A DNA stretch of 64,000 nucleotides from the NCBI GenBank assembly GCA_027532775.1, contig JAPZTO010000002.1:124001-188000 (forward strand), given 5' to 3'. This DNA is from Beijerinckiaceae bacterium (GTDB lineage Bacteria > Pseudomonadota > Alphaproteobacteria > Rhizobiales > Beijerinckiaceae). Under the pieces are notes generated by a model. It made no database searches. It saw only the letters and a program-made list of their open reading frames with translations, and was not told the DNA's origin. This document shows positions 1 through 64,000 of this stretch, in pieces; position 1 is the stretch's first letter, and each line of letters begins with the position of its first letter. Position numbers and translations under genes: made by a program.

Positions 1-941
1 TTGGTGAAGGCGTTCAGGGCCTTGGCATGCTTGATGATGCCGCCGATATAGTAAAGGCAGGTCTGCGAGAGGCCGGCATACTTGTCGCCCGCCATCACCG
101 GCTTGCCGCCCTTCCAGATCGACTGGTGGACATGCATGCCCGAGCCGTTGTCGCCATAGATCGGCTTCGGCATGAAGGTCGCCGTCTTGCCGTAGGACTG
201 GGCCACGTTGTGGATGGCATACTTGTAGATCTGCATGTGGTCGGCCATCGTGACGAGGGTGCCGAACTTCATGCCGAGCTCATGCTGGGCCGAGGCGACC
301 TCATGGTGGTGCTTTTCCACCACGACGCCCATCGAAGCCATGGCGGCGAGCATCTCGCCGCGCATGTCCTGCGCCGAATCCTGCGGCGGAACCGGGAAAT
401 AGCCGCCCTTGGTGGCGATGCGGTGGCCGAGGTTGCCGCCTTCGTAATCGGCGTCCGAATTGATCGGCAGTTCCGAGCAATCCAGCTTGAAGCCGGTGTT
501 GTAGGGGTCGGACTTGAACTTCACGTCGTCGAAGATGAAGAACTCGGCTTCCGGGCCGAAATAGGCGGTGTCGCCGATGCCGGTCGAGGACAGGTAGTTC
601 TCGGCGCGCTTGGCAATGCCGCGCGGGCAGCGGGCATAGGGCTCGCCCGTCGCCGGCTCGAGAACGTCGCAGTTGATGACCAGCGTCGAGGCCGCAAAGA
701 ACGGATCGAGATGGGCGGAAACCGGATCCGGCTTCAGCAGCATGTCCGACTCGTTGATCGCCTTCCAGCCGGCGATCGACGAACCGTCGAACATGATGCC
801 TTCATCGAGCGCTTCCTCATCGACGATCGTGATGTCGAAGGTGACGTGCTGCCACTTGCCGCGCGGATCGGTGAAGCGGAAATCGACGTATTTCACGTCA
901 TTTTCCTTGATGAACTTCAAAACATCCTTTGCCGTCTTCAT
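1..941 (-). CDS. glnA: Glutamine synthetase type I, N-terminal two thirds (cut by window edge)
   Basis: Glutamine synthetase joins ammonia to glutamate at the expense of ATP, the central step of nitrogen assimilation. The reading frame starts at an ATG at 941 ([18 protein letters not shown]) and continues off the left edge after 313 codons; the family is about 469 residues, so the adenylylation-site region is not in the window. Visible GS-I motifs are FDGSSIAGW in the N-terminal beta-grasp part, [10 protein letters not shown], the [11 protein letters not shown] metal and glutamate site, and [16 protein letters not shown]. It lies 175 bp downstream of glnB on the same strand, the usual alphaproteobacterial glnB-glnA pair, and is probably cotranscribed with it under nitrogen control. 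Confidence 0.97.
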
Positions 942-1116
942 AACGCGTCGTGTCCTTTATCCGTTCGACTTCATGTGTGAGTTGCGAGAACTCGGTTGAT
1001 CGTCCCTGTCGGGCGCGTTGGTGTGGCCCCTGAAGTGCTCAGGACCTGCCGCCAGAGCCAGACGGCAGACCCGCGCGCTCGCCCCGAACCGGCTGGTTCC
1101 CCGGGCGGCCGGCGCG

Positions 1117-1485
<369 letters not shown>

Positions 1486-1617
1486 TCACAGAATGCGCTG
1501 ACACATCACGAAAGCCCGAAAGCCGTCAATAGCCGGAAGGTCAAATGCGGGCCCGGATGCATGACAAAGTCACTGGCCGCACACAGGCCGGGCATCGTGT
1601 TCATAAAAAATACATTA

Positions 1618-1634
1618 TGCACAAAAATTATGCA
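1618..1634. promoter_or_regulatory. Candidate NtrC-binding dyad upstream of glnB
   Basis: The 17-bp sequence TGCA-N9-TGCA has the spacing and outer half-sites of the enteric NtrC consensus (TGCAC...GTGCA). It sits in a locally AT-rich stretch between the divergent-side end of the cupredoxin gene and glnB, about 160 bp upstream of the glnB start. A partial second ATTATGCA lies immediately beside it. No clear sigma-54 -24/-12 element could be found by eye, so the assignment rests on the dyad and position only. Confidence 0.4.
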
Positions 1635-1651
1635 GCATGTTTTCGCGCCCG

Positions 1652-3082
1652 TCAGGTCACCTCGAACCAGGTCGAGACACCAGCGGCGAAATGCTCGGCG
1701 ATGGTTGACCGGATCGCCCATCGACCGGGATTGTCGGCGATCAGCGCGACGCGGGCGATCGTGCCCGGCGCCAGATAGAGCGTGTCGAGGAAATAGGGCT
1801 CCCAGCCGTCATCATAGGCATGCAGCAGGCGGAAAGCATGGCCATGCACCGCAATGACCTGGGGCCAGGCCGTACGGTTTGCCAGCGCCAGCACGAGCAC
1901 GCGGCCGCGCTTCAGGCTGGCCAGCGGCTTGCCGGAAAAGCCGCCGGTCTTGCCGTCATTCAGCCGGAAGATCTGCGCGGGATCCGCGAAAAGCCGGGCC
2001 AAAGCGGCCGGATCGGCATCGGCAGGCTGCGTGCCCGCGCCGCCGGTGATTGCCAGTTCGACGCGCACCGCATCCTGCAGGCGGATCGCCGGGGGCAGGC
2101 CGGGATCCGGCAGGCTGGCCGTGCGCGAGGGCGGGGGCAGGGGCGCGCCCTCGGTCCGATACGTGAAAATCGGGATGCCCTCGCCGATCCTGGCTTCGAT
2201 CGCACCGGTCTGGCCGGCCTCTGGTGGCGCCTGCAGCACCAGTTCGATCCGCGAGGCGGGCGCCAGCATCACCGTGCGCTTCAAGGGATCGAAGGGCTGG
2301 CATGGCGTCGAATCAATGGCGAATACCTCGGCGGAAAAGCCGGATACCTTGAGCGGGATCATCCGGGCATTCGAGGTGTTGATCATCCGGATGCGGAGGC
2401 GGGCATTGGGCCGCACGACCATGCCGCCGGGGGCCGGCGCGCCGTTTGCCGTGAGGCGGTTGCCGAGCCGGCCGACGCGCGCGGCATCGCGGCGGCTGTT
2501 GAAATCACCGGCAAGCCGGCCATCGCCGTCGAGGCGCCAGTCGGAAACGGCGAGCACCTCGTCGAGATCGAAAGCCGGGCGGGTTCGCTCTTCGACCACC
2601 ACGGCGCCGTGCAGGCCGCGCGCATTCTGCTCGGCGACATGGCTGGCGAGGCTCGGCGCAAGGATGAAGGTGCCGCTCTGCCGGGCCGGAACCCGAATCA
2701 GGCCGGTGCCGCCCGGTGGAATCGGCGTGCCGGTGAGGCCGGGCATGCCATCTTCCGCATTGAGGCCCCGCAGCCCGCGAAGGTGGAAGGCGGTCGGCTG
2801 GTCGAGGCGGTTCTCGATTTCCAGCACGAAGGGTTCGCCCTCGCGCGCCCGGATCACCATCATGCCGGGTGCCGGCGCATCGACTGCCACAAGGCGGGCC
2901 ATCGGGCTTTCCGGTTGCTGCGCCGTGCCGAGACGCAGCGGAACGGCCTCGGCGCGGAGCCGGAACCGCGTTTCCGCAGCCGGACTGGCCGCTTCCGCTA
3001 CAGTGGACGCGAGGGCGGCAATGGCGGTCCCTTGCAGGAGGGTGCGGCGGGAAAGGCCCCGGAAGGGCGAGGAATTCGACAA
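1652..3082 (-). CDS. Tat-exported FtsP/SufI-like multicopper-oxidase-fold protein with degenerate copper sites
   Basis: About 476 residues with three cupredoxin-like domains, following a twin-arginine leader (SRRTLLQG, then an Ala-rich stretch ending near AEAASPA). The layout is that of multicopper oxidases, but most copper ligands are gone: the first HxWH site reads HLRGLR, the C-terminal HPxHxHG block keeps HGHAFRLL, and the final HCHxxxH block reads STIAEHFAAGVSTW. Such copper-less members include SufI/FtsP, a periplasmic protein that supports the divisome under stress, so a structural or division-related role is more likely than oxidase activity. I chose a TTG start at 3082 because a strong GGAGAG lies just before it; an ATG at 3109 adds nine residues but lacks a ribosome site. 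It reads toward glnB in tandem. Confidence 0.75.
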   Translation of the reverse strand: MSNSSPFRGLSRRTLLQGTAIAALASTVAEAASPAAETRFRLRAEAVPLRLGTAQQPESPMARLVAVDAPAPGMMVIRAREGEPFVLEIENRLDQPTAFHLRGLRGLNAEDGMPGLTGTPIPPGGTGLIRVPARQSGTFILAPSLASHVAEQNARGLHGAVVVEERTRPAFDLDEVLAVSDWRLDGDGRLAGDFNSRRDAARVGRLGNRLTANGAPAPGGMVVRPNARLRIRMINTSNARMIPLKVSGFSAEVFAIDSTPCQPFDPLKRTVMLAPASRIELVLQAPPEAGQTGAIEARIGEGIPIFTYRTEGAPLPPPSRTASLPDPGLPPAIRLQDAVRVELAITGGAGTQPADADPAALARLFADPAQIFRLNDGKTGGFSGKPLASLKRGRVLVLALANRTAWPQVIAVHGHAFRLLHAYDDGWEPYFLDTLYLAPGTIARVALIADNPGRWAIRSTIAEHFAAGVSTWFEVT

Positions 3083-3195
3083 GGGCTCTCCTTCGGGCGT
3101 TCTCGGCATCTATGTCTAAAGACGCCGGCTTCCCGTCAAGCCCCGATAGCCCGGCGGCGAAGCGGGCGTTCCGACCAGCGCGCCCGTGCAGATTT

Positions 3196-3224
3196 TTGCT
3201 GCGGCCGGCGAAAAGCGTGATATA
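3196..3224 (+). promoter_or_regulatory. Probable promoter of tRNA-Leu
   Basis: TTGCTG (3196-3201), a 17-bp spacer and GATATA (3219-3224) form a plausible housekeeping promoter about 90 bp before the tRNA. The leader between them carries an imperfect direct repeat of CCGGTGGAG (near 3280 and 3300). Confidence 0.45.
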
Positions 3225-3314
3225 GACGCGGCCCGCTGGTCAGGCGAGGCTGTTCGCGGTCTCGTCACGAATTCCATTCCGGTGGAGGTGTTTTCTACTC
3301 CGGTGGAGACGTTG

Positions 3315-3399
3315 GCGGGCGTGGCGGAACTGGTAGACGCGCCGGATTTAGGTTCCGGTGACGAAAGTCGTGGGGGTTCGAGTCCCTTCGCCCGCACCA
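3315..3399 (+). tRNA. tRNA-Leu(UAG)
   Basis: An 85-nt tRNA with a long variable arm, as expected for leucine. The acceptor stem GCGGGCG (3315-3321) pairs with CGCCCGC, followed by discriminator A and an encoded CCA ending at 3399. The anticodon loop reads TTTAGGT, giving anticodon UAG. The T-arm GGTTCGAGTCC is standard. It precedes trigger factor, a common alphaproteobacterial arrangement. Confidence 0.97.
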
Positions 3400-3552
3400 G
3401 TGCCGAATGCGTTTGCCGGGATCGGCCGGGTTTCCTCGGGGCCGCATCGGTTTCGGCGGTTCCGGACAGGACGACAACAGGCATCACGCGTCGTTGCGAC
3501 GCATTCAGGTTTTGATACGGGCACCAGCCCGAACGGACATCTAAGGTTGAAC

Positions 3553-4947
3553 ATGCAGGTCACCCAAACCCTCGCCGAAGGGCTCAAGCGCCAGTTCAAG
3601 GTGGTCATCGCCGCCGCCGATCTGGGCAGCCGCTTCGAAAGCGAACTCGAGACGCTCCGCGAGCGTGTCAATCTCAACGGGTTCCGCCCGGGCAAGGTGC
3701 CGGTTGCGCATCTCCGGCGCGTCTACGGCAAGTCGGTCATGGCCGATGTTGTCCAGAACGCCGTGAACGATGCCAACAAGAAGATCGTCGAGGAGCATGA
3801 TATCCGCCTCGCGTCCGAGCCGAAGATCAACTTCACCGAAGACCAGGCCGTGATCGAGCAGGTTCTCGCCGGCAAGGCCGATCTCGACTTCTCGGTCGAT
3901 GTCGAGGTGCTGCCGAAGATCGAGATCGGCGATCATTCGGGAATCGAGATCGTCCGCGAGATTGCCGAGATCACGCAGGAAGACATCGACACCGCGATCC
4001 AGCGCATGGCGGCGGCCAACCGGCCGTATGCACCACGCGGCGCCAAGGACAAGGCGCAGGACGGCGACAAGCTGACCATCGATTTCGTCGGCACGATCGA
4101 CGGCGTCGCCTTCGAGGGGGGCACGGCCGAGGGCGTGGACCTGATCATCGGCTCGGGCCAGTTCATCCCCGGCTTCGAGGAGCAGCTGATCGGCGCCAAG
4201 AAGGGCGAGCAGAAGGTCGTCAAGACCATGTTCCCCGAGCTGTACCAGGCGCGCGAACTTGCGGGCAAGGCGGCGGAATTCGCCGTGACGGTGCAGGAAA
4301 TCCAGGCGCCGGGCGACCAGGTGATCGATGACGAGCTGGCCAAGAAGTTCGGCCTCGACGATGTCGAGAAGCTGCGCGAGGCCGTCCGGGCATCGATCCA
4401 GGAAGAGATGACCGAGCAGACGCGCCAGAAGATGAAGCGCCAGCTTCTCGACGGCCTCGACAAGATCTACACGTTCGACCTGCCCTCGACCATGCTCGAG
4501 GAGGAATTCTCGACCGTGTGGCGCCAGCTCACCGCGGACATGACCCGTTCGGGCCAGTCCTTCGGCGAGGGCGAGGAAGATAAGGCGCGCGAGGAATACC
4601 GCGCCATCGCGGCCCGCCGCGTCCGGCTGGGGCTCGTCCTAGCTGAGATCGGCGCCAAGTCGAACATCAAGATCGAGGAAAGCGAGATGCGCGATGCGCT
4701 GATCGCCCGCGCCCGCTCGTTCCCGGGCCAGGAAAAGCAGGTCTTCGAATATTTCTCCAAGAACCCGGAAGCTCTCGCGCAGATCCGCGCGCCGATTTTC
4801 GAGGAGAAGGTCATCGACCTGATCCTGATGGGGCTCAAGGTCACCGACAAGACCGTCACCCGTGCCCAGCTGATGGATGATGACGTGCCGGAAGCCGAGG
4901 AAAAGGCCGAGAAGCCGAAGAAGGCCAAGGCCAAAAAGGCCGAGTAA
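3553..4947 (+). CDS. tig: Trigger factor, ribosome-associated chaperone and prolyl isomerase
   Basis: Trigger factor binds ribosomal protein L23 at the tunnel exit and shelters nascent chains. The protein is 464 residues, typical for alphaproteobacteria. The ribosome-binding signature NGFRPGKVP lies near residues 36-44; the FKBP-like isomerase domain follows around 165-250 (GDKLTIDFVG..., GSGQFIPGFEEQLIG), then the helical C-terminal chaperone domain, ending in a Lys-rich tail (KPKKAKAKKAE). I chose the ATG at 3553 (MQVTQTLAEGLK), which matches the family N terminus. A short GC hairpin without a T-run (4954-4969) follows. It lies upstream of clpP-clpX-lon, the usual protein-quality neighbourhood. 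Confidence 0.97.
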   Translation: MQVTQTLAEGLKRQFKVVIAAADLGSRFESELETLRERVNLNGFRPGKVPVAHLRRVYGKSVMADVVQNAVNDANKKIVEEHDIRLASEPKINFTEDQAVIEQVLAGKADLDFSVDVEVLPKIEIGDHSGIEIVREIAEITQEDIDTAIQRMAAANRPYAPRGAKDKAQDGDKLTIDFVGTIDGVAFEGGTAEGVDLIIGSGQFIPGFEEQLIGAKKGEQKVVKTMFPELYQARELAGKAAEFAVTVQEIQAPGDQVIDDELAKKFGLDDVEKLREAVRASIQEEMTEQTRQKMKRQLLDGLDKIYTFDLPSTMLEEEFSTVWRQLTADMTRSGQSFGEGEEDKAREEYRAIAARRVRLGLVLAEIGAKSNIKIEESEMRDALIARARSFPGQEKQVFEYFSKNPEALAQIRAPIFEEKVIDLILMGLKVTDKTVTRAQLMDDDVPEAEEKAEKPKKAKAKKAE

Positions 4948-5070
4948 CCCGAAGCCCGGTCATCCGGGCCTCCCGGGTTCCGGAACAGGTGCCTGGCGGA
5001 GGTTCCCGCCGGCAGGATCGACATCGCGCCGCCCCGAACGGGCGGCGTCTTGCTGAAAAGGGGCAGTGCC

Positions 5071-6273
5071 ATGCCGGAGACCACGCCCGAGAGCCGGCAG
5101 GGCCTTGCCCGGCTGGTCGCCGATTTCTCGATCCAGGCCACGGTTCAGGGCCTGGTTGTTGCTGTGGTCGGCTATGCCAGCGCGGTCGCCATCCTGATCA
5201 AGGGGCTGGCGGCAATGGGCGCGACCGAGGCCCAGATTGCTTCCGGGCTGCTGGTGGTGGGGTTGGCGAAGGGCGTTGTTGCCATCGCGCTCAGCCTTTC
5301 GAGCCGGATGCCGATCAGCATCGCCTGGACAACACCGGGCCTCGCCTTCATGGCAACCATGGGTATCCTGCCCGGCGGCTTCCCGGCCGCGATCGGCGCC
5401 TTTGTCGTCGTCGGGCTGCTGATCGTCCTGGCAGGGTTCTGGACGCCGCTGGTCCGCCTGGTCCAGGCGATCCCGAAGACCATTGCCAATGCCATGCTGG
5501 CGGGAATCCTGCTCAAGCTCTGCCTTGCGCCGTTTATTGCCGTGCGGGACATGCCGGTCCTCGGGCTGGCCATCCTTGCGACCTGGCTTGTCCTGATGCG
5601 GTTCGCCCGGCTCTGGGCCGTTCCGGCGGCCGTGGCGATTGCCCTGGGCGGTGTCGTCCTGCAGGGTGGAGGCGGTGAGGGGTTCCGCTGGCCGGGCCTC
5701 GTCCTCGTGGCGCCGGCCTTTTCCATCGAAGGCCTGCTGGGGCTGGCCCTGCCGCTCTTCGTGGTGACGATGGCTTCGCAGAACATCACCGGCTATGCCG
5801 TGCTGACGACATTCGGCTACCGCCCGTCGCTGAAACAGGGGCTGGCCGCCACGGGTGCCACGACGGTTGCGACGGCGGTGACCGGTGCTCCGCCGATCAA
5901 TTATGCGGCGATCACGGCAGCGCTCTGTGCTGGCCCGGAGGCCCATCCGGATCCCGCGCGGCGCTATATCGCAACGATTGCGGCTGGCCTCGGCTATATC
6001 CTGCTGGCGGGGCTGGCGGCGATGGCCGCCGCGCTGGTCCTCAGGGCCTCGCCGGTTCTGGTCGAGGCCGCGGCCGGGCTGGCCCTCATTCCAGCTTTCG
6101 GCGCGGCCATGCGTGGTGCGCTCGAGGAAGAGGAGGCACGCATCCCGGCGTTGCTGACCTTCCTCGCCACGGCATCGGGGCTGACGCTGTTCGGCATCGG
6201 CGGCGCTTTCTGGGGGCTGCTGCTTGGCTGGGCCATGCTTCTGGCCTTCCGCTTCCGCCCCGATTCACGCTGA
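5071..6273 (+). CDS. BenE-family benzoate/H+ symporter-like permease
   Basis: A 400-residue integral membrane protein with about twelve hydrophobic helices. Family features are the paired re-entrant-type segments STxPGLAF-like ([13 protein letters not shown]) and the [10 protein letters not shown] stretch, followed by [11 protein letters not shown], as in BenE of the APC/NCS2-type transporters. BenE homologues take up benzoate with protons, but no aromatic catabolism genes are nearby, so the substrate here is open. The ATG at 5071 is preceded by AAGGGG; a TTG seven codons upstream is less likely. The gene sits between tig and clpP, where many relatives have nothing, so it may be an insertion into the conserved block. 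Confidence 0.85.
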
Positions 6274-6374
6274 ATCCGCTCCGCCCTTTTCAGCGGGCGG
6301 GGCAATCTCTATCTGTGACAGGCAATTCCGGCACGAATCGGCGACGTCATCGCCGCGACGAAACTGAGGCGATC

Positions 6375-7010
6375 ATGAAAGATCCGATTGAGACCTACAA
6401 TTCCCTCGTCCCGATGGTTATCGAGCAATCGAGCCGGGGCGAACGCGCCTTCGACATCTTCTCCCGTCTGCTGCGCGAGCGCATCATCTTCCTCAACGGG
6501 CCGGTCGAGGATGGCATGGCCAGCCTGATCGTGGCGCAGCTGCTCTTCCTCGAGGCCGACAACCCGAAGAAGGAAATCTCGATGTATATCAACTCGCCGG
6601 GCGGGGTGGTGACGTCGGGGCTCTCGATCTACGACACGATGCAGTTCATCCGCTGCCCGGTGACCACGCTCTGCATGGGCCAGGCGGCCTCGATGGGCTC
6701 GCTCCTGCTGACGGCGGGCCAGAAGGGCATGCGCTTCGCCCTGCCGAATGCGCGGATCATGGTGCACCAGCCTTCGGGCGGGTTCCAGGGCCAGGTCACC
6801 GACATCCTGATCCATGCCAAGGAAGTCGAGGGGCTGAAGCGCCGCCTTAACGAGATCTATGTCCAGCATACCGGGCAGGATTACGACACCATCCACAACG
6901 CCCTCGAGCGCGACAATTTCATGACGGCCGACGCCGCCAAGGAATTCGGCCTGATCGACCAGGTTGTCACCAAGCGGAGCGAGGATCCGGAGCCGCCCAA
7001 GGCGATGTAA
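6375..7010 (+). CDS. clpP: ATP-dependent Clp protease proteolytic subunit
   Basis: ClpP forms the 14-subunit serine protease chamber that works with ClpX or ClpA. The protein is 211 residues. The catalytic triad can be placed at Ser106 ([10 protein letters not shown]), His131 (MVHQPSGG) and Asp180 (ERDNFMT), and the oxyanion segment INSPGG is intact. The start at 6375 gives the normal short propeptide ([18 protein letters not shown]). clpX follows after 289 bp, long enough for its own promoter. Confidence 0.98.
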
Positions 7011-7299
7011 GGCGTCCCGGGCTGTGACATTCTGGACCGTTCCGGCGCCCTTCAAGCGCTCGTGACCCCTTTTGGAGCAGTTTGCCGGGTTAAATTGTGG
7101 CCCGTCCCTTGCAACGCGGGAACAAGTTATTACCCTTGGCAGGGACATTCGATCGGCCGGCCCGCGAATTAACGTTTCGTTCGGGGGCCGCGTCCGATAG
7201 TGTCCCGATCATCTATCGGCATGGCGCGCCACGCCATGTCGCGATCCGGAGGCCCGGTTCCCGTCAGGGGAACCCGCGTCCCGGGATAGGAGGTAGGCG

Positions 7300-8565
<1,266 letters not shown>

Positions 8566-8589
8566 CCGTCGGCCCTGACAGAAAGACAG

Positions 8590-8618
8590 GACGGACGGGC
8601 GTGCCCGTCCGTCTTTTT
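8590..8618 (+). terminator. Rho-independent terminator after clpX
   Basis: An 11-bp perfect GC-rich inverted repeat (GACGGACGGGC and its complement, 8590-8613) is followed by TTTTT. It begins 25 bp after the clpX stop and separates clpPX from lon. Confidence 0.9.
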
Positions 8619-8953
8619 GTGTCCGGTTCCCGCCACCGCGCAAGGCCGGATCCGCCGGATCCTGTGTCCTGCGGGACGCAAGACCGGGGCAAGCTGCGGG
8701 AAATCATCGCGGTTCGGTTGATGCCCTTGCATAGCGGACGAATCGACACCACGTTGAGCATAACGAGTGGATCGGGCAGGTGCCGACAGGGCCTGTTTCG
8801 CCTGCCGCCATCGCGCATCGAGACGGTGGCGGAAGCGAAACTCCGGAAGGAGCCCGGCCCCAGCATTCCCGGCATGACCGGGGGTCGCGCCACTTCGCCG
8901 TTCCGCCCCGCAAGGGCTGCCCGGCGCGGGCGACCTGAACAGAGGACCAAGCG
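8619..8953. other. Non-coding lon upstream region
   Basis: This 335-bp stretch between the clpX terminator and lon has no convincing gene; the open frames lack ribosome sites or family resemblance. It should hold the lon promoter. A CTTGCAT at about 8729 is a possible -35, but I could not find a convincing heat-shock or housekeeping -10 at proper spacing. Confidence 0.6.
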
Positions 8954-11395
8954 ATGAGCGCTGACAAGAAGCGTGCCACCCCCGTTCCGGGCACCACGGA
9001 AGTCGTTCCGGTGCTGCCGCTGCGGGATATTGTCGTTTTCCCGCACATGATCGTGCCGCTCTTCGTCGGTCGCGAGAAATCGATCAAGGCGCTGGAAGAG
9101 GTGATGCGGAGCGACCGCCACATCCTGCTGGCGACACAGTTCAACGCCACCGATGACGATCCGGCGGCTGACCAGATCTACCAGATCGGCAGCCTCGCGA
9201 CCGTGCTGCAGTTGCTCAAGCTGCCCGATGGCACCGTGAAGGTGCTGGTCGAGGGCGTGAGCCGGGCCCGGCGCGCCGATATCGTCGCGAACGAGAATTT
9301 CCTCGAGGCCGAAGTGACGGTGCTCGAGGAGGATTACAGCGATCCGGTGGAAATCGAGGCGCTTGCGCGCTCGGTGACCAGCGAGTTCGAAGGCTATGCC
9401 AAGCTGAACAAGAAGGTCTCTCCGGATGTGGTCTCGACCATTGCCGGCATCGAGGACTATGCCAAGCTGGCCGATACGGTGGCCTCGCATCTCGCGGTGA
9501 AGATCGCCGACAAGCAGGCCGTGCTCGAGATCACCAAGGTGGCGCGCCGCCTCGAGAAGGTGCTCGGCCTGATGGAGAGCGAGATCTCGGTCCTGCAGGT
9601 CGAGAAGCGGATCCGCACGCGCGTCAAGCGCCAGATGGAAAAGACGCAGCGCGAATATTACCTCAACGAGCAGATCAAGGCGATCCAGAAGGAACTCGGC
9701 GACGAGGACGGCAAGGACGAACTGGCCGAGCTGGAAGACAAGATCGCGCGGACCAAGCTCTCGAAAGAAGCGCGCGACAAGTCGAACCATGAGCTGCGGA
9801 AGCTGCGGCAGATGTCGCCGATGTCGGCGGAAGCCACCGTCGTGCGCAACTATCTCGACTGGATGCTCTCGCTGCCCTGGGGCAAGAAGTCGAAGGTCAA
9901 GAAGGACCTGCGTCTGGCGCAGGAGATCCTCGATGCCGATCATTTCGGTCTCGACAAGGTCAAGGACCGGATTGTCGAGTATCTCGCGGTGCAAAGCCGC
10001 GCGAACAAGCTGACAGGACCGATCCTCTGCCTTGTCGGCCCCCCGGGCGTCGGCAAGACCTCGCTCGGCAAGTCGATTGCCAAGTCCACCGGGCGTGAAT
10101 TCATCCGGATGAGCCTCGGCGGGGTGCGGGACGAGGCCGAGATCCGTGGCCATCGCCGGACCTATATCGGCTCGATGCCGGGCAAGATCATCCAGAGCCT
10201 GCGCAAGACGAAGACCTCGAATCCGCTCTTCCTGCTCGACGAGATCGACAAGATGGGCATGGATTTCCGGGGCGATCCGTCCTCAGCGCTGCTGGAAGTG
10301 CTGGATCCGGAGCAGAACACGACGTTCAACGACCATTACCTCGAGGTCGATTATGACCTGTCGAATGTGATGTTCGTGACGACGGCGAACACGCTCAACA
10401 TTCCGGGCCCGCTGATGGACCGGATGGAGATCATCCGCATCGCCGGCTATACCGAGGACGAGAAGGCCGAGATCGCCCGCAAGCATCTCATCCCGAACTC
10501 GCTGAAGAAGCATGGCCTCGATGCCTCGGAATGGAGCATCACGCCGGAAGCGTTGCTGCTTCTGGTGCGGCGCTACACCCGCGAAAGCGGCGTCCGCAAT
10601 CTCGAGCGCGAGATCTCCAACCTCGTCCGCAAGGCGGTCAAGGAGATCCTGCTGGCCGCCGGCACCGACAACCCGGTCAAGGCTGTCGTGATCGACGAGG
10701 CGAAGGTCGAATCCTATCTCGGCCCGGCCAAGTATCGCTATGGCGAGGTCGAGGCAGAGGATCAGGTCGGCCTGGTCACCGGCCTGGCCTGGACCGAGGT
10801 GGGTGGCGAGCTGCTGACGATCGAAGGCGTCGTGATGCCCGGCAAGGGCAAGATGACCGTCACGGGCAACCTGCGCGACGTGATGAAGGAATCGATCTCG
10901 GCGGCGGCCTCCTATGTCCGCAGCCGTTGCATCGAGTTCGGCATCAAGCCGCCGGTCTTCGACACGAAGGACATCCATGTCCACGTGCCGGAAGGCGCGA
11001 CGCCGAAGGATGGCCCGTCGGCGGGCATCGCGATGGCCACGGCGATCGTCTCGGTGCTGACGGGCATTCCCGTCCGTCGTGACATCGCCATGACGGGCGA
11101 GGTCACGCTGCGGGGCCGTGTCCTGCCGATCGGCGGGCTCAAGGAGAAGCTCCTCGCAGCCCTGCGGGGCGGCATGAAGACCGTGCTGATCCCCGAGGAC
11201 AACGTGAAGGACCTCGCGGAAATCCCGTCCAACGTGAAGAACGGGCTCGAGATCGTCCCGGTCTCGCGCATGGACGAGGTGGTCAGGCGCGCGCTCGTCC
11301 GGCGGCCCGAGCCGATCGAGTGGGATGAGGAAGCCGAAGCCAAGGCCGCTGCGAAGGCCAAGGAAGACGCTGCTGTCACCACCCGCGCCCATTGA
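8954..11395 (+). CDS. lon: Lon ATP-dependent protease
   Basis: Lon is a hexameric cytoplasmic protease that degrades damaged and regulatory proteins (in Caulobacter, CcrM and DnaA among others). The protein is 813 residues: N-terminal substrate domain ([21 protein letters not shown]), a long coiled segment, an AAA+ module with Walker A GPPGVGKT near residue 363 and Walker [10 protein letters not shown], and a C-terminal protease domain with catalytic Ser in DGPSAGIAM (near 688) and Lys in [10 protein letters not shown] (near 730). In many relatives hupB follows lon; here a terminator and an unrelated exported protein follow instead. Confidence 0.98.
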
Positions 11396-11428
11396 GTCCC
11401 GGCAAGATCAACTTCTTGCAAAGATCGA

Positions 11429-11457
11429 GGCGCCCCGGAAACCGGGGCGCCTTTTTT
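11429..11457 (+). terminator. Rho-independent terminator after lon
   Basis: A 10-bp perfect stem (GGCGCCCCGG, 11429-11438) with an AAA loop and its complement (11442-11451) is followed by TTTTTT. It lies 33 bp after the lon stop. Confidence 0.93.
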
Positions 11458-11540
11458 CTGGGTAGCGCCCGCGCTGTCGCGTCGCTTGCGGCCTGGAAGG
11501 GTTTCATGCCACTTTTGCGGCACTGCAAGGGGAGGATGGC

Positions 11541-12221
11541 ATGCGGATCATCAGGCAGGCGGTTCGGGCCGTCATCGCGGCCGGGCTGGCCGGAGGTGTG
11601 GCTACTGGCGCCGGGGCGATGAGCTACCGGCTGGTCGAGGCGGAACTCGATGGATGCGGTGCGGCCTGCCCCCGGATCATCCATGCCTCGGGCACGATCC
11701 AGCAGAACGAGCACCTGATCTTCGCGGAATTCGTCGCCAATGCCGCCAAGTCGCACCGGCTGTCGAGCATCGTCGTGGTCGAGAGCCCGGGCGGTTTCAA
11801 TGCCGGCGCGGCGGCCCTCGGCCTGATGATCCGCAAGCTCAACATGTCGGTCATCGTCGGCCGACCGGCGGGCGGGTCCGTCAGCCGCAGCACGGGCCTG
11901 ACATCGGGCGTCTGCGCCTCGGCCTGCGTGCTGGTGCTGGCTGGCGGCAAGAGCCGCTATTTCGTGCCGGGCTCCCGCGTGGGGGTTCACCGCGCCCATA
12001 CCGGGCCGGAAGTGCGCGACCCGATCACCCGCACGGTCGTGAGCGGCACCCTGCAGCATGATGCGATCCGCGATGCCTATTCCCGCTATTTCAAGCAGAT
12101 GGGCGTCGACCAGTCGCTCTCGATGGTGATGGACAAGACGCCGTCGGAATCGATGTACTGGCTGAGCCCGGCCGAAATGGGCAAGTTCCGTCTCGCCAAG
12201 ACCGCGACCTCGGCGCGCTGA
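11541..12221 (+). CDS. Secreted ClpP-fold protein, COG3904 type (paralogue A)
   Basis: A 226-residue protein with an N-terminal signal peptide (about 1-26, ending ATGAGA). The mature part resembles ClpP/crotonase-fold proteins of the 'predicted periplasmic protein' COG3904: ESPGGFNAG (82-85 SPGG), GVCASACVLVLAGG with Ser127 between Cys125 and Cys129, and VGVHRAH with His150. Ser and His are 23 residues apart; in the window's ClpP they are 25 apart. The acidic third residue is not certain. Cys39 and Cys43 could form a second disulfide. A periplasmic serine hydrolase or peptidase role is inferred, not established. It lies alone after the lon terminator; a paralogue is at 16091. Confidence 0.8.
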   Translation: MRIIRQAVRAVIAAGLAGGVATGAGAMSYRLVEAELDGCGAACPRIIHASGTIQQNEHLIFAEFVANAAKSHRLSSIVVVESPGGFNAGAAALGLMIRKLNMSVIVGRPAGGSVSRSTGLTSGVCASACVLVLAGGKSRYFVPGSRVGVHRAHTGPEVRDPITRTVVSGTLQHDAIRDAYSRYFKQMGVDQSLSMVMDKTPSESMYWLSPAEMGKFRLAKTATSAR

Positions 12222-12234
12222 GGGCGCCGGCCTG

Positions 12235-13689
12235 TCAGGCCCCGGCTTCGGCGATCTCGGTTTCACCATCCCCGGTCGTGGCGAGGCGGTTTCGCACCAC
12301 CGTCACCGAACAGGGCGCTTCGGCCACGAGGCTGGTCGAGACCGAGCCCAGATAGCGCCGGACGCCGCCCGAACCGCGCGCCCCGACGATCAGGTGGTCG
12401 ACGGCATTGTTGCGCGCGAAATCCAGCATGGCCTGCGCGGGATCGGCATGTTCCAGCACATGGAAGGTGAGCCGTTCCGGCGGCAGGCGCATCTCGGCGG
12501 CCCAGTGCTTGAGTTCTACCAGCCGGCGGACATGCAGCGAGGTGCCGTCCTTATCGACAAGTGTATCGAGGCCAATCCGCGCCATGCGCAGCACGTTGAC
12601 GCAGGCGAGGCGGGATTCCGGCGCGGTGACGAGCAGGCGCGAGACGGTTTCCCGCAGGATCCCGGCCAGCGGCTCGCCTTCGGGCGAGAGATCGACCGCG
12701 ACCATCAGGATGGGTGCCAGCGAGGCGTGGCGATAGGCGCCAAGCCGGCTGAGCGGCGGCGCTTGCGGCGGCAGCAACCGGCCGGACATCAGGTTGCGGA
12801 GCCAATGCGTCTTCTCCCGCGTGGCGCGGTCGGTCAGTGTTACATGCTCGGGGTGGTTGAGCTCGAAGGCGAGCTGCGCCGCTGTGGCATAGCGCCGGTC
12901 CGGCTTCACCTCGAGGCAGCGCAGGATGATCTCCTGCAGCCAGGAGGGGATCTCCGGGCGCAGGACGCGCGGCGGGGTGGGGGCCTCATACATCCGGCGG
13001 AGCAGGGCCTTGGTCGTGTGCTTCGGGTTGCCGAAGGGGCGCTCGCCGGTGGCCAAGGCATAGAGCATCGCGCCGAGGGCGAAGAGATCGCTCCGCGGCT
13101 CCTCGCGGATCTTCAGCACCTGTTCGGGGGCAATATACGGCGCGGTGCCCATCGGCACGCGGAACTCCTCGGCGAGGAGATCCGGCAACCGGAGATGGCG
13201 TGACAGGCCGAAATCGATGAACACGGCTTCGCCGGTCGGGCGGAACATGATGTTCGACGGCTTGATGTCGAGATGGACGACATCCTGCCCGTGCAGGCTG
13301 ACGAGTGCCTTCGCGATGGCGGCGCCGATCGCCAGTACCTCGGAAGCCGGCAGGGGCGCGGCCTTGAAGCGCGGCAGCAGGCTCTCGCCAGCGATGCGCT
13401 CCATGACGATGTAGGGCTGGGCCGAAAAATCCCCGAGCGCGATGCAGCGCGGGACATGCGGTCCTGTCAGGCGCGGCAGGATCATCTGCTCCTGTTCGAA
13501 GCCGACAATCATCGTCGGGTCATCGCCATCGAGGATCAGCGGCACCTTCATCACCAGCGGGATCGCATGATCCGGATGGGTGACGTCCCAGATCTCGGCC
13601 ATGCCGCCCTGGTGGATCTTGCGGCCGATGAGGAAGCCATCGATGGTCGAGCCGGTTTCCAGCTGCATCCTGCCCATGGCGCCCCTCAT
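12235..13689 (-). CDS. Ser/Thr protein kinase fused to a C-terminal universal stress (USP) domain
   Basis: A 484-residue cytoplasmic protein with two domains and no membrane segment. Residues about 18-285 are a Hanks-type kinase: Gly-rich loop IHQGGMAEIW, Lys48 in VMKVP, catalytic loop HLDIKPSN (Asp141), DFG at 159-161 and a TAPYIAPEQ activation segment end. HLD replaces the common HRD. Residues about 330-470 are a universal stress domain, ending in GARGSGGVRRYLGSVS and APCSVTVVR, the ATP-binding type. Its start codon overlaps the stop of the upstream phosphoesterase gene (ATGA), so the two are translationally coupled and probably form an opposing kinase/phosphatase pair. Substrates are unknown. 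Confidence 0.88.
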   Translation of the reverse strand: MRGAMGRMQLETGSTIDGFLIGRKIHQGGMAEIWDVTHPDHAIPLVMKVPLILDGDDPTMIVGFEQEQMILPRLTGPHVPRCIALGDFSAQPYIVMERIAGESLLPRFKAAPLPASEVLAIGAAIAKALVSLHGQDVVHLDIKPSNIMFRPTGEAVFIDFGLSRHLRLPDLLAEEFRVPMGTAPYIAPEQVLKIREEPRSDLFALGAMLYALATGERPFGNPKHTTKALLRRMYEAPTPPRVLRPEIPSWLQEIILRCLEVKPDRRYATAAQLAFELNHPEHVTLTDRATREKTHWLRNLMSGRLLPPQAPPLSRLGAYRHASLAPILMVAVDLSPEGEPLAGILRETVSRLLVTAPESRLACVNVLRMARIGLDTLVDKDGTSLHVRRLVELKHWAAEMRLPPERLTFHVLEHADPAQAMLDFARNNAVDHLIVGARGSGGVRRYLGSVSTSLVAEAPCSVTVVRNRLATTGDGETEIAEAGA

Positions 13690-14426
13690 CGTCCGCGGAG
13701 GAGGCGGATAGCCAGCGGCTCGGGCAGGCCGGCCTCGCGCAGCTTCCGCACGGTGGTGTAGTGGTCGTAGCCGACGCGGCCGAACAGCAATGTCCGCCGC
13801 TTGAGATCGAGGATCGCATAGCCGGCGGCGGTCTGGCCGTCGCGCGGCTGGCCGACAGCGCCGACCACGCCGAGCCAGGGGAAATGGCGGGAAAGCGGGA
13901 TCTCCGCGCCGGGCAGCGGTTCATGCGCGATGGCGACACCGAGGCCGGTCAGCCGCCAGAGGCAGGGCTGGTGGACATGGCCGACCAGCGTGATCGCCGC
14001 ATCACTGGCCCGGAGGCAACGCTCCGCCTCTCCGGGGCCGGTAATGTATTCCCAGGCGCGCGGGGCGCGGGCGCTGGCATGGACGAACAGCGCCTCGCCA
14101 AGGCGATGGGTTTCCGGCCAGGCGCGGATCAGGGCGGCATGGCCGGGGTCAAGCTGCGTCCGCGTCCATTCGATGGCCTCGCGGGCGATGCGGTTCATAT
14201 CACTGGCATCGCCCTCGATCGCGGCATCGTGGTTGCCAATCACGATCATCGCTCCGGCCTCGACCAGCGAAGCCACCCGCTCCACGCAGAAGGCCGGGTC
14301 GGGCCCGTAGCCGACGACATCCCCGAGGATGGCGAGGCCGTCGATCCGATGGGCGGGCAGGGCGCGCAGAACGGCTTCCAGCGCCTCGCGATTGCCATGG
14401 ATATCCGCCAGCAGGGCGATACGCAT
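13686..14426 (-). CDS. Calcineurin-like metallophosphoesterase
   Basis: About 246 residues from the ATG at 14426 (MRIALLADIHGN), chosen over an upstream ATG at 14471 because it matches the family N terminus and has GGAGG upstream. All metal-binding blocks of the metallophosphatase superfamily are present: DIHGN, GDVVGYGPDP, GNHD and GHVHQP. These two-metal enzymes remove phosphate from proteins or small molecules; YfcE-like and serine/threonine phosphatase-like members both exist. The 4-bp overlap with the kinase-USP gene suggests it dephosphorylates the kinase or its targets, which is inference from context. Confidence 0.85.
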   Translation of the reverse strand: MRIALLADIHGNREALEAVLRALPAHRIDGLAILGDVVGYGPDPAFCVERVASLVEAGAMIVIGNHDAAIEGDASDMNRIAREAIEWTRTQLDPGHAALIRAWPETHRLGEALFVHASARAPRAWEYITGPGEAERCLRASDAAITLVGHVHQPCLWRLTGLGVAIAHEPLPGAEIPLSRHFPWLGVVGAVGQPRDGQTAAGYAILDLKRRTLLFGRVGYDHYTTVRKLREAGLPEPLAIRLLRGR

Positions 14427-14530
14427 CGTCCGGGGTTCCTCCGGCCCTTGTTGCCCGGGCCTGACCGTCATCCTGCCGCCTGCCGGGAGGAGCCGCCTTG
14501 ACCTGTATCAGAGGCCGCGCCGAAGCGCGC

Positions 14531-14650
14531 TGCGCCATTGGTGGAAGCCGAGGGCCCCTTGCAGCAGGACTGTGCCCCTGGCGGATGCCCTGTGCCCTTG
14601 GTGAAGGTTCTGTGCCCTTGATTGATTCTGGCGCCAGTCGGTCGAGGGGG
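14531..14650. repeat. Degenerate 20-bp tandem repeat, about five to six copies
   Basis: Rows starting at 14531, 14551, 14571, 14591, 14611 and possibly 14631 align at an exact 20-bp period, with core TGTGCCCYTGG (best copies at 14571, 14591 and 14611). It lies between the phosphatase gene (minus) and tRNA-Val (plus), non-coding on both strands as judged by frame. The period is close to two helical turns. It may be an operator array or a decayed minisatellite. Confidence 0.65.
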
Positions 14651-14659
14651 CCTCGCCGC

Positions 14660-14688
14660 TTGCCAATACCGGGCGGATGGTGTTTACC
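14660..14688 (+). promoter_or_regulatory. Possible promoter of tRNA-Val
   Basis: TTGCCA (14660-14665), a 17-bp spacer and TTTACC (14683-14688), about 36 bp before the tRNA. The -10 match is weak. Confidence 0.35.
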
Positions 14689-14723
14689 CACCGGGCTGAT
14701 CCGGCGGCATTTCCACGCCCCGA

Positions 14724-14799
14724 GGGCGATTAGCTCAGTTGGTAGAGCGCCTCGTTTACACCGAGGATGTCGGGAGTTCGAGTCTCTCATCGCCCACCA
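14724..14799 (+). tRNA. tRNA-Val(UAC)
   Basis: A 76-nt cloverleaf: acceptor stem GGGCGAT pairing with ATCGCCC, D-arm TAGCTCAGTTGGTAGAGC, anticodon loop TTTACAC (anticodon UAC), T-arm GAGTTCGAGTCTC, discriminator A and encoded CCA ending at 14799. In related genomes tRNA-Val and tRNA-Asp commonly lie between lon and nuoA, as here. Confidence 0.97.
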
Positions 14800-14914
14800 A
14801 AGCCTTCACCACATCCGACGATGCCGGCCCTGATTGCAGGCCTGACGGGGTTGGCTTGTTTACAGCGCTCCCGACTCGCGAAAGACTACGCAGGTTGAAC
14901 CCCGGGAGAGGCCC

Positions 14915-15280
14915 ATGCGACGCATCACCATCCTGCCGGCCCTTGCCGGTTTTCTCATGCTTGCGCCCGTGGCGGCCTTCGCCTGGGGTGCGATCGCAGT
15001 CGATGACGAGAAGGGCGTCTCCGGCAGCGGGGTCGGCTATGGCTATGTCACCGGCGAAGACAGCGAGAAGGCGGCCGAAAGGGGCGCGCTCAAGGAATGT
15101 CGCGGCAAGAACAAGTCCTGCAAGGTTGCGATCACCTTCGAGAGCTGCGGCGCCTATGCCGCCTCCGCCAATCGCTGGGGGACCGGCGAAGGCGTGACCA
15201 AGGGTGCCGCGCGGCGGATTGCCCTCGCCAATTGCGGCAACGAGGCCTGCAAGCTCGTCGTCTCGGAATGCAACGAGTGA
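14915..15280 (+). CDS. Exported DUF4189 protein
   Basis: A 121-residue protein with a clear signal peptide (MRRITILPALAGFLMLAPVAAFA) followed by WGAIAVDD, the hallmark beginning of DUF4189. The mature domain of about 98 residues has six cysteines (in ECRG, SCKV, ESCG, NCGN, ACKL and ECNE), enough for three disulfides, so it probably folds in the periplasm. DUF4189 has no established biochemical function. It is followed after 17 bp by another exported protein gene, likely in one transcript. Confidence 0.85.
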   Translation: MRRITILPALAGFLMLAPVAAFAWGAIAVDDEKGVSGSGVGYGYVTGEDSEKAAERGALKECRGKNKSCKVAITFESCGAYAASANRWGTGEGVTKGAARRIALANCGNEACKLVVSECNE

Positions 15281-15297
15281 ACCCGGAGCCGCCATCC

Positions 15298-15945
15298 ATG
15301 ACCCGTCTGATCGTTCCGCTCGTTTCGGCTCTCCTGCTGGCCAGCCCCGTTTTCGCCCAGAGCGCTGCCCCTGCACCGGAGACGCCAGCAACTGCTGCGC
15401 CTGCCGCTCCTGCGCCTGCCGCCCCGGCGGCGGACAGTTCCGCTCCGGCCCCTGCTGCCCCCGCGCCGCAACAGGCGGCGCCGGCGCCGGCCACGCCTCC
15501 GGCGGCCGCGCCCGCTGCTCCGGCTGCGGATAGTGCCGCGCCTGCGCCTGCGCCTGTCCCCGCACCCGCACCCGCACCGCAGCAGGCTGCACCGGCCCCC
15601 GCGCCCGCTGCCCCTGCTCCTGCTGCCCCGGCCCCCCAACAGGCCGCGCCCGTGCCGGCTCCGGCGCCTGCGCCGCAGCAGAATGCCGCCGACGAGAAGA
15701 TCAACCAGCTCGCCCTTCTCTATGTTGTCGCGGCAACGGTGCATCTCTGCGAGCTCGATATCGACGAAGACGAGGACGAGAAGCTGCAGAATGCCGTCGA
15801 TGCCTCGGAAGTTGCCGCCGGCCTGCCGGAGCCGGTGCGGGACGGGATGTGGAACAAGGTCGTGGCGGATATCAACCGCGACAAGAAGAAGGCCTGCTCG
15901 GATTACAGCGCTGAATCGCTGGCGCTGATCCGCAACCTGAAGTGA
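15298..15945 (+). CDS. Exported Ala/Pro-rich protein with small C-terminal domain
   Basis: A 215-residue protein: signal peptide ending near PVFAQ (residue 21), a low-complexity Ala/Pro/Gln linker of about 110 residues built on APAPAAPAPQQAAP-like repeats, and a C-terminal domain of about 85 residues (from ADEKINQLALLY) with an acidic helix (DIDEDEDEKLQ) and two cysteines. The linker resembles wall-spanning or periplasm-spanning segments. The C-terminal domain is not one I recognise with confidence. The ATG at 15298 directly starts the signal peptide. It lies between DUF4189 and the second ClpP-fold gene, suggesting a shared envelope function. Confidence 0.75.
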   Translation: MTRLIVPLVSALLLASPVFAQSAAPAPETPATAAPAAPAPAAPAADSSAPAPAAPAPQQAAPAPATPPAAAPAAPAADSAAPAPAPVPAPAPAPQQAAPAPAPAAPAPAAPAPQQAAPVPAPAPAPQQNAADEKINQLALLYVVAATVHLCELDIDEDEDEKLQNAVDASEVAAGLPEPVRDGMWNKVVADINRDKKKACSDYSAESLALIRNLK

Positions 15946-16090
15946 GTTTCAGGCCGTGCGGGGCAACGACGCCGCACGGTCTCGTCTCTTGCAGTCTTGC
16001 TTTTTCGTGAACCTTTCGGAAACCTCGTTCCTTCACCATATCCGTGCTGTCCTGTTCCGGCAGTGCGTTTGCGTGAGGGGATTTCGATCC

Positions 16091-16819
16091 ATGCGTTTCC
16101 TGTCTTCGATGCCGGGTCGCGGCCTGCCGGGCTCTGTTCGCCTGAAGGGTTTTGCCGGCCTGTTCTCCCTGATGATGGCCGGCCCGGCCCTGGCGATGGA
16201 GTTTGCGACCATTCCGGTCGATGGCCCGTGCAATGCCAGCGAGTGCCGCCGCGCCGTGATTGCCGAGGGCGAGATCACCAAAGATGCACCGGCCAGGTTC
16301 GCCGCTTTCCTGCGGCAGGAACTGCAACGGCCCGGCCTCCATGCGATCGTTTTTCTGAATTCCCCCGGCGGCAATGTCGAGAGTGCGCTCCAGCTCGGCT
16401 CGCTGATCCATGATGCCGGCGCGGCGGTGGTGATCGGGCGCCCCGCGCTTCTTGATTCGCAGCGCCTGTCCCGCCGCAAGGCCGGGATCGGCCAGGTCGG
16501 CGTGGTGCCGGGGCATTGCGCCTCGGCCTGCGTCTATGTGCTGATGGGCGCGAAGAAGCGCGTGGTTCCGGAAGGGGCGCGGCTTGGTGTCCACCGGATG
16601 TCGGCCCGGATGTGGCGGACCGATCCGGCCGGCGGTGCGATGCAGGGCGAGCGGATCTATGCCGGGTCGAGCGAGGTCAACGCGCTCCGGCAATATGTTT
16701 CGCGCGTCGGCGGCAGCCAGGACCTGATCAGCCTCGCGGAATCGGTCCCGCATGACCAGATCCGCATCCTTTCGAGCAATGAAGTGCGCCGCTTCCGCCT
16801 CGGCGCGCCATCGCTCTGA
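16091..16819 (+). CDS. Secreted ClpP-fold protein, COG3904 type (paralogue B)
   Basis: A 242-residue protein whose start at 16091 places a hydrophobic signal segment (GFAGLFSLMMAGPALA) near residues 20-36. Motifs match paralogue A at 11541: LNSPGGNVESA (SPGG 91-94), GHCASACVYVLMGAKK with Ser145 flanked by Cys143 and Cys147, and LGVHRMS with His168, again 23 residues after the serine. Cys47 and Cys52 parallel the early Cys pair of A. An acidic residue in PHDQIRILSS could complete a triad. Function inferred: periplasmic serine hydrolase of ClpP fold. It ends 124 bp before tRNA-Asp. Confidence 0.8.
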   Translation: MRFLSSMPGRGLPGSVRLKGFAGLFSLMMAGPALAMEFATIPVDGPCNASECRRAVIAEGEITKDAPARFAAFLRQELQRPGLHAIVFLNSPGGNVESALQLGSLIHDAGAAVVIGRPALLDSQRLSRRKAGIGQVGVVPGHCASACVYVLMGAKKRVVPEGARLGVHRMSARMWRTDPAGGAMQGERIYAGSSEVNALRQYVSRVGGSQDLISLAESVPHDQIRILSSNEVRRFRLGAPSL

Positions 16820-16873
16820 TCCCCGGGTTTTCGCGCGTCCCGCAAAAAGATTCCGACAATCGGTGCGGAGTGC

Positions 16874-16903
16874 TTGACAGGTCCTCCGCCCATCGCGTAA
16901 CCG
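16874..16903 (+). promoter_or_regulatory. Promoter of tRNA-Asp
   Basis: CTTGACA with the -35 hexamer TTGACA at 16874-16879, an 18-bp spacer and TAACCG at 16898-16903, 40 bp before the tRNA. The -35 is a perfect match to the alphaproteobacterial housekeeping consensus. Confidence 0.6.
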
Positions 16904-16943
16904 TTCGGCCCTCGTCGGGGGCACCCCCGATGCGGGAATGGAT

Positions 16944-17020
16944 GCGGGCGTAGCTCAGTCGGTTAGAGTGCCGGCCTGTCACGCCGGAGGTCGCGGGTTC
17001 GAGCCCCGTCGCCCGCGCCA
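16944..17020 (+). tRNA. tRNA-Asp(GUC)
   Basis: A 77-nt cloverleaf: acceptor stem GCGGGCG pairing with CGCCCGC, D-arm TAGCTCAGTCGGTTAGAG, anticodon loop CTGTCAC (anticodon GUC), T-arm GGGTTCGAGCCCC, discriminator G (an aspartate identity base) and encoded CCA ending at 17020. Confidence 0.98.
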
Positions 17021-17095
17021 CCCCACTTCCTCCCCTTCCATGAACAGGGGGCAGGTCCTTCACCATCCGGATCTTGCCAACCTCGCGAGGGGACG

Positions 17096-17965
17096 ATGAC
17101 TGCTTCCCAAAAGGGCTTCCTGCTCGGGTTTCTCGGCGTGGCGCTGTTTGCGCTGACCGCGCCGGTGACCAAGCTGGCCACGCTGACCCCGACCTTTCCC
17201 GGCCTGCCGCCGGTCTTCATCAGCTTCGGCCGTGCCGCAGCGGCCGGCATGCTGGCCATCCTCTATCTCCTCGTCATCCGCGCGGCCTGGCCCAGCCGGG
17301 TGCAGGCGTTCCGGCTGATCCTGGCCGGGGCGGGGATCGTGATCGGCTTCCCGCTCTTCCTCGGCCTTGCCGTCCAGCATGTCGATTCGGTCCATGCCGC
17401 GGTGATTTCCGGCGCCCTGCCGCTTGGCACGGCGGCGCTGACGGCGCTCTGGATGCGCGAGCGCGCGCGGCCGGCTTTCTGGGCGCTGGCGGTTTTCGGT
17501 TTCCTGCTGGTGCTGCTCTATGCCTGGCTGACCGGGGAAGGGGGCTTCGTCGCGGCGGACGGGCTATTGCTGCTGGCCGTGCTCTCGGCCAGTTGCGGCT
17601 ATGTGCTGGGGGCCCGGCTCTCGCGCGAGATGCCGCCGGAACACGTGATCTCGTGGATCCTCGTGCTCTACCTGCCGCTGACCATCCCGGTTTCGGCCTT
17701 GACCTGGCCGCAGGGCGAGGTTGCGCCGGTGGCGTGGATCAGCTTCGCCTATCTCGCCATCGTCTCGATGTGGCTCGGCTTTTTCGCCTGGTATCGCGGG
17801 TTGCAACTCGGTGGCGCGCTGCGCGTCAGCCAGACACAGCTGGCACAGCCCTTCCTGTCGATGCTGGCCGCCGCGCCGCTGCTGGGAGAGCGGATCACGC
17901 CGCTCTCGCTGGTTTTCGCCGCCGCCATTGTCGCAACCATCGCGGTGAGCCGGCGGATCCGCTGA
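17096..17965 (+). CDS. EamA/DMT-family permease
   Basis: A 289-residue inner-membrane protein with ten predicted hydrophobic helices arranged as two EamA repeats. The second repeat contains the usual QTQLAQPFLSMLAA and GERITPLSLVFAAAIV motifs of drug/metabolite transporters. Substrate cannot be predicted; members export amino acids, nucleotides or amphipathic compounds. The start ATG at 17096 has GGGGAC upstream. It faces the exported-protein gene at 18078 across a repeat-bearing convergent intergenic region. Confidence 0.9.
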   Translation: MTASQKGFLLGFLGVALFALTAPVTKLATLTPTFPGLPPVFISFGRAAAAGMLAILYLLVIRAAWPSRVQAFRLILAGAGIVIGFPLFLGLAVQHVDSVHAAVISGALPLGTAALTALWMRERARPAFWALAVFGFLLVLLYAWLTGEGGFVAADGLLLLAVLSASCGYVLGARLSREMPPEHVISWILVLYLPLTIPVSALTWPQGEVAPVAWISFAYLAIVSMWLGFFAWYRGLQLGGALRVSQTQLAQPFLSMLAAAPLLGERITPLSLVFAAAIVATIAVSRRIR

Positions 17966-17967
17966 CG

Positions 17968-18073
17968 GGAATGGTTTGCGATCTGACTGAATCAGATCGC
18001 AGACCGTTCCAGCTTCTTGTTTTCTCGCATTTTCTTGCGTCCAACCGGTATCCACCTGGTCGGAAAATGCTCC
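17968..18073. repeat. Dispersed palindromic repeat of rhizobial type
   Basis: Two inverted repeats in tandem. The first has 19-bp arms (17968-17986 and 17992-18010, two G-U pairs) around a 5-nt loop. The second has 8-bp arms GCATTTTC and GAAAATGC (18027-18034 and 18063-18070) around the ACCGGTATCCACC core. The ordering is that of a mosaic intergenic repeat widespread in Hyphomicrobiales genomes. It fills the space between two convergent genes and can also serve as a bidirectional terminator. Confidence 0.75.
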
Positions 18074-18077
18074 CGGC

Positions 18078-18467
18078 TTACCGGCGCTTGGTCCATTCCT
18101 CGTAACCGACTTCCTTCTCGCCGGTATAGGCCCAGGCAGCCGCATAGCCGCTGCCGTCTTCCTTTGCGATGAGCAGCATCACGCCGGTCCGGCCGCCGCC
18201 GGTGAAGTTCAGCGCCACGACCTCGCCATTCCCGATGCCGAAGCCTGTCCAGGTCTGCGAGCCGATCTTCCAGACGATTCGCCAGGTCTCGGCGCCGGTC
18301 TGGGTGAGGGACGCGCTGCCGGTATAGCCGCCGCCAGACGTGCCTTCCTTGCCCTGGACCCGGTAATCGCCTGGCCCCTTGGCGACGGCCGGCATCGCGG
18401 CCATGGCCACGAAACCCAGAACCGTGAGGCCCAGAACCGCCAATCCCTTCATAATCCGTTTCATCAT
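18078..18467 (-). CDS. Small exported protein of unknown function
   Basis: A 129-residue protein from the ATG at 18467, preceded by GGGGGGAA; upstream in-frame ATGs would bury the signal peptide (MMKRIMKGLAVLGLTVLGF, cleavage near MPAVA). The mature part is a Gly/Thr-rich beta domain with a repeating pattern of the form YxVxGxxxxxGxYxGxxxLTQ, WRIVWKIGSQTW and GRTGVMLLIAKEDGSGY. This resembles periplasmic proteins sometimes annotated as fibronectin-binding in rhizobia, a name not backed by evidence I can cite. It is transcribed away from nuoA. Confidence 0.75.
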   Translation of the reverse strand: MMKRIMKGLAVLGLTVLGFVAMAAMPAVAKGPGDYRVQGKEGTSGGGYTGSASLTQTGAETWRIVWKIGSQTWTGFGIGNGEVVALNFTGGGRTGVMLLIAKEDGSGYAAAWAYTGEKEVGYEEWTKRR

Positions 18468-18773
18468 GATGTTCCCCCCGAGCAGGCCTGGACAGGCCGG
18501 GAGGGCTTGTTTGCCCGGCAACAGGCCGCATTGGACGCCCCGCTCCGCGAATCGCATGGCGGAGCCTGAACCAGACTAGCCGGAGGCCCCGGCTTTTCCA
18601 GCGCCATGGCGGCTCCGGACCAAGGCATTCCCGCAAGGAAACCGTGGCCCTACCGCATGATCCCGCCCCGCGCGCGGCCTGCCGGCGAGGACCGCCCGGG
18701 GCTGTTGCCAAATCGTCGGAGGCGACGCCCTTTCGCTTGCGCGAAATGCCGGGCTCGACTAATTCAGAGCGCC
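18468..18773. other. Divergent intergenic region upstream of nuoA
   Basis: This 306-bp region separates the exported-protein gene (minus) from nuoA (plus) and must contain both promoters. A candidate nuo promoter is TTGCGC (18737-18742), 17-bp spacer, TAATTC (18760-18765), but that would leave nuoA almost leaderless. No gene is supported here; in-frame extensions of nuoA lack conservation. Confidence 0.5.
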
Positions 18774-19139
18774 ATGGAAACGCTGCTCATCGATTATCTC
18801 CCGCTGGTTCTCTTCATCGGCATCTCCCTGGTGATCGGAATCGCCCTGCTCGTCGCGCCCTTCGCGGTGGCCTATCAGAACCCGGATCCGGAAAAGGTCT
18901 CGGCCTATGAGTGCGGCTTCAACGCGTTCGACGATGCCCGCATGAAATTCGATGTGCGCTTCTACCTTGTGGCCATTCTCTTTATCATCTTCGACCTCGA
19001 AGTGGCGTTCCTGTTCCCGTGGGCCGTGGCCCTGAAGGATATCGGCGCCTTCGGGTTCTGGTCGATGATGGTGTTTCTCGGCGTGCTGACGGTCGGCTTC
19101 GTCTATGAGTGGCGCAAAGGCGCGCTGGAATGGGATTGA
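18774..19139 (+). CDS. nuoA: NADH-quinone oxidoreductase subunit A
   Basis: A 121-residue membrane subunit of complex I (ND3 homologue) with three transmembrane helices. The conserved matrix-loop signature [20 protein letters not shown] and the acidic [11 protein letters not shown] helix are present. The start [10 protein letters not shown] at 18774 fits relatives; no strong ribosome site is seen. It opens the nuo operon, and nuoB follows after 4 bp. Confidence 0.96.
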
Positions 19140-19143
19140 TGCC

Positions 19144-19722
19144 ATGAATTCCGGGACAATGAATACGCTGGTCGCCCCCGCTCCGCGGAGCATTCTCGAC
19201 CCGAATACCGGCAAGCCGGTCGGCGCGACTGATCCGTTTTTCGTCGAGATCAACAACGAACTGGCCGACAAGGGTTTCCTCGTCACCGCCACGGATGACC
19301 TGATCGCCTGGGCGCGGACGGGCTCGCTGATGTGGATGACGTTCGGCCTGGCCTGCTGCGCCGTGGAAATGATGCAGCTCTCGATGCCGCGCTACGATGT
19401 GGAGCGGTTCGGCTTCGCGCCGCGCGCCTCGCCGCGCCAGTCGGACGTGATGATCGTCGCCGGCACGCTGACCAACAAGATGGCCCCCGCGCTCCGCAAG
19501 GTCTATGACCAGATGCCGGAGCCGCGCTACGTCATCTCGATGGGCTCCTGCGCCAATGGCGGCGGCTATTACCATTACAGCTACAGCGTGGTGAGGGGCT
19601 GCGACCGCGTGGTCCCGGTGGATATCTACGTGCCGGGCTGCCCGCCGACGGCCGAGGCGCTGCTCTATGGCGTGATGCTGCTGCAAAAGAAGATCCGCCG
19701 CACCGCGACGATCGAGCGGTAA
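19144..19722 (+). CDS. nuoB: NADH-quinone oxidoreductase subunit B
   Basis: A 192-residue peripheral-arm subunit (PSST homologue) that holds the terminal cluster N2, which reduces quinone. The tandem cysteines [29 protein letters not shown] and [14 protein letters not shown] supply the four ligands. The start at 19144 is 4 bp past the nuoA stop. A long hairpin repeat follows before nuoC. Confidence 0.97.
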
Positions 19723-19736
19723 GGCGCAGCGAGGCC

Positions 19737-19821
19737 GTCATGGCCGGGTTAAGCCCGGCCATCCACGACTTGAAGACTCGGAATTGCGGTCGTGGAACCC
19801 CGGCCCGAATCCGGGCATGAC
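19737..19821. repeat. Long inverted repeat between nuoB and nuoC
   Basis: Two 33-nt arms (19737-19769 and 19789-19821) are near-perfect inverted copies around a 19-nt loop. Each arm begins or ends with GTCATG and carries a GGCCGGG-type inner palindrome. The sequence type (GTCATGGCCGGG...) is a common dispersed element in alphaproteobacterial intergenic spaces. In the transcript it forms a stable hairpin in the middle of the nuo operon. Confidence 0.85.
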
Positions 19822-19838
19822 GAGCGGAGAAGGACGAT

Positions 19839-20441
19839 ATGTCCGAAGCACTTGAAATTCTCGCCGCCCATATCGGGAAGGCCCTGCCGGGCAAGGTGAC
19901 CGGGCACGAGATCGCGCTGGGCGAACTCACCCTTCATGCCGAGGCGGGCGCGATCCTCGAGGTGCTGCGCTTCCTGCATGATGACCCGGATTGCGCCTTC
20001 ATCAACTTCACCGATCTGTGCGGGGTTGATTATCCGGGTCGCGAGAACCGCTTCGATGTGGTCTACCACCTGATGTCGCCGCGCCATGTCCGCCGCATCC
20101 GCATCAAGGTGCAGACGGACGAGGTGATTCCGGTTCCGTCGGTCGTCAGCCTCTATCCCGGTGCCAACTGGTTCGAGCGCGAGGCCTACGACATGTATGG
20201 CATCCTGTTCTCCGACCATCCGGACCTGCGCCGCCTGCTGACCGATTACGGTTTCCAGGGCTATCCGCTCCGCAAGGATTTCCCGCTGACCGGCTTCGTC
20301 GAGGTGCGCTACGACGACCAGGAGAAGCGGGTGGTCTACGAGCCGGTGAAGCTCAACCAGGAATTCCGCAATTTCGATTTCCTGTCGCCGTGGGAGGGCA
20401 CGGATTACGTGCTTCCGGGCGACGAGAAGGCGAAGGCTTGA
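19839..20441 (+). CDS. nuoC: NADH-quinone oxidoreductase subunit C
   Basis: A 200-residue peripheral subunit (30-kDa homologue), separate from NuoD as in alphaproteobacteria and mitochondria. The family signature [38 protein letters not shown] is clearly present ([12 protein letters not shown], then [15 protein letters not shown]). The C terminus ends [11 protein letters not shown]. nuoD starts 10 bp later. Confidence 0.97.
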
Positions 20442-20451
20442 GAGGCTGGCC

Positions 20452-21645
20452 ATGACCGAACAACCTGCAATGCGGAACTTCACCATCAATTTCGGCCCGC
20501 AGCACCCGGCGGCGCATGGCGTGCTGCGTCTTGTGCTGGAGCTGGATGGCGAGGTGGTGACCCGCACCGATCCGCATATCGGCCTGCTGCACCGTGGCAC
20601 CGAGAAGCTGATCGAGCACAAGACCTACCTGCAGGCCGTGCCCTATTTCGACCGGCTCGATTATGTCGCGCCGATGAACCAGGAGCATGCCTTCGCGATG
20701 GCGGTGGAGCGGCTGCTCGGGATCACCGTGCCGAAGCGCGGCCAGCTGATCCGCGTGCTCTATTCGGAAATCGGCCGTCTTCTCAGCCACCTGCTCAACA
20801 TCACCACGCAGGCGATGGATGTGGGCGCGCTGACGCCGCCGCTCTGGGGCTTCGAGGAACGCGAGAAGCTGATGATCTTCTACGAGCGGGCCTGCGGCGC
20901 GCGCATGCATGCGGCCTATGTGCGGCCGGGCGGCGTGCATCAGGACCTGCCGAAGGACCTGATCGACGATATCGAGGCCTTCTGCGATCCCTTCCTCCGG
21001 CTCTGCGACGATCTCGAGGGGCTGCTGACCGATAACCGCATCTTCAAGCAGCGCAATGTCGATATCGGCATCGTCAATCTCGAGGATTGCTGGAAATGGG
21101 GCTTTTCGGGCGTGATGGTCCGTGGTTCGGGCGCTGCCTGGGATCTGCGCCGCTCCATGCCCTATGAATGCTATTCCGAGATGGAATTCGACATTCCGAT
21201 CGGGAAGAACGGCGACAATTACGATCGCTACTGCATCCGTATGGAAGAGATGCGGCAGTCGATCCGCATCATGAAGCAATGCATCGCCAAGCTGCGCGGG
21301 CCGGATGGCCGGACGGCGATTTCCTCGCTCGATGGCAAAATCGTGCCGCCGAAGCGGGCTGAGATGAAGCGTTCGATGGAAGCCTTGATCCATCATTTCA
21401 AGCTCTACACCGAGGGCTACCATGTGCCGGCCGGCGAGGTTTACGCGGCAGTCGAGGCGCCGAAGGGCGAATTCGGCGTCTATCTCGTCGCCGACGGCAC
21501 GAACAAGCCCTATCGCTGCAAGCTGAAGGCGCCGGGTTTCGCGCATCTCTCGGCCATGGATTTCATGTGCAAGGGCCATATGCTGGCCGATGTCTCGGCC
21601 ATTCTCGGCTCGCTAGACATCGTGTTCGGGGAAGTCGACCGGTGA
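20452..21645 (+). CDS. nuoD: NADH-quinone oxidoreductase subunit D
   Basis: A 397-residue subunit (49-kDa homologue) that forms the quinone-binding pocket with NuoB. Features include [19 protein letters not shown] at the N terminus with the pocket histidines, HRGTEKLIE, the Tyr- and Asp-containing segments near [12 protein letters not shown], and the C-terminal end DIVFGEVDR. The next ORF starts inside its stop (GTGA). Confidence 0.98.
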
Positions 21646-22028
21646 GGGCGGCGGCGCGCCGGATCGCCCTCCTGCTGGCTGCCATGCCGACGCTCTTCTT
21701 GCCGGCTTTCTTCCTGCCGGTTCTCGCTCAGCAGGCGCCGGCGCCTGACCCCTTCGTGATGCCGCCGCCGACGCAGCCGCGGCCCAATCCGCCGACACCA
21801 CCGGGGCAGACCCCGGCGCCGCCCGTCAACCCGCTGCCGAACCAGCCGGTCGTCACGCTCGACGTGCTGGTCCGGCAGGGTTTCGAGATCAAGGCGGTCG
21901 AGCGGACCTCCGAGCGGAGCATGGATTTCGTGGTGCTGGTGCAACGTTCGGGCGAGTTACGCACCTGCCTGATGCGCATCAACCGCGACCAGAACCGCGC
22001 CCTGCGCCGGGATTCGCTGTGTTTCTGA
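21642..22028 (+). CDS. Exported Pro-rich protein of unknown function inside the nuo operon
   Basis: About 128 residues from a GTG at 21642 that overlaps the nuoD stop codon, implying coupling; an internal ATG at 21684 is the alternative. A signal peptide ([14 protein letters not shown]) is followed by about 35 Pro-rich residues and a domain of about 65 residues ([19 protein letters not shown]...[16 protein letters not shown], ending in SLCF) with two cysteines. I do not recognise a named family. It is not one of the fourteen core subunits; an accessory or unrelated hitch-hiker role is open. Confidence 0.7.
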
Positions 22029-22077
22029 GCGGGCGGTGTGGATCGCTCTTCCCGGGGTGGTCCTTCGTCTTTGTTTT

Positions 22078-22113
22078 TAGTGTTTCCAGTCTTGTTTAGC
22101 GTTTCCAGTCTTG
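22078..22113. repeat. Short direct repeat upstream of nuoE
   Basis: Two 17-bp copies of TAGYGTTTCCAGTCTTG with one mismatch, starting at 22078 and 22097 (19 bp apart), in a 159-bp gap inside the operon. Both copies sit in a T-rich patch that contrasts with the GC-rich surroundings. Nothing else was seen in this gap. Confidence 0.6.
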
Positions 22114-22187
22114 CCCCTCGCGCCAAGGGTGGTAAGACCCGGTCATTCGCTGCGCCGCGATAGAATCCGCGCGTTCGAGGAAGAACC

Positions 22188-23333
22188 ATGTCTGTACGCC
22201 GCCTTGCTCCCGATGCCGTCCAACCGGCTTCCTTCGCGTTCGACGCCAGCAACCGGGAATGGGTGAAGGCCCAGATCGCCAAATATCCGCCGGGCCGGCA
22301 GGCCTCTGCCGTGATCCCGCTGCTCTGGCAGGCGCAGAAGCAGGCCAATGGCTGGCTGCCCAAGGCCGCGATCGAGCATGTGGCCGACGTGCTGGCCATG
22401 CCGCCGATCCGGGTGATGGAAGTGGCGACCTTCTACACGATGTTCAATCTCGAGCCGGTCGGCACCTATTTCGTCCAGCTCTGCGGCACGGTGCCCTGCC
22501 ATTGCATGGGCGCAGAGGATCTCAAGAAGACCCTCAAGGCGCGGATCGGCGAGGAGCGCCATGTCTCGGCCGATGGCAAGTTCTCGTGGCTCGAGGTGGA
22601 ATGCCTCGGCGCCTGCACGAACGCGCCCATGGTGCAGATCAACGACGATTACTTCGAGGACCTGACCCAGGAATCGCTCGGCCGCCTGCTGGATGACCTT
22701 GCTGCCGGCAAGCCGGTCAAGGTGGGCCCGCAGAATGGCCGCAAGGCCTCGGAACCCAAGGATTCGATCAAGACGCTGCTTGACCCTGCCCTCTATGACG
22801 GTTCGGCGGTCGGCGGCTGGAAGAAGGCCTTTGACGAGCGCGCCGCTGCGCAGAAAAAGGCCAAGGAAGAAGCTGCGAAGGCCACCGAGGCGGCCAAAGC
22901 TGCGGCGCCTGCTGCCCCGGCACCGACTCCCGCTCCGGTACCAGCTCCCGCTGCTGCTCCGGCGGCCAAGGTCGAGCCCAAGCCGGCGCCTGCGAAAGCA
23001 GCGCCTGCAAAACCCGCAGCCAAGGCCGAGGAGCCCGCGCCGGTCGGCGATGAGTTCAAGCCCGACCTGCTGAAGCAGGCCCGGGGCGGCAAGGCCGACG
23101 ATCTCGAGCTGATCTGGGGTGTCGGGCCCAAGCTGGCGGCAATGCTCAACCGGATGGGTGTCTATCATTTCGACCAGATCGCCGGCTGGACCGATCAGAA
23201 TCTCGCCTGGGTCGACCAGAATCTCGAAGGGTTCAAGGGGCGCGCCAAGCGTGACGACTGGATCAGCCAGGCGAAGAAGCTGGCCAGTGGCTGGCGGCCG
23301 AGCAGCCCTGCCGGCGACAAGCCGGCAGAATGA
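22188..23333 (+). CDS. nuoE: NADH-quinone oxidoreductase subunit E with long C-terminal extension
   Basis: A 381-residue version of the 24-kDa subunit. Residues about 1-185 are the thioredoxin-like [2Fe-2S] (N1a) domain with ligands in CGTVPCHCMG and ECLGACTNAPM. After residue 185 comes an Ala/Pro/Lys-rich linker (about 225-290) and a helical domain of about 65 residues beginning DDLELIWGVGPKLAAMLN, a helix-hairpin-helix-like fold. Bacterial NuoE is usually 160-220 residues; the extension occurs in other rhizobia. The same domain ends RpsB at 46312 in this window. Start at 22188 with GAGGAAGA upstream. Confidence 0.95.
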   Translation: MSVRRLAPDAVQPASFAFDASNREWVKAQIAKYPPGRQASAVIPLLWQAQKQANGWLPKAAIEHVADVLAMPPIRVMEVATFYTMFNLEPVGTYFVQLCGTVPCHCMGAEDLKKTLKARIGEERHVSADGKFSWLEVECLGACTNAPMVQINDDYFEDLTQESLGRLLDDLAAGKPVKVGPQNGRKASEPKDSIKTLLDPALYDGSAVGGWKKAFDERAAAQKKAKEEAAKATEAAKAAAPAAPAPTPAPVPAPAAAPAAKVEPKPAPAKAAPAKPAAKAEEPAPVGDEFKPDLLKQARGGKADDLELIWGVGPKLAAMLNRMGVYHFDQIAGWTDQNLAWVDQNLEGFKGRAKRDDWISQAKKLASGWRPSSPAGDKPAE

Positions 23334-23345
23334 GGAGCAGGACGG

Positions 23346-24080
23346 ATGGCCGTTGATCGGGCAACCGATCTGACATCTTGGAATTCCGGGCAGGATCTCC
23401 TGCTCCCGGGAACGGGCGATTTTGCCCGGGTGATGACGGCCGCATTCTGCGTGGCCGCATTTTATCTTTTTGAAATCAATATTTTACTCGTCATTTCTCT
23501 GGGTATTGCCGCGATGATTTCCCTGTCCCTTTTCCGGGCGCCGGCTTCTGGCCGCGCGCCGCGTTTCCTTGCCCTTGTGGCTGTAGCCCTGTTCGCCGCC
23601 GCCTGTGCGCAGCGCGTGCCCAAGGCGGTCGCCTATTCCCCGGCCGATCATCTGGCCTTCCGCGCCGGCGGTACCGCGACCATTGCCGGGGAGGGTTTCC
23701 TCCGCCGCCCCAATGGCCGCCTGGTGCGCTGCGCGGGCAGCGAGGTCTTCCTGATGCCGGATACGCCGTATTTCCGCGAATGGATCAGCGTGTTCCGCGC
23801 CGGCAACCGGTTCGAGGAGGCCGCCACCCTGGTGGAGGCCCACAAGGAGGCCGTCCGTGTGACGCAATGCGACATGGCCGGAACCTTCCGGTTTGGGCAG
23901 CTTCCGGAAGCGCGCTGGTTCGTGGCGACCCGCGTCACTTACCAGCTCGACCGGGTCGATTTCAGCAAGATCGACCTCGCCAATGATTACTGGCGTGACG
24001 ATGCCATGCTCGTCGCGCCGGTCGAAACGCGTTCCGGGGCGGTGGCCCGCCCTGTCCTGTCAAACCCCAACCGGATGTAG
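23346..24080 (+). CDS. Unknown membrane protein or lipoprotein inside the nuo operon
   Basis: A 244-residue frame starting at an ATG with a good GAGGAG, 12 bp after nuoE. Residues 30-60 are hydrophobic and AT-rich in DNA (23460-23515), unlike the neighbours. An internal ATG at 23514 would instead give a lipoprotein signal, with lipobox LFAAAC. The downstream domain (from YSPADHLAFRAGGTATIAG) has two further cysteines and no recognised family. Which start is used decides whether this is a two-helix membrane protein or an outer-membrane lipoprotein. nuoF follows after 3 bp. Confidence 0.7.
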   Translation: MAVDRATDLTSWNSGQDLLLPGTGDFARVMTAAFCVAAFYLFEINILLVISLGIAAMISLSLFRAPASGRAPRFLALVAVALFAAACAQRVPKAVAYSPADHLAFRAGGTATIAGEGFLRRPNGRLVRCAGSEVFLMPDTPYFREWISVFRAGNRFEEAATLVEAHKEAVRVTQCDMAGTFRFGQLPEARWFVATRVTYQLDRVDFSKIDLANDYWRDDAMLVAPVETRSGAVARPVLSNPNRM

Positions 24081-24083
24081 CGC

Positions 24084-25385
24084 ATGCTTCACGACCGCGA
24101 CCGCATCTTCACCAATCTCTATGGCCGGCAGGATCCGGGCCTGAAAGCCGCGCTGAAACGCGGCAATTGGGACGGCACCAAGCATATCCTCGCCATGGGC
24201 CGGGATTGGGTGATCGACGAGATGAAGGCTTCCGGCCTGCGCGGGCGCGGCGGGGCCGGCTTCCCGACGGGCATGAAATGGTCCTTCATGCCGAAGGTCA
24301 GCGATGGCCGGCCGCATTACCTCGTCGTCAATGCCGACGAATCGGAGCCCGGCACCTGCAAGGATCGCGAGATCATGCGGCATGACCCGCATCTGCTGAT
24401 CGAGGGCTGCCTGATCGCCTCCTTCGCCATGGCGGCGCATGCCGCCTATATCTATATCCGCGGCGAGTATATCGCCGAGCGGATCGCCCTGCAGAAGGCG
24501 GTGGATGAAGCGTATGAGGCGAAGCTGGTCGGCAAGGACAATGTCCATGGCTACCCCTTCGACATCTACGTCCATCACGGGGCCGGCGCCTATATCTGCG
24601 GCGAAGAGACGGCGCTGCTCGAAAGCCTCGAGGGCAAGAAGGGCCAGCCGCGCCTGAAGCCGCCATTCCCGGCCAATATGGGCCTTTATGGCTGCCCGAC
24701 CACGGTGAACAACGTGGAATCGATCGCCGTGGCCGGCACGATCCTCCGGCGCGGGGCGGGCTGGTTCAACAGCATCGGCCGGCCGAACAATGTTGGGACC
24801 AAGCTGTTCTGCGTGTCCGGCCATGTGAATACGCCGTGCAATGTCGAGGAAGCGATGGGGATTCCCTTCCGCGAGCTGATCGATACGCATTGCGGCGGCA
24901 TCCGCGGCGGCTGGGACAATCTGCTGGCGGTGATCCCCGGCGGCTCCTCGGTGCCCTGCGTCCCGGCCGAACAGATCATCGATGCGCCGATGGATTTCGA
25001 CACCCTGCGCGGGCTGAAATCCGGCCTCGGCACGGCGGCGGTGATCGTCATGGACAAGTCGACCGATATTGTCCGCGCGATTGCCCGGATCTCGCATTTC
25101 TACAAGCACGAGAGCTGCGGCCAGTGCACGCCCTGCCGCGAGGGCACGGGCTGGATGGCGCGCGTGATGATGCGCATGGCCGAGGGCCGGGCGCAGAAGC
25201 GCGAGATCGACATGCTGCTCGATGTCTCGACCCGCATCGAGGGCCATACGATCTGCGCGCTCGGCGATGCCGCGGCCTGGCCGATCCAGGGCCTGATCCG
25301 GCATTTCCGGCACGAGATCGAGAAGAAGATCGACCAGTATTCGGCGAATCCGCACAGCGAGCCTGTGCGCGTCGCGGCGGAGTGA
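24084..25385 (+). CDS. nuoF: NADH-quinone oxidoreductase subunit F
   Basis: A 433-residue subunit (51-kDa homologue) that oxidises NADH with FMN and passes electrons to cluster N3. FMN/NADH motifs [13 protein letters not shown] and [19 protein letters not shown] are present, and the N3 ligands are in [15 protein letters not shown] plus a later Cys (HTICALGD). nuoG follows after 6 bp. Confidence 0.98.
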
Positions 25386-25391
25386 GGGAAG

Positions 25392-27473
25392 ATGACCAAG
25401 ATCCTCGTCGATGATATCGAAGTCGATGTGCCGCCGCATTACACGCTGCTGCAGGCCGCAGAGGCTGCGGGCGCGGAAGTGCCGCGCTTCTGCTTCCATG
25501 AGCGGCTGTCGATTGCCGGCAATTGCCGGATGTGCCTCGTCGAGGTGAAGGGCGGCCCGCCCAAGCCGCAGGCCTCCTGTGCGATGAATGTGCGCGATGT
25601 GCGCGGCGGGCCGGATGGCTCGCTGCCGCAGATCTTCACCAAATCGCCGATGGTCAAGAAGGCGCGCGAAGGGGTGATGGAGTTCCTGCTCATCAACCAC
25701 CCGCTGGATTGCCCGATCTGCGACCAGGGCGGGGAATGCGACCTGCAGGACCAGGCCATGGCCTATGGCGTCGATTCCACGCGCTATCAGGAGAACAAGC
25801 GCGCGGTCGAGGACAAGTATATCGGCCCGCTGGTGAAGACGGTGATGACGCGCTGCATCCATTGCACGCGCTGCGTCCGCTTCACCACCGAGGTGGCCGG
25901 CATCACCGAGCTGGGCCTGATCGGGCGCGGCGAGGATGCCGAGATCACCACCTATCTCGAGAAGGCGATGACCTCCGAGATGCAGGGCAACGTGATCGAC
26001 CTTTGCCCGGTCGGCGCGTTGACCTCGCGGCCTTACGAATTCAATGCCCGCCCGTGGGAACTGACCAAGACCGAGAGCATCGACGTGATGGATGCGGTCG
26101 GCTCGGCGATCCGTGTCGACACGCGCGGTCGCGAGGTGATGCGGGTCATGCCGCGCATCAACGAGGCGGTGAACGAGGAATGGATCTCGGACAAGACGCG
26201 CTTCATCTGGGACGGGCTGAAGACGCAGCGGCTTGACCGGCCTTATCTGCGCGAGAATGGCGCCCTGCGCCCGGCCAGCTGGGCCGAAGCCTTTGCCGCG
26301 ATTGCCGCGAAGGTCAAGGCGGCAAAGCCGGAACGGATCGGCGCGCTGGCCGGCCAGCTGGCGGGCGTCGAGGAGATGTTCGCGCTCAAGGCGCTGATGA
26401 CGGCTCTGGGCTCGGCCAATCTCGATTGCCGCTATCCCGGCTCGCCGCTCCATCCGAAGAACGGCCGGGCGAGCTATCTCTTCAACGCGACCATTGCGGG
26501 GATCGAGGAGGCGGATTCGATCCTGCTGATCGGCACCAATCCGCGCAAGGAAGCGGCGGTGCTCAATGCGCGCATCCGCAAGCGCTATCTCAAGGGCGGG
26601 GCAAAAATCGCCGTGATCGGCGAACAGGCCGACCTGTCCTATCCCTATATCTATCTCGGGGCGGGGCCGGATTCACTGGCGGCCCTGCTGAACGAGCCGA
26701 AGGACGAGGGCGCGAAGAAGCCGATGATCATTCTCGGCCAGGGCGCGCTCAACCGGGCCGATGGCGCGGCCATCCTCGCCATGGCGGCGCAGCTGGCCGA
26801 AAAGCAGGGCGTGATCGCCGAGGGCTGGAACGGTTTCTGCGTGCTCCACACCGAAGCGGCTCTGGCCGGCGCGCTCGATCTTGGCTTCGTGCCAGGCGAA
26901 GGCGGGCTCGACACTGCCGGCATGCTGGCGCCGGGTGCGCTGGACATTCTGTTCAACCTCGGTGCTGACGAGGTCGAGATCCCGGCCGGCGCCTTCGTGG
27001 TCTATCAGGGCACGCATGGCGACAAGGGCGCGCATCGCGCCGATGTCATCCTGCCGGGCGCGGCCTATACCGAGAAATCGGCGACCTATGTCAACACGGA
27101 AGGCCGCGTGCAGATGACCAACCGCGCCGGCTTCCCGCCGGGCGATGCCCGCGAGGATTGGGCCATCCTGCGGGCGCTGTCGGCGCAGCTCGGCCAGACG
27201 CTGCCTTATGACAGCCTCGCCCAGCTCAGGGCCGCGCTCTATGCCGCGCATCCGCATTTTGCCGGGCTCGATGCGATCGCCGCCGGTTCGGGCGAGTCGA
27301 TCGTCGCGCTTGCCAAGGGCAAAGCCCAGGCAGACAAGACCAAGGCCGACAAGGCGCCGTTCCGGAATGCCGTTCCGGCCTTCCACCTGACCAACGCCAT
27401 CGCGCGGGCTTCGAAGATCATGGCCGAATGCGCCGCCCTCGCGGCCGGCCAGGGCCAGGTTGCGGCGGAGTAA
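25392..27473 (+). CDS. nuoG: NADH-quinone oxidoreductase subunit G
   Basis: A 693-residue subunit (75-kDa homologue). The N-terminal ferredoxin domain has ligands for N1b ([16 protein letters not shown]), N5 (His- and Cys-bearing [15 protein letters not shown]) and N4 ([10 protein letters not shown]). The rest is a molybdopterin-fold domain without active-site molybdenum ligands, as in mitochondria. The length matches other rhizobial NuoG. nuoH starts 9 bp later. Confidence 0.97.
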
Positions 27474-27482
27474 GAGGATCCC

Positions 27483-28655
27483 ATGGTCGATATCGCTCCC
27501 AATCTTCCCAAGAAGAAGACCAACTGGGTCCCGCTGATCCTGATGAGCATCGGCGTGATCGGCGCGCTTGCGGCGATCTATGTCGGCTTCCTCGTCCTGC
27601 GCTACCTCGTCCTGCAGACCACCTGGTTCATCCCGGCGCTGATCATCGTCGGCAAGAGCCTGCTGCTGCTGGCGGGGTTGCTGATCTTCATCGCCTATAT
27701 CCTGCTGGCCGACCGCAAGATCTGGGCGGCGGTGCAGTTGCGGCGCGGCCCCAACGTGGTCGGGCCCTGGGGCCTGCTGCAGAGCTTCGCGGATTTCCTG
27801 AAATTCGTGCTGAAGGAGCCGGTTGTCCCGGCTGGCTCGGACAAGGCCCTGTTCCTGCTCGCGCCGCTTCTGACCTGCGTGCTGGCGCTCGCCGCCTGGG
27901 CGGTGATCCCGGTCAGTGCCGGCTGGGCGATCGCCGATATCAATGTCGGCATTCTCTATATCTTCGCGATTTCCTCGCTGGGCGTGTACGGGATCATCAT
28001 CGGCGGCTGGGCCTCGAACTCGAAATATCCGTTCCTCGGCGCCCTGCGCTCGGCGGCGCAGATGGTGTCCTACGAGGTCTCGATCGGCTTCGTCATCATC
28101 ACCGTTTTGATGATCGTCGGCTCGCTGAACCTGACCGATATCGTGCTCGCGCAGCAGAATGCCGGCATCGCGCATATGCTCGGCGTGCCGTGGATGACGT
28201 TCCTGAACTGGTTCTTCATTCCGCTCTTCCCGATGTTCGTGATCTTCTTCATCTCGGCTTTGGCCGAGACGAACCGCCCGCCCTTCGACCTGCCGGAAGC
28301 GGAATCCGAACTCGTGGCTGGCTTCATGTCGGAATATTCCTCGACGCCGTATCTGCTCTTCATGCTCGGCGAATACGTGGCGATCATGACCATGTGCTCG
28401 CTGACCGCGATCCTGTTCCTCGGTGGCTGGACGCCGCCGCTCGCCATCGCGCCCTTCACCTGGGTGCCAGGCGTGGTGTGGTTCATCATCAAGGTTTCCG
28501 CGGTGTTCTTCATGTTCGCCATGGTCAAGGCCATGGTGCCGCGCTACCGCTACGACCAGCTCATGCGGCTGGGCTGGAAGGTCTTCCTGCCGCTCAGCCT
28601 CGCGGCCGTGGTCATCGTGGCGGGCGTTCTCCAGCTGACCGGCTGGTACCGGTGA
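27483..28655 (+). CDS. nuoH: NADH-quinone oxidoreductase subunit H
   Basis: A 390-residue membrane subunit (ND1 homologue) at the junction of the two arms, forming the quinone entry channel. ND1 signatures [26 protein letters not shown], the loop [23 protein letters not shown] with quinone-cavity acidic residues, and [16 protein letters not shown] are present. It is longer at the N terminus than the E. coli protein (an added helix from [12 protein letters not shown]). Confidence 0.97.
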
Positions 28656-28665
28656 GGGCGGCGCG

Positions 28666-28884
28666 ATGATGATCATGCTCGGAACGATCACAGGCGCCCT
28701 GTTCGGCCTCGCTTTCGCGATGCTGCAGGTCATCCTGCTGCGCCGTTATGCGGTGGGGAAGCCGCCGCATATCCAGCAGCGCGCTTTCGACGCGATCGAT
28801 CAACTGAAACTGACGAGCTTTCTCGGCCTACCGCTGGTTTTCGCGGTGGTCGGCTACATGCTCGCCGTCAAATGGACAGAGTGA
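28666..28884 (+). CDS. Small two-helix membrane protein between nuoH and nuoI
   Basis: A 72-residue protein with two hydrophobic stretches ([20 protein letters not shown] and [19 protein letters not shown]) joined by a polar loop. It starts 10 bp after nuoH and overlaps the likely upstream region of nuoI. No core complex I subunit corresponds to it; it could be an accessory subunit or assembly factor. Alternative ATGs lie one and three codons downstream. Confidence 0.7.
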
Positions 28885-28898
28885 GAGGAGCCTCGGCG

Positions 28899-29387
28899 AT
28901 GTCATTCGCTCAAGCTGCCAGGGGGCTGCTGCTGAAGGAGTTCGTTTCGGCGTTCTTCCTGACGATGCGGTATTTCTTCAAGCCCAAGCCGACGCTCAAC
29001 TACCCGTTCGAGAAGGGGCAGGTCTCGCCGCGCTTCCGCGGAGAACATGCGCTGCGCCGCTACCCCAACGGCGAGGAGCGCTGCATTGCCTGCAAGCTCT
29101 GCGAGGCGATCTGCCCGGCCCAGGCCATCACGATCGAGGCCGGGCCGCGCCGCAATGACGGCACCCGGCGGACAACCCGCTACGATATCGACATGACGAA
29201 ATGCATCTATTGCGGCTTCTGCCAGGAAGCCTGCCCGGTCGATGCGATTGTCGAGGGGCCGAATTTCGAATTCGCGACCGAGACCCGCGAGGAGCTGTTC
29301 TACAACAAGGACAAGCTGCTCGCGAACGGCGCGCGGTGGGAGCGCGAGATCGCGCGGAACATCGCCATCGACGCGCCGTATCGCTGA
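28899..29387 (+). CDS. nuoI: NADH-quinone oxidoreductase subunit I
   Basis: A 162-residue subunit (TYKY homologue) holding clusters N6a and N6b. Two ferredoxin motifs, [15 protein letters not shown] and [15 protein letters not shown], supply eight cysteines. The ATG at 28899, preceded by GAGAGGAG, gives the conserved N terminus ([20 protein letters not shown]); an ATG nine codons upstream overlaps the preceding gene. Confidence 0.97.
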
Positions 29388-29400
29388 GGGAGCCGCAGCC

Positions 29401-30075
29401 ATGAATGTCGTGACCCTCTTCTTCTATCTGTTCTCCGGGCTGCTGATTGCCTCGGCGGTGATGGTCGTCTCGTCGCGGAACCCGGTCCATGCCGTGCTGT
29501 TCCTGATCCTCGCCTTCTTCAACGCGGCCGGGCTGTTCCTGCTTATGGGGGCGGAATTCCTCGCGATGATCCTCATCGTCGTCTATGTCGGTGCGGTGGC
29601 GGTGCTGTTCCTTTTCGTCGTCATGATGCTCGATGTCGATTTCGCCGAATTGCGGCAGGGCTTCCTGCAATATCTGCCGCTTGGCACCGTGATTTCGCTG
29701 ATCTTCTTCATCGAGATCGCGCTGGTCGTCGGCACCTGGCAGCTTGCTCCGGAAGCGCTGAACATGCGCAAGGCCGCAGCGGCGCAGCCGATCGATGCGA
29801 TGAATGCCCGGGCGCTCGGGCGCGTGCTCTACACCGAATACGTCTATTTCTTCCAGGCGGCGGGCCTGATCCTGCTGGTCGCGATGATCGGGGCCATCGT
29901 GCTCACCCTGCGCGAGCGGGTTGGCGTCAAGCGGCAGGATGTGATGGCGCAGAATGCGCGCGGCAAGGCGACGGCCATGGCTGTTGTCTCGGTCGCGCCG
30001 GGGCAGGGGGTCACGACATCGGGCGTCATGCGCCGCGATGCAGCGGGCCAGGATCAGCCGGGAATCGGGGGCTAG
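29401..30075 (+). CDS. nuoJ: NADH-quinone oxidoreductase subunit J
   Basis: A 224-residue membrane subunit (ND6 homologue) with five helices, including the pi-bulge helix [21 protein letters not shown]. The C terminus extends beyond the last helix by about 50 polar residues ([18 protein letters not shown] onward), longer than enteric NuoJ. nuoK starts 1 bp after the stop. Confidence 0.96.
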
Positions 30076-30076
30076 G

Positions 30077-30382
30077 ATGATCGGATTGTCGCATTATCTC
30101 GTCGTGGCAGCGATGCTGTTCACGCTCGGCGCGTTCGGGATCTTCATGAACCGGAAGAACGTGATCGTCATCCTCATGTCGATCGAGCTCATCCTGCTGG
30201 CAGTGAACATCAATCTCGTCGCCTTCTCGACCCATCTGGGCGACCTGACGGGGCAGGTCTTCGCGCTGCTGGTGCTGACGGTGGCCGCGGCGGAAGCCGC
30301 GATCGGTCTTGCCATCCTCGTCGTCTATTTCCGCAACCGCGGCACCATCGCGGTTGAAGACATCAATGTGATGAAGGGCTGA
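30077..30382 (+). CDS. nuoK: NADH-quinone oxidoreductase subunit K
   Basis: A 101-residue three-helix subunit (ND4L homologue). The proton-channel glutamates are in the helix [17 protein letters not shown] and in [15 protein letters not shown]. Length and start are exactly those of the family. Confidence 0.97.
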
Positions 30383-30389
30383 GCAAGCC

Positions 30390-32483
30390 ATGGCGCATGC
30401 AATCGTCTTCCTGCCGCTGCTCGGCTTCCTCATCGCGGGGATTGCCAGCCTTCTGGCCCATCGCCCCGCCCGCGAGGCGGATGTGCTGGCCTTCGGCAAT
30501 GCGGATCATTCCGGCCATAGCCATGCGGCGCACGGCCATCACGGCCATGACGATCACGGCCATGACGATCATCACGCCCCGGAACCTTCGCCGCATCCGG
30601 AGCCGGTCTCGCGCTTTGCCGAGATCATCACGACCGGGTTTCTCGGCGTGTCCTGCCTGCTGGCCTGGGTGATGTTCTTCCAGGTCGCGGTCGGTTCGGG
30701 CGCGCCGGTGCGCGTCACGGTGGCGGAGTGGATCCATGTCGGCAGCTTCATGGTTGACTGGGCCCTGCGCGTCGACACGCTGACGGCGGTGATGCTGGTG
30801 GTGGTGACCAGCGTCTCGACGCTCGTCCATCTCTATTCGATTGGCTACATGCACGAGGATCCGGCACGGCCGCGGTTCTTCGCCTATCTCTCGCTCTTCA
30901 CCTTCGCCATGCTGATGCTGGTGACGTCGGACAACCTCGTCCAGATGTTCTTCGGCTGGGAAGGTGTCGGCCTCGCGAGCTACCTGCTGATCGGCTTCTG
31001 GTACAAGAAAAAGAGCGCCAATGACGCGGCGATGAAGGCCTTCATCGTCAACCGCGTCGGCGATTTCGGCTTCGCGCTCGGGATCTTCCTGGTGTTCTGG
31101 ATCTTCGGCGCGGTGACGTTCGACCCGATCTTCGCCGGCGTGGCCGGCCAGGAAAAGGCGCTGGTCAAGTTCCTCGGCTACGAGGTGAAGGCGCTCGAGC
31201 TGGCCGCCCTGCTGCTCTTCATGGGCGCGATGGGCAAGTCGGCGCAGTTCCTGCTCCATACCTGGCTGCCGGATGCGATGGAGGGGCCGACCCCGGTTTC
31301 CGCGCTGATCCATGCCGCGACCATGGTGACGGCCGGCGTGTTCATGGTGGCCCGGCTCTCGCCGATCTTCGAGCATGCCCCCTTCGCGCAGAGCGTGGTG
31401 CTGGTGGTCGGCGCGACAACGGCCTTCTTCGCGGCGACGGTCGGGCTGGTGCAGAACGATATCAAGCGCGTCATTGCCTATTCGACCTGCTCGCAGCTCG
31501 GCTATATGTTCGTGGCGCTTGGCGTCGGCGTATATTCCGCCGGAATCTACCATCTCTTCACGCATGCCTTCTTCAAGGCGCTGCTGTTCCTCGGGGCCGG
31601 CTCGGTTATCCATGCCATGCACCATGAGCAGGATATCCGGAAGATGGGGGGCCTCGCGAAGAAGATCCCGTTCACGGCCGCGATGATGGGCATCGGCACC
31701 ATCGCGCTGACGGGTTTTCCCTTCACCGCCGGCTTCTATTCGAAGGATGCGATCATCGAGGCGGCCTATGTCGCCCACACGCCGGGGCATGTCTATGCCT
31801 TCTTCTGCGTGGTCGTCGCGGCCTTCATGACCTCGTTCTATTCCTGGCGCCTGTTCTTCATGACCTTCATGGGCAAGACGCGGGCCGACCACCACACCTA
31901 TGACCATGCCCATGAGAGCCCGATGGTGATGCTGGTGCCCTTGGGCATCCTTGCCGCCGGGGCAATCCTGGCCGGGTTCCCGCTGGTCCATGCCTTCCTG
32001 TCGGATGCCAATGGCCCGTTCTGGAAGAATTCGATCTTCACTCTGGCCAGCAACCACACGCTGCATGACATGCATGATCCGGCCAAGCTGCCGCGCTGGG
32101 TGCCGTGGACGCCGTTCGTGATGATGGTGCTCGGCTTCGTGCTGGCCTGGGCCTTCTACATCAAGTGGACCGACATCCCGGGCAAGATCGCGGCGCGCCA
32201 CGATGTCGTTTATCGCTTCCTGCTCAACAAGTGGTATTTCGACGAGCTCTATGACCTGATCTTCGTGCGGCCGGCGCGCCGGCTCGGCCATTTCCTCTGG
32301 AAGAAAGGCGACGGCCTCGTCATTGACGGGTTCGGCCCCGACGGTGTCTCTGCGGCAGTGCTCCGCGTGACCGGCCGGGTGGTCAAGCTGCAGACCGGCT
32401 ATGTCTACCATTATGCCTTCGCGATGCTGCTCGGGGTGGCCGGCTTCGTGACCTGGTATCTGTTCGCAGGGGGAGCGCACTAA
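30390..32483 (+). CDS. nuoL: NADH-quinone oxidoreductase subunit L with His-rich insert
   Basis: A 697-residue antiporter-like subunit (ND5 homologue) with the long lateral helix. Conserved channel residues appear in [19 protein letters not shown] and [34 protein letters not shown]. Between helices 1 and 2, residues about 40-69 hold a soluble His/Asp-rich insert with a dozen histidines ([15 protein letters not shown] part), encoded partly by a 15-bp tandem duplication. E. coli NuoL has no such stretch. The stop overlaps the nuoM start (TAATG). Confidence 0.97.
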
Positions 32484-33985
32484 TGTTCGGCTTCGGCATT
32501 CTCTCCGGGCTGCTCGTCCTGCCGCTGGTCGGCGCGGCCTTCGTCCTCCTGCAGAAGGATGACGAGGCCGGCCTGCGCAATGCGCGCTGGGGCGCCTTCT
32601 GGACAACGATCGTCACCTTTCTGCTCAGCCTCGTCGCTTTGGCGCGGTTCGATGCCACCAAGGCCGGCTTCCAGCTGATCGAGCGCAAGGAATGGCTCGG
32701 CGAGCAGATCGTCTATCAGCTTGGCGTCGATGGCGTGGCGATGCCCTTCGTCATCCTCACAACCTTCCTGATGCCGTTCTGCATCGCGGCGTCTTTCCAC
32801 TCGATCCGCACCCGCGTGAAGGAATATTTCGCGCTGTTCCTGCTGCTCGAGACCCTGATGATCGGTGTCTTCGTCAGCCTCGATCTCGTGCTGTTCTACG
32901 TGTTCTTCGAGGCCGGCCTGATCCCGATGTTCCTGATCATCGGCATCTGGGGCGGTGCGCGGCGCATCTATGCGAGCTTCAAGTTCTTCCTCTACACGCT
33001 GCTCGGCTCGGTGCTGATGCTGCTGGCCATCATGGCCATGTACTGGACGGCGGGCTCGACCGATATCGTGAAGCTGCTGGCCTACAGATTCCCGTCCGGG
33101 ATGCAATATTGGCTCTGGCTGGCCTTCTTCGCCTCCTTCGCGGTGAAGATGCCGATGTGGCCGGTCCATACCTGGCTGCCGGATGCGCATGTGGAGGCGC
33201 CGACGGCGGGCTCGGTCATCCTCGCGGGCATCCTGCTGAAGATGGGTGGCTACGGCTTCATCCGCTTCTCACTGCCGATGTTCCCGGAGGCGAGCCTCTA
33301 TTTCGCCAATCTCGTCTTCGCGCTCTCGGTCGTGGCGATCATCTATACGAGCCTCGTCGCGATGATGCAGGAAGATATCAAGAAGCTCATCGCCTATTCC
33401 TCGGTGGCGCATATGGGCTTCGTGACGATGGGCCTTTTCACGCTGAATTCGCAGGGCGTGCAGGGGGCCGTGTTCCAGATGGTCAGCCACGGGCTGGTTT
33501 CCGGCGCGCTCTTCCTCTGTGTCGGCGTCGTCTATGACCGGCTGCATACCCGCGAGATCGCGGCCTATGGCGGGCTGGTGAACCGGATGCCGCTCTATGC
33601 GCTGGTCTTCCTGCTGTTCACCATGGCCAATGTCGGCCTGCCGGGAACCAGCGGCTTTGTCGGGGAATTCCTCACGCTGCTCGGCTCCTACAAGGCCAAT
33701 ACCTGGGTGGCCGTGCTGGCAACCACGGGCGTGATCTTCTCGGCCTGCTACGCGCTCTGGCTCTTTGCCCGGGTGGTCTATGGCAAGGTTGAGAAGCATT
33801 CGCTGGAGGCGATCCCCGATCTCGACCGGCGCGAACTGGCGCTGCTGGTGCCGCTGGCGCTGCTGGTCATCTATTTCGGCGTGCAGCCGAACGCCATCCT
33901 GTCGATGAGCCAGGCCTCGGTTGACGGCATTCTCGCCGCGGTCCAGGCCGGGCTCGGCGGCAAGCTCGCCGTGCTGGCGCAATAA
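32483..33985 (+). CDS. nuoM: NADH-quinone oxidoreductase subunit M
   Basis: A 500-residue antiporter-like subunit (ND4 homologue). The essential Glu and Lys helices are seen in [21 protein letters not shown] and [31 protein letters not shown]. The ATG lies in the nuoL stop, and nuoN follows after 16 bp with AAGGAGG. Confidence 0.98.
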
Positions 33986-34001
33986 GGAGGAGGGGGCTTC
34001 C

Positions 34002-35447
34002 ATGAATCAGGTGATTTCCCCTGTTCCGGCTTTCGGCCCGGCTCTGCCGGAGATCGTGCTGGCTGTTGCCGCGCTGGCGCTCGTCCTCCTCGGTTCGTTC
34101 CGGGGGGATGGCGCCAAGGTGCTGATCGACCGGATCGCGATGGCGGCCCTGGTGCTGGCCGGCCTGATCCTGATCGATCAGGGTCCGGCGCGGCTCTCCA
34201 CTTTCAACGATGCCTTCGTCGTCGATGTCTTCGCGCGGGTCATGAAGATCCTGACATTGATCGGCGCCGTGGTGGCGATCATCCTGTCCAACCGCTTCTT
34301 CGCCGAAGAGAAGGTCGCGCGGTTCGAATACACCATCCTCATCCTGCTCTCGACGATCGGGATGATGATGATGTGCTCGGCCAACGAGCTGATCTCGCTG
34401 TATCTCGGCGTCGAATTGCAGAGCCTTGCGCTCTATGTCGTCGCGGCGATCCATCGCGACAATGCCAAGGCCTCCGAAGCCGGGCTGAAATATTTCGTCC
34501 TCGGGGCCCTGTCCTCGGGCATGCTGCTCTACGGGATGAGTCTCGTCTATGGCTTTACCGGCTCGGTGACATTCCCGACCATCGCCAAGGCGGTAACAGG
34601 CGGGCATGGCTCGGGCGTGATGATCGGCCTCGTTTTCATTGTTGCCGGCCTCGCCTTCAAGATGAGCGTCGTGCCGTTCCACATGTGGACGCCGGATGTG
34701 TATGAGGGCGCGCCGACGCCGGTCGCGGCCTTCTTCGCCACGGCGCCGAAAATGGCGGCTGTCGCGATGACGACGCGCATCCTGATCGATGCTTTCCTGC
34801 CGATCCTGAAGGACTGGCAGCCGATCATCGCCTTCGCGGCCATTGCCTCGATGGGTCTCGGCGCCTTTGCGGCGATCGGGCAGAACAACATCAAGCGGCT
34901 GATGGCCTATTCCTCGATCGGGAATATGGGCTACGCGCTGGTCGGCCTCGCGGCCGGCACCGTTCAGGGCGTCGAGGGCGTCGTGATCTTCATGGTGATC
35001 TATCTCGCCATGACAATCGGCGTCTTCGCGGTCATCCTCGCCATGCAGGGCCAGACCGGGACGCGGATGGAACTGGTGAGCGATCTTGCCGGCGCCTCGC
35101 GCACCAGCCCGGGCCTCGCCTTCGTCATGGCGGCCTTGCTGTTCTCGCTGATCGGCATTCCGCCGCTGGCCGGGTTCTTCGGCAAGTTCTATGTCTTCGC
35201 CGCGGCGATCCAGGCCAAGCTCTTCGCCCTTTCGGTGATCGGCATCCTCGCCAGCGTAGTCTCGGCCTTCTATTACCTCCGGATCATCAAGGTGATGTAT
35301 TTCGACGAGCCGGCACCGGCTTTCCGGGATGCCGGCCTCGAGATCAGGGCAGTCATGTGGGTTTCGGCGGCATTCGTGATCCTGTTCGCCGTCGTCGCCG
35401 GTCCGGTCCGGTCCGTCGCCGAGGCGGCGGCACGCTCGCTCTTCTGA
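34002..35447 (+). CDS. nuoN: NADH-quinone oxidoreductase subunit N
   Basis: A 481-residue antiporter-like subunit (ND2 homologue), the last of the operon. Channel segments IGMMMMCSANELISLYLGVELQSLALYV and GLAFKMSVVPFHMWTPDVYEGAPTPV-type motifs are present. The ATG at 34002 is preceded by AAGGAGGAGGG. birA starts 2 bp after the stop, so the transcript probably continues. Confidence 0.97.
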   Translation: MNQVISPVPAFGPALPEIVLAVAALALVLLGSFRGDGAKVLIDRIAMAALVLAGLILIDQGPARLSTFNDAFVVDVFARVMKILTLIGAVVAIILSNRFFAEEKVARFEYTILILLSTIGMMMMCSANELISLYLGVELQSLALYVVAAIHRDNAKASEAGLKYFVLGALSSGMLLYGMSLVYGFTGSVTFPTIAKAVTGGHGSGVMIGLVFIVAGLAFKMSVVPFHMWTPDVYEGAPTPVAAFFATAPKMAAVAMTTRILIDAFLPILKDWQPIIAFAAIASMGLGAFAAIGQNNIKRLMAYSSIGNMGYALVGLAAGTVQGVEGVVIFMVIYLAMTIGVFAVILAMQGQTGTRMELVSDLAGASRTSPGLAFVMAALLFSLIGIPPLAGFFGKFYVFAAAIQAKLFALSVIGILASVVSAFYYLRIIKVMYFDEPAPAFRDAGLEIRAVMWVSAAFVILFAVVAGPVRSVAEAAARSLF

Positions 35448-35449
35448 GC

Positions 35450-36244
35450 ATGGAACTCGGCGCAGCGGCGCGCAGGGCCGGGTTTCAGCTGGAATTCCGC
35501 GAGGTTGTGGCCTCGACCAATGATCTCGCGCTGGCGGCTTTGCAGCAGGGCGGAGACCGCCACTGGTTCGTGGCCGGTCAGCAGCAGGCCGGGCGTGGGC
35601 GCCATGGCCGGGACTGGGTGTCGCCGCCTGGAAATCTCTATGCGAGCCTCGCTCTGGCGGCGCCATGCCCGCCGGCCCGGGCACCGCTGGTCGGCTTCGT
35701 GGCCGGGCTGAGCCTTGCCGAGGCCTTCTGCCGTGTCTCTCCCGCCCTGCGCCCGGTCATCCATCTCAAATGGCCGAATGACGTGCAGATCGCAGGGGCC
35801 AAAGCCGCCGGCATCCTGCTGGAGGGGCTGTCGCTCCCCGGCGGGCGGACCGGCATCGTGATCGGGATGGGCGCGAATATCCGTCACCGGCCCGATCTCG
35901 CCGATTATCCGGTCACCGCTTTGGCCGATCACGCGCCGGGCGCACAGGTGCCGGCGGTCCTTGCCGCCCTGTCTGACCGGATTGCCGAGAATCTTGCCCT
36001 GTTCGATGCCGGCAACGGCTTCGCGGCAATCCGCGAGGGCTGGCTCCGGCATGCCCTGCCGAAGGGTACGAAGCTGCGGGTACGCCTGCCGGCGGGCGAG
36101 CGCCATGGCACTTTTGCCGGCCTCGACCCGGATGGTCATCTCCTGCTAGACACGGGCCGTGCGGTCGAGGCCGTGATGGTCGGCGATGTCTTCCTTGCGG
36201 AAGCGCCGGCCGATCCGCAAACCGCGTTAAGGACTCTGGGATGA
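35450..36244 (+). CDS. birA: Biotin--[acetyl-CoA-carboxylase] ligase
   Basis: A 264-residue enzyme that makes biotinyl-AMP and attaches biotin to carboxylase carrier domains. The ligase signature QQAGRGRHGRDWVSPPGNLY and the lysine segment HLKWPNDVQIAGAKAAGILLEG are present, with a C-terminal SH3-like domain. There is no N-terminal DNA-binding domain, so it is monofunctional and not a bio operon repressor. Placement directly after nuoN and overlapping rnj (ATGA) is common in alphaproteobacteria. Confidence 0.94.
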   Translation: MELGAAARRAGFQLEFREVVASTNDLALAALQQGGDRHWFVAGQQQAGRGRHGRDWVSPPGNLYASLALAAPCPPARAPLVGFVAGLSLAEAFCRVSPALRPVIHLKWPNDVQIAGAKAAGILLEGLSLPGGRTGIVIGMGANIRHRPDLADYPVTALADHAPGAQVPAVLAALSDRIAENLALFDAGNGFAAIREGWLRHALPKGTKLRVRLPAGERHGTFAGLDPDGHLLLDTGRAVEAVMVGDVFLAEAPADPQTALRTLG

Positions 36245-37905
36245 AATCGGACGAACTGGTCTTTGTGCCGCTGGGTGGGCTCGGCGAAATCGGCATGAAC
36301 ATGGCGCTGTACGGGTTCGGCCCGGCCAAGAGGCGGCAATGGATCATGATCGATTGCGGTGTTGCCTTCGCGGGCGATGACCTTCCGGGGGTGGACCTGC
36401 TCTATCCCGACCCCGCCTTCATCGAGGCCGAGAAGAAGAACCTGCTCGGCATCATCATCACCCATGCCCATGAAGATCATTTCGGAGGGCTGGCCGATCT
36501 CTGGCCACGTTTCGGCTGCCCGGTCTACATGACGCCCTTTGCCGCGAACCTGCTTGAGGCACGGCGGCTTTCCGAGCCCGGCGCGCCGCGCATCCCCGTC
36601 CGGGGCATTCCGCAGGTGACGCGGTTTACGCTCGGCCCGTTCGATATCGAAACGATTCCGGTGGCGCATTCGATCCCCGAATCCATGGCCCTGGCCATCC
36701 GGACGCCGCTCGGCACGGTGCTGCATACGGGCGACTGGAAAATCGACGAGACGCCGATCATCGGCCTGCCCACCGATGCGCAACGGCTGACGGAGATCGG
36801 CGACGAGGGCGTCCTGGCGATGGTCTGCGATTCGACCAACGTGACGCGCGAGGGTATCTCGCCGTCGGAGGCCGATGTGCAGGTCGGGCTGCGCGAGTTG
36901 ATCCTCGCCGCGCGGGGGCGCGTGGCCGTGACGACCTTCGCCTCGAATGTCGCCCGGATCCGCGCCGTGGCCGAGGCTGCGGCGGAAGCCGGGCGCGAGG
37001 TCATCCTTGTCGGCCGGGCGATGGACCGTGTGGCCGATATCGCGACCGAACTCGGCATGCTCGAGGGCGTCGCGCCGTTCCGCGGGGCTGAGCGCTACCG
37101 CAGCCTCGCGCGCGACAAATGCGTGATCCTGCTGACCGGCAGCCAGGGCGAGAACCGGGCGGCTTTGGCACGCGTGGCGGAGGGCGAGCACCCGGAAATC
37201 AGCCTCGATGCCGGCGATACGGTGATCTTCTCGTCGCGCACCATTCCGGGCAACGAGAAGTCCGTCGGCAAGATCGTCAATGCCCTCGCCAAGATGGGTG
37301 TGAAGATCATCACCGATCGGGACGGACTGGTCCATGTTTCCGGCCATCCGCGGCGCGAAGAGCTTCGGCGCATGTATGGCTGGGTCCGCCCGAAAATCGC
37401 CATTCCGGCGCATGGAGAGGCGCTGCATCTGAGCATGCATCGCGATTTCGCGCGGGAACTCGGCGTCAAGCAGGTGCTCCGGGCCTTCAATGGGGACATG
37501 GTCCGCCTGGCCCCGGACGAGCCGAACGTGATCGACCAGGTGCCGAACGGCCGGCTGGCCAAGGATGGCGAGCTTGTCATCCCGCTGGCTGACCCGACCG
37601 TGCCGGAGCGGCGCAAGCTCGCCTATGTCGGCATGGTTGCCATTGCCATCGCGATCGATGAGCGCGGGCAGATGGCGGCCGATCCCCAGGTCGAACTGGT
37701 CGGCCTGCCGGTGCAGGATGACGAGGGCGAGACCTTCCTCGAACATGTCCGCGACCTTGTGGACGAGAATTTCCGGACCCTGCCCAAGGCGCGGCGACGC
37801 GATGTCGATTCGGTCCGCACGGCGATCGAGCGCGGGGTGCGCGCGGGAATCGCGGAAATCTGGGGCAAGAAGCCCGTCACCAAGGTTCTTATTCTGGAGG
37901 TGTGA
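36241..37905 (+). CDS. rnj: Ribonuclease J
   Basis: A 554-residue metallo-beta-lactamase/beta-CASP RNase with endonuclease and 5'-3' exonuclease activity; alphaproteobacteria use it in rRNA maturation. Zinc ligands are in HAHEDH (residues 75-80), and beta-CASP motifs include CDSTNVTREG and GSQGENRAALARVAEGEH. The HSIPESMALAI stretch and SGHPRREELRRMYGWVRPKIAIPAHGE-type C motif are intact. The start overlaps the birA stop, and mce follows after 6 bp. Confidence 0.95.
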   Translation: MKSDELVFVPLGGLGEIGMNMALYGFGPAKRRQWIMIDCGVAFAGDDLPGVDLLYPDPAFIEAEKKNLLGIIITHAHEDHFGGLADLWPRFGCPVYMTPFAANLLEARRLSEPGAPRIPVRGIPQVTRFTLGPFDIETIPVAHSIPESMALAIRTPLGTVLHTGDWKIDETPIIGLPTDAQRLTEIGDEGVLAMVCDSTNVTREGISPSEADVQVGLRELILAARGRVAVTTFASNVARIRAVAEAAAEAGREVILVGRAMDRVADIATELGMLEGVAPFRGAERYRSLARDKCVILLTGSQGENRAALARVAEGEHPEISLDAGDTVIFSSRTIPGNEKSVGKIVNALAKMGVKIITDRDGLVHVSGHPRREELRRMYGWVRPKIAIPAHGEALHLSMHRDFARELGVKQVLRAFNGDMVRLAPDEPNVIDQVPNGRLAKDGELVIPLADPTVPERRKLAYVGMVAIAIAIDERGQMAADPQVELVGLPVQDDEGETFLEHVRDLVDENFRTLPKARRRDVDSVRTAIERGVRAGIAEIWGKKPVTKVLILEV

Positions 37906-37911
37906 GGCGTC

Positions 37912-38322
37912 ATGATCGGTCGTCTGAACCATGTCGCCATTGCCGTGCGGGATCTCGAGGCCGCCTGCGCCACCTATCGCAACGTGCTCGGCGCCACGCT
38001 TTCGGCACCGCAGGACCTGCCGGAGCACGGCGTGCGCGTGGTCTTCGTGGAATTGCCGAACACGAAGATCGAGTTTCTCGAACCGCTCGGGCCGCAATCG
38101 CCGATTGCAAAATTCCTTGAGCGCAACCCGGATGGTGGCATCCACCATCTCTGCTACGAGGTCAGCGATATCCGCGCCGCACGGGACAGGCTTGTGGCGG
38201 CCGGGGCGCGCGTGCTCGGGGATGGCGAGCCGAAGATCGGCGCGCATGGCAACCCGGTCCTGTTCCTGCATCCCAAGGATTTCGTGGGCACGCTGACCGA
38301 GCTGGAAGAAGTGCGGGTGTAA
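37912..38322 (+). CDS. mce: Methylmalonyl-CoA epimerase
   Basis: A 136-residue VOC-fold enzyme that interconverts (R)- and (S)-methylmalonyl-CoA, used in propionyl-CoA metabolism. It begins with LNHVAIAVRDLEAAC and contains NTKIEFLEPLG, GGIHHLCYEVSDI and NPVLFLHPKDFVGTLTELEE, the metal-ligand and family-defining blocks. It lies in the rnj operon, a common placement in Rhizobiales. Confidence 0.94.
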   Translation: MIGRLNHVAIAVRDLEAACATYRNVLGATLSAPQDLPEHGVRVVFVELPNTKIEFLEPLGPQSPIAKFLERNPDGGIHHLCYEVSDIRAARDRLVAAGARVLGDGEPKIGAHGNPVLFLHPKDFVGTLTELEEVRV

Positions 38323-38397
38323 GGGCCGGGCATCCGGATCCGCCAGACTGGCGGAATCTCCGGGGCACCCTAGCTTGGCCGCAAGGAGATTATCGTC

Positions 38398-38625
38398 ATG
38401 AGCATTGGCAGCGGGATCGCGATCTATTTCGTCATCTGGTGGACAACCCTGTTTGCTGTCCTTCCATTGGGCGTGCGATCGCAGGTGGAAGCCGGCGAGG
38501 TCGTACCGGGCACCGAGCCGGGCGCGCCGTCGAGCACCAATCTCCGCAGGATCGTGCTGGTGAATTCCGGTGTGGCGGCGGTGGTCTTCCTGATCTTCAC
38601 CTATATCCTGCTGCCGCTGCTGTAA
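38398..38625 (+). CDS. DUF1467 family membrane protein
   Basis: A 75-residue protein with two hydrophobic helices at the ends (IAIYFVIWWTTLFAVLPLGV and VAAVVFLIFTYILLPLL) and a polar loop with RSQVEAGEV and GTEPGAP, the DUF1467 hallmark. No function is known. It follows mce after 75 bp with AAGGAG upstream, as in many relatives. Confidence 0.9.
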   Translation: MSIGSGIAIYFVIWWTTLFAVLPLGVRSQVEAGEVVPGTEPGAPSSTNLRRIVLVNSGVAAVVFLIFTYILLPLL

Positions 38626-38662
38626 GGTGGCGGCTGGCGAGGGCAGGGGGAAGTTCCTGCTG

Positions 38663-38714
38663 CAAGTGCCGGGTGCGAGTCCGGGGAGCAAGTCCCGGGT
38701 TCAAGTCCGGGTGA
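38663..38714. repeat. 13-bp imperfect tandem repeat, four copies
   Basis: Units at 38663, 38676, 38689 and 38702 follow the pattern CAAGTCCCGGGTG with one to three changes each. The last copies run into GGTTCAAGTCC, which mimics a tRNA T-arm but is not part of a tRNA. Confidence 0.75.
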
Positions 38715-38771
38715 ACCCGCGAGCGCGCAATGCGCGCGCCGGGCGCTATCCTCCTGACGCAAAAACAAAAA

Positions 38772-38793
38772 AAGCAGAGCCTCAGCTCTGCTT
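38772..38793. terminator. Bidirectional terminator after DUF1467
   Basis: A 9-bp perfect stem AAGCAGAGC with a CTCA loop. The plus strand continues into a T-rich tail with TGTTTTTTCG at 38801-38810. The minus strand has an uninterrupted U-run from the A-tract at 38759-38773. It ends the birA-rnj-mce-DUF1467 transcript. Confidence 0.85.
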
Positions 38794-39176
38794 GAAACTT
38801 TGTTTTTTCGTTTTTGGACGGCCGGATATCGCCTTTCGACGCCACCCTGTGAGGCTTTATTGCTTCTGGTTCTTCCTCGCCGATCCGGAGATAAGCGGGC
38901 GCCTTGCCTGTCTGAAAATGTGTTTAAAAGATGTTTTCACCCCTGTCATCATGCGCTGCAGCATTCTGGTTCGCGAATGTGTGTCATTTCCATGACGCAA
39001 GGCACAGCCTCCGGCCTGCCCGCGGCGGAAAATCCAGCCACCGGGCCATCGTTCCGCCACATCACCGGCGTGCCCTGTTCAGGCGGGACAAGCATTTGCA
39101 AGGCCGCCGAATTATGACAGAAGCTGACTCGCGCGGATGAGGGGTCCTGCCGCGCCGCCAGCATACCGGAGCCGTC

Positions 39177-40499
39177 ATGCGTCTTTCCCGCTATTTCCTG
39201 CCCATCCTGCGTGAAACTCCCAAGGAAGCCGAGATCGTCTCGCACCGGCTGGCCTTGCGTGCCGGCCTGATCCGCCAGGAATCGGCCGGGATCTATGCCT
39301 GGCTGCCATTCGGCCTGCGCGTGCTCAACCGGATCTGCGCGGTGATCCGGGAAGAGCAGAACCGCTCCGGCGCGATCGAATTGCTGATGCCGACGATCCA
39401 GTCCGCCGATCTCTGGCGCGAATCCGGCCGCTACGATGCCTATGGCAAGGAAATGCTCCGCATTACCGACCGGCACGAGCGCGAGATGCTGTTCGGCCCG
39501 ACCAACGAGGAGATGATCACCGAGATCTTCCGGGGCTATGTCCGCTCCTACAAGAGCTTGCCGCTGAACCTCTATCACCTGCAGTGGAAATTCCGCGACG
39601 AGATCCGCCCGCGTTTCGGCACGATGCGCAGCCGTGAATTCCTTATGAAGGATGCCTATTCCTTCGATATCGACCAGGCCGCGGCGCGGCATGCCTATAA
39701 CCGCATGTTCGTCGCCTATCTGCGCACTTTCGAGCGGATGGGCCTGAAATCCATCCCGATGCGTGCAGATACCGGCCCGATCGGCGGCGATCTCAGCCAT
39801 GAATTCATCATCCTCGCCTCGACCGGCGAGAGTGCGGTGTTCTGCCACAAGGATTATCTCGATTTCGCCGTGCCGCCGGCCGATACGAATTTCGACTCGG
39901 TCGAGGAGCTGGCGGGCATCGTCTCGAAATGGACGTCGCTCTACGCTGCGACCGAGGAAATGCATGACGCCGCTGCTTTCGCGCAGGTGCCGGCGGCTTC
40001 GCAGGTCTCGGCACGCGGCATCGAGGTGGGGCATATCTTCTATTTCGGCACCAAGTACAGCGAGCCGATGCGGGCCGTCGTCGCAGGGCCGGACGGCGTG
40101 GAGCGCCCTGTCCATATGGGTTCCTACGGGATCGGGCCGACGCGGCTCGTGCCGGCGATCATCGAGGCCAGCCATGACGAGGCCGGGATCATCTGGCCGG
40201 ATGCGATCGCGCCGTTCAATGCGGCGATCCTCAACCTCAAGCCGGGCGACAGCGCGACCGACACGGTCTGCGGCACGCTGGAACAGGCGCTGGAAGCGCG
40301 AGGCCTCAGCGCGCTTGTCGACGATACGGACGAACGGCCGGGCGGGAAATTCGCGACGGCGGATCTGATCGGCCTGCCCTGGCAGATCATCGTCGGTCCG
40401 AAGGGGCTGGCCGAGGGCAAGGTCGAGCTGAAGCGCCGGGCAACCGGCGAGCGCGTGCTGATGTCGCCGGAAGATGCGGTGGAGCGGATCGCCTCGTGA
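39177..40499 (+). CDS. proS: Prolyl-tRNA synthetase, short alphaproteobacterial type
   Basis: A 440-residue class II synthetase. Motif 2 ([25 protein letters not shown]) and motif 3 ([10 protein letters not shown]) are present, followed by an anticodon-binding domain (from [13 protein letters not shown]). The long editing insertion of enteric ProS is missing, as normal for alphaproteobacterial enzymes of this length. The stop overlaps the lolC start (GTGA). Confidence 0.96.
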
Positions 40500-41752
40500 T
40501 CAAGCGCCTGTTCTCGTCGTTCGAATGGGTGATCGCGTGGCGCTACCTGCGCTCGCGGCGCCGTGACGGCTTCATCTCCGTGATTGCGGGCTTCTCGTTC
40601 CTCGGGATCATGCTCGGCGTCGCCACGCTGATCGTGGTCATGGCCGTGATGAACGGCTTCCGTCAGGAATTGATGAGCAAGATCCTCGGCGTGAACGGGC
40701 ATGCCTTCATCCAGCCCTATGGCGACGCGCTGACGGATTACGAGGCAATCGCCCAGCGTGTCCGTGCGGCGAAGGGCGTCCGACTGGCTGCGCCGATCGT
40801 CGAGGGGCAGGTGCTTGCCGCCTCTCCCTCGGCGACCAGCGGCGCATTGGTGCGTGGCGTGCGCGAGGCCGATCTCAAGCAGTTCGATTCCGTGGCGAAG
40901 AACGTGATCGACGGCTCGCTGGACGGGCTGGACGGTTCGGAAAAGGTGGCAATCGGGCGCCGCCTTGCCGGCTATCTCGGGCTCGGCATCGGCGACAAGA
41001 TCCGGCTGCTCTCGCCCAAGGGCCCCTCGACGCCGTTCGGCTCGGCGCCGCGGCAGAAATCCTACGAGATCGCCGCAATCTTCGAAGTGGGAATGAGCGA
41101 GTTCGACGCGAGCTTCATCTTCATGCCGCTCGCCGAGGCCCAGCTCTATTTCGACAGCGAGGGCAAGGTCGCGATGATCGAGGTCTTCGTCAACAATCCC
41201 GATCGGATGGATGACGTGAACCCCGCGATCCGCGAGGCTGTCGGCAAGCCGCATGCCCTGACGGACTGGCGCTTCCGCAACCGCACCTTCTTCGGCGCGC
41301 TGGAAGTGGAGCGGAACGTGATGTTCCTGATCCTGACGATGATCGTGCTGGTGGCAGCGCTCAACATCATTTCCGGGCTGACCATGCTGGTGAAGGACAA
41401 GGCGCGGGGCATCGCGATCCTGCGGACGATGGGCGCGACGCGGCGCTCCATCCTGGCGATCTTCATGATGACGGGGGCGGCGATCGGCGTCGGTGGCACC
41501 TTTGTCGGCTTCCTGCTGGGCCTGACCATCGCCTGGAATGTCGAGAGCCTGCGCCAGCTCGTCTCCTATCTTTCCGGCTCGCCGATCTTCCCGCCGGAAC
41601 TCTATTTCCTCTCGCGCCTGCCGGCGGATGTGCGGCCGACCGAGGTGGTGGCCATTGTGGGCATGGCGCTCACCCTGTCGCTGCTGGCGACGCTCTATCC
41701 GGCGTGGCGGGCGGCCCGGCTCGACCCCGTTGACGCCCTGCGCGGGGAATGA
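40496..41752 (+). CDS. lolC: Lipoprotein-releasing ABC transporter permease (LolC/LolE family)
   Basis: A 418-residue inner-membrane permease of the FtsX type. It has one N-terminal helix after [25 protein letters not shown]-type residues, a large periplasmic domain (about 45-270), and three C-terminal helices with the [22 protein letters not shown] coupling loop. With LolD it extracts lipoproteins from the inner membrane for LolA. Only one permease gene is present, so it probably works as a homodimer, as in many non-enteric bacteria. GTG start in the proS stop. Confidence 0.93.
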
Positions 41753-42438
41753 CCATGTCCGCACCCGCACTCCAACTGGCCAATGTCAGCCGGGCCTATG
41801 TCCAGGGCGACAATGTGGTGCCCGTGCTGGGCGGCGTCGATCTCACGCTGCAACCCGGCGAGATGGTCGCGCTGGTCGCGCCGTCGGGGTCCGGCAAGTC
41901 GACCTTGCTCCATTTGGCGGGGTTGCTCGAGAAACCGGATTCGGGCGAGGTTTTCATTGGCGAAACCGCCACGGCCGCGCTGGATGACGGTGCCCGAACG
42001 CGGCTTCGCCGGACGGATATCGGCTTCGTCTACCAGTTCCATCACCTTCTCGGCGAGTTCACCGCGCTGGAGAATGTGATCATGCCGCAGCGTATTGCCG
42101 GCCTTTCCGTTGACGAGGCGAAGGGCCGTGCGGCCGAGATCCTGACCTTCCTCGGCCTCGCGCACCGGCTCGATCACCGCCCGGCGGAACTCTCGGGCGG
42201 CGAGCAGCAGCGCGTTGCCATTGCCCGGGCCGTGGCCAACACGCCGCGGCTGCTGCTGGCGGATGAGCCGACCGGCAATCTCGATCCCGGCACCGGCGAG
42301 CATGTCTTCGCCACCCTGGCGGCCCTGGTGCGCCAGTCGGGCCTCGCCGCTCTGGTCGCGACGCATAATCTCGAGCTCGCCGCCCGGATGGACCGGCGGA
42401 TCACCCTGCGCGGCGGGCAGATCGTTCCCATGGCGTGA
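41749..42438 (+). CDS. lolD: Lipoprotein-releasing ABC transporter ATP-binding protein
   Basis: A 229-residue ATPase partner of LolC. Walker A is APSGSGKST, the signature is [14 protein letters not shown] and Walker B is [12 protein letters not shown]. The start overlaps the lolC stop (ATGA); an ATG two codons later is an alternative. The transcript probably ends before the SOS-type promoter at 42513, though no terminator is seen. Confidence 0.96.
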
Positions 42439-42512
42439 GGCGGCGGGCGACTGGCCCGATTGCTGAATTCGCCAGGAGATCGGGCAGAGACACGACCTTG
42501 TGCGCCGGGGCC

Positions 42513-42553
42513 TTGACACCGGAACAAACCATGAATTAGAACAGAAACAGAAC
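42513..42553 (+). promoter_or_regulatory. Promoter with LexA (SOS) box
   Basis: A perfect -35 TTGACA (42513-42518), a 17-bp spacer and a weak -10 TTAGAA (42536-42541). GAAC-N7-GAAC (42539-42553) is the complement of the alphaproteobacterial LexA box GTTC-N7-GTTC and overlaps the -10, as expected for repression. It lies 22 bp upstream of the small ORF at 42575. Confidence 0.7.
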
Positions 42554-42574
42554 GCGCAAGGGCAGGGGGCTGTG

Positions 42575-42676
42575 ATGCGAGCTGTGGAAGACCTGATCGA
42601 ACTGGCGTCGATTGGCGCATTCTTCGTTATGGTGGTGGCCTGGTCGGGCGTGGGGACGAACTGGCCGCTGATCTGA
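42575..42676 (+). CDS. 33-residue putative SOS-induced membrane peptide (SidA-like candidate)
   Basis: A short [19 protein letters not shown] then a hydrophobic stretch [11 protein letters not shown] and a short polar end (GTNWPLI). An AGGGGGC ribosome site lies just before the ATG. It has one probable transmembrane helix. It sits 22 bp downstream of the LexA box and 16 bp upstream of dnaE, so one SOS-controlled transcript may carry both. In Caulobacter the 29-residue inner-membrane peptide SidA is SOS-induced and blocks division through FtsW/FtsN; size, topology and control agree. The sequence relation has not been tested, so the name is only a candidate. Confidence 0.6.
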
Positions 42677-42692
42677 AAGAGGGGAGGTTGCC

Positions 42693-45600
42693 GTGTCGGG
42701 CCCGGGCTATATCCACCTGCATGTGCATTCCTCCTATTCGCTGCTGCAGGGCGCACTGCGGATCGGCGATCTCGGCAAGCTCGCCGCAGCGGACAAAATG
42801 CCCGCTTTGGCCCTGACCGACACGAACAACCTGTTCGGGGCTCTGGAATTTTCGGAGAAGATGGTCGGGCTGGGAATCCAGCCGATTGTCGGGATCGAGA
42901 TGCTGGTCGATTTCGCCGACCGGCCACCGGTCCGGAACCGGCCCAACCATCATGACGAGGCGCGCGGCATGCTCGTGCTGCTGGCCGCCTCGGAAGAAGG
43001 CTATGCCAACCTGATGGCCCTTTCGAGCCGGGCCTTCCTCGATTCCCCCGCCCATGAGGGCGTGCATCTGCCGCTTGAGCGGCTGCGCGGCCGGACAGGC
43101 GGGTTGATCGCGTTGACCGGCGGTGCTGCCGGGCCGATCAACCGGGCCTTCGGGCTTGGCGGGGTGGATCTGGCGGCGGTGCGGCTCGCTTCGCTGGCGA
43201 CGCTCTTCCCGGACCGACTTTATCTCGAGATCGAGCGGTTTGGCCTGCGCGAAACCGCCGGGATCGAGGAAAGGCTGCTCGACTTTGCCGAAAACCAGAA
43301 GCTGCCCGTGGTTGCGGCCAACAATGTCCATTTCGGCAAGGCCGAGGATTTCGAGGCGCATGACGCGTTGCTCTGCATTGCCGGAGGGCATTCGGTCGAC
43401 GAGGCCGAGCGGCCGCGGCTGACGCCCGAGCACCGGTTCAAGACGCGCGCGGAGATGATGGCGCTGTTCGCCGATCTCCCGGCTGCGCTGGATGCGAGCG
43501 TCGAGATCGCGCAGCGCTGCCATGTCCGGCCGCGGACGCGGAAGCCGATCCTGCCGCGCTTCACTTCCGGTTCGGAGGACGGGGCGGAGGCGCAGGAGCT
43601 TCGCCGGCAGGCCGAGGAAGGGCTTCGCGCCCGGCTGGCCGCGCATGGCCCGGCGCCCGGCCTTTCCGTGGCGGATTACGAGGAGCGGCTGGCCTTCGAA
43701 CTCGGCGTGATCGAGCGGATGCAATATCCCGGCTACTTCCTGATCGTGGCCGATTTCATCAAATGGGCCAAGGGGGAGGGCATTCCCGTCGGGCCGGGGC
43801 GCGGTTCGGGGGCGGGCTCGCTGGTCGCGTATTCGCTGACCATCACCGATCTCGATCCGCTGCGTTACGGCCTGTTTTTCGAGCGGTTCCTCAACCCCGA
43901 ACGTGTGTCGATGCCGGATTTCGACATCGATTTCTGTCAGGACAGGCGTGATGAGGTCATCCGCTACGTGGTCGGGCGTTATGGCGAGGGCCGGGTTGCG
44001 CAGATCATCACCTTCGGCACGCTGCTCGCGCGCGGGGTGATGCGCGATGTCGGCCGCGTGCTGGGCCTGCGCTATGGCGAGGTGGACCGGCTGACCAAGC
44101 TCGTGCCGCAGAATCCGGCCAATCCGATCACGCTCGAAAAGGCGATCGCCGAGGAACCGCAACTGCGCGCGGCGGCCGAGGAGAACGAAGCCGTCGGGCG
44201 GATGCTGGGCATCGCGCAAAGGCTCGAAGGGCTCTATCGCCATGCCTCGACCCATGCGGCCGGCATCGTGATCGGCGACAGGCCCCTCGAGGAGCTGGTG
44301 CCGCTCTACCGCGATCCGAAATCGGATATGCCGGTCACCCAGTTCAACATGAAATGGGTCGAGCCCGCCGGGCTGGTGAAATTCGACTTTCTCGGCCTGA
44401 AGACGCTGACGATCCTGCAGGGCGCCGTGGACCTGCTGGCCGAGCAGGGCATCGCGGTCGACCTGCTGCAGATCCCGCTCGACGATGCGAAGAGCTACGC
44501 GATGCTCTCGCGCGGAGAGACGGTCGGTGTGTTCCAGGTGGAATCGGGCGGGATGCGGCGGGCCCTCGTCGATATGAAACCCGACCGGATCGAGGATATC
44601 ATCGCGCTGGTGGCGCTCTACCGGCCGGGGCCGATGGCGAATATTCCGGTCTATTGCGATGTGAAGCACGGGCGGCGCGCGCCGGATTATGCCCATCCCC
44701 TGCTGGAGCCGATCCTCGAGGAGACCTGCGGCGTCATCGTCTATCAGGAACAAGTGATGCAGATCGCCAAGGTCATGTCCGGCTATTCGCTGGGCGAGGC
44801 CGACATGCTCCGCCGCGCCATGGGCAAGAAAATCAAGGCGGAGATGGACGCGCAGCGCGCCCGCTTTGTCGAGGGGGCAGTGAAGAACGGCGTCGCCGAG
44901 GCGGACGCGGATTCGATCTTCGACCTGCTCGCGCGCTTCGCGGATTACGGCTTCAACAAGAGCCATGCCGCAGCCTATGCTGTGGTGGCGTACCAGACGG
45001 CCTGGCTGAAGGCCAATCACCCCGTCGAGTTCCTCGCGGCTTCCATGAGCCTCGACCTGTCGAATACCGACAAGCTGGCGGAGTTCCGCCGCGAGGCGCA
45101 ACGGCTGGGCCTTCGCGTGGAGCCGCCGGATATCAACCGCTCGGGCGTGAAATTCGGTGTGCGGAGCGGGGCGATCCTTTATGCACTGGCGGCGATCAAG
45201 GGCGTCGGCGTCGAGGCGGCGAGGGCGCTTGTGGCGTTGCGCGGCGACCGGCCTTTCCGCTCCGTTACCGATTTCGCGCGGCGGGTTGATCCGAAGCTGG
45301 TCAACAAGCGGACGCTCGAACAGCTGATCGCGGCCGGTGCCTTTGACTCGCTCGAGCCCAATCGCGGGCGATTGCTGGCCGGGCTGGAAGCGATCGTCGC
45401 CGAATCCCAGGCCCATCAGGCCGAACTGGCGAGCGGGCAGGGCGGATTGTTCGGCGGGGATTCCGATACTGGCCTCGTCCTGCCGGAAGCGCAGCCGCTC
45501 TCGCTGACAGAACGGTTGCGGCGGGAGCATTCGGCCGTCGGGTTCTTCCTGAGCGGGCACCCGCTTGACCAGTTCGAGACCCTGCTCGACCGGGCCAGCC

Positions 45601-46145
45601 TGACCGATTTCGCGCGGTTCCAGCAGGCAGTGAAAAACGGCGCTACCCATGCCCGGATGGCGGCGACGTTGCTCGATGTCGATATCCGGCGGACCCGCAA
45701 TGGCAACAAGATCGGGATCGCCCAGTTCTCCGACCGGACGGGGCAGTTCGAGGCGATGGTCTTTTCCGAGGGGCTTGCCAAGTACCGCACGATGCTGGAG
45801 CCGGGCACGGCCGTGTTCCTGACCCTGGCCGGCTCGGTGGACGGCGAGGATCTGCGGCTCAGGGTTCTTGATATGGAGCCGCTGGAGCGCGCCCTCCAGC
45901 GCACGCAGAAGGGAATCCGCGTCTTCCTTGCCGATCCGCAGGGCGCGCGCGAGCGGGGCGAGGCGACGCTGTCGGCTCTGGACCGGATGTTGCGCCGGGG
46001 CGGCGAGGGCGAGGTTTCGCTCACGGTCATGCTGTCGGATGGCGGCGAGGTGGATTTGCGCCTGAAGGGCCGATTCGACCTCGGAACCGAGCATATGGCC
46101 CAGCTTTCGGCGATTCCCGGCGTGCTGGACATCAAGCCCTACTGA
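42693..46145 (+). CDS. dnaE: DNA polymerase III alpha subunit, replicative
   Basis: A 1150-residue polymerase of the replicative DnaE1 group. The N-terminal PHP domain begins [16 protein letters not shown]. Catalytic aspartates are in [16 protein letters not shown], followed by the helix-hairpin-helix and OB regions and the beta-clamp-binding end. The start is a GTG at 42693 with GGGGAGG upstream. The gene lies downstream of the LexA box and the 33-codon ORF. It ends 166 bp before rpsB. Confidence 0.96.
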
Positions 46146-46187
46146 ACGATCTGCCTGCGTTCCGGCAGGGTCGATGCGGGAAGGTGC

Positions 46188-46216
46188 TTGCATTTCTCCG
46201 GGATATCGATTAGGCG
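46188..46216 (+). promoter_or_regulatory. Possible promoter of rpsB
   Basis: CTTGCAT (-35 TTGCAT, 46188-46193), 17-bp spacer, TAGGCG (46211-46216), about 95 bp before the rpsB ATG. The long leader could also contain an autoregulatory site, not identifiable by eye. Confidence 0.35.
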
Positions 46217-46311
46217 CGCATCATTCCTCACGCAGGGCTGTCGATTTCGATCGATCCGGTGTCGCCGGCTGGCGGCTCTTACCCCTGCGGCGGCCCAACC
46301 GGAGAAGAACC

Positions 46312-47304
46312 ATGGCGCTACCCGATTTCTCTATGCGTCAGCTGCTTGAAGCTGGCGCGCATTTTGGTCACCAGTCGCATCGCTGGAACCCGAAAATGGC
46401 CCCGTACATTTTCGGCACCCGCAACAACATCCACATCATCGATCTCGCCCAGACCGTGCCGATGCTCTATCGCGCGCTCGAGACGATTTCGGACACGGTT
46501 GCCCGCGGCGGCCGCATCCTGCTGGTCGGCACCAAGCGCCAGGCCCAGGAGCCGATCGCGCAGGCCGCCAAGGCCTCGGCGCAATATTATGTGAATTCGC
46601 GCTGGCTCGGCGGCATGCTGACCAACTGGAAGACGATCTCGAACTCGATCCAGCGTCTGCGCAAGGTCGACGAGATCCTGACGGGTGGGGCTGTCGGCCT
46701 GACCAAGAAAGAGCGCCTGATGCTCAGCCGCGAGCAGGAAAAGCTCACGCGCGCGCTCGGCGGCATCAAGGATATGGGCGGCACGCCGGACCTCCTCTTC
46801 GTGATCGACACGAACAAGGAACAGCTTGCCATCCAGGAAGCCAACCGCCTGAACATCCCGGTTGTCGCGATTGTCGATACCAATTGCGATCCGGACGGCG
46901 TGACCTTCCCGATCCCGGCGAATGACGATGCCGGCCGCGCCCTGGCGCTCTATTGCGAACTCGTGGCCCGTGCTGCCGTTGACGGCATCTCGCGCAGCCA
47001 GTCCTCGCTCGGGATCGATCTCGGCGCGTCGGAAGTTCCGGTTGCCGAGGACCTGCCGTCGGCAGCGACCGGCGAGGGCTTCGTGCGCCTCTCGGCGCCG
47101 CAGGGTGCCCCGGACGACCTGTCGAAGCTGGGCGGCGTCGGCCCGCAGCTTTCGACCAAGCTCAATGAATACGGCATCTTCCATTTCTGGCAGCTGGCTG
47201 CCATGTCGGAAGCCGATCTTGCCGCCCTGGATACCGCGCTGAAGCTGAATGGCCGTGCCGGCCGCGAAGGCTGGCTCGATACGGCGCGCGCCCTCGCGGC
47301 GTGA
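46312..47304 (+). CDS. rpsB: Ribosomal protein S2 with C-terminal helical extension
   Basis: A 330-residue S2, against about 240 in E. coli. Residues 1-255 are the standard S2 domain ([50 protein letters not shown]). The last about 65 residues ([18 protein letters not shown] onward) form a helix-hairpin-helix-like domain nearly identical in pattern to that ending NuoE in this window. Such extensions on S2 occur in Rhizobiales. The ATG at 46312 with GGAGAAG is chosen over an upstream ATG at 46174. Confidence 0.95.
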
Positions 47305-47465
47305 TGCCGGCCGGGTGCCGGCTCCCGTTTCGCGGGGCCGGCTTCCGGCAGGGTGTTCTGTCACCGTGCTGTGGCAAAAGCCGCGCAGGGTGATCCGATT
47401 TCATGGGCCGCAGCCGTGGGTTGCGGCCTCTTGCTGAGAATTCAGGCACAGGAAAGGGACAGGCC

Positions 47466-48395
47466 ATGGCGGCGATTACCGCGAGTATGGTGAGCGAACT
47501 GCGTCAGGCGACGGGCGCAGGCATGATGGATTGCAAGGCTGCGCTGACGGAAACCGGCGGCGATATCGAGGCTGCCGTTGACTGGCTGCGCAAGAAGGGC
47601 CTCGCCAAGGCCGCCAAGAAGGCTGGCCGCGTGGCCGCTGAAGGCCTTGTCGGCATTGCGGTGTCCGGCACGCGCGGCGTGGTGGTGGAAGTCAATTCCG
47701 AAACCGATTTCGTGGCCCGGAACGAGCAGTTCCAGGAGTTGGTGCGCTCGGTGGCCGGCGTCGCTCTCGGTGGCAATGGCGATGTCGAGGCGTTGAAGAA
47801 CGCCGCGCATCCGGCTGGCGGCACCGTCCAGGAAGCCGTTGCCAATGCCGTGGCGACGGTGGGCGAGAACATGACGCTTCGCCGCGTCGGGCTGCTCGGC
47901 GTCTCGCAGGGCGTGGTGGCCTCGTACATGCATAATTCGGTCGGCGACGGCCTTGGCAAGATCGGCGTGCTTGTCGCGCTCGAATCGTCGGGCAATGCCG
48001 AGGCGCTGCAGGCCATCGGCCGGCAGGTGGCGATGCATATCGCCGCCACCAATCCGCAGGGCCTCGACGGCAACTCGATCGATCCCGCGATTGTCGAGCG
48101 CGAGCGCGCAGTGTTGGCCGACAAGGCCCGCGCGAGCGGCAAGCCGGAAGCGGTGATCGAGAAGATCGTCGAATCGGGCATCAAGAGCTTCTTCAAGGAA
48201 GTCACGCTGGTCGACCAGCCCTTCGTCCATGATTCGTCGAAGACTGTTGCCCAGGCCGTCAACGAGGCCGCCAAGGCCGCCGGCGCGCCGGTTGTGCTCA
48301 AGGGCTACCTGCGTTTCGGCCTCGGCGAGGGCATCGAGAAAGAAACCTCTGATTTCGCGGCCGAGGTGGCTGCGGCGGCAAGCGGAAACGCGTAA
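47466..48395 (+). CDS. tsf: Elongation factor Ts
   Basis: A 309-residue guanine-nucleotide exchange factor for EF-Tu. The N-terminal UBA-like domain has [22 protein letters not shown], and the core carries [17 protein letters not shown] and [14 protein letters not shown]. Spacing from rpsB is 161 bp, and a terminator follows the gene, ending the rpsB-tsf unit. Confidence 0.97.
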
Positions 48396-48435
48396 GTTGC
48401 CGGCAGCGATCCTGCCGAAGCGAGTGAATGTCAAA

Positions 48436-48456
48436 GGCGGCGCGAGCCGCCTTTTT
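48436..48456 (+). terminator. Rho-independent terminator after tsf
   Basis: Stem GGCGGC (48436-48441), tetraloop GCGA and GCCGCC (48446-48451), followed by TTTTT; flanking A and T add more pairs. Confidence 0.88.
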
Positions 48457-48516
48457 CATGAGAGCGCATCCCGGACAGGTCCGGGGGCCCAACGTGCCCA
48501 GAGTGAGGAGCAGACG

Positions 48517-49245
48517 ATGACGGAACGAGGCGGCGTGCCGGTTTTCAAGCGGGCCCTGGTGAAGTTGTCGGGCGAGGCGATGATGGGCTCCGAGGCTTTC
48601 GGCATCCATCAGCCGACGGTGCGGCAGATCGCCGAGGACCTGATCGAGGCGGTCGAACTCGGCGTCGAGATCGCCGTGGTTGTCGGCGGCGGCAACATCT
48701 TCCGCGGCGCGCAGATGCACGGCATGGGCCTCTCCCGCCCGGCGGCGGATTCCATGGGCATGCTCGGCACCGTGATGAATGTCATCGCGCTCGAAGCCCA
48801 GCTGACCGCGCTCGGGGCGCCGGCCCGCGCGATGTCCGGCGTGGCGATGCCTTCGGTCGTCGAGACCTATACCCGCCAGCAGGCCATGGACCACCTGACC
48901 AAGGGCCGGATCGTGCTGCTGGCCGGCGGCACGGGCAATCCGTTCTTCACCACCGATACCGGCGGCGCCTTGCGGGCGGCTGAGCTGGAATGCGATGTGC
49001 TGCTGAAGGCGACGCAGGTCGATGGCGTCTACACAGCCGATCCGCGCAAGGACCCGGCGGCGAAGCGCTACGAGAAAGTCAGTTTCGACGAGGTGATCCG
49101 CAACGATCTCAAGGTGATGGATACAGCCGCCTTCGCGCTGGCCCGGGATGCCCGCCTTCCGATCGCGGTTTTCGCGATCCAGGAACGGGGTTCGATCGCT
49201 TCGGTGCTGAAAGGCGCGGGGCGTTTTACCCTCGTCACGTTCTGA
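48517..49245 (+). CDS. pyrH: UMP kinase
   Basis: A 242-residue hexameric kinase that makes UDP from UMP and supplies all pyrimidine nucleotides. It has LVKLSGEAMMG, VVVGGGNIFRG, the acidic LLAGGTGNPFFTTDT loop and KATQVDGVYTADPRKD. The ATG at 48517 is preceded by GTGAGGAG. Confidence 0.97.
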   Translation: MTERGGVPVFKRALVKLSGEAMMGSEAFGIHQPTVRQIAEDLIEAVELGVEIAVVVGGGNIFRGAQMHGMGLSRPAADSMGMLGTVMNVIALEAQLTALGAPARAMSGVAMPSVVETYTRQQAMDHLTKGRIVLLAGGTGNPFFTTDTGGALRAAELECDVLLKATQVDGVYTADPRKDPAAKRYEKVSFDEVIRNDLKVMDTAAFALARDARLPIAVFAIQERGSIASVLKGAGRFTLVTF

Positions 49246-49359
49246 GCGCGGTGTTTCCAGCATAGCCGGCTTGATCTTTATCCCCGCTTCCGACAAGGAA
49301 GCGACACAGCAAAAAGGGCCGCGCGGCGGGTGCCGCGTCAACCCCAGGAGGAGCTTCAC

Positions 49360-49917
49360 ATGAGCGGATTTGATCTTCAGGATGTGAAACGGCGCATGAC
49401 CGGTTCCGTTCAGGCGTTGAAGAATGACCTGGCCTCGCTGCGGACGGGCCGGGCCTCGCCCAATATCCTCGATCCGGTGGAAGTCGAAGCCTATGGCGCC
49501 CGGATGCCGCTGGCCCAGGTGGCCACGGTCAGCGTGCCGGAGCCGCGCCTCCTGTCGGTCGCGGTCTGGGATCGCGGCATGGTCGGTCCCGTCGAGAAGG
49601 CCATCCGCGAATCGTCGCTCGGCCTCAGCCCGCAGACCGAGGGGCAGACCATCCGCCTGCGGATTCCCGAGCTCAACGAGCAGCGCCGCAAGGAAATGGT
49701 CAAGGTGGCGCATAAATATACCGAGAATGCCCGGATCGCCGCCCGCCATGTCCGCCGCGATGCGCTGGACGTGCTCAAGAAGCTCGAGAAGGACGGCAAG
49801 ATGAGTGAGGACGATTCCGCTCGCCATGCCGACCAGGTCCAGAAGGCGACCGACCAGACCATCCAGGAAATCGACGCCCTTCTGGTCCAGAAGGAAAAGG
49901 AAATCATGCAGGTCTGA
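49360..49917 (+). CDS. frr: Ribosome recycling factor
   Basis: A 185-residue factor that splits post-termination ribosomes together with EF-G. The signature [20 protein letters not shown] and the coiled-coil end ([12 protein letters not shown]) are present. The ATG at 49360 has GGAGGAG. Confidence 0.97.
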
Positions 49918-50031
49918 CCGGGGCCTGCTGGCGGGTTGCATTCCCGTTGCGCTTCGTATTCTGTCTTCGCCCAACGGGCCGGATGGCGAGCCTGCCGCCG
50001 TTGCCCGGATCCTCAGGAGGATAGCTGCGCC

Positions 50032-50793
50032 ATGCCGGGGTCCCTCAACCCATTGGCCACGGAACCGGGCCAGCCGGCCAAGGGCGCATCGGGCCATTTC
50101 GGCGTCACGCATCTTGCGCTGATCATGGATGGCAACGGCCGCTGGGCGACCCGGCAGGGCCTGCCCCGGCTTGCCGGGCACCGGGCAGGGCTCGAGGCGG
50201 TCCGCCGCCTTGTCCGGGCCTGCATCGAGCGCAACATCGCCTATCTCACCCTGTTCTCCTTCTCGACCGAGAACTGGACGCGGCCCGCCGAGGAAGTCGG
50301 CGAGCTGATGCGCCTGCTCCGGTTCTTCGTCCGCAGCGATCTGGCAACGCTCAACCGGCAGAATGTCCGGATCCGGGTGATCGGCGAGCGCGAGGGGCTC
50401 GCGCCGGATATCCTTCGGATTCTCGACGAGGCGCAGGATACGACCGCTGCGAATACCGGGCTGACGCTGATCATCGCCTTCAATTATGGCGCGCGCGCCG
50501 AGCTGGCCCGGGCGGCGCGGCATCTCGCGGCCGAGGCGGTTGCCGGCCGGATCGAGCCCTCGGCGATCACCGAGGCAACGATTTCAGCCGCGCTCGACAC
50601 CGGCGGCATACCCGATCCCGATCTCCTGATCCGGACCAGCGGGGAGCAGCGCATCTCGAATTTCCTGCTCTGGCAGAGTGCCTATACCGAACTGGTCTTC
50701 ACGCCCGCGCTCTGGCCGGATTTCGATGCGGCTGCGCTGGATGCCGCCTTGCGGGAATTCAGCCAGCGGCAGCGCCGCTTCGGCGGGATCTAG
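50032..50793 (+). CDS. uppS: Undecaprenyl pyrophosphate synthase
   Basis: A 253-residue cis-prenyltransferase making the C55 lipid carrier for peptidoglycan. Signatures HLALIMDGNGRWATRQG, GHRAGLEAVRRLV, TLFSFSTENWTRP and DLLIRTSGEQRISNFLLWQ are all present. The ATG at 50032 with CAGGAGG is preferred over an upstream in-frame start. Confidence 0.97.
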   Translation: MPGSLNPLATEPGQPAKGASGHFGVTHLALIMDGNGRWATRQGLPRLAGHRAGLEAVRRLVRACIERNIAYLTLFSFSTENWTRPAEEVGELMRLLRFFVRSDLATLNRQNVRIRVIGEREGLAPDILRILDEAQDTTAANTGLTLIIAFNYGARAELARAARHLAAEAVAGRIEPSAITEATISAALDTGGIPDPDLLIRTSGEQRISNFLLWQSAYTELVFTPALWPDFDAAALDAALREFSQRQRRFGGI

Positions 50794-50843
50794 AAAAAGA
50801 AGAAGTTCTGCAGGGCGGTCGCAGCGGGGAGGCGGGGCGGCAT

Positions 50844-51521
50844 ATGGGTGAGCTGGGATTGCGGGTCATCTCCGCTGTCATCCTTGCGGGCATGGCTCTG
50901 GCCAGTGCCTGGTGGGGCGGCGCCGTTTTCGTGATCGTCTGGGGCGCGCTGGCCGGGCTGGTGCTGGTCGAATGGCTCAAGATCGTCTGGAGCAAGCCGG
51001 GCCGGCTGGTCTGGGCCGTTTCCGGCATCGCCTATGCGCTGGCCTTGTTCGTCTCGATGTGGCTGCTCCGGAGCGATGACCGGCTCGGTTTCGTGGCCGT
51101 GCTGTTCCTGTTCGCGATTGTCTGGGCCACCGATGTGCTGGCCTATTTCGCCGGGCGCACCTTCGGCGGGCCGAAGCTGGCACCGCGGATCTCGCCGAAA
51201 AAGACCTGGTCCGGCATGATCGGCGGGGTTGCGGGTGGCACGGCGGCGGGCCTTGCCCTGCTCGCTCTGGCCGGGCTGGACGTCCGGTGGATCCATGCGG
51301 GGCTGGCAGCCCTGCTCTCGCTGGCTTCGGTGGGAGGGGATCTGTTCGAATCGGCGTTCAAGCGCCATTTCGCGGTGAAGGATTCGGGCCAGCTCATTCC
51401 CGGCCATGGCGGCTTCATGGACAGGCTTGACGGATTCCTCGTGGCGGCGGCAGTGGCGGCCTTGATCGGCATCCTCCATGCCGGCTTTTCCGCTGCAGCA
51501 TCGGGCCTCCTCGAATGGTAG
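50844..51521 (+). CDS. cdsA: Phosphatidate cytidylyltransferase, short form
   Basis: A 225-residue membrane enzyme making CDP-diacylglycerol. The CDS signature SVGGDLFESAFKRHFAVKD followed by DSGQLIPGHGGFMDRLDG is at the C terminus. It is shorter than the 265-285 residues usual in the family, missing N-terminal helices. The usual next gene dxr is not present before rseP. Confidence 0.92.
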   Translation: MGELGLRVISAVILAGMALASAWWGGAVFVIVWGALAGLVLVEWLKIVWSKPGRLVWAVSGIAYALALFVSMWLLRSDDRLGFVAVLFLFAIVWATDVLAYFAGRTFGGPKLAPRISPKKTWSGMIGGVAGGTAAGLALLALAGLDVRWIHAGLAALLSLASVGGDLFESAFKRHFAVKDSGQLIPGHGGFMDRLDGFLVAAAVAALIGILHAGFSAAASGLLEW

Positions 51522-51648
51522 GCGGCCGCGCTTAACCATGGTGCACGAAAGCCGGCGCCGTTGCCTTGTGTTTGCCGCAACAGGATGGCACCCCTGTTAA
51601 CAGATTATTAAGCTTTTCTGGCCGTTCGCCAGTGTTCAGAGGTGCCCC

Positions 51649-52800
51649 TTGCCTGACGTTCTCAGTGTTGGATTGACCTGGTTTTCGGCGTTTCTCGGCT
51701 ATCTTCTGCCGTTTCTCTTCGTGCTGGCCCTCGTGGTTTTCGTGCACGAGATGGGGCATTTCCTGGTCGGGCGCTGGCTTGGCGTGAAGGTCGAGACGTT
51801 CTCCCTTGGCTTTGGCCCGCGTGTGGCCCGGTTCTATGACCGCAAGGGCACGGAATGGGCCCTCTCGGCCATTCCGCTCGGCGGCTATGTCCGGTTCAAG
51901 GGGGATGCAAACGCTTCCTCCGCACCTGATCACGAAGCCGCCGCCGCCATGACCGAGGCGGACCGGCACGATGCTTTTCCGCACAAATCCGTCGCGGCCC
52001 GCGCCGCGATCGTCGCTGCAGGGCCGCTGGCGAATTTCCTGCTGGCCTTCGTAATCTTTACCAGCTGCTTCATGCTGCTGGGCCGGACGCTGGTCGAGCC
52101 GATCATTGCCAGCGTGAACGAGAATTCCCCGGCCGCTGCGGCCGGGTTCAAGCCGGGCGACCGGGTCCTCTCGATCAATGGCCGCAAGGTCCAGAGCTTC
52201 GATGATGTTGCCCGTCGCGTCTCGGTGAGCGAGGGCGACACGCTGACCTTCCTTGTCCAGCGCGAATCGCGCGAGATCGATCTGGTCGGCACGCCGACCA
52301 TCTATTCCCGCAAGACCATTCTCGGCACGGATCGCCGGCCGGTGATGGGCTTTGTCGGCTCGCGCGAGGCGGAGCACCATTTCCTGAAGAAGTTCGGGCC
52401 GGTCGAGGCGGCGCAGACCGCTGTGCAGGAGATCGTCTTCGTGATCGACCGCACCGGCGCCTATGTGGCCGGGCTCTTTGCCGGCCGCGAGAAGGCCGAC
52501 CAGCTCAGCGGTCCGACGCGGATCGCCTATATCTCGGGCAAGGTCGCAGAATCAGGCCTCGGGCCGCTCTTCATGCTGGCGGGGATCCTGTCGATCTCGA
52601 TCGGCCTGATCAACCTCCTGCCCGTGCCGATGCTCGATGGCGGCCATCTCGTCTTCTATGCGATCGAGGCGATCTTTGGCCGGCCGCTTAGCCCGCGGGC
52701 GCAGGAAATCAGCTTCCGGGTCGGTTTCGCGCTGGTCATCATGCTGATGCTGTTCTCGACCTGGAACGACATCATCCATCTGACAGGACTTGCTTTCTGA
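51649..52800 (+). CDS. rseP: Site-2 intramembrane zinc protease RseP
   Basis: A 383-residue membrane metalloprotease that cuts anti-sigma factors and signal-peptide remnants. The active site HEMGH is at residues 33-37 in the first helix, with the second zinc motif near the C terminus (NLLPVPMLDGGHL). A single PDZ domain lies around residues 165-220 (ASVNENSPAAAAGFKPGDRV). The start is probably a TTG at 51649 with AGAGGTG upstream. The 127-bp gap from cdsA has TTGCCG and TGTTAA with 17-bp spacing near 51572-51600, a possible promoter. Confidence 0.95.
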   Translation: MPDVLSVGLTWFSAFLGYLLPFLFVLALVVFVHEMGHFLVGRWLGVKVETFSLGFGPRVARFYDRKGTEWALSAIPLGGYVRFKGDANASSAPDHEAAAAMTEADRHDAFPHKSVAARAAIVAAGPLANFLLAFVIFTSCFMLLGRTLVEPIIASVNENSPAAAAGFKPGDRVLSINGRKVQSFDDVARRVSVSEGDTLTFLVQRESREIDLVGTPTIYSRKTILGTDRRPVMGFVGSREAEHHFLKKFGPVEAAQTAVQEIVFVIDRTGAYVAGLFAGREKADQLSGPTRIAYISGKVAESGLGPLFMLAGILSISIGLINLLPVPMLDGGHLVFYAIEAIFGRPLSPRAQEISFRVGFALVIMLMLFSTWNDIIHLTGLAF

Positions 52801-52902
52801 GCGCGTTTGGCACAGTTCCCCGGCACGAATCACGGCGCGGCGCGAAAGCGTTGCGCCGCGATCACGCCGGTTAGGAAATCGTAACCAAGCTGGTCTTCTC
52901 GG

Positions 52903-52930
52903 TTGCATTGCCGGGATGTTTGGCTAGAAG
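52903..52930 (+). promoter_or_regulatory. Possible promoter of bamA
   Basis: TTGCAT (52903-52908), 16-bp spacer, TAGAAG (52925-52930), about 100 bp before the bamA start. Upstream there is a GC-rich inverted repeat near 52840 without a T-run. Confidence 0.4.
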
Positions 52931-53032
52931 CAAAGACCGGTGGTGATGTATCCTGCGGTACATGCCGTTCTTTTCGCGGGCGTTTTCAGACGTTTCCGCG
53001 AGGGCGGTCGAAGAATTGGGGTAGTGGACGGG

Positions 53033-55492
53033 ATGTCTGGTTTTTCTGTTGGCAGCAGCATGAATGCGGTCGTTCGGCGTGTCCTCCTCGCCTTTGCAGC
53101 CTTGTTCATCGCTTTCTCGGCGGTTTCCCCCGCTGCGGCACAGTCGATCTCGGTGCAGGGCAACAAGCGGGTCGAAACGGAGACGATTCGCTCCTTCCTC
53201 ACGCTGGCCCCGGGCGAAAGCTATACGCCCGCCCGAATCGACCAGGGCATCAAGGATCTCTTCGCGACGGGCCTTTTCTCGGATGTCCGCATCCGCCGCG
53301 CCGGCAACGGCATTGTCGTGCAGGTCGTCGAGAACTCGCTCATCAACCGCGTCACCTTCGTGGGCAATTCCAAGGTCAAGACCGAAGTCCTGATCGGGGA
53401 AGTGCAGACACGCTCCCGCGGGCCGTTCAGCCAGTCGATGGTTGACCAGGACGTGGCGCGCATCCGCGAGATCTATGCCCGCCAGGGGCGTGCCGCCGCC
53501 GACGTGAACGCGCAGGTCACCACGCAGGCCGATGGCCGCATCGATGTCACCTTCTCGATCCGCGAAGGCGACAAAACAGGCGTTTCCGCGATCGTCTTCC
53601 AGGGCAACCAGGCCTTCTCGAACTGGAAGCTCAAGGGCGTCATGCAGACGACCGAATCGAATTTCCTCAGCTTCCTCAAGAGCACGGACATCTATGATCC
53701 GGACCGTATCGCGGCCGATCTCGAAGCCATCCGCCGCTTCTACCTGAAGAACGGCTATGCCGATTTCCGCATCGTCTCGTCGGATGCGCAACTCGATGCC
53801 GCGCGCAAGGGCTATGTCATCACGGTCGTGATGGAAGAGGGCGAGCGCTACACCGTGGCCGGCGCCGAGGTCGAATCGCAGATCGCCGATGTCGATACGC
53901 AGCGCCTGCGCAGCTCGATCCGCACGCGCGCGGGCCAGACCTATAATGCCGAGGATGTCGAGAAATCCGTCGACGCGATCAGCCGCGAAGTCGCCCAGCG
54001 TGGCTATGCTTTCGCGCAGGTTCGTCCGCGCGGTGATCGCGACCCGGCTTCCCGGACCGTGAAGATCGTCTATTCGGTCGAGCAGGGCCCGCGCGTCTAT
54101 GTCGAGCGGATTGTCGTGCGCGGCAACACCCGGACGCGGGACTTCGTGGTCCGCCGTGAATTCGATATCGGCGAAGGCGATGCCTTCAACAAGGCTGCTA
54201 TCGACCGCGCCGAACGCCGGCTGCGCAATCTCGGCTTCTTCAAGACGGTCCGGATCAGCAACGAACCGGGTTCCGCGCCGGACCGCGTGATCATCAATGT
54301 CGATGTCGAGGATCAGGCAACCGGCAGCTTCTCGATCGCGGGTGGCTATTCGACTTCGGAAGGCTTCCTCGCCGAGGCATCGCTGCAGGAAACCAACTTC
54401 CAGGGCCGCGGCCAGTTTGTCCGCATCTCTGCCTCGAACGGCCAGAAGTCGCGCGGCGGCGAATTCTCCTTCACCGAGCCGTTCTTCCTCGGCCGCCGCG
54501 TCGCTGCAGGCTTCGATATCTTCACGAAGTTCACCGATGCATCGAGCTATTCGCGCTACCAGTCGCGGAATACCGGCTTCACGCTTCGCGCCGGGGTTCC
54601 GCTGACCGAGGAAATCTCGATCGGTACGCGCTATTCGCTCTATCAGCAGCGCATTACGGTGCCGAACTCGGCCAGCTATCCGTACAATAACTGTAACGGC
54701 CTGGCCTTCGCTCCGGCCCTGTCGAACACCTGTATCGCCGATGGCGAAGCCTCGGTGGCGATCAAGGAAGCGCGCGGCAGCACGGTCACCTCGCTGGTCG
54801 GCCTGACGCTGGCCTATAACACGCTGGACAATAACTCGAACCCGACGCAGGGCACGTTTGCCGAACTGAAGCCGGAAATCGCCGGTCTCGGTGGCGACTC
54901 GCGCTTCGTTCGCGCCGTGGCCTCCGCCCGCTACTACCAGTCGCTCTGGGATGACGTGATCGGCATGGTCAAGGTTCAGGGCGGTCATATGTTTGCCTAT
55001 GGCGACGACAGGCTGCGCGTGCTCGACCATTTCTACATGGGCCCGGACCTCGTTCGCGGCTTCGCCCCGTCGGGCATTGGCCCGCGTGACCGGAACAGCG
55101 ACTCCTCGGGTAACTCGATCGGCGGCACGACCTATTTCGGCGCGACGGCGGAAGTCACGTTCCCGATCTTCGGGATCCCGAAGGAATTCGGCCTGCGTGG
55201 CGCTCTCTTTGCCGATGCCGGTACGCTGTTCGGCTATAAGGGTCGCCGCAATTTCGACCTGAATGGCAATGGCGTCTCGGATTGCGTCGATCCCGGCACG
55301 ACCAACTTCCAGTCGGAATGCCTGAGCGTTCGGGATGAATCGAAGATCCGCTCGTCGATCGGTGCCGGCCTGCTCTGGGCCTCGCCGCTGGGTCCGATCC
55401 GGATCGACTATGCCTATGCGCTCACCCGGGTGCGGGGTGCCGGTGGCGACCGCCTCCAGGCGTTCCGCTTCTCCGGCGGCGCCCGGTTCTGA
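53033..55492 (+). CDS. bamA: Outer membrane protein assembly factor BamA
   Basis: An 819-residue precursor from the ATG at 53033; an ATG nine codons later is possible. The signal peptide ends near PAAAQ. Five POTRA domains follow (for example QSISVQGNKRVETETIR and PRVYVERIVVRGNTRTRD), then the 16-stranded barrel with the VRGF motif in LVRGFAPSGIGPRDRN and a terminal Phe. BamA inserts barrel proteins in the outer membrane. It lies between rseP and lpxD, as in most proteobacteria. Confidence 0.97.
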   Translation: MSGFSVGSSMNAVVRRVLLAFAALFIAFSAVSPAAAQSISVQGNKRVETETIRSFLTLAPGESYTPARIDQGIKDLFATGLFSDVRIRRAGNGIVVQVVENSLINRVTFVGNSKVKTEVLIGEVQTRSRGPFSQSMVDQDVARIREIYARQGRAAADVNAQVTTQADGRIDVTFSIREGDKTGVSAIVFQGNQAFSNWKLKGVMQTTESNFLSFLKSTDIYDPDRIAADLEAIRRFYLKNGYADFRIVSSDAQLDAARKGYVITVVMEEGERYTVAGAEVESQIADVDTQRLRSSIRTRAGQTYNAEDVEKSVDAISREVAQRGYAFAQVRPRGDRDPASRTVKIVYSVEQGPRVYVERIVVRGNTRTRDFVVRREFDIGEGDAFNKAAIDRAERRLRNLGFFKTVRISNEPGSAPDRVIINVDVEDQATGSFSIAGGYSTSEGFLAEASLQETNFQGRGQFVRISASNGQKSRGGEFSFTEPFFLGRRVAAGFDIFTKFTDASSYSRYQSRNTGFTLRAGVPLTEEISIGTRYSLYQQRITVPNSASYPYNNCNGLAFAPALSNTCIADGEASVAIKEARGSTVTSLVGLTLAYNTLDNNSNPTQGTFAELKPEIAGLGGDSRFVRAVASARYYQSLWDDVIGMVKVQGGHMFAYGDDRLRVLDHFYMGPDLVRGFAPSGIGPRDRNSDSSGNSIGGTTYFGATAEVTFPIFGIPKEFGLRGALFADAGTLFGYKGRRNFDLNGNGVSDCVDPGTTNFQSECLSVRDESKIRSSIGAGLLWASPLGPIRIDYAYALTRVRGAGGDRLQAFRFSGGARF

Positions 55493-55499
55493 GGAAACA

Positions 55500-55521
55500 G
55501 GCGGGCTCCGGCCCGCCTTTT
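55500..55521 (+). terminator. Terminator-like hairpin abutting the lpxD start
   Basis: A 7-bp perfect stem GGCGGGC (55500-55506), TCCG loop, complement (55511-55517) and TTTT. It begins 8 bp after the bamA stop and ends 2 bp before the lpxD ATG, where a ribosome site would be expected. Confidence 0.75.
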
Positions 55522-55522
55522 C

Positions 55523-56587
55523 ATGATGTCCAGCGTCCAGTTCTTTTCCTCACCCACGCCCGTCACACCGCGCCAGCTGGCGGAAGCCACGGGCGCCAAA
55601 CTGTCCGGCGGCGGTGACCCGGATGGCGTGCTGACCGGCATCGCTCCGCTCGAAAGCGCCGAAGCCGGGGCTCTGGCCTTCCTCGACAATCCGTCCTATG
55701 CGCGGTTCGCGGCCGAGACGCGGGCTTCGGCCTGCCTGATCTCGCCGCGCTTTGCCGAGACCCTGGCAGCGAGTTGCGTGGCCCTTGTCACGCCGGAACC
55801 CTATCGCGCTTTCGCCAAGGCGGCGGCCCTGATGTTCCCGGCGGCGCAGCGGCCGCAGCCGATCTTCAACAGCCGCGGCGTGGCGCCCGGCTGCTTCGTG
55901 CATCCCGATGCGAAGCTCGAATCAGGCGTCATCGTCGATCCCGGCGTGGTGATCGGCGCCGGCGCTGAAATTGGCCGCGGCACAATCATTGCCGCCAATG
56001 CCGTGATCGGCCCGGGCGTGCGGATCGGTCGGGACTGCGCGATCGGCCCTTCCGCCACGATCGTGCATGCGCTGATTGGCAACCGCGTCATCATCCATAC
56101 CGGCGCCCGGATCGGGCAGGACGGGTTCGGCTTCGCGATGGGCCCGCAGGGGCATCTCAAGGTGCCACAGATCGGTCGTGTCATCCTGCAGGATGATGTC
56201 GATATCGGCGCCAACACGACGATCGATCGCGGGGCCAACCGGGATACGATCATCGGCGAGGGTTCGAAGATCGATAACCTTGTCCAGATCGGGCATAATG
56301 TGCAGATCGGCCGCCATTGCGTGATTGTCGGCCAAGTCGGCATTTCCGGCTCGACGGTGCTTCAGGATTATGTCGTGCTCGCCGGGCAGGTCGGCGTGGC
56401 CGGCCATCTCAAGATCGGGATGGCGGCGCAGGTCGGGGCGAAATCCGGCGTGATGACCGATATTCCCGCCGGGCAGAAGTATTTCGGCATCCCGGCCAAG
56501 CCGGCCAAGCAGCATTTTCGTGAGGTTGCCACGCTCGGCAAGCTTGCATCCCGCCCCGATAAGGGACAGAAGTCCGGCCAGGACTAA
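55523..56587 (+). CDS. lpxD: UDP-3-O-acyl-glucosamine N-acyltransferase
   Basis: A 354-residue trimeric left-handed beta-helix enzyme that adds the second acyl chain in lipid A synthesis. The uridine-binding N-terminal domain ([15 protein letters not shown]) and hexapeptide repeats (from [19 protein letters not shown]) are clear; the catalytic His region is [16 protein letters not shown]. The first codons, ATG ATG at 55523 and 55526, follow directly on a terminator-like hairpin with no ribosome site. Confidence 0.95.
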
Positions 56588-56645
56588 GGACGCGGCGTGA
56601 ACGGCCTCTGGGCCGCCCGCGGTTTGATGACCGGAGATTTGACTG

Positions 56646-57131
56646 ATGAGCGATATCGCCGTGCCTGCTGACGGGGCCCAACCGCGCGAGATCCAGACGC
56701 TGGACATCCTCAAGCTGATGGAATGCCTGCCGCATCGCTATCCCTTCCTCATGGTGGACAAGATCACCTATATGGAAGGGACTGCGAAAATCGTCGGCGT
56801 GAAGAACGTGACGTTCAACGAACCGCATTTCCTCGGCCATTTTCCAGGGCAGCCGGTCATGCCGGGCGTGCTGATCGTCGAGGGCATGGCCCAGACGGCC
56901 GGCGCGGCATGTGTCGCATCCGGTGAGGCCGGCGGCCGGGCGAAGGTCGTCTATTTCATGACGGTCGACAAATGCAAGTTCCGCAAGCCTGTCGTGCCGG
57001 GGGACCGCCTCGAATACCACATGACGCGGCTCAATCGCCGGCGCAATATGTGGTGGTTCAAGGGCGAGGCCAAGGTGGATGGCCAGCTCGTCGCCGAAGC
57101 CGAACTCGGCGCGATGATCGTGATTGACTGA
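56646..57131 (+). CDS. fabZ: 3-hydroxyacyl-ACP dehydratase FabZ
   Basis: A 161-residue hot-dog-fold dehydratase of fatty acid elongation. Active-site His is in [12 protein letters not shown] and Glu in [20 protein letters not shown]. The start at 56646 has GGAGA upstream. Location between lpxD and lpxA balances lipid A and phospholipid precursors. Confidence 0.96.
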
Positions 57132-57146
57132 GGAGTACCGGGTTTC

Positions 57147-57962
57147 GTGAGCATTCATCCTTCCTCGATCATCGATCCTGCCGCGAAGCTCGGTGCGGGT
57201 GTCAAGATCGGCCCGTTCTGTGTGGTCGGGCCGCATGTCGAACTCGGCGACGGCGTCGAACTGAAGAGCCATGTGGCGATTGCCGGGCATACGACCATCG
57301 GCGCCGGAACGCGGGTCTTCCCGTTTGCCTCCCTCGGCCACGAGCCGCAGGATCTCAAGTTCAAGGGCGAGATCACGCGGCTGGAGATCGGCGCCCGCTG
57401 CACCATCCGCGAGGGCGTGACGATGAATCCCGGCACGGGAGGGGGCGGTTCGCTGACCAAGGTCGGCGATGACTGCACTTTCCTGGCCTACAGCCATGTC
57501 GCGCATGATTGCATCGTCGGCAACCATGTCATCTTCTCCAACAATGTGATGCTGGCCGGGCATTGCCATGTCGGCGATTTCGTCATCATCGGCGGCGGGG
57601 CCGGCGTACACCAGTTCGTGCGGCTGGGCGACCATGCCTTTGTCGGCGCGATGTCCGGCGTCGGGAGCGATGTGATCCCCTATGGCATGGCGGTGGGCGA
57701 GAGCCGGGCGGCCCAGCTTTCGGGGCTGAACATTGTCGGCCTGAAGCGGCGGGGCTTCTCGCTCGATCAGGTTCATGATCTGCGGCGGGCCTATCGCCTG
57801 CTTTTCGCACCGGAAGGCACGTTGAAGGAACGCGTCGAGGATGTGGCGAGCGAGTTCGGCTCCCATCCGCTCGTGCACGAGATCCTCGACTTCATCCGCG
57901 AGGGGGGCGAGCGCTCGATCTGCACACCGCGGGATGTCCGGACGAACGAGCCGGCCAGTTGA
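57147..57962 (+). CDS. lpxA: UDP-N-acetylglucosamine acyltransferase
   Basis: A 271-residue trimeric beta-helix enzyme, the first step of lipid A synthesis. Hexapeptide repeats run from SIIDPAAKLGAGVKIGPF, and the catalytic His segment is YSHVAHDCIVGNHVIFSNN, with family ending GLKRRGFSLDQVHDLRRAYRLLF. GTG start with GAGGAG. The stop overlaps or touches the lpxB start; lpxI is not between them. Confidence 0.96.
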   Translation: MSIHPSSIIDPAAKLGAGVKIGPFCVVGPHVELGDGVELKSHVAIAGHTTIGAGTRVFPFASLGHEPQDLKFKGEITRLEIGARCTIREGVTMNPGTGGGGSLTKVGDDCTFLAYSHVAHDCIVGNHVIFSNNVMLAGHCHVGDFVIIGGGAGVHQFVRLGDHAFVGAMSGVGSDVIPYGMAVGESRAAQLSGLNIVGLKRRGFSLDQVHDLRRAYRLLFAPEGTLKERVEDVASEFGSHPLVHEILDFIREGGERSICTPRDVRTNEPAS

Positions 57963-57967
57963 GCCCG

Positions 57968-59158
57968 ATGGCGCCGTTGCGCATCGCCATCGTCGCCGGC
58001 GAGGCTTCGGGGGATGAGCTTGGCGCCAGCCTGCTGAAGGCGTTGGCGACGCGGGGTGTCGCGGTCGAGGCGCGCGGCGTTGGCGGGCCGGTTCTCAAGG
58101 CGGCCGGGCTGGAAAGCCTTTTCGATCAGGCGGATATCGCGGTGATGGGCCTCGGCCCTGTTATCCGCCGCCTGCCTTTGCTGATGCAGCGGATCCGCGA
58201 GACGGCCGAAAGCATCATCGCCTGGCAGCCGGATCTCGTGCTGACCATCGATTCCCCGGATTTCTGCAAGCGTGTCGCGCGCCGCATCCGGGCCAGGGCA
58301 CCGGCAATCCCGATCATCCATTGGGTCTGCCCGAGCGTCTGGGCGTGGCGGCCCGGCCGGGCGCCGGCAATGAAGCCCTATATCGACGATATCCTCTGCC
58401 TGCTGCCCTTCGAGCCGGCGGCTCTCGCGCGGCTCGGCGGCCCTGTCGGCCATTATGTCGGGCATCCGCTGATCGAGCGGCTGGGTGAATACCGACCGCA
58501 GGATGCAGCGGAGGCTGCTGCCCGGAACGAGAAAGAGAGGGCGCTGGCGCTGCTTCTGCCCGGTTCGCGCCATGCGGAGTTGCAGCATCTCCTGCCGGTC
58601 TTTCTCGAAACGGTGCGCGAGACCCTGCGGCAAAGGCCCGGCTTGCGCTGGGTCCTGCCGACGCTGAAACGCCTCGAGCCGGAGGTGCGCCGCCGGATCG
58701 AGGCGGCCAATCTGCCGATCGAGGTTGTGGCCGATGACGTGGCCAAACGCGCGGCCTTCCGGCAAGCGCGGGTGGCTTTGGCCGCTTCCGGCACGGTGAC
58801 GCTGGAACTCGCATTGGCCGGAATACCCACGGTTGCAGCCTATCGCGTGGCCGGCTGGGAGGCCTTCATCGCCCGACGCCTGATCAAGGTGCCGTCGGTC
58901 ATCCTGCCGAACCTCATTCTCGACGAGCGGGCGGTGCCGGAATTCCTGCAGGAGGAAGCCCTGGCCACCCGGCTGGTGCCGGCCGTGCTGGCTCTTGTCG
59001 ATGACACGCCGGACCGGGCAGCCCAGATCGAGGCCTTCGCCCGGCTGGAGCGATGCATGCGCGATGACGGGGCGGGCCCGAGCGAGAAAGCGGCACGGCT
59101 TGTGCTTGACGTGTTGGCGAAACGTCGCAAGACAAGAGCCGGAAGCGATGAGCCATGA
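57968..59158 (+). CDS. lpxB: Lipid-A-disaccharide synthase
   Basis: A 396-residue glycosyltransferase (GT19) that joins lipid X to UDP-diacylglucosamine. The N terminus LRIAIVAGEASGDELGASLLKAL and the motifs IIHWVCPSVWAWRPGRA, LLPGSRHAELQHLLPVFLET and ALAASGTVTLELAL are typical. The ATG at 57968 is the likely start; a TTG at 57959, overlapping the lpxA stop, is possible. The DUF502 gene begins in its stop (ATGA). Confidence 0.95.
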   Translation: MAPLRIAIVAGEASGDELGASLLKALATRGVAVEARGVGGPVLKAAGLESLFDQADIAVMGLGPVIRRLPLLMQRIRETAESIIAWQPDLVLTIDSPDFCKRVARRIRARAPAIPIIHWVCPSVWAWRPGRAPAMKPYIDDILCLLPFEPAALARLGGPVGHYVGHPLIERLGEYRPQDAAEAAARNEKERALALLLPGSRHAELQHLLPVFLETVRETLRQRPGLRWVLPTLKRLEPEVRRRIEAANLPIEVVADDVAKRAAFRQARVALAASGTVTLELALAGIPTVAAYRVAGWEAFIARRLIKVPSVILPNLILDERAVPEFLQEEALATRLVPAVLALVDDTPDRAAQIEAFARLERCMRDDGAGPSEKAARLVLDVLAKRRKTRAGSDEP

Positions 59159-59922
59159 GCGGATTGATGCCTGACCCTGATGCGCCGTTATCGAGCAGCG
59201 CCAAGAGGCTGACTGCGGGGCAGCGCCTGCGGAACTATTTCCTGACGGGGATCGTCGTCAGCGGCCCGGTCGTCATCACCATCTATCTCTCGTTCTGGAT
59301 CATCAACTGGGTTGACGGCTGGGTGAAGCCGATCATCCCGCAGATCTACCTGCCGGAAACCTATCTGCCGTTCGCGATCCCCGGTTTCGGCATCCTCGTG
59401 CTCGTCATCGGCCTGACGATGCTGGGTTTCCTCACCGCCAACCTGGTCGGGCGAACGCTGCTCGATTTCGGCGAGACGCTGCTTGCCAGGATGCCGGTAG
59501 TGCGCGGGCTCTACCGCTCGACGAAGCAGATTTTCGAGACGATCTTCTCGCAGAGCGGCACGTCGTTCCGCACGGTCGGGCTGGTCGAATATCCGGCGCC
59601 GGGCTGCTGGTCGATCGTGTTCCTGTCGACGCCGCCAATCCCGGACATTGCCGGTGGCCTGCCGCAGGACGAGGATTTCATCTCGGTCTTCCTGCCCTGC
59701 GCGCCGAACCCGACGACGGGCTTCTTCTTCTATGTGGCCAGGAGCCGTGTGGTCGAGGTGCCGATCTCGGTCGATGATGCGGCGAAGATCGTGATGTCGC
59801 TAGGTCTTTTGCGGCCGGGTGACGAGGAGCCGCGCAAGGCCGCCCTTGACGCGGTCGACCGGCTCAAGGCCTCCGGGCGCCGGAAGCCGCCGCCAACGCT
59901 GCCGCCGCCCGACCCGGCCTGA
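59155..59922 (+). CDS. DUF502 family membrane protein
   Basis: A 255-residue protein with two N-terminal transmembrane helices (NYFLTGIVVSGPVVITIYLSF and FAIPGFGILVLVIGLTMLG) and the conserved MPVVRGLYRSTKQIFETIF and PTTGFFFYVARS segments of DUF502. Its function is unknown. It is coupled to lpxB and is convergent with recG 6 bp away. A Pro-rich tail (KPPPTLPPPDPA) ends it. Confidence 0.93.
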   Translation: MSGLMPDPDAPLSSSAKRLTAGQRLRNYFLTGIVVSGPVVITIYLSFWIINWVDGWVKPIIPQIYLPETYLPFAIPGFGILVLVIGLTMLGFLTANLVGRTLLDFGETLLARMPVVRGLYRSTKQIFETIFSQSGTSFRTVGLVEYPAPGCWSIVFLSTPPIPDIAGGLPQDEDFISVFLPCAPNPTTGFFFYVARSRVVEVPISVDDAAKIVMSLGLLRPGDEEPRKAALDAVDRLKASGRRKPPPTLPPPDPA

Positions 59923-59928
59923 GCCGCC

Positions 59929-62031
59929 TCAGCCCGCCTTCATCAGGCGGATCGCCTCGTCGCGCTCGAACAGGTAGAGCAGCATCCGCAGGGCCGCGCC
60001 GCGCGGTGAGTCCAGCCCGGGGTCGCGCTGCAGGGCGAGAATCGCATCGTCGCGCGCCATTTTCAGCAGGTCCTGATGAAGATCGAGCCGGCCGATCCGG
60101 AAGCCCGGCACGCCAGATTGCCGTGTGCCGAGCACGTCGCCCTCACCACGCAGGCGCAAATCCTCCTCGGCGATGCGGAACCCGTCCTCGGTCTGGCGGA
60201 GGATTTCCAGCCTTGCGCGGGCGGTCTCCGAAAGCGGCCCGCGATAAAGCAGGATCGTGGTCGATTTCTCGCCCCCGCGCCCCACCCGCCCGCGCAACTG
60301 GTGCAGCTGCGCAAGGCCGAAGCGCTGCGCCTCCTCGATCACCATGATCGTGGCTTCGGGCACATCGACACCGACCTCGATCACCGTGGTGGCGACGAGG
60401 ACGGAGAGATCGCCCCGGGCGAAGCGGGCAATGGTCTCGTCCTTTGCGGCGCCGGGCATCTTGCCATGGACCAGCCCGACCTTGCCGGGGAAGTGGCGGT
60501 CGAGATCCTCGAAACGCTCCTCGGCGGCGGCGAGATCGAGCTTTTCGCTCTCGCCAACCAGCGGGCAGACCCAATAGACGCGCGCGCCGCCGGCAATGGC
60601 GCGGCCAATGCCACCGACCATCTCGGCCAGCCGGTCCTGGCTGACGAGGCGGGTATCGATCGGCTTTCGGCCGGGCGGTTTCTCGTCGAGTACGGAGACA
60701 TCGAGATCGCCGAAATAGCCAAGGACCAGCGTGCGCGGGATCGGGGTAGCGGTCATGACCAGCAGGTCGACCGCCTCGCCCTTGCGCGCCAGAGCGAGGC
60801 GCTGATGCACGCCAAAGCGGTGTTGCTCGTCGACAATGGCGAGGCCGAGATCGGCAAAGGCGACATCATCCTGGAACAGGGCATGGGTACCGACGACCAT
60901 CTGGATGGCGCCGGAAGCAAGGCCGGCCAGCACGGCTTGCCGTTCGGCGCTGCCGGCCCGGCCCGTCAGCAGCGCAAGGCGGATCCCGGCGGCTTCGGCC
61001 AGCGGGGCGAGGCGCTCGGCATGCTGGCGGGCGAGGATTTCCGTCGGCGCCATCATCGCGGCCTGCGCGCCGGCCTCGACGGCCATCGTCATGGCCAGCA
61101 GGGCGACGATGGTCTTGCCCGCGCCGACATCGCCCTGGAGCAGGCGGAGCATCCGCTCGGGCTCGGCGAGATCGGCCTCGATCTCGGCAAGGGCGCGGCT
61201 CTGCGCGCCGGTCAGCGCGTAGGGAAGGGTGGCAAGGATGCGCTCGCGCAGGCGGCCATCGCCCTCCAGCGCCCGCCCCCGCGGGCCCCGCTGCCGGGCG
61301 CGCACCATCTGCAGGGCAAGCTGGCCGGCGAGGAATTCGTCATAAGCAAGGCGGCGATAGGCGAGGCTCTGCGGGTCGAGATCCGCCGGCTGGCGCGGCT
61401 GGTGCAGGGCCTGCAACGCCTCGCGGAAGGTCGGCCAGCCGAAGCGCCCGGCAAGCGTGGGATCCTGCCATTCCGGCAGGGCGGGCAGCCGTTCCAGCCC
61501 GGCAAGAGCGGCATTCTGTACCCGTTTCGAGGAAAGCCCCTCGGTCAGCGGATAGACCGGTTCGAAGGCTGAATCCGGCGAGAAACGGTCCGGCGGGAGG
61601 ATCCGGTCAGGATGGGCGATCTGGCGCAGGCCGTCGAACAGCTCGACCCGGCCGGATATGATCCGGCTGGCGCCGACAGGCAGCATCTGCTCGATCTGCG
61701 CCTTTGGCAGCCGGAAGAAGACGAGCGTGACATCGCCGGTCTCGTCGCCGACGATCACCCGGTAGGGTGCGCGGGCGCGGCCGGGCGGCGGCGGTTTATG
61801 CGCCTCGACGACCGCCTGGAAGGTGACGATGCCCTCGTTCGGCATGGCGCGGATCGAGGGCGAGAGCGAACGGTCGATCAGGTCAACCGGGAGGTGCAGC
61901 GCGAAATCCAGCAGGCGCGCCGGCTGGCCGTTCCGGCCGAGCAGCGTATCGTAAAGCGGCGCCAGTTTCGGGCCGATGCCCGGAAGCCGCGTCACCAGGC
62001 TGAAATAGGGATCGAGTTCCTTCGGGCGCAT
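59929..62031 (-). CDS. recG: ATP-dependent DNA helicase RecG
   Basis: A 700-residue fork-reversal helicase. The N-terminal wedge/OB region begins MRPKELDPYFSLVTRLPGIG. Helicase motifs include Walker A GDVGAGKT, DEQHRFG (box II) and QLHQLRGRVGRGGEKST (motif VI). The ATG at 62031 has GGAAAGGG just upstream and is preferred to one at 62049. It runs opposite to the lpx operon and diverges from sdhE. Confidence 0.96.
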   Translation of the reverse strand: MRPKELDPYFSLVTRLPGIGPKLAPLYDTLLGRNGQPARLLDFALHLPVDLIDRSLSPSIRAMPNEGIVTFQAVVEAHKPPPPGRARAPYRVIVGDETGDVTLVFFRLPKAQIEQMLPVGASRIISGRVELFDGLRQIAHPDRILPPDRFSPDSAFEPVYPLTEGLSSKRVQNAALAGLERLPALPEWQDPTLAGRFGWPTFREALQALHQPRQPADLDPQSLAYRRLAYDEFLAGQLALQMVRARQRGPRGRALEGDGRLRERILATLPYALTGAQSRALAEIEADLAEPERMLRLLQGDVGAGKTIVALLAMTMAVEAGAQAAMMAPTEILARQHAERLAPLAEAAGIRLALLTGRAGSAERQAVLAGLASGAIQMVVGTHALFQDDVAFADLGLAIVDEQHRFGVHQRLALARKGEAVDLLVMTATPIPRTLVLGYFGDLDVSVLDEKPPGRKPIDTRLVSQDRLAEMVGGIGRAIAGGARVYWVCPLVGESEKLDLAAAEERFEDLDRHFPGKVGLVHGKMPGAAKDETIARFARGDLSVLVATTVIEVGVDVPEATIMVIEEAQRFGLAQLHQLRGRVGRGGEKSTTILLYRGPLSETARARLEILRQTEDGFRIAEEDLRLRGEGDVLGTRQSGVPGFRIGRLDLHQDLLKMARDDAILALQRDPGLDSPRGAALRMLLYLFERDEAIRLMKAG

Positions 62032-62221
62032 CCCTTTCCGATAGACCAAGGCGCTGCCGGGGCCAAGGACCGGGACGTATCCTCGCCATCAGGAGAGCAG
62101 TGTGGCGGACAGGCCGGACTGCCGGTTCCTGCCGTCGCAGGGGCGCGGAAACGGCTTGACTTCGCCCGGCTTCCCCCTTCATTCGGACGGAGTTTTCCGA
62201 CCGAACCCTTCCGGAGCCGCC

Positions 62222-62518
62222 ATGACCGGCCTATCCCGTTCCACTGCGGGCCTCGAACCGCGCCGCAAGCGCCTGCTGTTCCGTGCCTGGCATCGCGGGA
62301 CGCGCGAGATGGACCTGCTGATGGGCCGCTACGCCGAATCCGTCATCGAGACGCTGACCGAGGGCGAGCTTGACCTGTTCGAGGCGCTGATCGAGGTGCC
62401 CGATCGCGATCTCTTCTCGTGGATCGCGCAGGGCGAGCCGGTGCCCGAAAACTACGATACGCCGGTCTTCCAGGGCATGAAGGCGTTTCACACCCATGAC
62501 AAGCCGATCGATCTCTGA
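62222..62518 (+). CDS. sdhE: FAD assembly factor SdhE
   Basis: A 98-residue small protein (DUF339/Sdh5 family) that attaches FAD to succinate dehydrogenase. The RGxxE motif is in HRGTREMDLLMGRY, with FEALIEVPDRDLFSWI following. The recG-sdhE-mfd order is typical of alphaproteobacteria. The ATG at 62222 has CGGAGC upstream. Confidence 0.93.
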   Translation: MTGLSRSTAGLEPRRKRLLFRAWHRGTREMDLLMGRYAESVIETLTEGELDLFEALIEVPDRDLFSWIAQGEPVPENYDTPVFQGMKAFHTHDKPIDL

Positions 62519-62570
62519 CCGGCGCTGAGGGCATGCCCTTCCGGCGCCCGATACTCTCGAGTTGATTCGT

Positions 62571-64000
62571 ATGCTGTTTCCACCGCTCGTCCAGGCTGGC
62601 CTCGACCATGCCCTCCAGAAGGCCTCGCCCGTCCTGCTTTCGGATGTGGCCGATGGTGCGACCGGGCTGGTGCTGGCGGAACTGGCGCGCCTGCGCTTCG
62701 CGCGCGGCGTCGAGGTGCCCGCCCTGCTGACCTTCGTCGCCCGCGACGGGTTGCGGCAGGCCGAGGTTCAGGCCGCGATCCAGGCCTTCGCGCCGGAAAT
62801 CGAGGTGCTCTCGCTTCCGGCCTGGGATTGTCAGCCCTATGACCGCGCCTCGCCGAATGCGAGCCTCGTCGCGCGGCGGATGGAATGCCTTGCCCGGCTG
62901 GTCCGCTCACGCGGGGGCGCGCGGCCGCGCGTTCTCGTGACCACGGTCAATGCCGTGCTGCAGAAGTTGCCACCGGCGGGTTTCGTGGCCCGGCAGAGCT
63001 TTTCCGCCGCGCCGGGCAACGCCCTCGATCTGCCCGAGATCACCGGCTGGCTCGAGGCGAACGGCTACCAGCGCAGTTCCACCGTGCGCGATGTCGGCGA
63101 ATATGCGTTGCGCGGCGGGATTGTCGATCTCTTCCCGCCGGGTTTTGCCGAACCGGTCCGGCTCGATTTTTTCGGCGACACGCTGGAATCGATCCGCAGT
63201 TTCGATCCGGAAACGCAGCGTTCCTCCGCGCAGCTCCGTGCGCTGGAAATGGTGCCGATGAGCGAGTTCCAGCTCACTTCGGAAGCGATCAAGCGGTTCC
63301 GGCAGGGCTATCTGACGCAATTCGGCGCCAATCTGCGCGGCGATACGCTCTACGAGCATATCAGCGAGGGCCGCAAGCATATCGGCATGGAGCATTGGCT
63401 GCCGCTGTTCCATTCGGGGCTCGACCCGATCGAGGCCTATCTGCCCGGCACAATCTTCGTGCTCGACTCGCAGGCCGACGGCGCCGCGCAGGAGCGGCTG
63501 AGCCAGATCGAGGATTATTACGAGGCGCGCCGTTCGACGCAGGAGGACGGGCATTCCGTGCCCTATCGCCCGCTGCCGCCGGGCCTTCTCTATCGCAGCC
63601 GCGAGGAATGGCAGAGCTTGCGCGGCGGGGCGATCGAGGTTTCGCCCTTCACGATGGAACCGGCCGCCGGCAGCGCTGCCGGGGGCAGGACCATCTTCTC
63701 CGCCCGGACGCATCGCGGGCGGGATTTCGCGCCGGAACGCACCAACCCGGAGGCGAATGTCTTCGAGGCAGCTGTGAATCATGCGCGGGCCCGCGCGCAG
63801 GATGGCCGCCGGATCGTGTTCGCCGCCGGCAGTGACGGCGCGCGGGACCGGCTGGGCGGCGTGCTGGCCGATCATGGCCTCGCGAAGCATCGTGTTCTCC
63901 GTTCGCTCAACGATCTCAAGGATTTGCCGGAGGGCGAAGCGGGGCTCCTGACCATTGCGCTGCAGGAAGGCTTCGAGACGCCGGATTTCGTGCTGCTCTC
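62571..64000 (+). CDS. mfd: Transcription-repair coupling factor, N-terminal part (cut by window edge)
   Basis: An open frame of 476 codons with no stop runs off the right edge. It begins MLFPPLVQAGLDHALQ and covers the UvrB-homology region (LPAWDCQPYDRASPNASLVARRM, YALRGGIVDLFPPG, VRLDFFGDTLESIRSFDPETQRS) and the start of the linker. The RNA polymerase-binding and translocase domains are beyond the window. Mfd removes stalled RNA polymerase and recruits UvrA. No strong ribosome site precedes the ATG at 62571; it lies 52 bp after sdhE. Confidence 0.93.
   Translation, partial: MLFPPLVQAGLDHALQKASPVLLSDVADGATGLVLAELARLRFARGVEVPALLTFVARDGLRQAEVQAAIQAFAPEIEVLSLPAWDCQPYDRASPNASLVARRMECLARLVRSRGGARPRVLVTTVNAVLQKLPPAGFVARQSFSAAPGNALDLPEITGWLEANGYQRSSTVRDVGEYALRGGIVDLFPPGFAEPVRLDFFGDTLESIRSFDPETQRSSAQLRALEMVPMSEFQLTSEAIKRFRQGYLTQFGANLRGDTLYEHISEGRKHIGMEHWLPLFHSGLDPIEAYLPGTIFVLDSQADGAAQERLSQIEDYYEARRSTQEDGHSVPYRPLPPGLLYRSREEWQSLRGGAIEVSPFTMEPAAGSAAGGRTIFSARTHRGRDFAPERTNPEANVFEAAVNHARARAQDGRRIVFAAGSDGARDRLGGVLADHGLAKHRVLRSLNDLKDLPEGEAGLLTIALQEGFETPDFVLL

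What the first reader, a model, noticed from the sequence alone, without database searches (positions are those of the whole stretch)
42513..42692. LexA-controlled 33-residue membrane peptide upstream of dnaE, a SidA-like candidate
Seen: perfect TTGACA, GAAC-N7-GAAC overlapping the weak -10, a good ribosome site, a 33-codon ORF with one hydrophobic helix, and dnaE 16 bp downstream. Known: GTTC-N7-GTTC is the alphaproteobacterial SOS box, and Caulobacter SidA is a 29-residue SOS-induced inner-membrane peptide that blocks division. Inference: this is an unannotated SOS division inhibitor, and the replicative polymerase may ride on the same damage-inducible transcript.
Basis: partly seen in the sequence, partly recalled or inferred. 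Interest (0 to 1): 0.85.

Follow-up and report, generated by a model that had tools for sequence, protein, structure and literature searches.

The report
SidA-like SOS peptide upstream of dnaE
Just in front of the gene for the main DNA-copying enzyme, this bacterium carries a tiny membrane-peptide gene under what looks like a DNA-damage switch, and the peptide looks like a distant relative of SidA, the Caulobacter peptide that stops cell division while DNA is repaired.

Summary
In detail: TTGACA, a GTTC-N7-GTTC (LexA) box, a ribosome site, a 33-codon one-helix ORF and dnaE 16 nt downstream. One box per window is chance level, but the arrangement is conserved: GAAC-N7-GAAC lies within 500 nt upstream of dnaE in 66 of 100 order-level loci, against 0-2 for six other spacings; a hydrophobic ORF follows in 127 of 135 box-dnaE intervals, 6.5 expected; pN/pS is 0.31, 1.20 and 1.66 in other frames. 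In Caulobacter-type genomes the peptide in this slot is SidA (two scanned: 72 and 74 bits, NF033228 cut-off 35). A profile without the window's genus finds the window ORF first in its whole genome (E 2.8e-5). In G031 and G036 such a peptide lies far from dnaE and still has near-perfect or perfect boxes, so the peptide, not dnaE, seems LexA's target. Against: NF033228 does not score the window peptide, and most class-sample loci lack it. Verdict: probable sidA orthologue of a family wider than the NCBIfam model; induction, FtsW binding and division block are untested.

The parts
41749..42438 (+). lolD-like ABC transporter ATPase gene upstream (context)
   Evidence: Pfam ABC_tran, E 1.3e-31; ORF; the name lolD is recalled
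42513..42518 (+). -35 hexamer TTGACA
   Evidence: sequence; a 5-of-6 or better TTGACA match within 50 nt upstream of the box in 103 of 136 loci
42522..42536 (+). degenerate second LexA box GAAC-N7-GAAT
   Evidence: sequence, comparison; similar imperfect boxes before the detached copy in G031
42536..42541 (+). weak -10 candidate TTAGAA
   Evidence: sequence, 17-nt spacer; not listed by the promoter scan
42539..42553 (+). LexA (SOS) box GAACAGAAACAGAAC, i.e. GTTC-N7-GTTC on the minus strand
   Evidence: conserved upstream of dnaE in 66 of 100 order-level loci
42564..42569 (+). ribosome-binding site AGGGGG
   Evidence: sequence
42575..42676 (+). SidA-like 33-residue one-helix peptide [33 protein letters not shown]
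   Evidence: pN/pS 0.31; best hit in own genome of a profile without the window's genus, E 2.8e-5
42680..42687 (+). ribosome-binding site of dnaE (AGGGGAGG)
   Evidence: sequence
42693..46145 (+). dnaE, replicative DNA polymerase III alpha subunit
   Evidence: Pfam PHP, DNA_pol3_alpha, finger, HHH_6; TIGR00594 1165 bits

Best explanation
The ORF at 42575-42676 is a sidA orthologue. While LexA is intact it sits on the box at 42539-42553 (and perhaps the degenerate neighbour at 42522-42536) and covers the -10 of the TTGACA promoter. DNA damage activates RecA, LexA cleaves itself, and the peptide is made; it inserts in the inner membrane as one helix and holds the FtsW/FtsI/FtsN complex inactive, delaying division until LexA returns. 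dnaE, 16 nt downstream, probably shares the transcript in this genus, but as a passenger of the operator. Shown here, by sequence: promoter/box/ORF anatomy, coding selection, conserved arrangement, homology to SidA, the same box before known SOS genes of this genome, boxes that stay with the peptide in three genomes where dnaE is apart. Inferred from Caulobacter SidA (PMC4211646, passages): membrane insertion, FtsW target, division block. Inferred: LexA binding, induction, shared transcript with dnaE.
For: Slot identity: in Caulobacter-type genomes with a LexA box upstream of dnaE the 29-aa peptide between them is NCBIfam SidA NF033228 (two scanned: 72.3 and 74.0 bits, cut-off 35; loci). Homology: an HMM trained on order-level peptides (mostly Hyphomicrobiales) recovers 24 of 24 f88 and 20 of 27 f29 peptides among 3,094 ORFs at E up to 10, and its first 21 ranks are all expected peptides; hhalign E 1.8e-6 against f88; a 24-row profile without the window's genus (other genera of its family included) hits the window ORF first in the 3.8-Mb genome, E 2.8e-5, next hit E 0.08. 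Regulation: own-genome boxes before recA, lexA, uvrA, rmuC, a PA0069-type radical SAM gene and a probable imuA. Spacing-specific conservation. Detached copies keep boxes in G031 (two one-mismatch), G036 (perfect, weak peptide hit) and G055 (perfect). Coding selection.
Against: NF033228 does not report the window peptide (E up to 10); in 289 class genomes it finds none over its cut-off, and its two weak hits in the window's genome are elsewhere. Window peptide and Caulobacter-type SidA are 21% identical in a ten-row alignment. The order-trained HMM gives modest scores (f88 E 5.7e-4 to 6.6; 7 of 27 f29 peptides missed); one of 20 f88 peptides did not beat the shuffles. The short motif acidic-x3-[LFMG]-x-[SA]-x3-F is rare in the f29 (6 of 30) and class (2 of 16) sets. 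33 of 101 order-level and 85 of 101 class-sample loci have no peptide hit at E<0.1. FtsW position 31 (A31K frees Caulobacter from SidA) and 246 are Ser here. The upstream lolD neighbour was seen in only part of the loci (for example 26 of 65 order-level, 2 of 24 f88 loci with a peptide; a crude signature search on often short stretches). No expression or phenotype data.
Confidence: 0.82

Rival explanations
1. SOS-induced one-helix peptide with a different job: a TisB/DinQ-type membrane-active peptide (TisB recalled), or a modulator of another membrane target, homologous to SidA but diverged.
For: SOS-induced toxic single-helix inner-membrane peptides of another kind exist (DinQ, start of the abstract of PMC3567139 in the listing); identity to SidA is low; FtsW residues 31 and 246 differ.
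Against: Same genomic slot and operator as SidA and profile homology; a motif acidic-x3-[LFMG]-x-[SA]-x3-F in 40 of 55 order-level and 21 of 21 f88 unique peptides versus 1.0% and 0.4% in residue shuffles (but 6 of 30 in f29 and 2 of 16 in the class set).
Confidence: 0.11
2. LexA's target is dnaE (more replicase after damage) and the ORF is only a leader/translational-coupling ORF without a product of its own.
For: 16-nt gap; dnaE reported as SOS-regulated in C. crescentus (PMC3323433 section 8).
Against: Protein-level selection; the hydrophobic peptide persists across gaps of 16-347 nt to the DnaE match; box and peptide found apart from dnaE in G031, G036 and G055; the Caulobacter-type version is a named division inhibitor.
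Confidence: 0.05
3. Chance box and chance ORF.
For: One exact box per 64 kb is expected by chance; no promoter listed by the scan.
Against: 66 of 100 versus 0-2 for other spacings; 127 of 135 versus 6.5 expected ORFs; pN/pS 0.31.
Confidence: 0.01

Closest known systems
SidA of Caulobacter crescentus (NCBIfam NF033228; 29 aa, inner membrane, acts on FtsW; PMC4211646 passages)
   Same: GTTC-N7-GTTC operator, about 30 residues, one hydrophobic helix, directly upstream of dnaE, profile homology
   Different: 33 rather than 29 residues, 21% identical in a ten-row alignment, own C-terminal GTNWPLI tail, not scored by NF033228; 16-nt gap to dnaE against 59 nt to the DnaE match start in L228
DidA of Caulobacter (PMC4211646 passages)
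   Same: small one-helix division inhibitor induced by DNA damage
   Different: 71 aa, SOS-independent (DriD), binds FtsN; not compared by sequence here
YneA / SosA / SulA (SOS division inhibitors of other groups; listings and passages)
   Same: SOS-induced inhibitors of division
   Different: sidA and yneA are called unrelated to sulA in a passage of PMC4211646; not compared by sequence here
dnaE as a member of the alphaproteobacterial LexA regulon (PMC3323433 section 8)
   Same: LexA control of dnaE would come from the same upstream region
   Different: the operator tracks the peptide, not dnaE, in the three genomes where the two are separated

Membership tests
SidA (cell division inhibitor) | passes NCBIfam NF033228 at its cut-off (35 bits) | tested here: not met
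   0 families for the window peptide at E up to 10; 0 of 289 class genomes over the cut-off, the two weak hits in the window's genome lie elsewhere
SidA (cell division inhibitor) | homology to Caulobacter SidA beyond composition | tested here: met
   19 of 20 unique f88 peptides score above the best of 2,000 shuffles of that set; order-trained HMM recovers 24 of 24 f88 peptides; window ORF E 2.8e-5 in the whole genome with the window's genus left out of the profile
SidA (cell division inhibitor) | LexA box over its promoter | tested here: met
   by sequence only, no binding shown
SidA (cell division inhibitor) | about 30 residues with a single membrane helix | tested here: met
   33 aa, Kyte-Doolittle maximum 2.15; hydropathy only
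SidA (cell division inhibitor) | same locus as Caulobacter sidA (upstream of dnaE) | tested here: met

SidA (cell division inhibitor) | binds FtsW and blocks division when made | not testable with these tools
   an FtsW-like gene is present (334.6 bits, just under the model's cut-off of 337.5); residue 145 kept, 31 and 246 Ala to Ser
LexA regulon of Alphaproteobacteria | RecA/LexA-dependent induction | not testable with these tools
   context only: boxes before recA, lexA, uvrA, rmuC and a probable imuA

The most novel reading that the evidence does not exclude
SidA is not a Caulobacter speciality but an old SOS checkpoint peptide of much of the class Alphaproteobacteria, overlooked because it is about 30 codons long and fast-evolving; the SOS box that surveys credited to dnaE is its operator, and dnaE became SOS-inducible by sitting behind it.
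Probability: 0.65. Interest if true: 0.68.

Novelty: new member of a known kind. Interest (0 to 1): 0.58.

Why it matters
It gives Hyphomicrobiales and other Alphaproteobacteria a testable candidate for how they halt division after DNA damage; none of the listings of my searches showed one for that order, judged by titles and starts of abstracts (searches list 20 of 26 and 20 of 28 papers). It also offers a reason why an SOS box sits before the replicative polymerase. A wider SidA model could let annotation pipelines call many missed genes.

Tried and rejected
Rejected: chance box/ORF; pure leader ORF; formal membership by NF033228. I first took family f29 for Caulobacteraceae because its peptides looked alike; its sliding clamp is only 52-54% identical to the PDB clamp 6izo, which I recall as Caulobacter's, so I dropped that label and used the clamp to find family f88. 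The weak detached hits in G035 and G048 have no box, and no exact box lies around the one in G049; probably chance. Locus-tag arithmetic (dnaE CC1926, sidA CCNA_02004, recN CC1983 = CCNA_02062) agreed with adjacency but became unneeded. The terminator-like hairpin at 42605-42618 (0.3 expected) is five pairs inside the ORF. PHROGs and Pfam gave only weak hits; PADLOC was not searched. No structure was predicted.

Rows chosen or dropped. Own-genome boxes: 15 places of 92 matches were looked at, picked by eye for A+T-rich spacers or tandem boxes; six lie before the SOS or SOS-like genes named, the others were unknown, not clearly upstream of a gene, or not identified. One search covered 28 of the 249 f88 genomes, picked by me; L246 was dropped because the script did not find its DnaE start. 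Class sample: 105 of the 276 genomes with a DnaE match were read, the best by score; four on that stretch of the list were skipped (two already held, two at contig ends). One search left out loci with under 250 nt upstream, near-duplicates and the 20 distant loci; its order-level set holds a few Oceanicaulis and Rhodobacteraceae loci. Searches left L262, L271, L269 (one search also L064) out of training as doubtful ORFs. One search trained on window-genus peptides with a too short start; one search repeats it with corrected starts. One search's profile was trained on many of the loci it counts. Independent tests are therefore (f88, f29; window's genus); at least 9 of the 27 hits under 1e-3 were training rows.

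Full report
What is there. At 42513-42518 lies TTGACA; 17 nt on, a weak TTAGAA; GAACAGAAACAGAAC at 42539-42553 (GTTC-N7-GTTC on the other strand); AGGGGG at 42564-42569; ATG at 42575 opens [36 protein letters not shown] at 42674; 16 nt later GTG of dnaE at 42693. dnaE is the replicative polymerase (TIGR00594 1165 bits); a second hit of 478 bits, which I take for dnaE2, lies on another contig downstream of a probable imuA. Upstream on the same strand is a lolD-like ABC gene. The exact box occurs once in the window, 1.17 expected, so by itself it proves nothing.

The genome's own boxes. The genome has 92 exact matches to the pattern and 64 to the reversed control. I looked at 15 of the 92, picked by eye for A+T-rich spacers or tandem boxes. 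Six stand before recA (TIGR02012 588 bits), lexA (TIGR00498 174 bits), uvrA (a fragment in the fetched stretch, 650 bits to NF001503; ssb nearby), rmuC (Pfam RmuC 192 bits), a PA0069-family radical SAM gene (NF033668 535 bits) and a probable imuA (45.7 bits, under the cut-off of 150). For the others I identified no SOS gene; not all were scanned. The radical SAM gene may be the splB of PMC3323433 section 8 (read whole); I did not test that. So the motif stands before known SOS genes here; binding is not shown.

Conservation of the arrangement. The nearest relatives are Rhabdaerophilum sp. SD176 and three MAGs with DnaE 93-95% identical over 300 residues. Upstream of dnaE, within 500 nt on the sense strand, GAAC-N7-GAAC is found in 66 of 100 order-level loci, 28 of 29 loci of family f29, 22 of 27 of family f88 and 21 of 104 of the class sample. 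Spacings N4, N5, N6, N8, N9, N10 give 2, 1, 1, 1, 0, 0 in the first set and at most 3 in the others; the antisense pattern gives 2, 4, 0, 3, the reversed one 0, 0, 0, 1, GACA-N7-GACA 8, 0, 0, 1 in the same four sets. 103 of 136 loci have at least 5 of 6 TTGACA letters within 50 nt upstream of the box, 45 of them 9-12 nt before it. In that register the window has GAAC-AAACCAT-GAAT, one mismatch, with the perfect box 17 nt further; several other loci show such pairs.

The ORF. Between box and dnaE a 20-60 codon ORF with a hydrophobic 17-residue stretch (above 1.6) exists in 127 of 135 intervals (63/65 order, 15/17 class, 19/23 f88, 30/30 f29); Markov shuffles predict 6.5, the antisense strand gives 3. 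Among ten window-genus sequences, the window's included, pooled pN/pS is 0.31 in frame, 1.20 and 1.66 in the other frames. Named carriers include Kaistia, Chelatococcus, Microvirga, Agrobacterium, Hoeflea and Bauldia and, with one-mismatch boxes, Oceanicaulis.

The link to SidA. PMC4211646 (passages) describes SidA as a 29-aa SOS-induced inner-membrane protein that acts on FtsW. With the sliding clamp printed from PDB 6izo (organism recalled, shown by no call) I found three genomes with an identical clamp; FtsW of one of them, with a start I chose, has A31, F145 and A246 as the paper's mutant names require. Of the 17 genomes of that genus (g292) that I examined, 14, the three included, have a perfect box and a 29-residue peptide between it and dnaE; two have a perfect box and 30 residues; one has one-mismatch boxes and 29 residues. 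Two of the 29-residue sequences pass NF033228 'cell division inhibitor SidA' with 72.3 and 74.0 bits over a cut-off of 35; one from another f88 genus (g108) reaches 20.5. So the SidA of Caulobacter-type genomes is the dnaE-upstream peptide. An HMM trained on order-level peptides only recovers 24 of 24 f88 and 20 of 27 f29 peptides at E up to 10 among 3,094 ORFs (f88 E 5.7e-4 to 6.6; best f29 9.1e-5); its first 21 ranks are all expected peptides, and the next, in L235, is the same peptide behind one-mismatch boxes. Profile-profile E is 1.8e-6 (f88, 90% probability) and 2.3e-5 (f29, 76%). A 24-row profile without the window's genus, but with other genera of its family and four f88 rows, run over 61 whole genomes, puts the window ORF first in its own genome (26.7 bits, E 2.8e-5; next 0.08); of 27 places under 1e-3, 25 lie within 0.7 kb upstream of the DnaE match.

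Which gene does LexA serve? In G031 dnaE has no exact box or hydrophobic ORF nearby (L140), but a 33-codon member about 160 kb away has two one-mismatch boxes starting 52 and 31 nt before its ATG. By my arithmetic at even base composition, a one-mismatch box turns up in about 8% of 220-nt stretches, so each alone is weak. In G036 a weak member (E 0.029) far from dnaE has a perfect box. In G055 a perfect box and peptide follow the ABC gene and lie about 600 nt before dnaE. G035's second hit has no box. On three genomes, the box goes with the peptide; dnaE is optional. PMC12700426 (passages) does not name dnaE in its main text, so I could not check its induction in newer Caulobacter data.

Against. 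NF033228 does not score the window peptide. In 289 class genomes it gives none above cut-off, though its best and fifth-best weak hits are the dnaE-upstream peptides of G336 and G123; its two weak hits in the window's genome lie elsewhere; among 14 named controls one is over the cut-off and Caulobacter vibrioides is among the nine that ring. Identity of window and Caulobacter-type peptide is 21% in a ten-row alignment. A short shared motif holds in 40 of 55 order-level and 21 of 21 f88 unique peptides but in 6 of 30 f29 and 2 of 16 class ones. 33 of 101 order-level, 85 of 101 class-sample, 4 of 31 f29, 1 of 29 f88 and 20 of 20 distant loci have no sense-strand hit at E<0.1; no locus had an antisense best hit at that level. 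FtsW 31 and 246 are Ser here, 145 is Phe. The ABC neighbour upstream was seen only in part of the loci. Whether Modell 2011 already noted relatives outside Caulobacter I could not read; the listings of searches showed no paper that does, judged by titles and starts of abstracts.

Papers seen: PMC3323433 section 8 whole, other passages; passages only of PMC4211646, PMC12700426, PMC13384398, PMC9578287, PMC10769358, PMC1839093, PMC6120978; listings only for the rest.

Verdict. A sidA orthologue under a LexA box, with dnaE as probable passenger; function by homology only.

Noticed in passing
window 42522-42536: Second, one-mismatch LexA box shortly after the -35; tandem boxes recur in other lineages.
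   Followed up: yes
L351:431-584 (G031), L355:346-558 (G036), L353:501-647 (G055): SidA-like peptides with perfect or one-mismatch LexA boxes that are not directly before dnaE.
   Followed up: partly
L039:1550-1575: lexA of the own genome has two GTTC-N7-GTTC boxes that share the middle half-site, a likely autoregulatory tandem.
   Followed up: no
L036:1535-1549: LexA box before a PA0069-family radical SAM gene (NF033668, 535 bits), perhaps the 'splB' SOS member of PMC3323433.
   Followed up: partly
L031:1535-1549: A+T-rich LexA box GAACATAAAGTGAAC before a 153-codon frame (MASTDFDFEFGRW...) with no Pfam or NCBIfam family at E 1e-5.
   Followed up: no
L181-L209 (family f29): Many promoters carry an extra GTTC half-site fused to the -35 (GTTCTTGAC), so a GTTC...GAAC inverted arrangement joins the direct repeat (listing).
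   Followed up: no
window 46174-47304: Ribosomal protein S2-like ORF after dnaE with a long C-terminal extension; identity recalled from its sequence, not searched.
   Followed up: no
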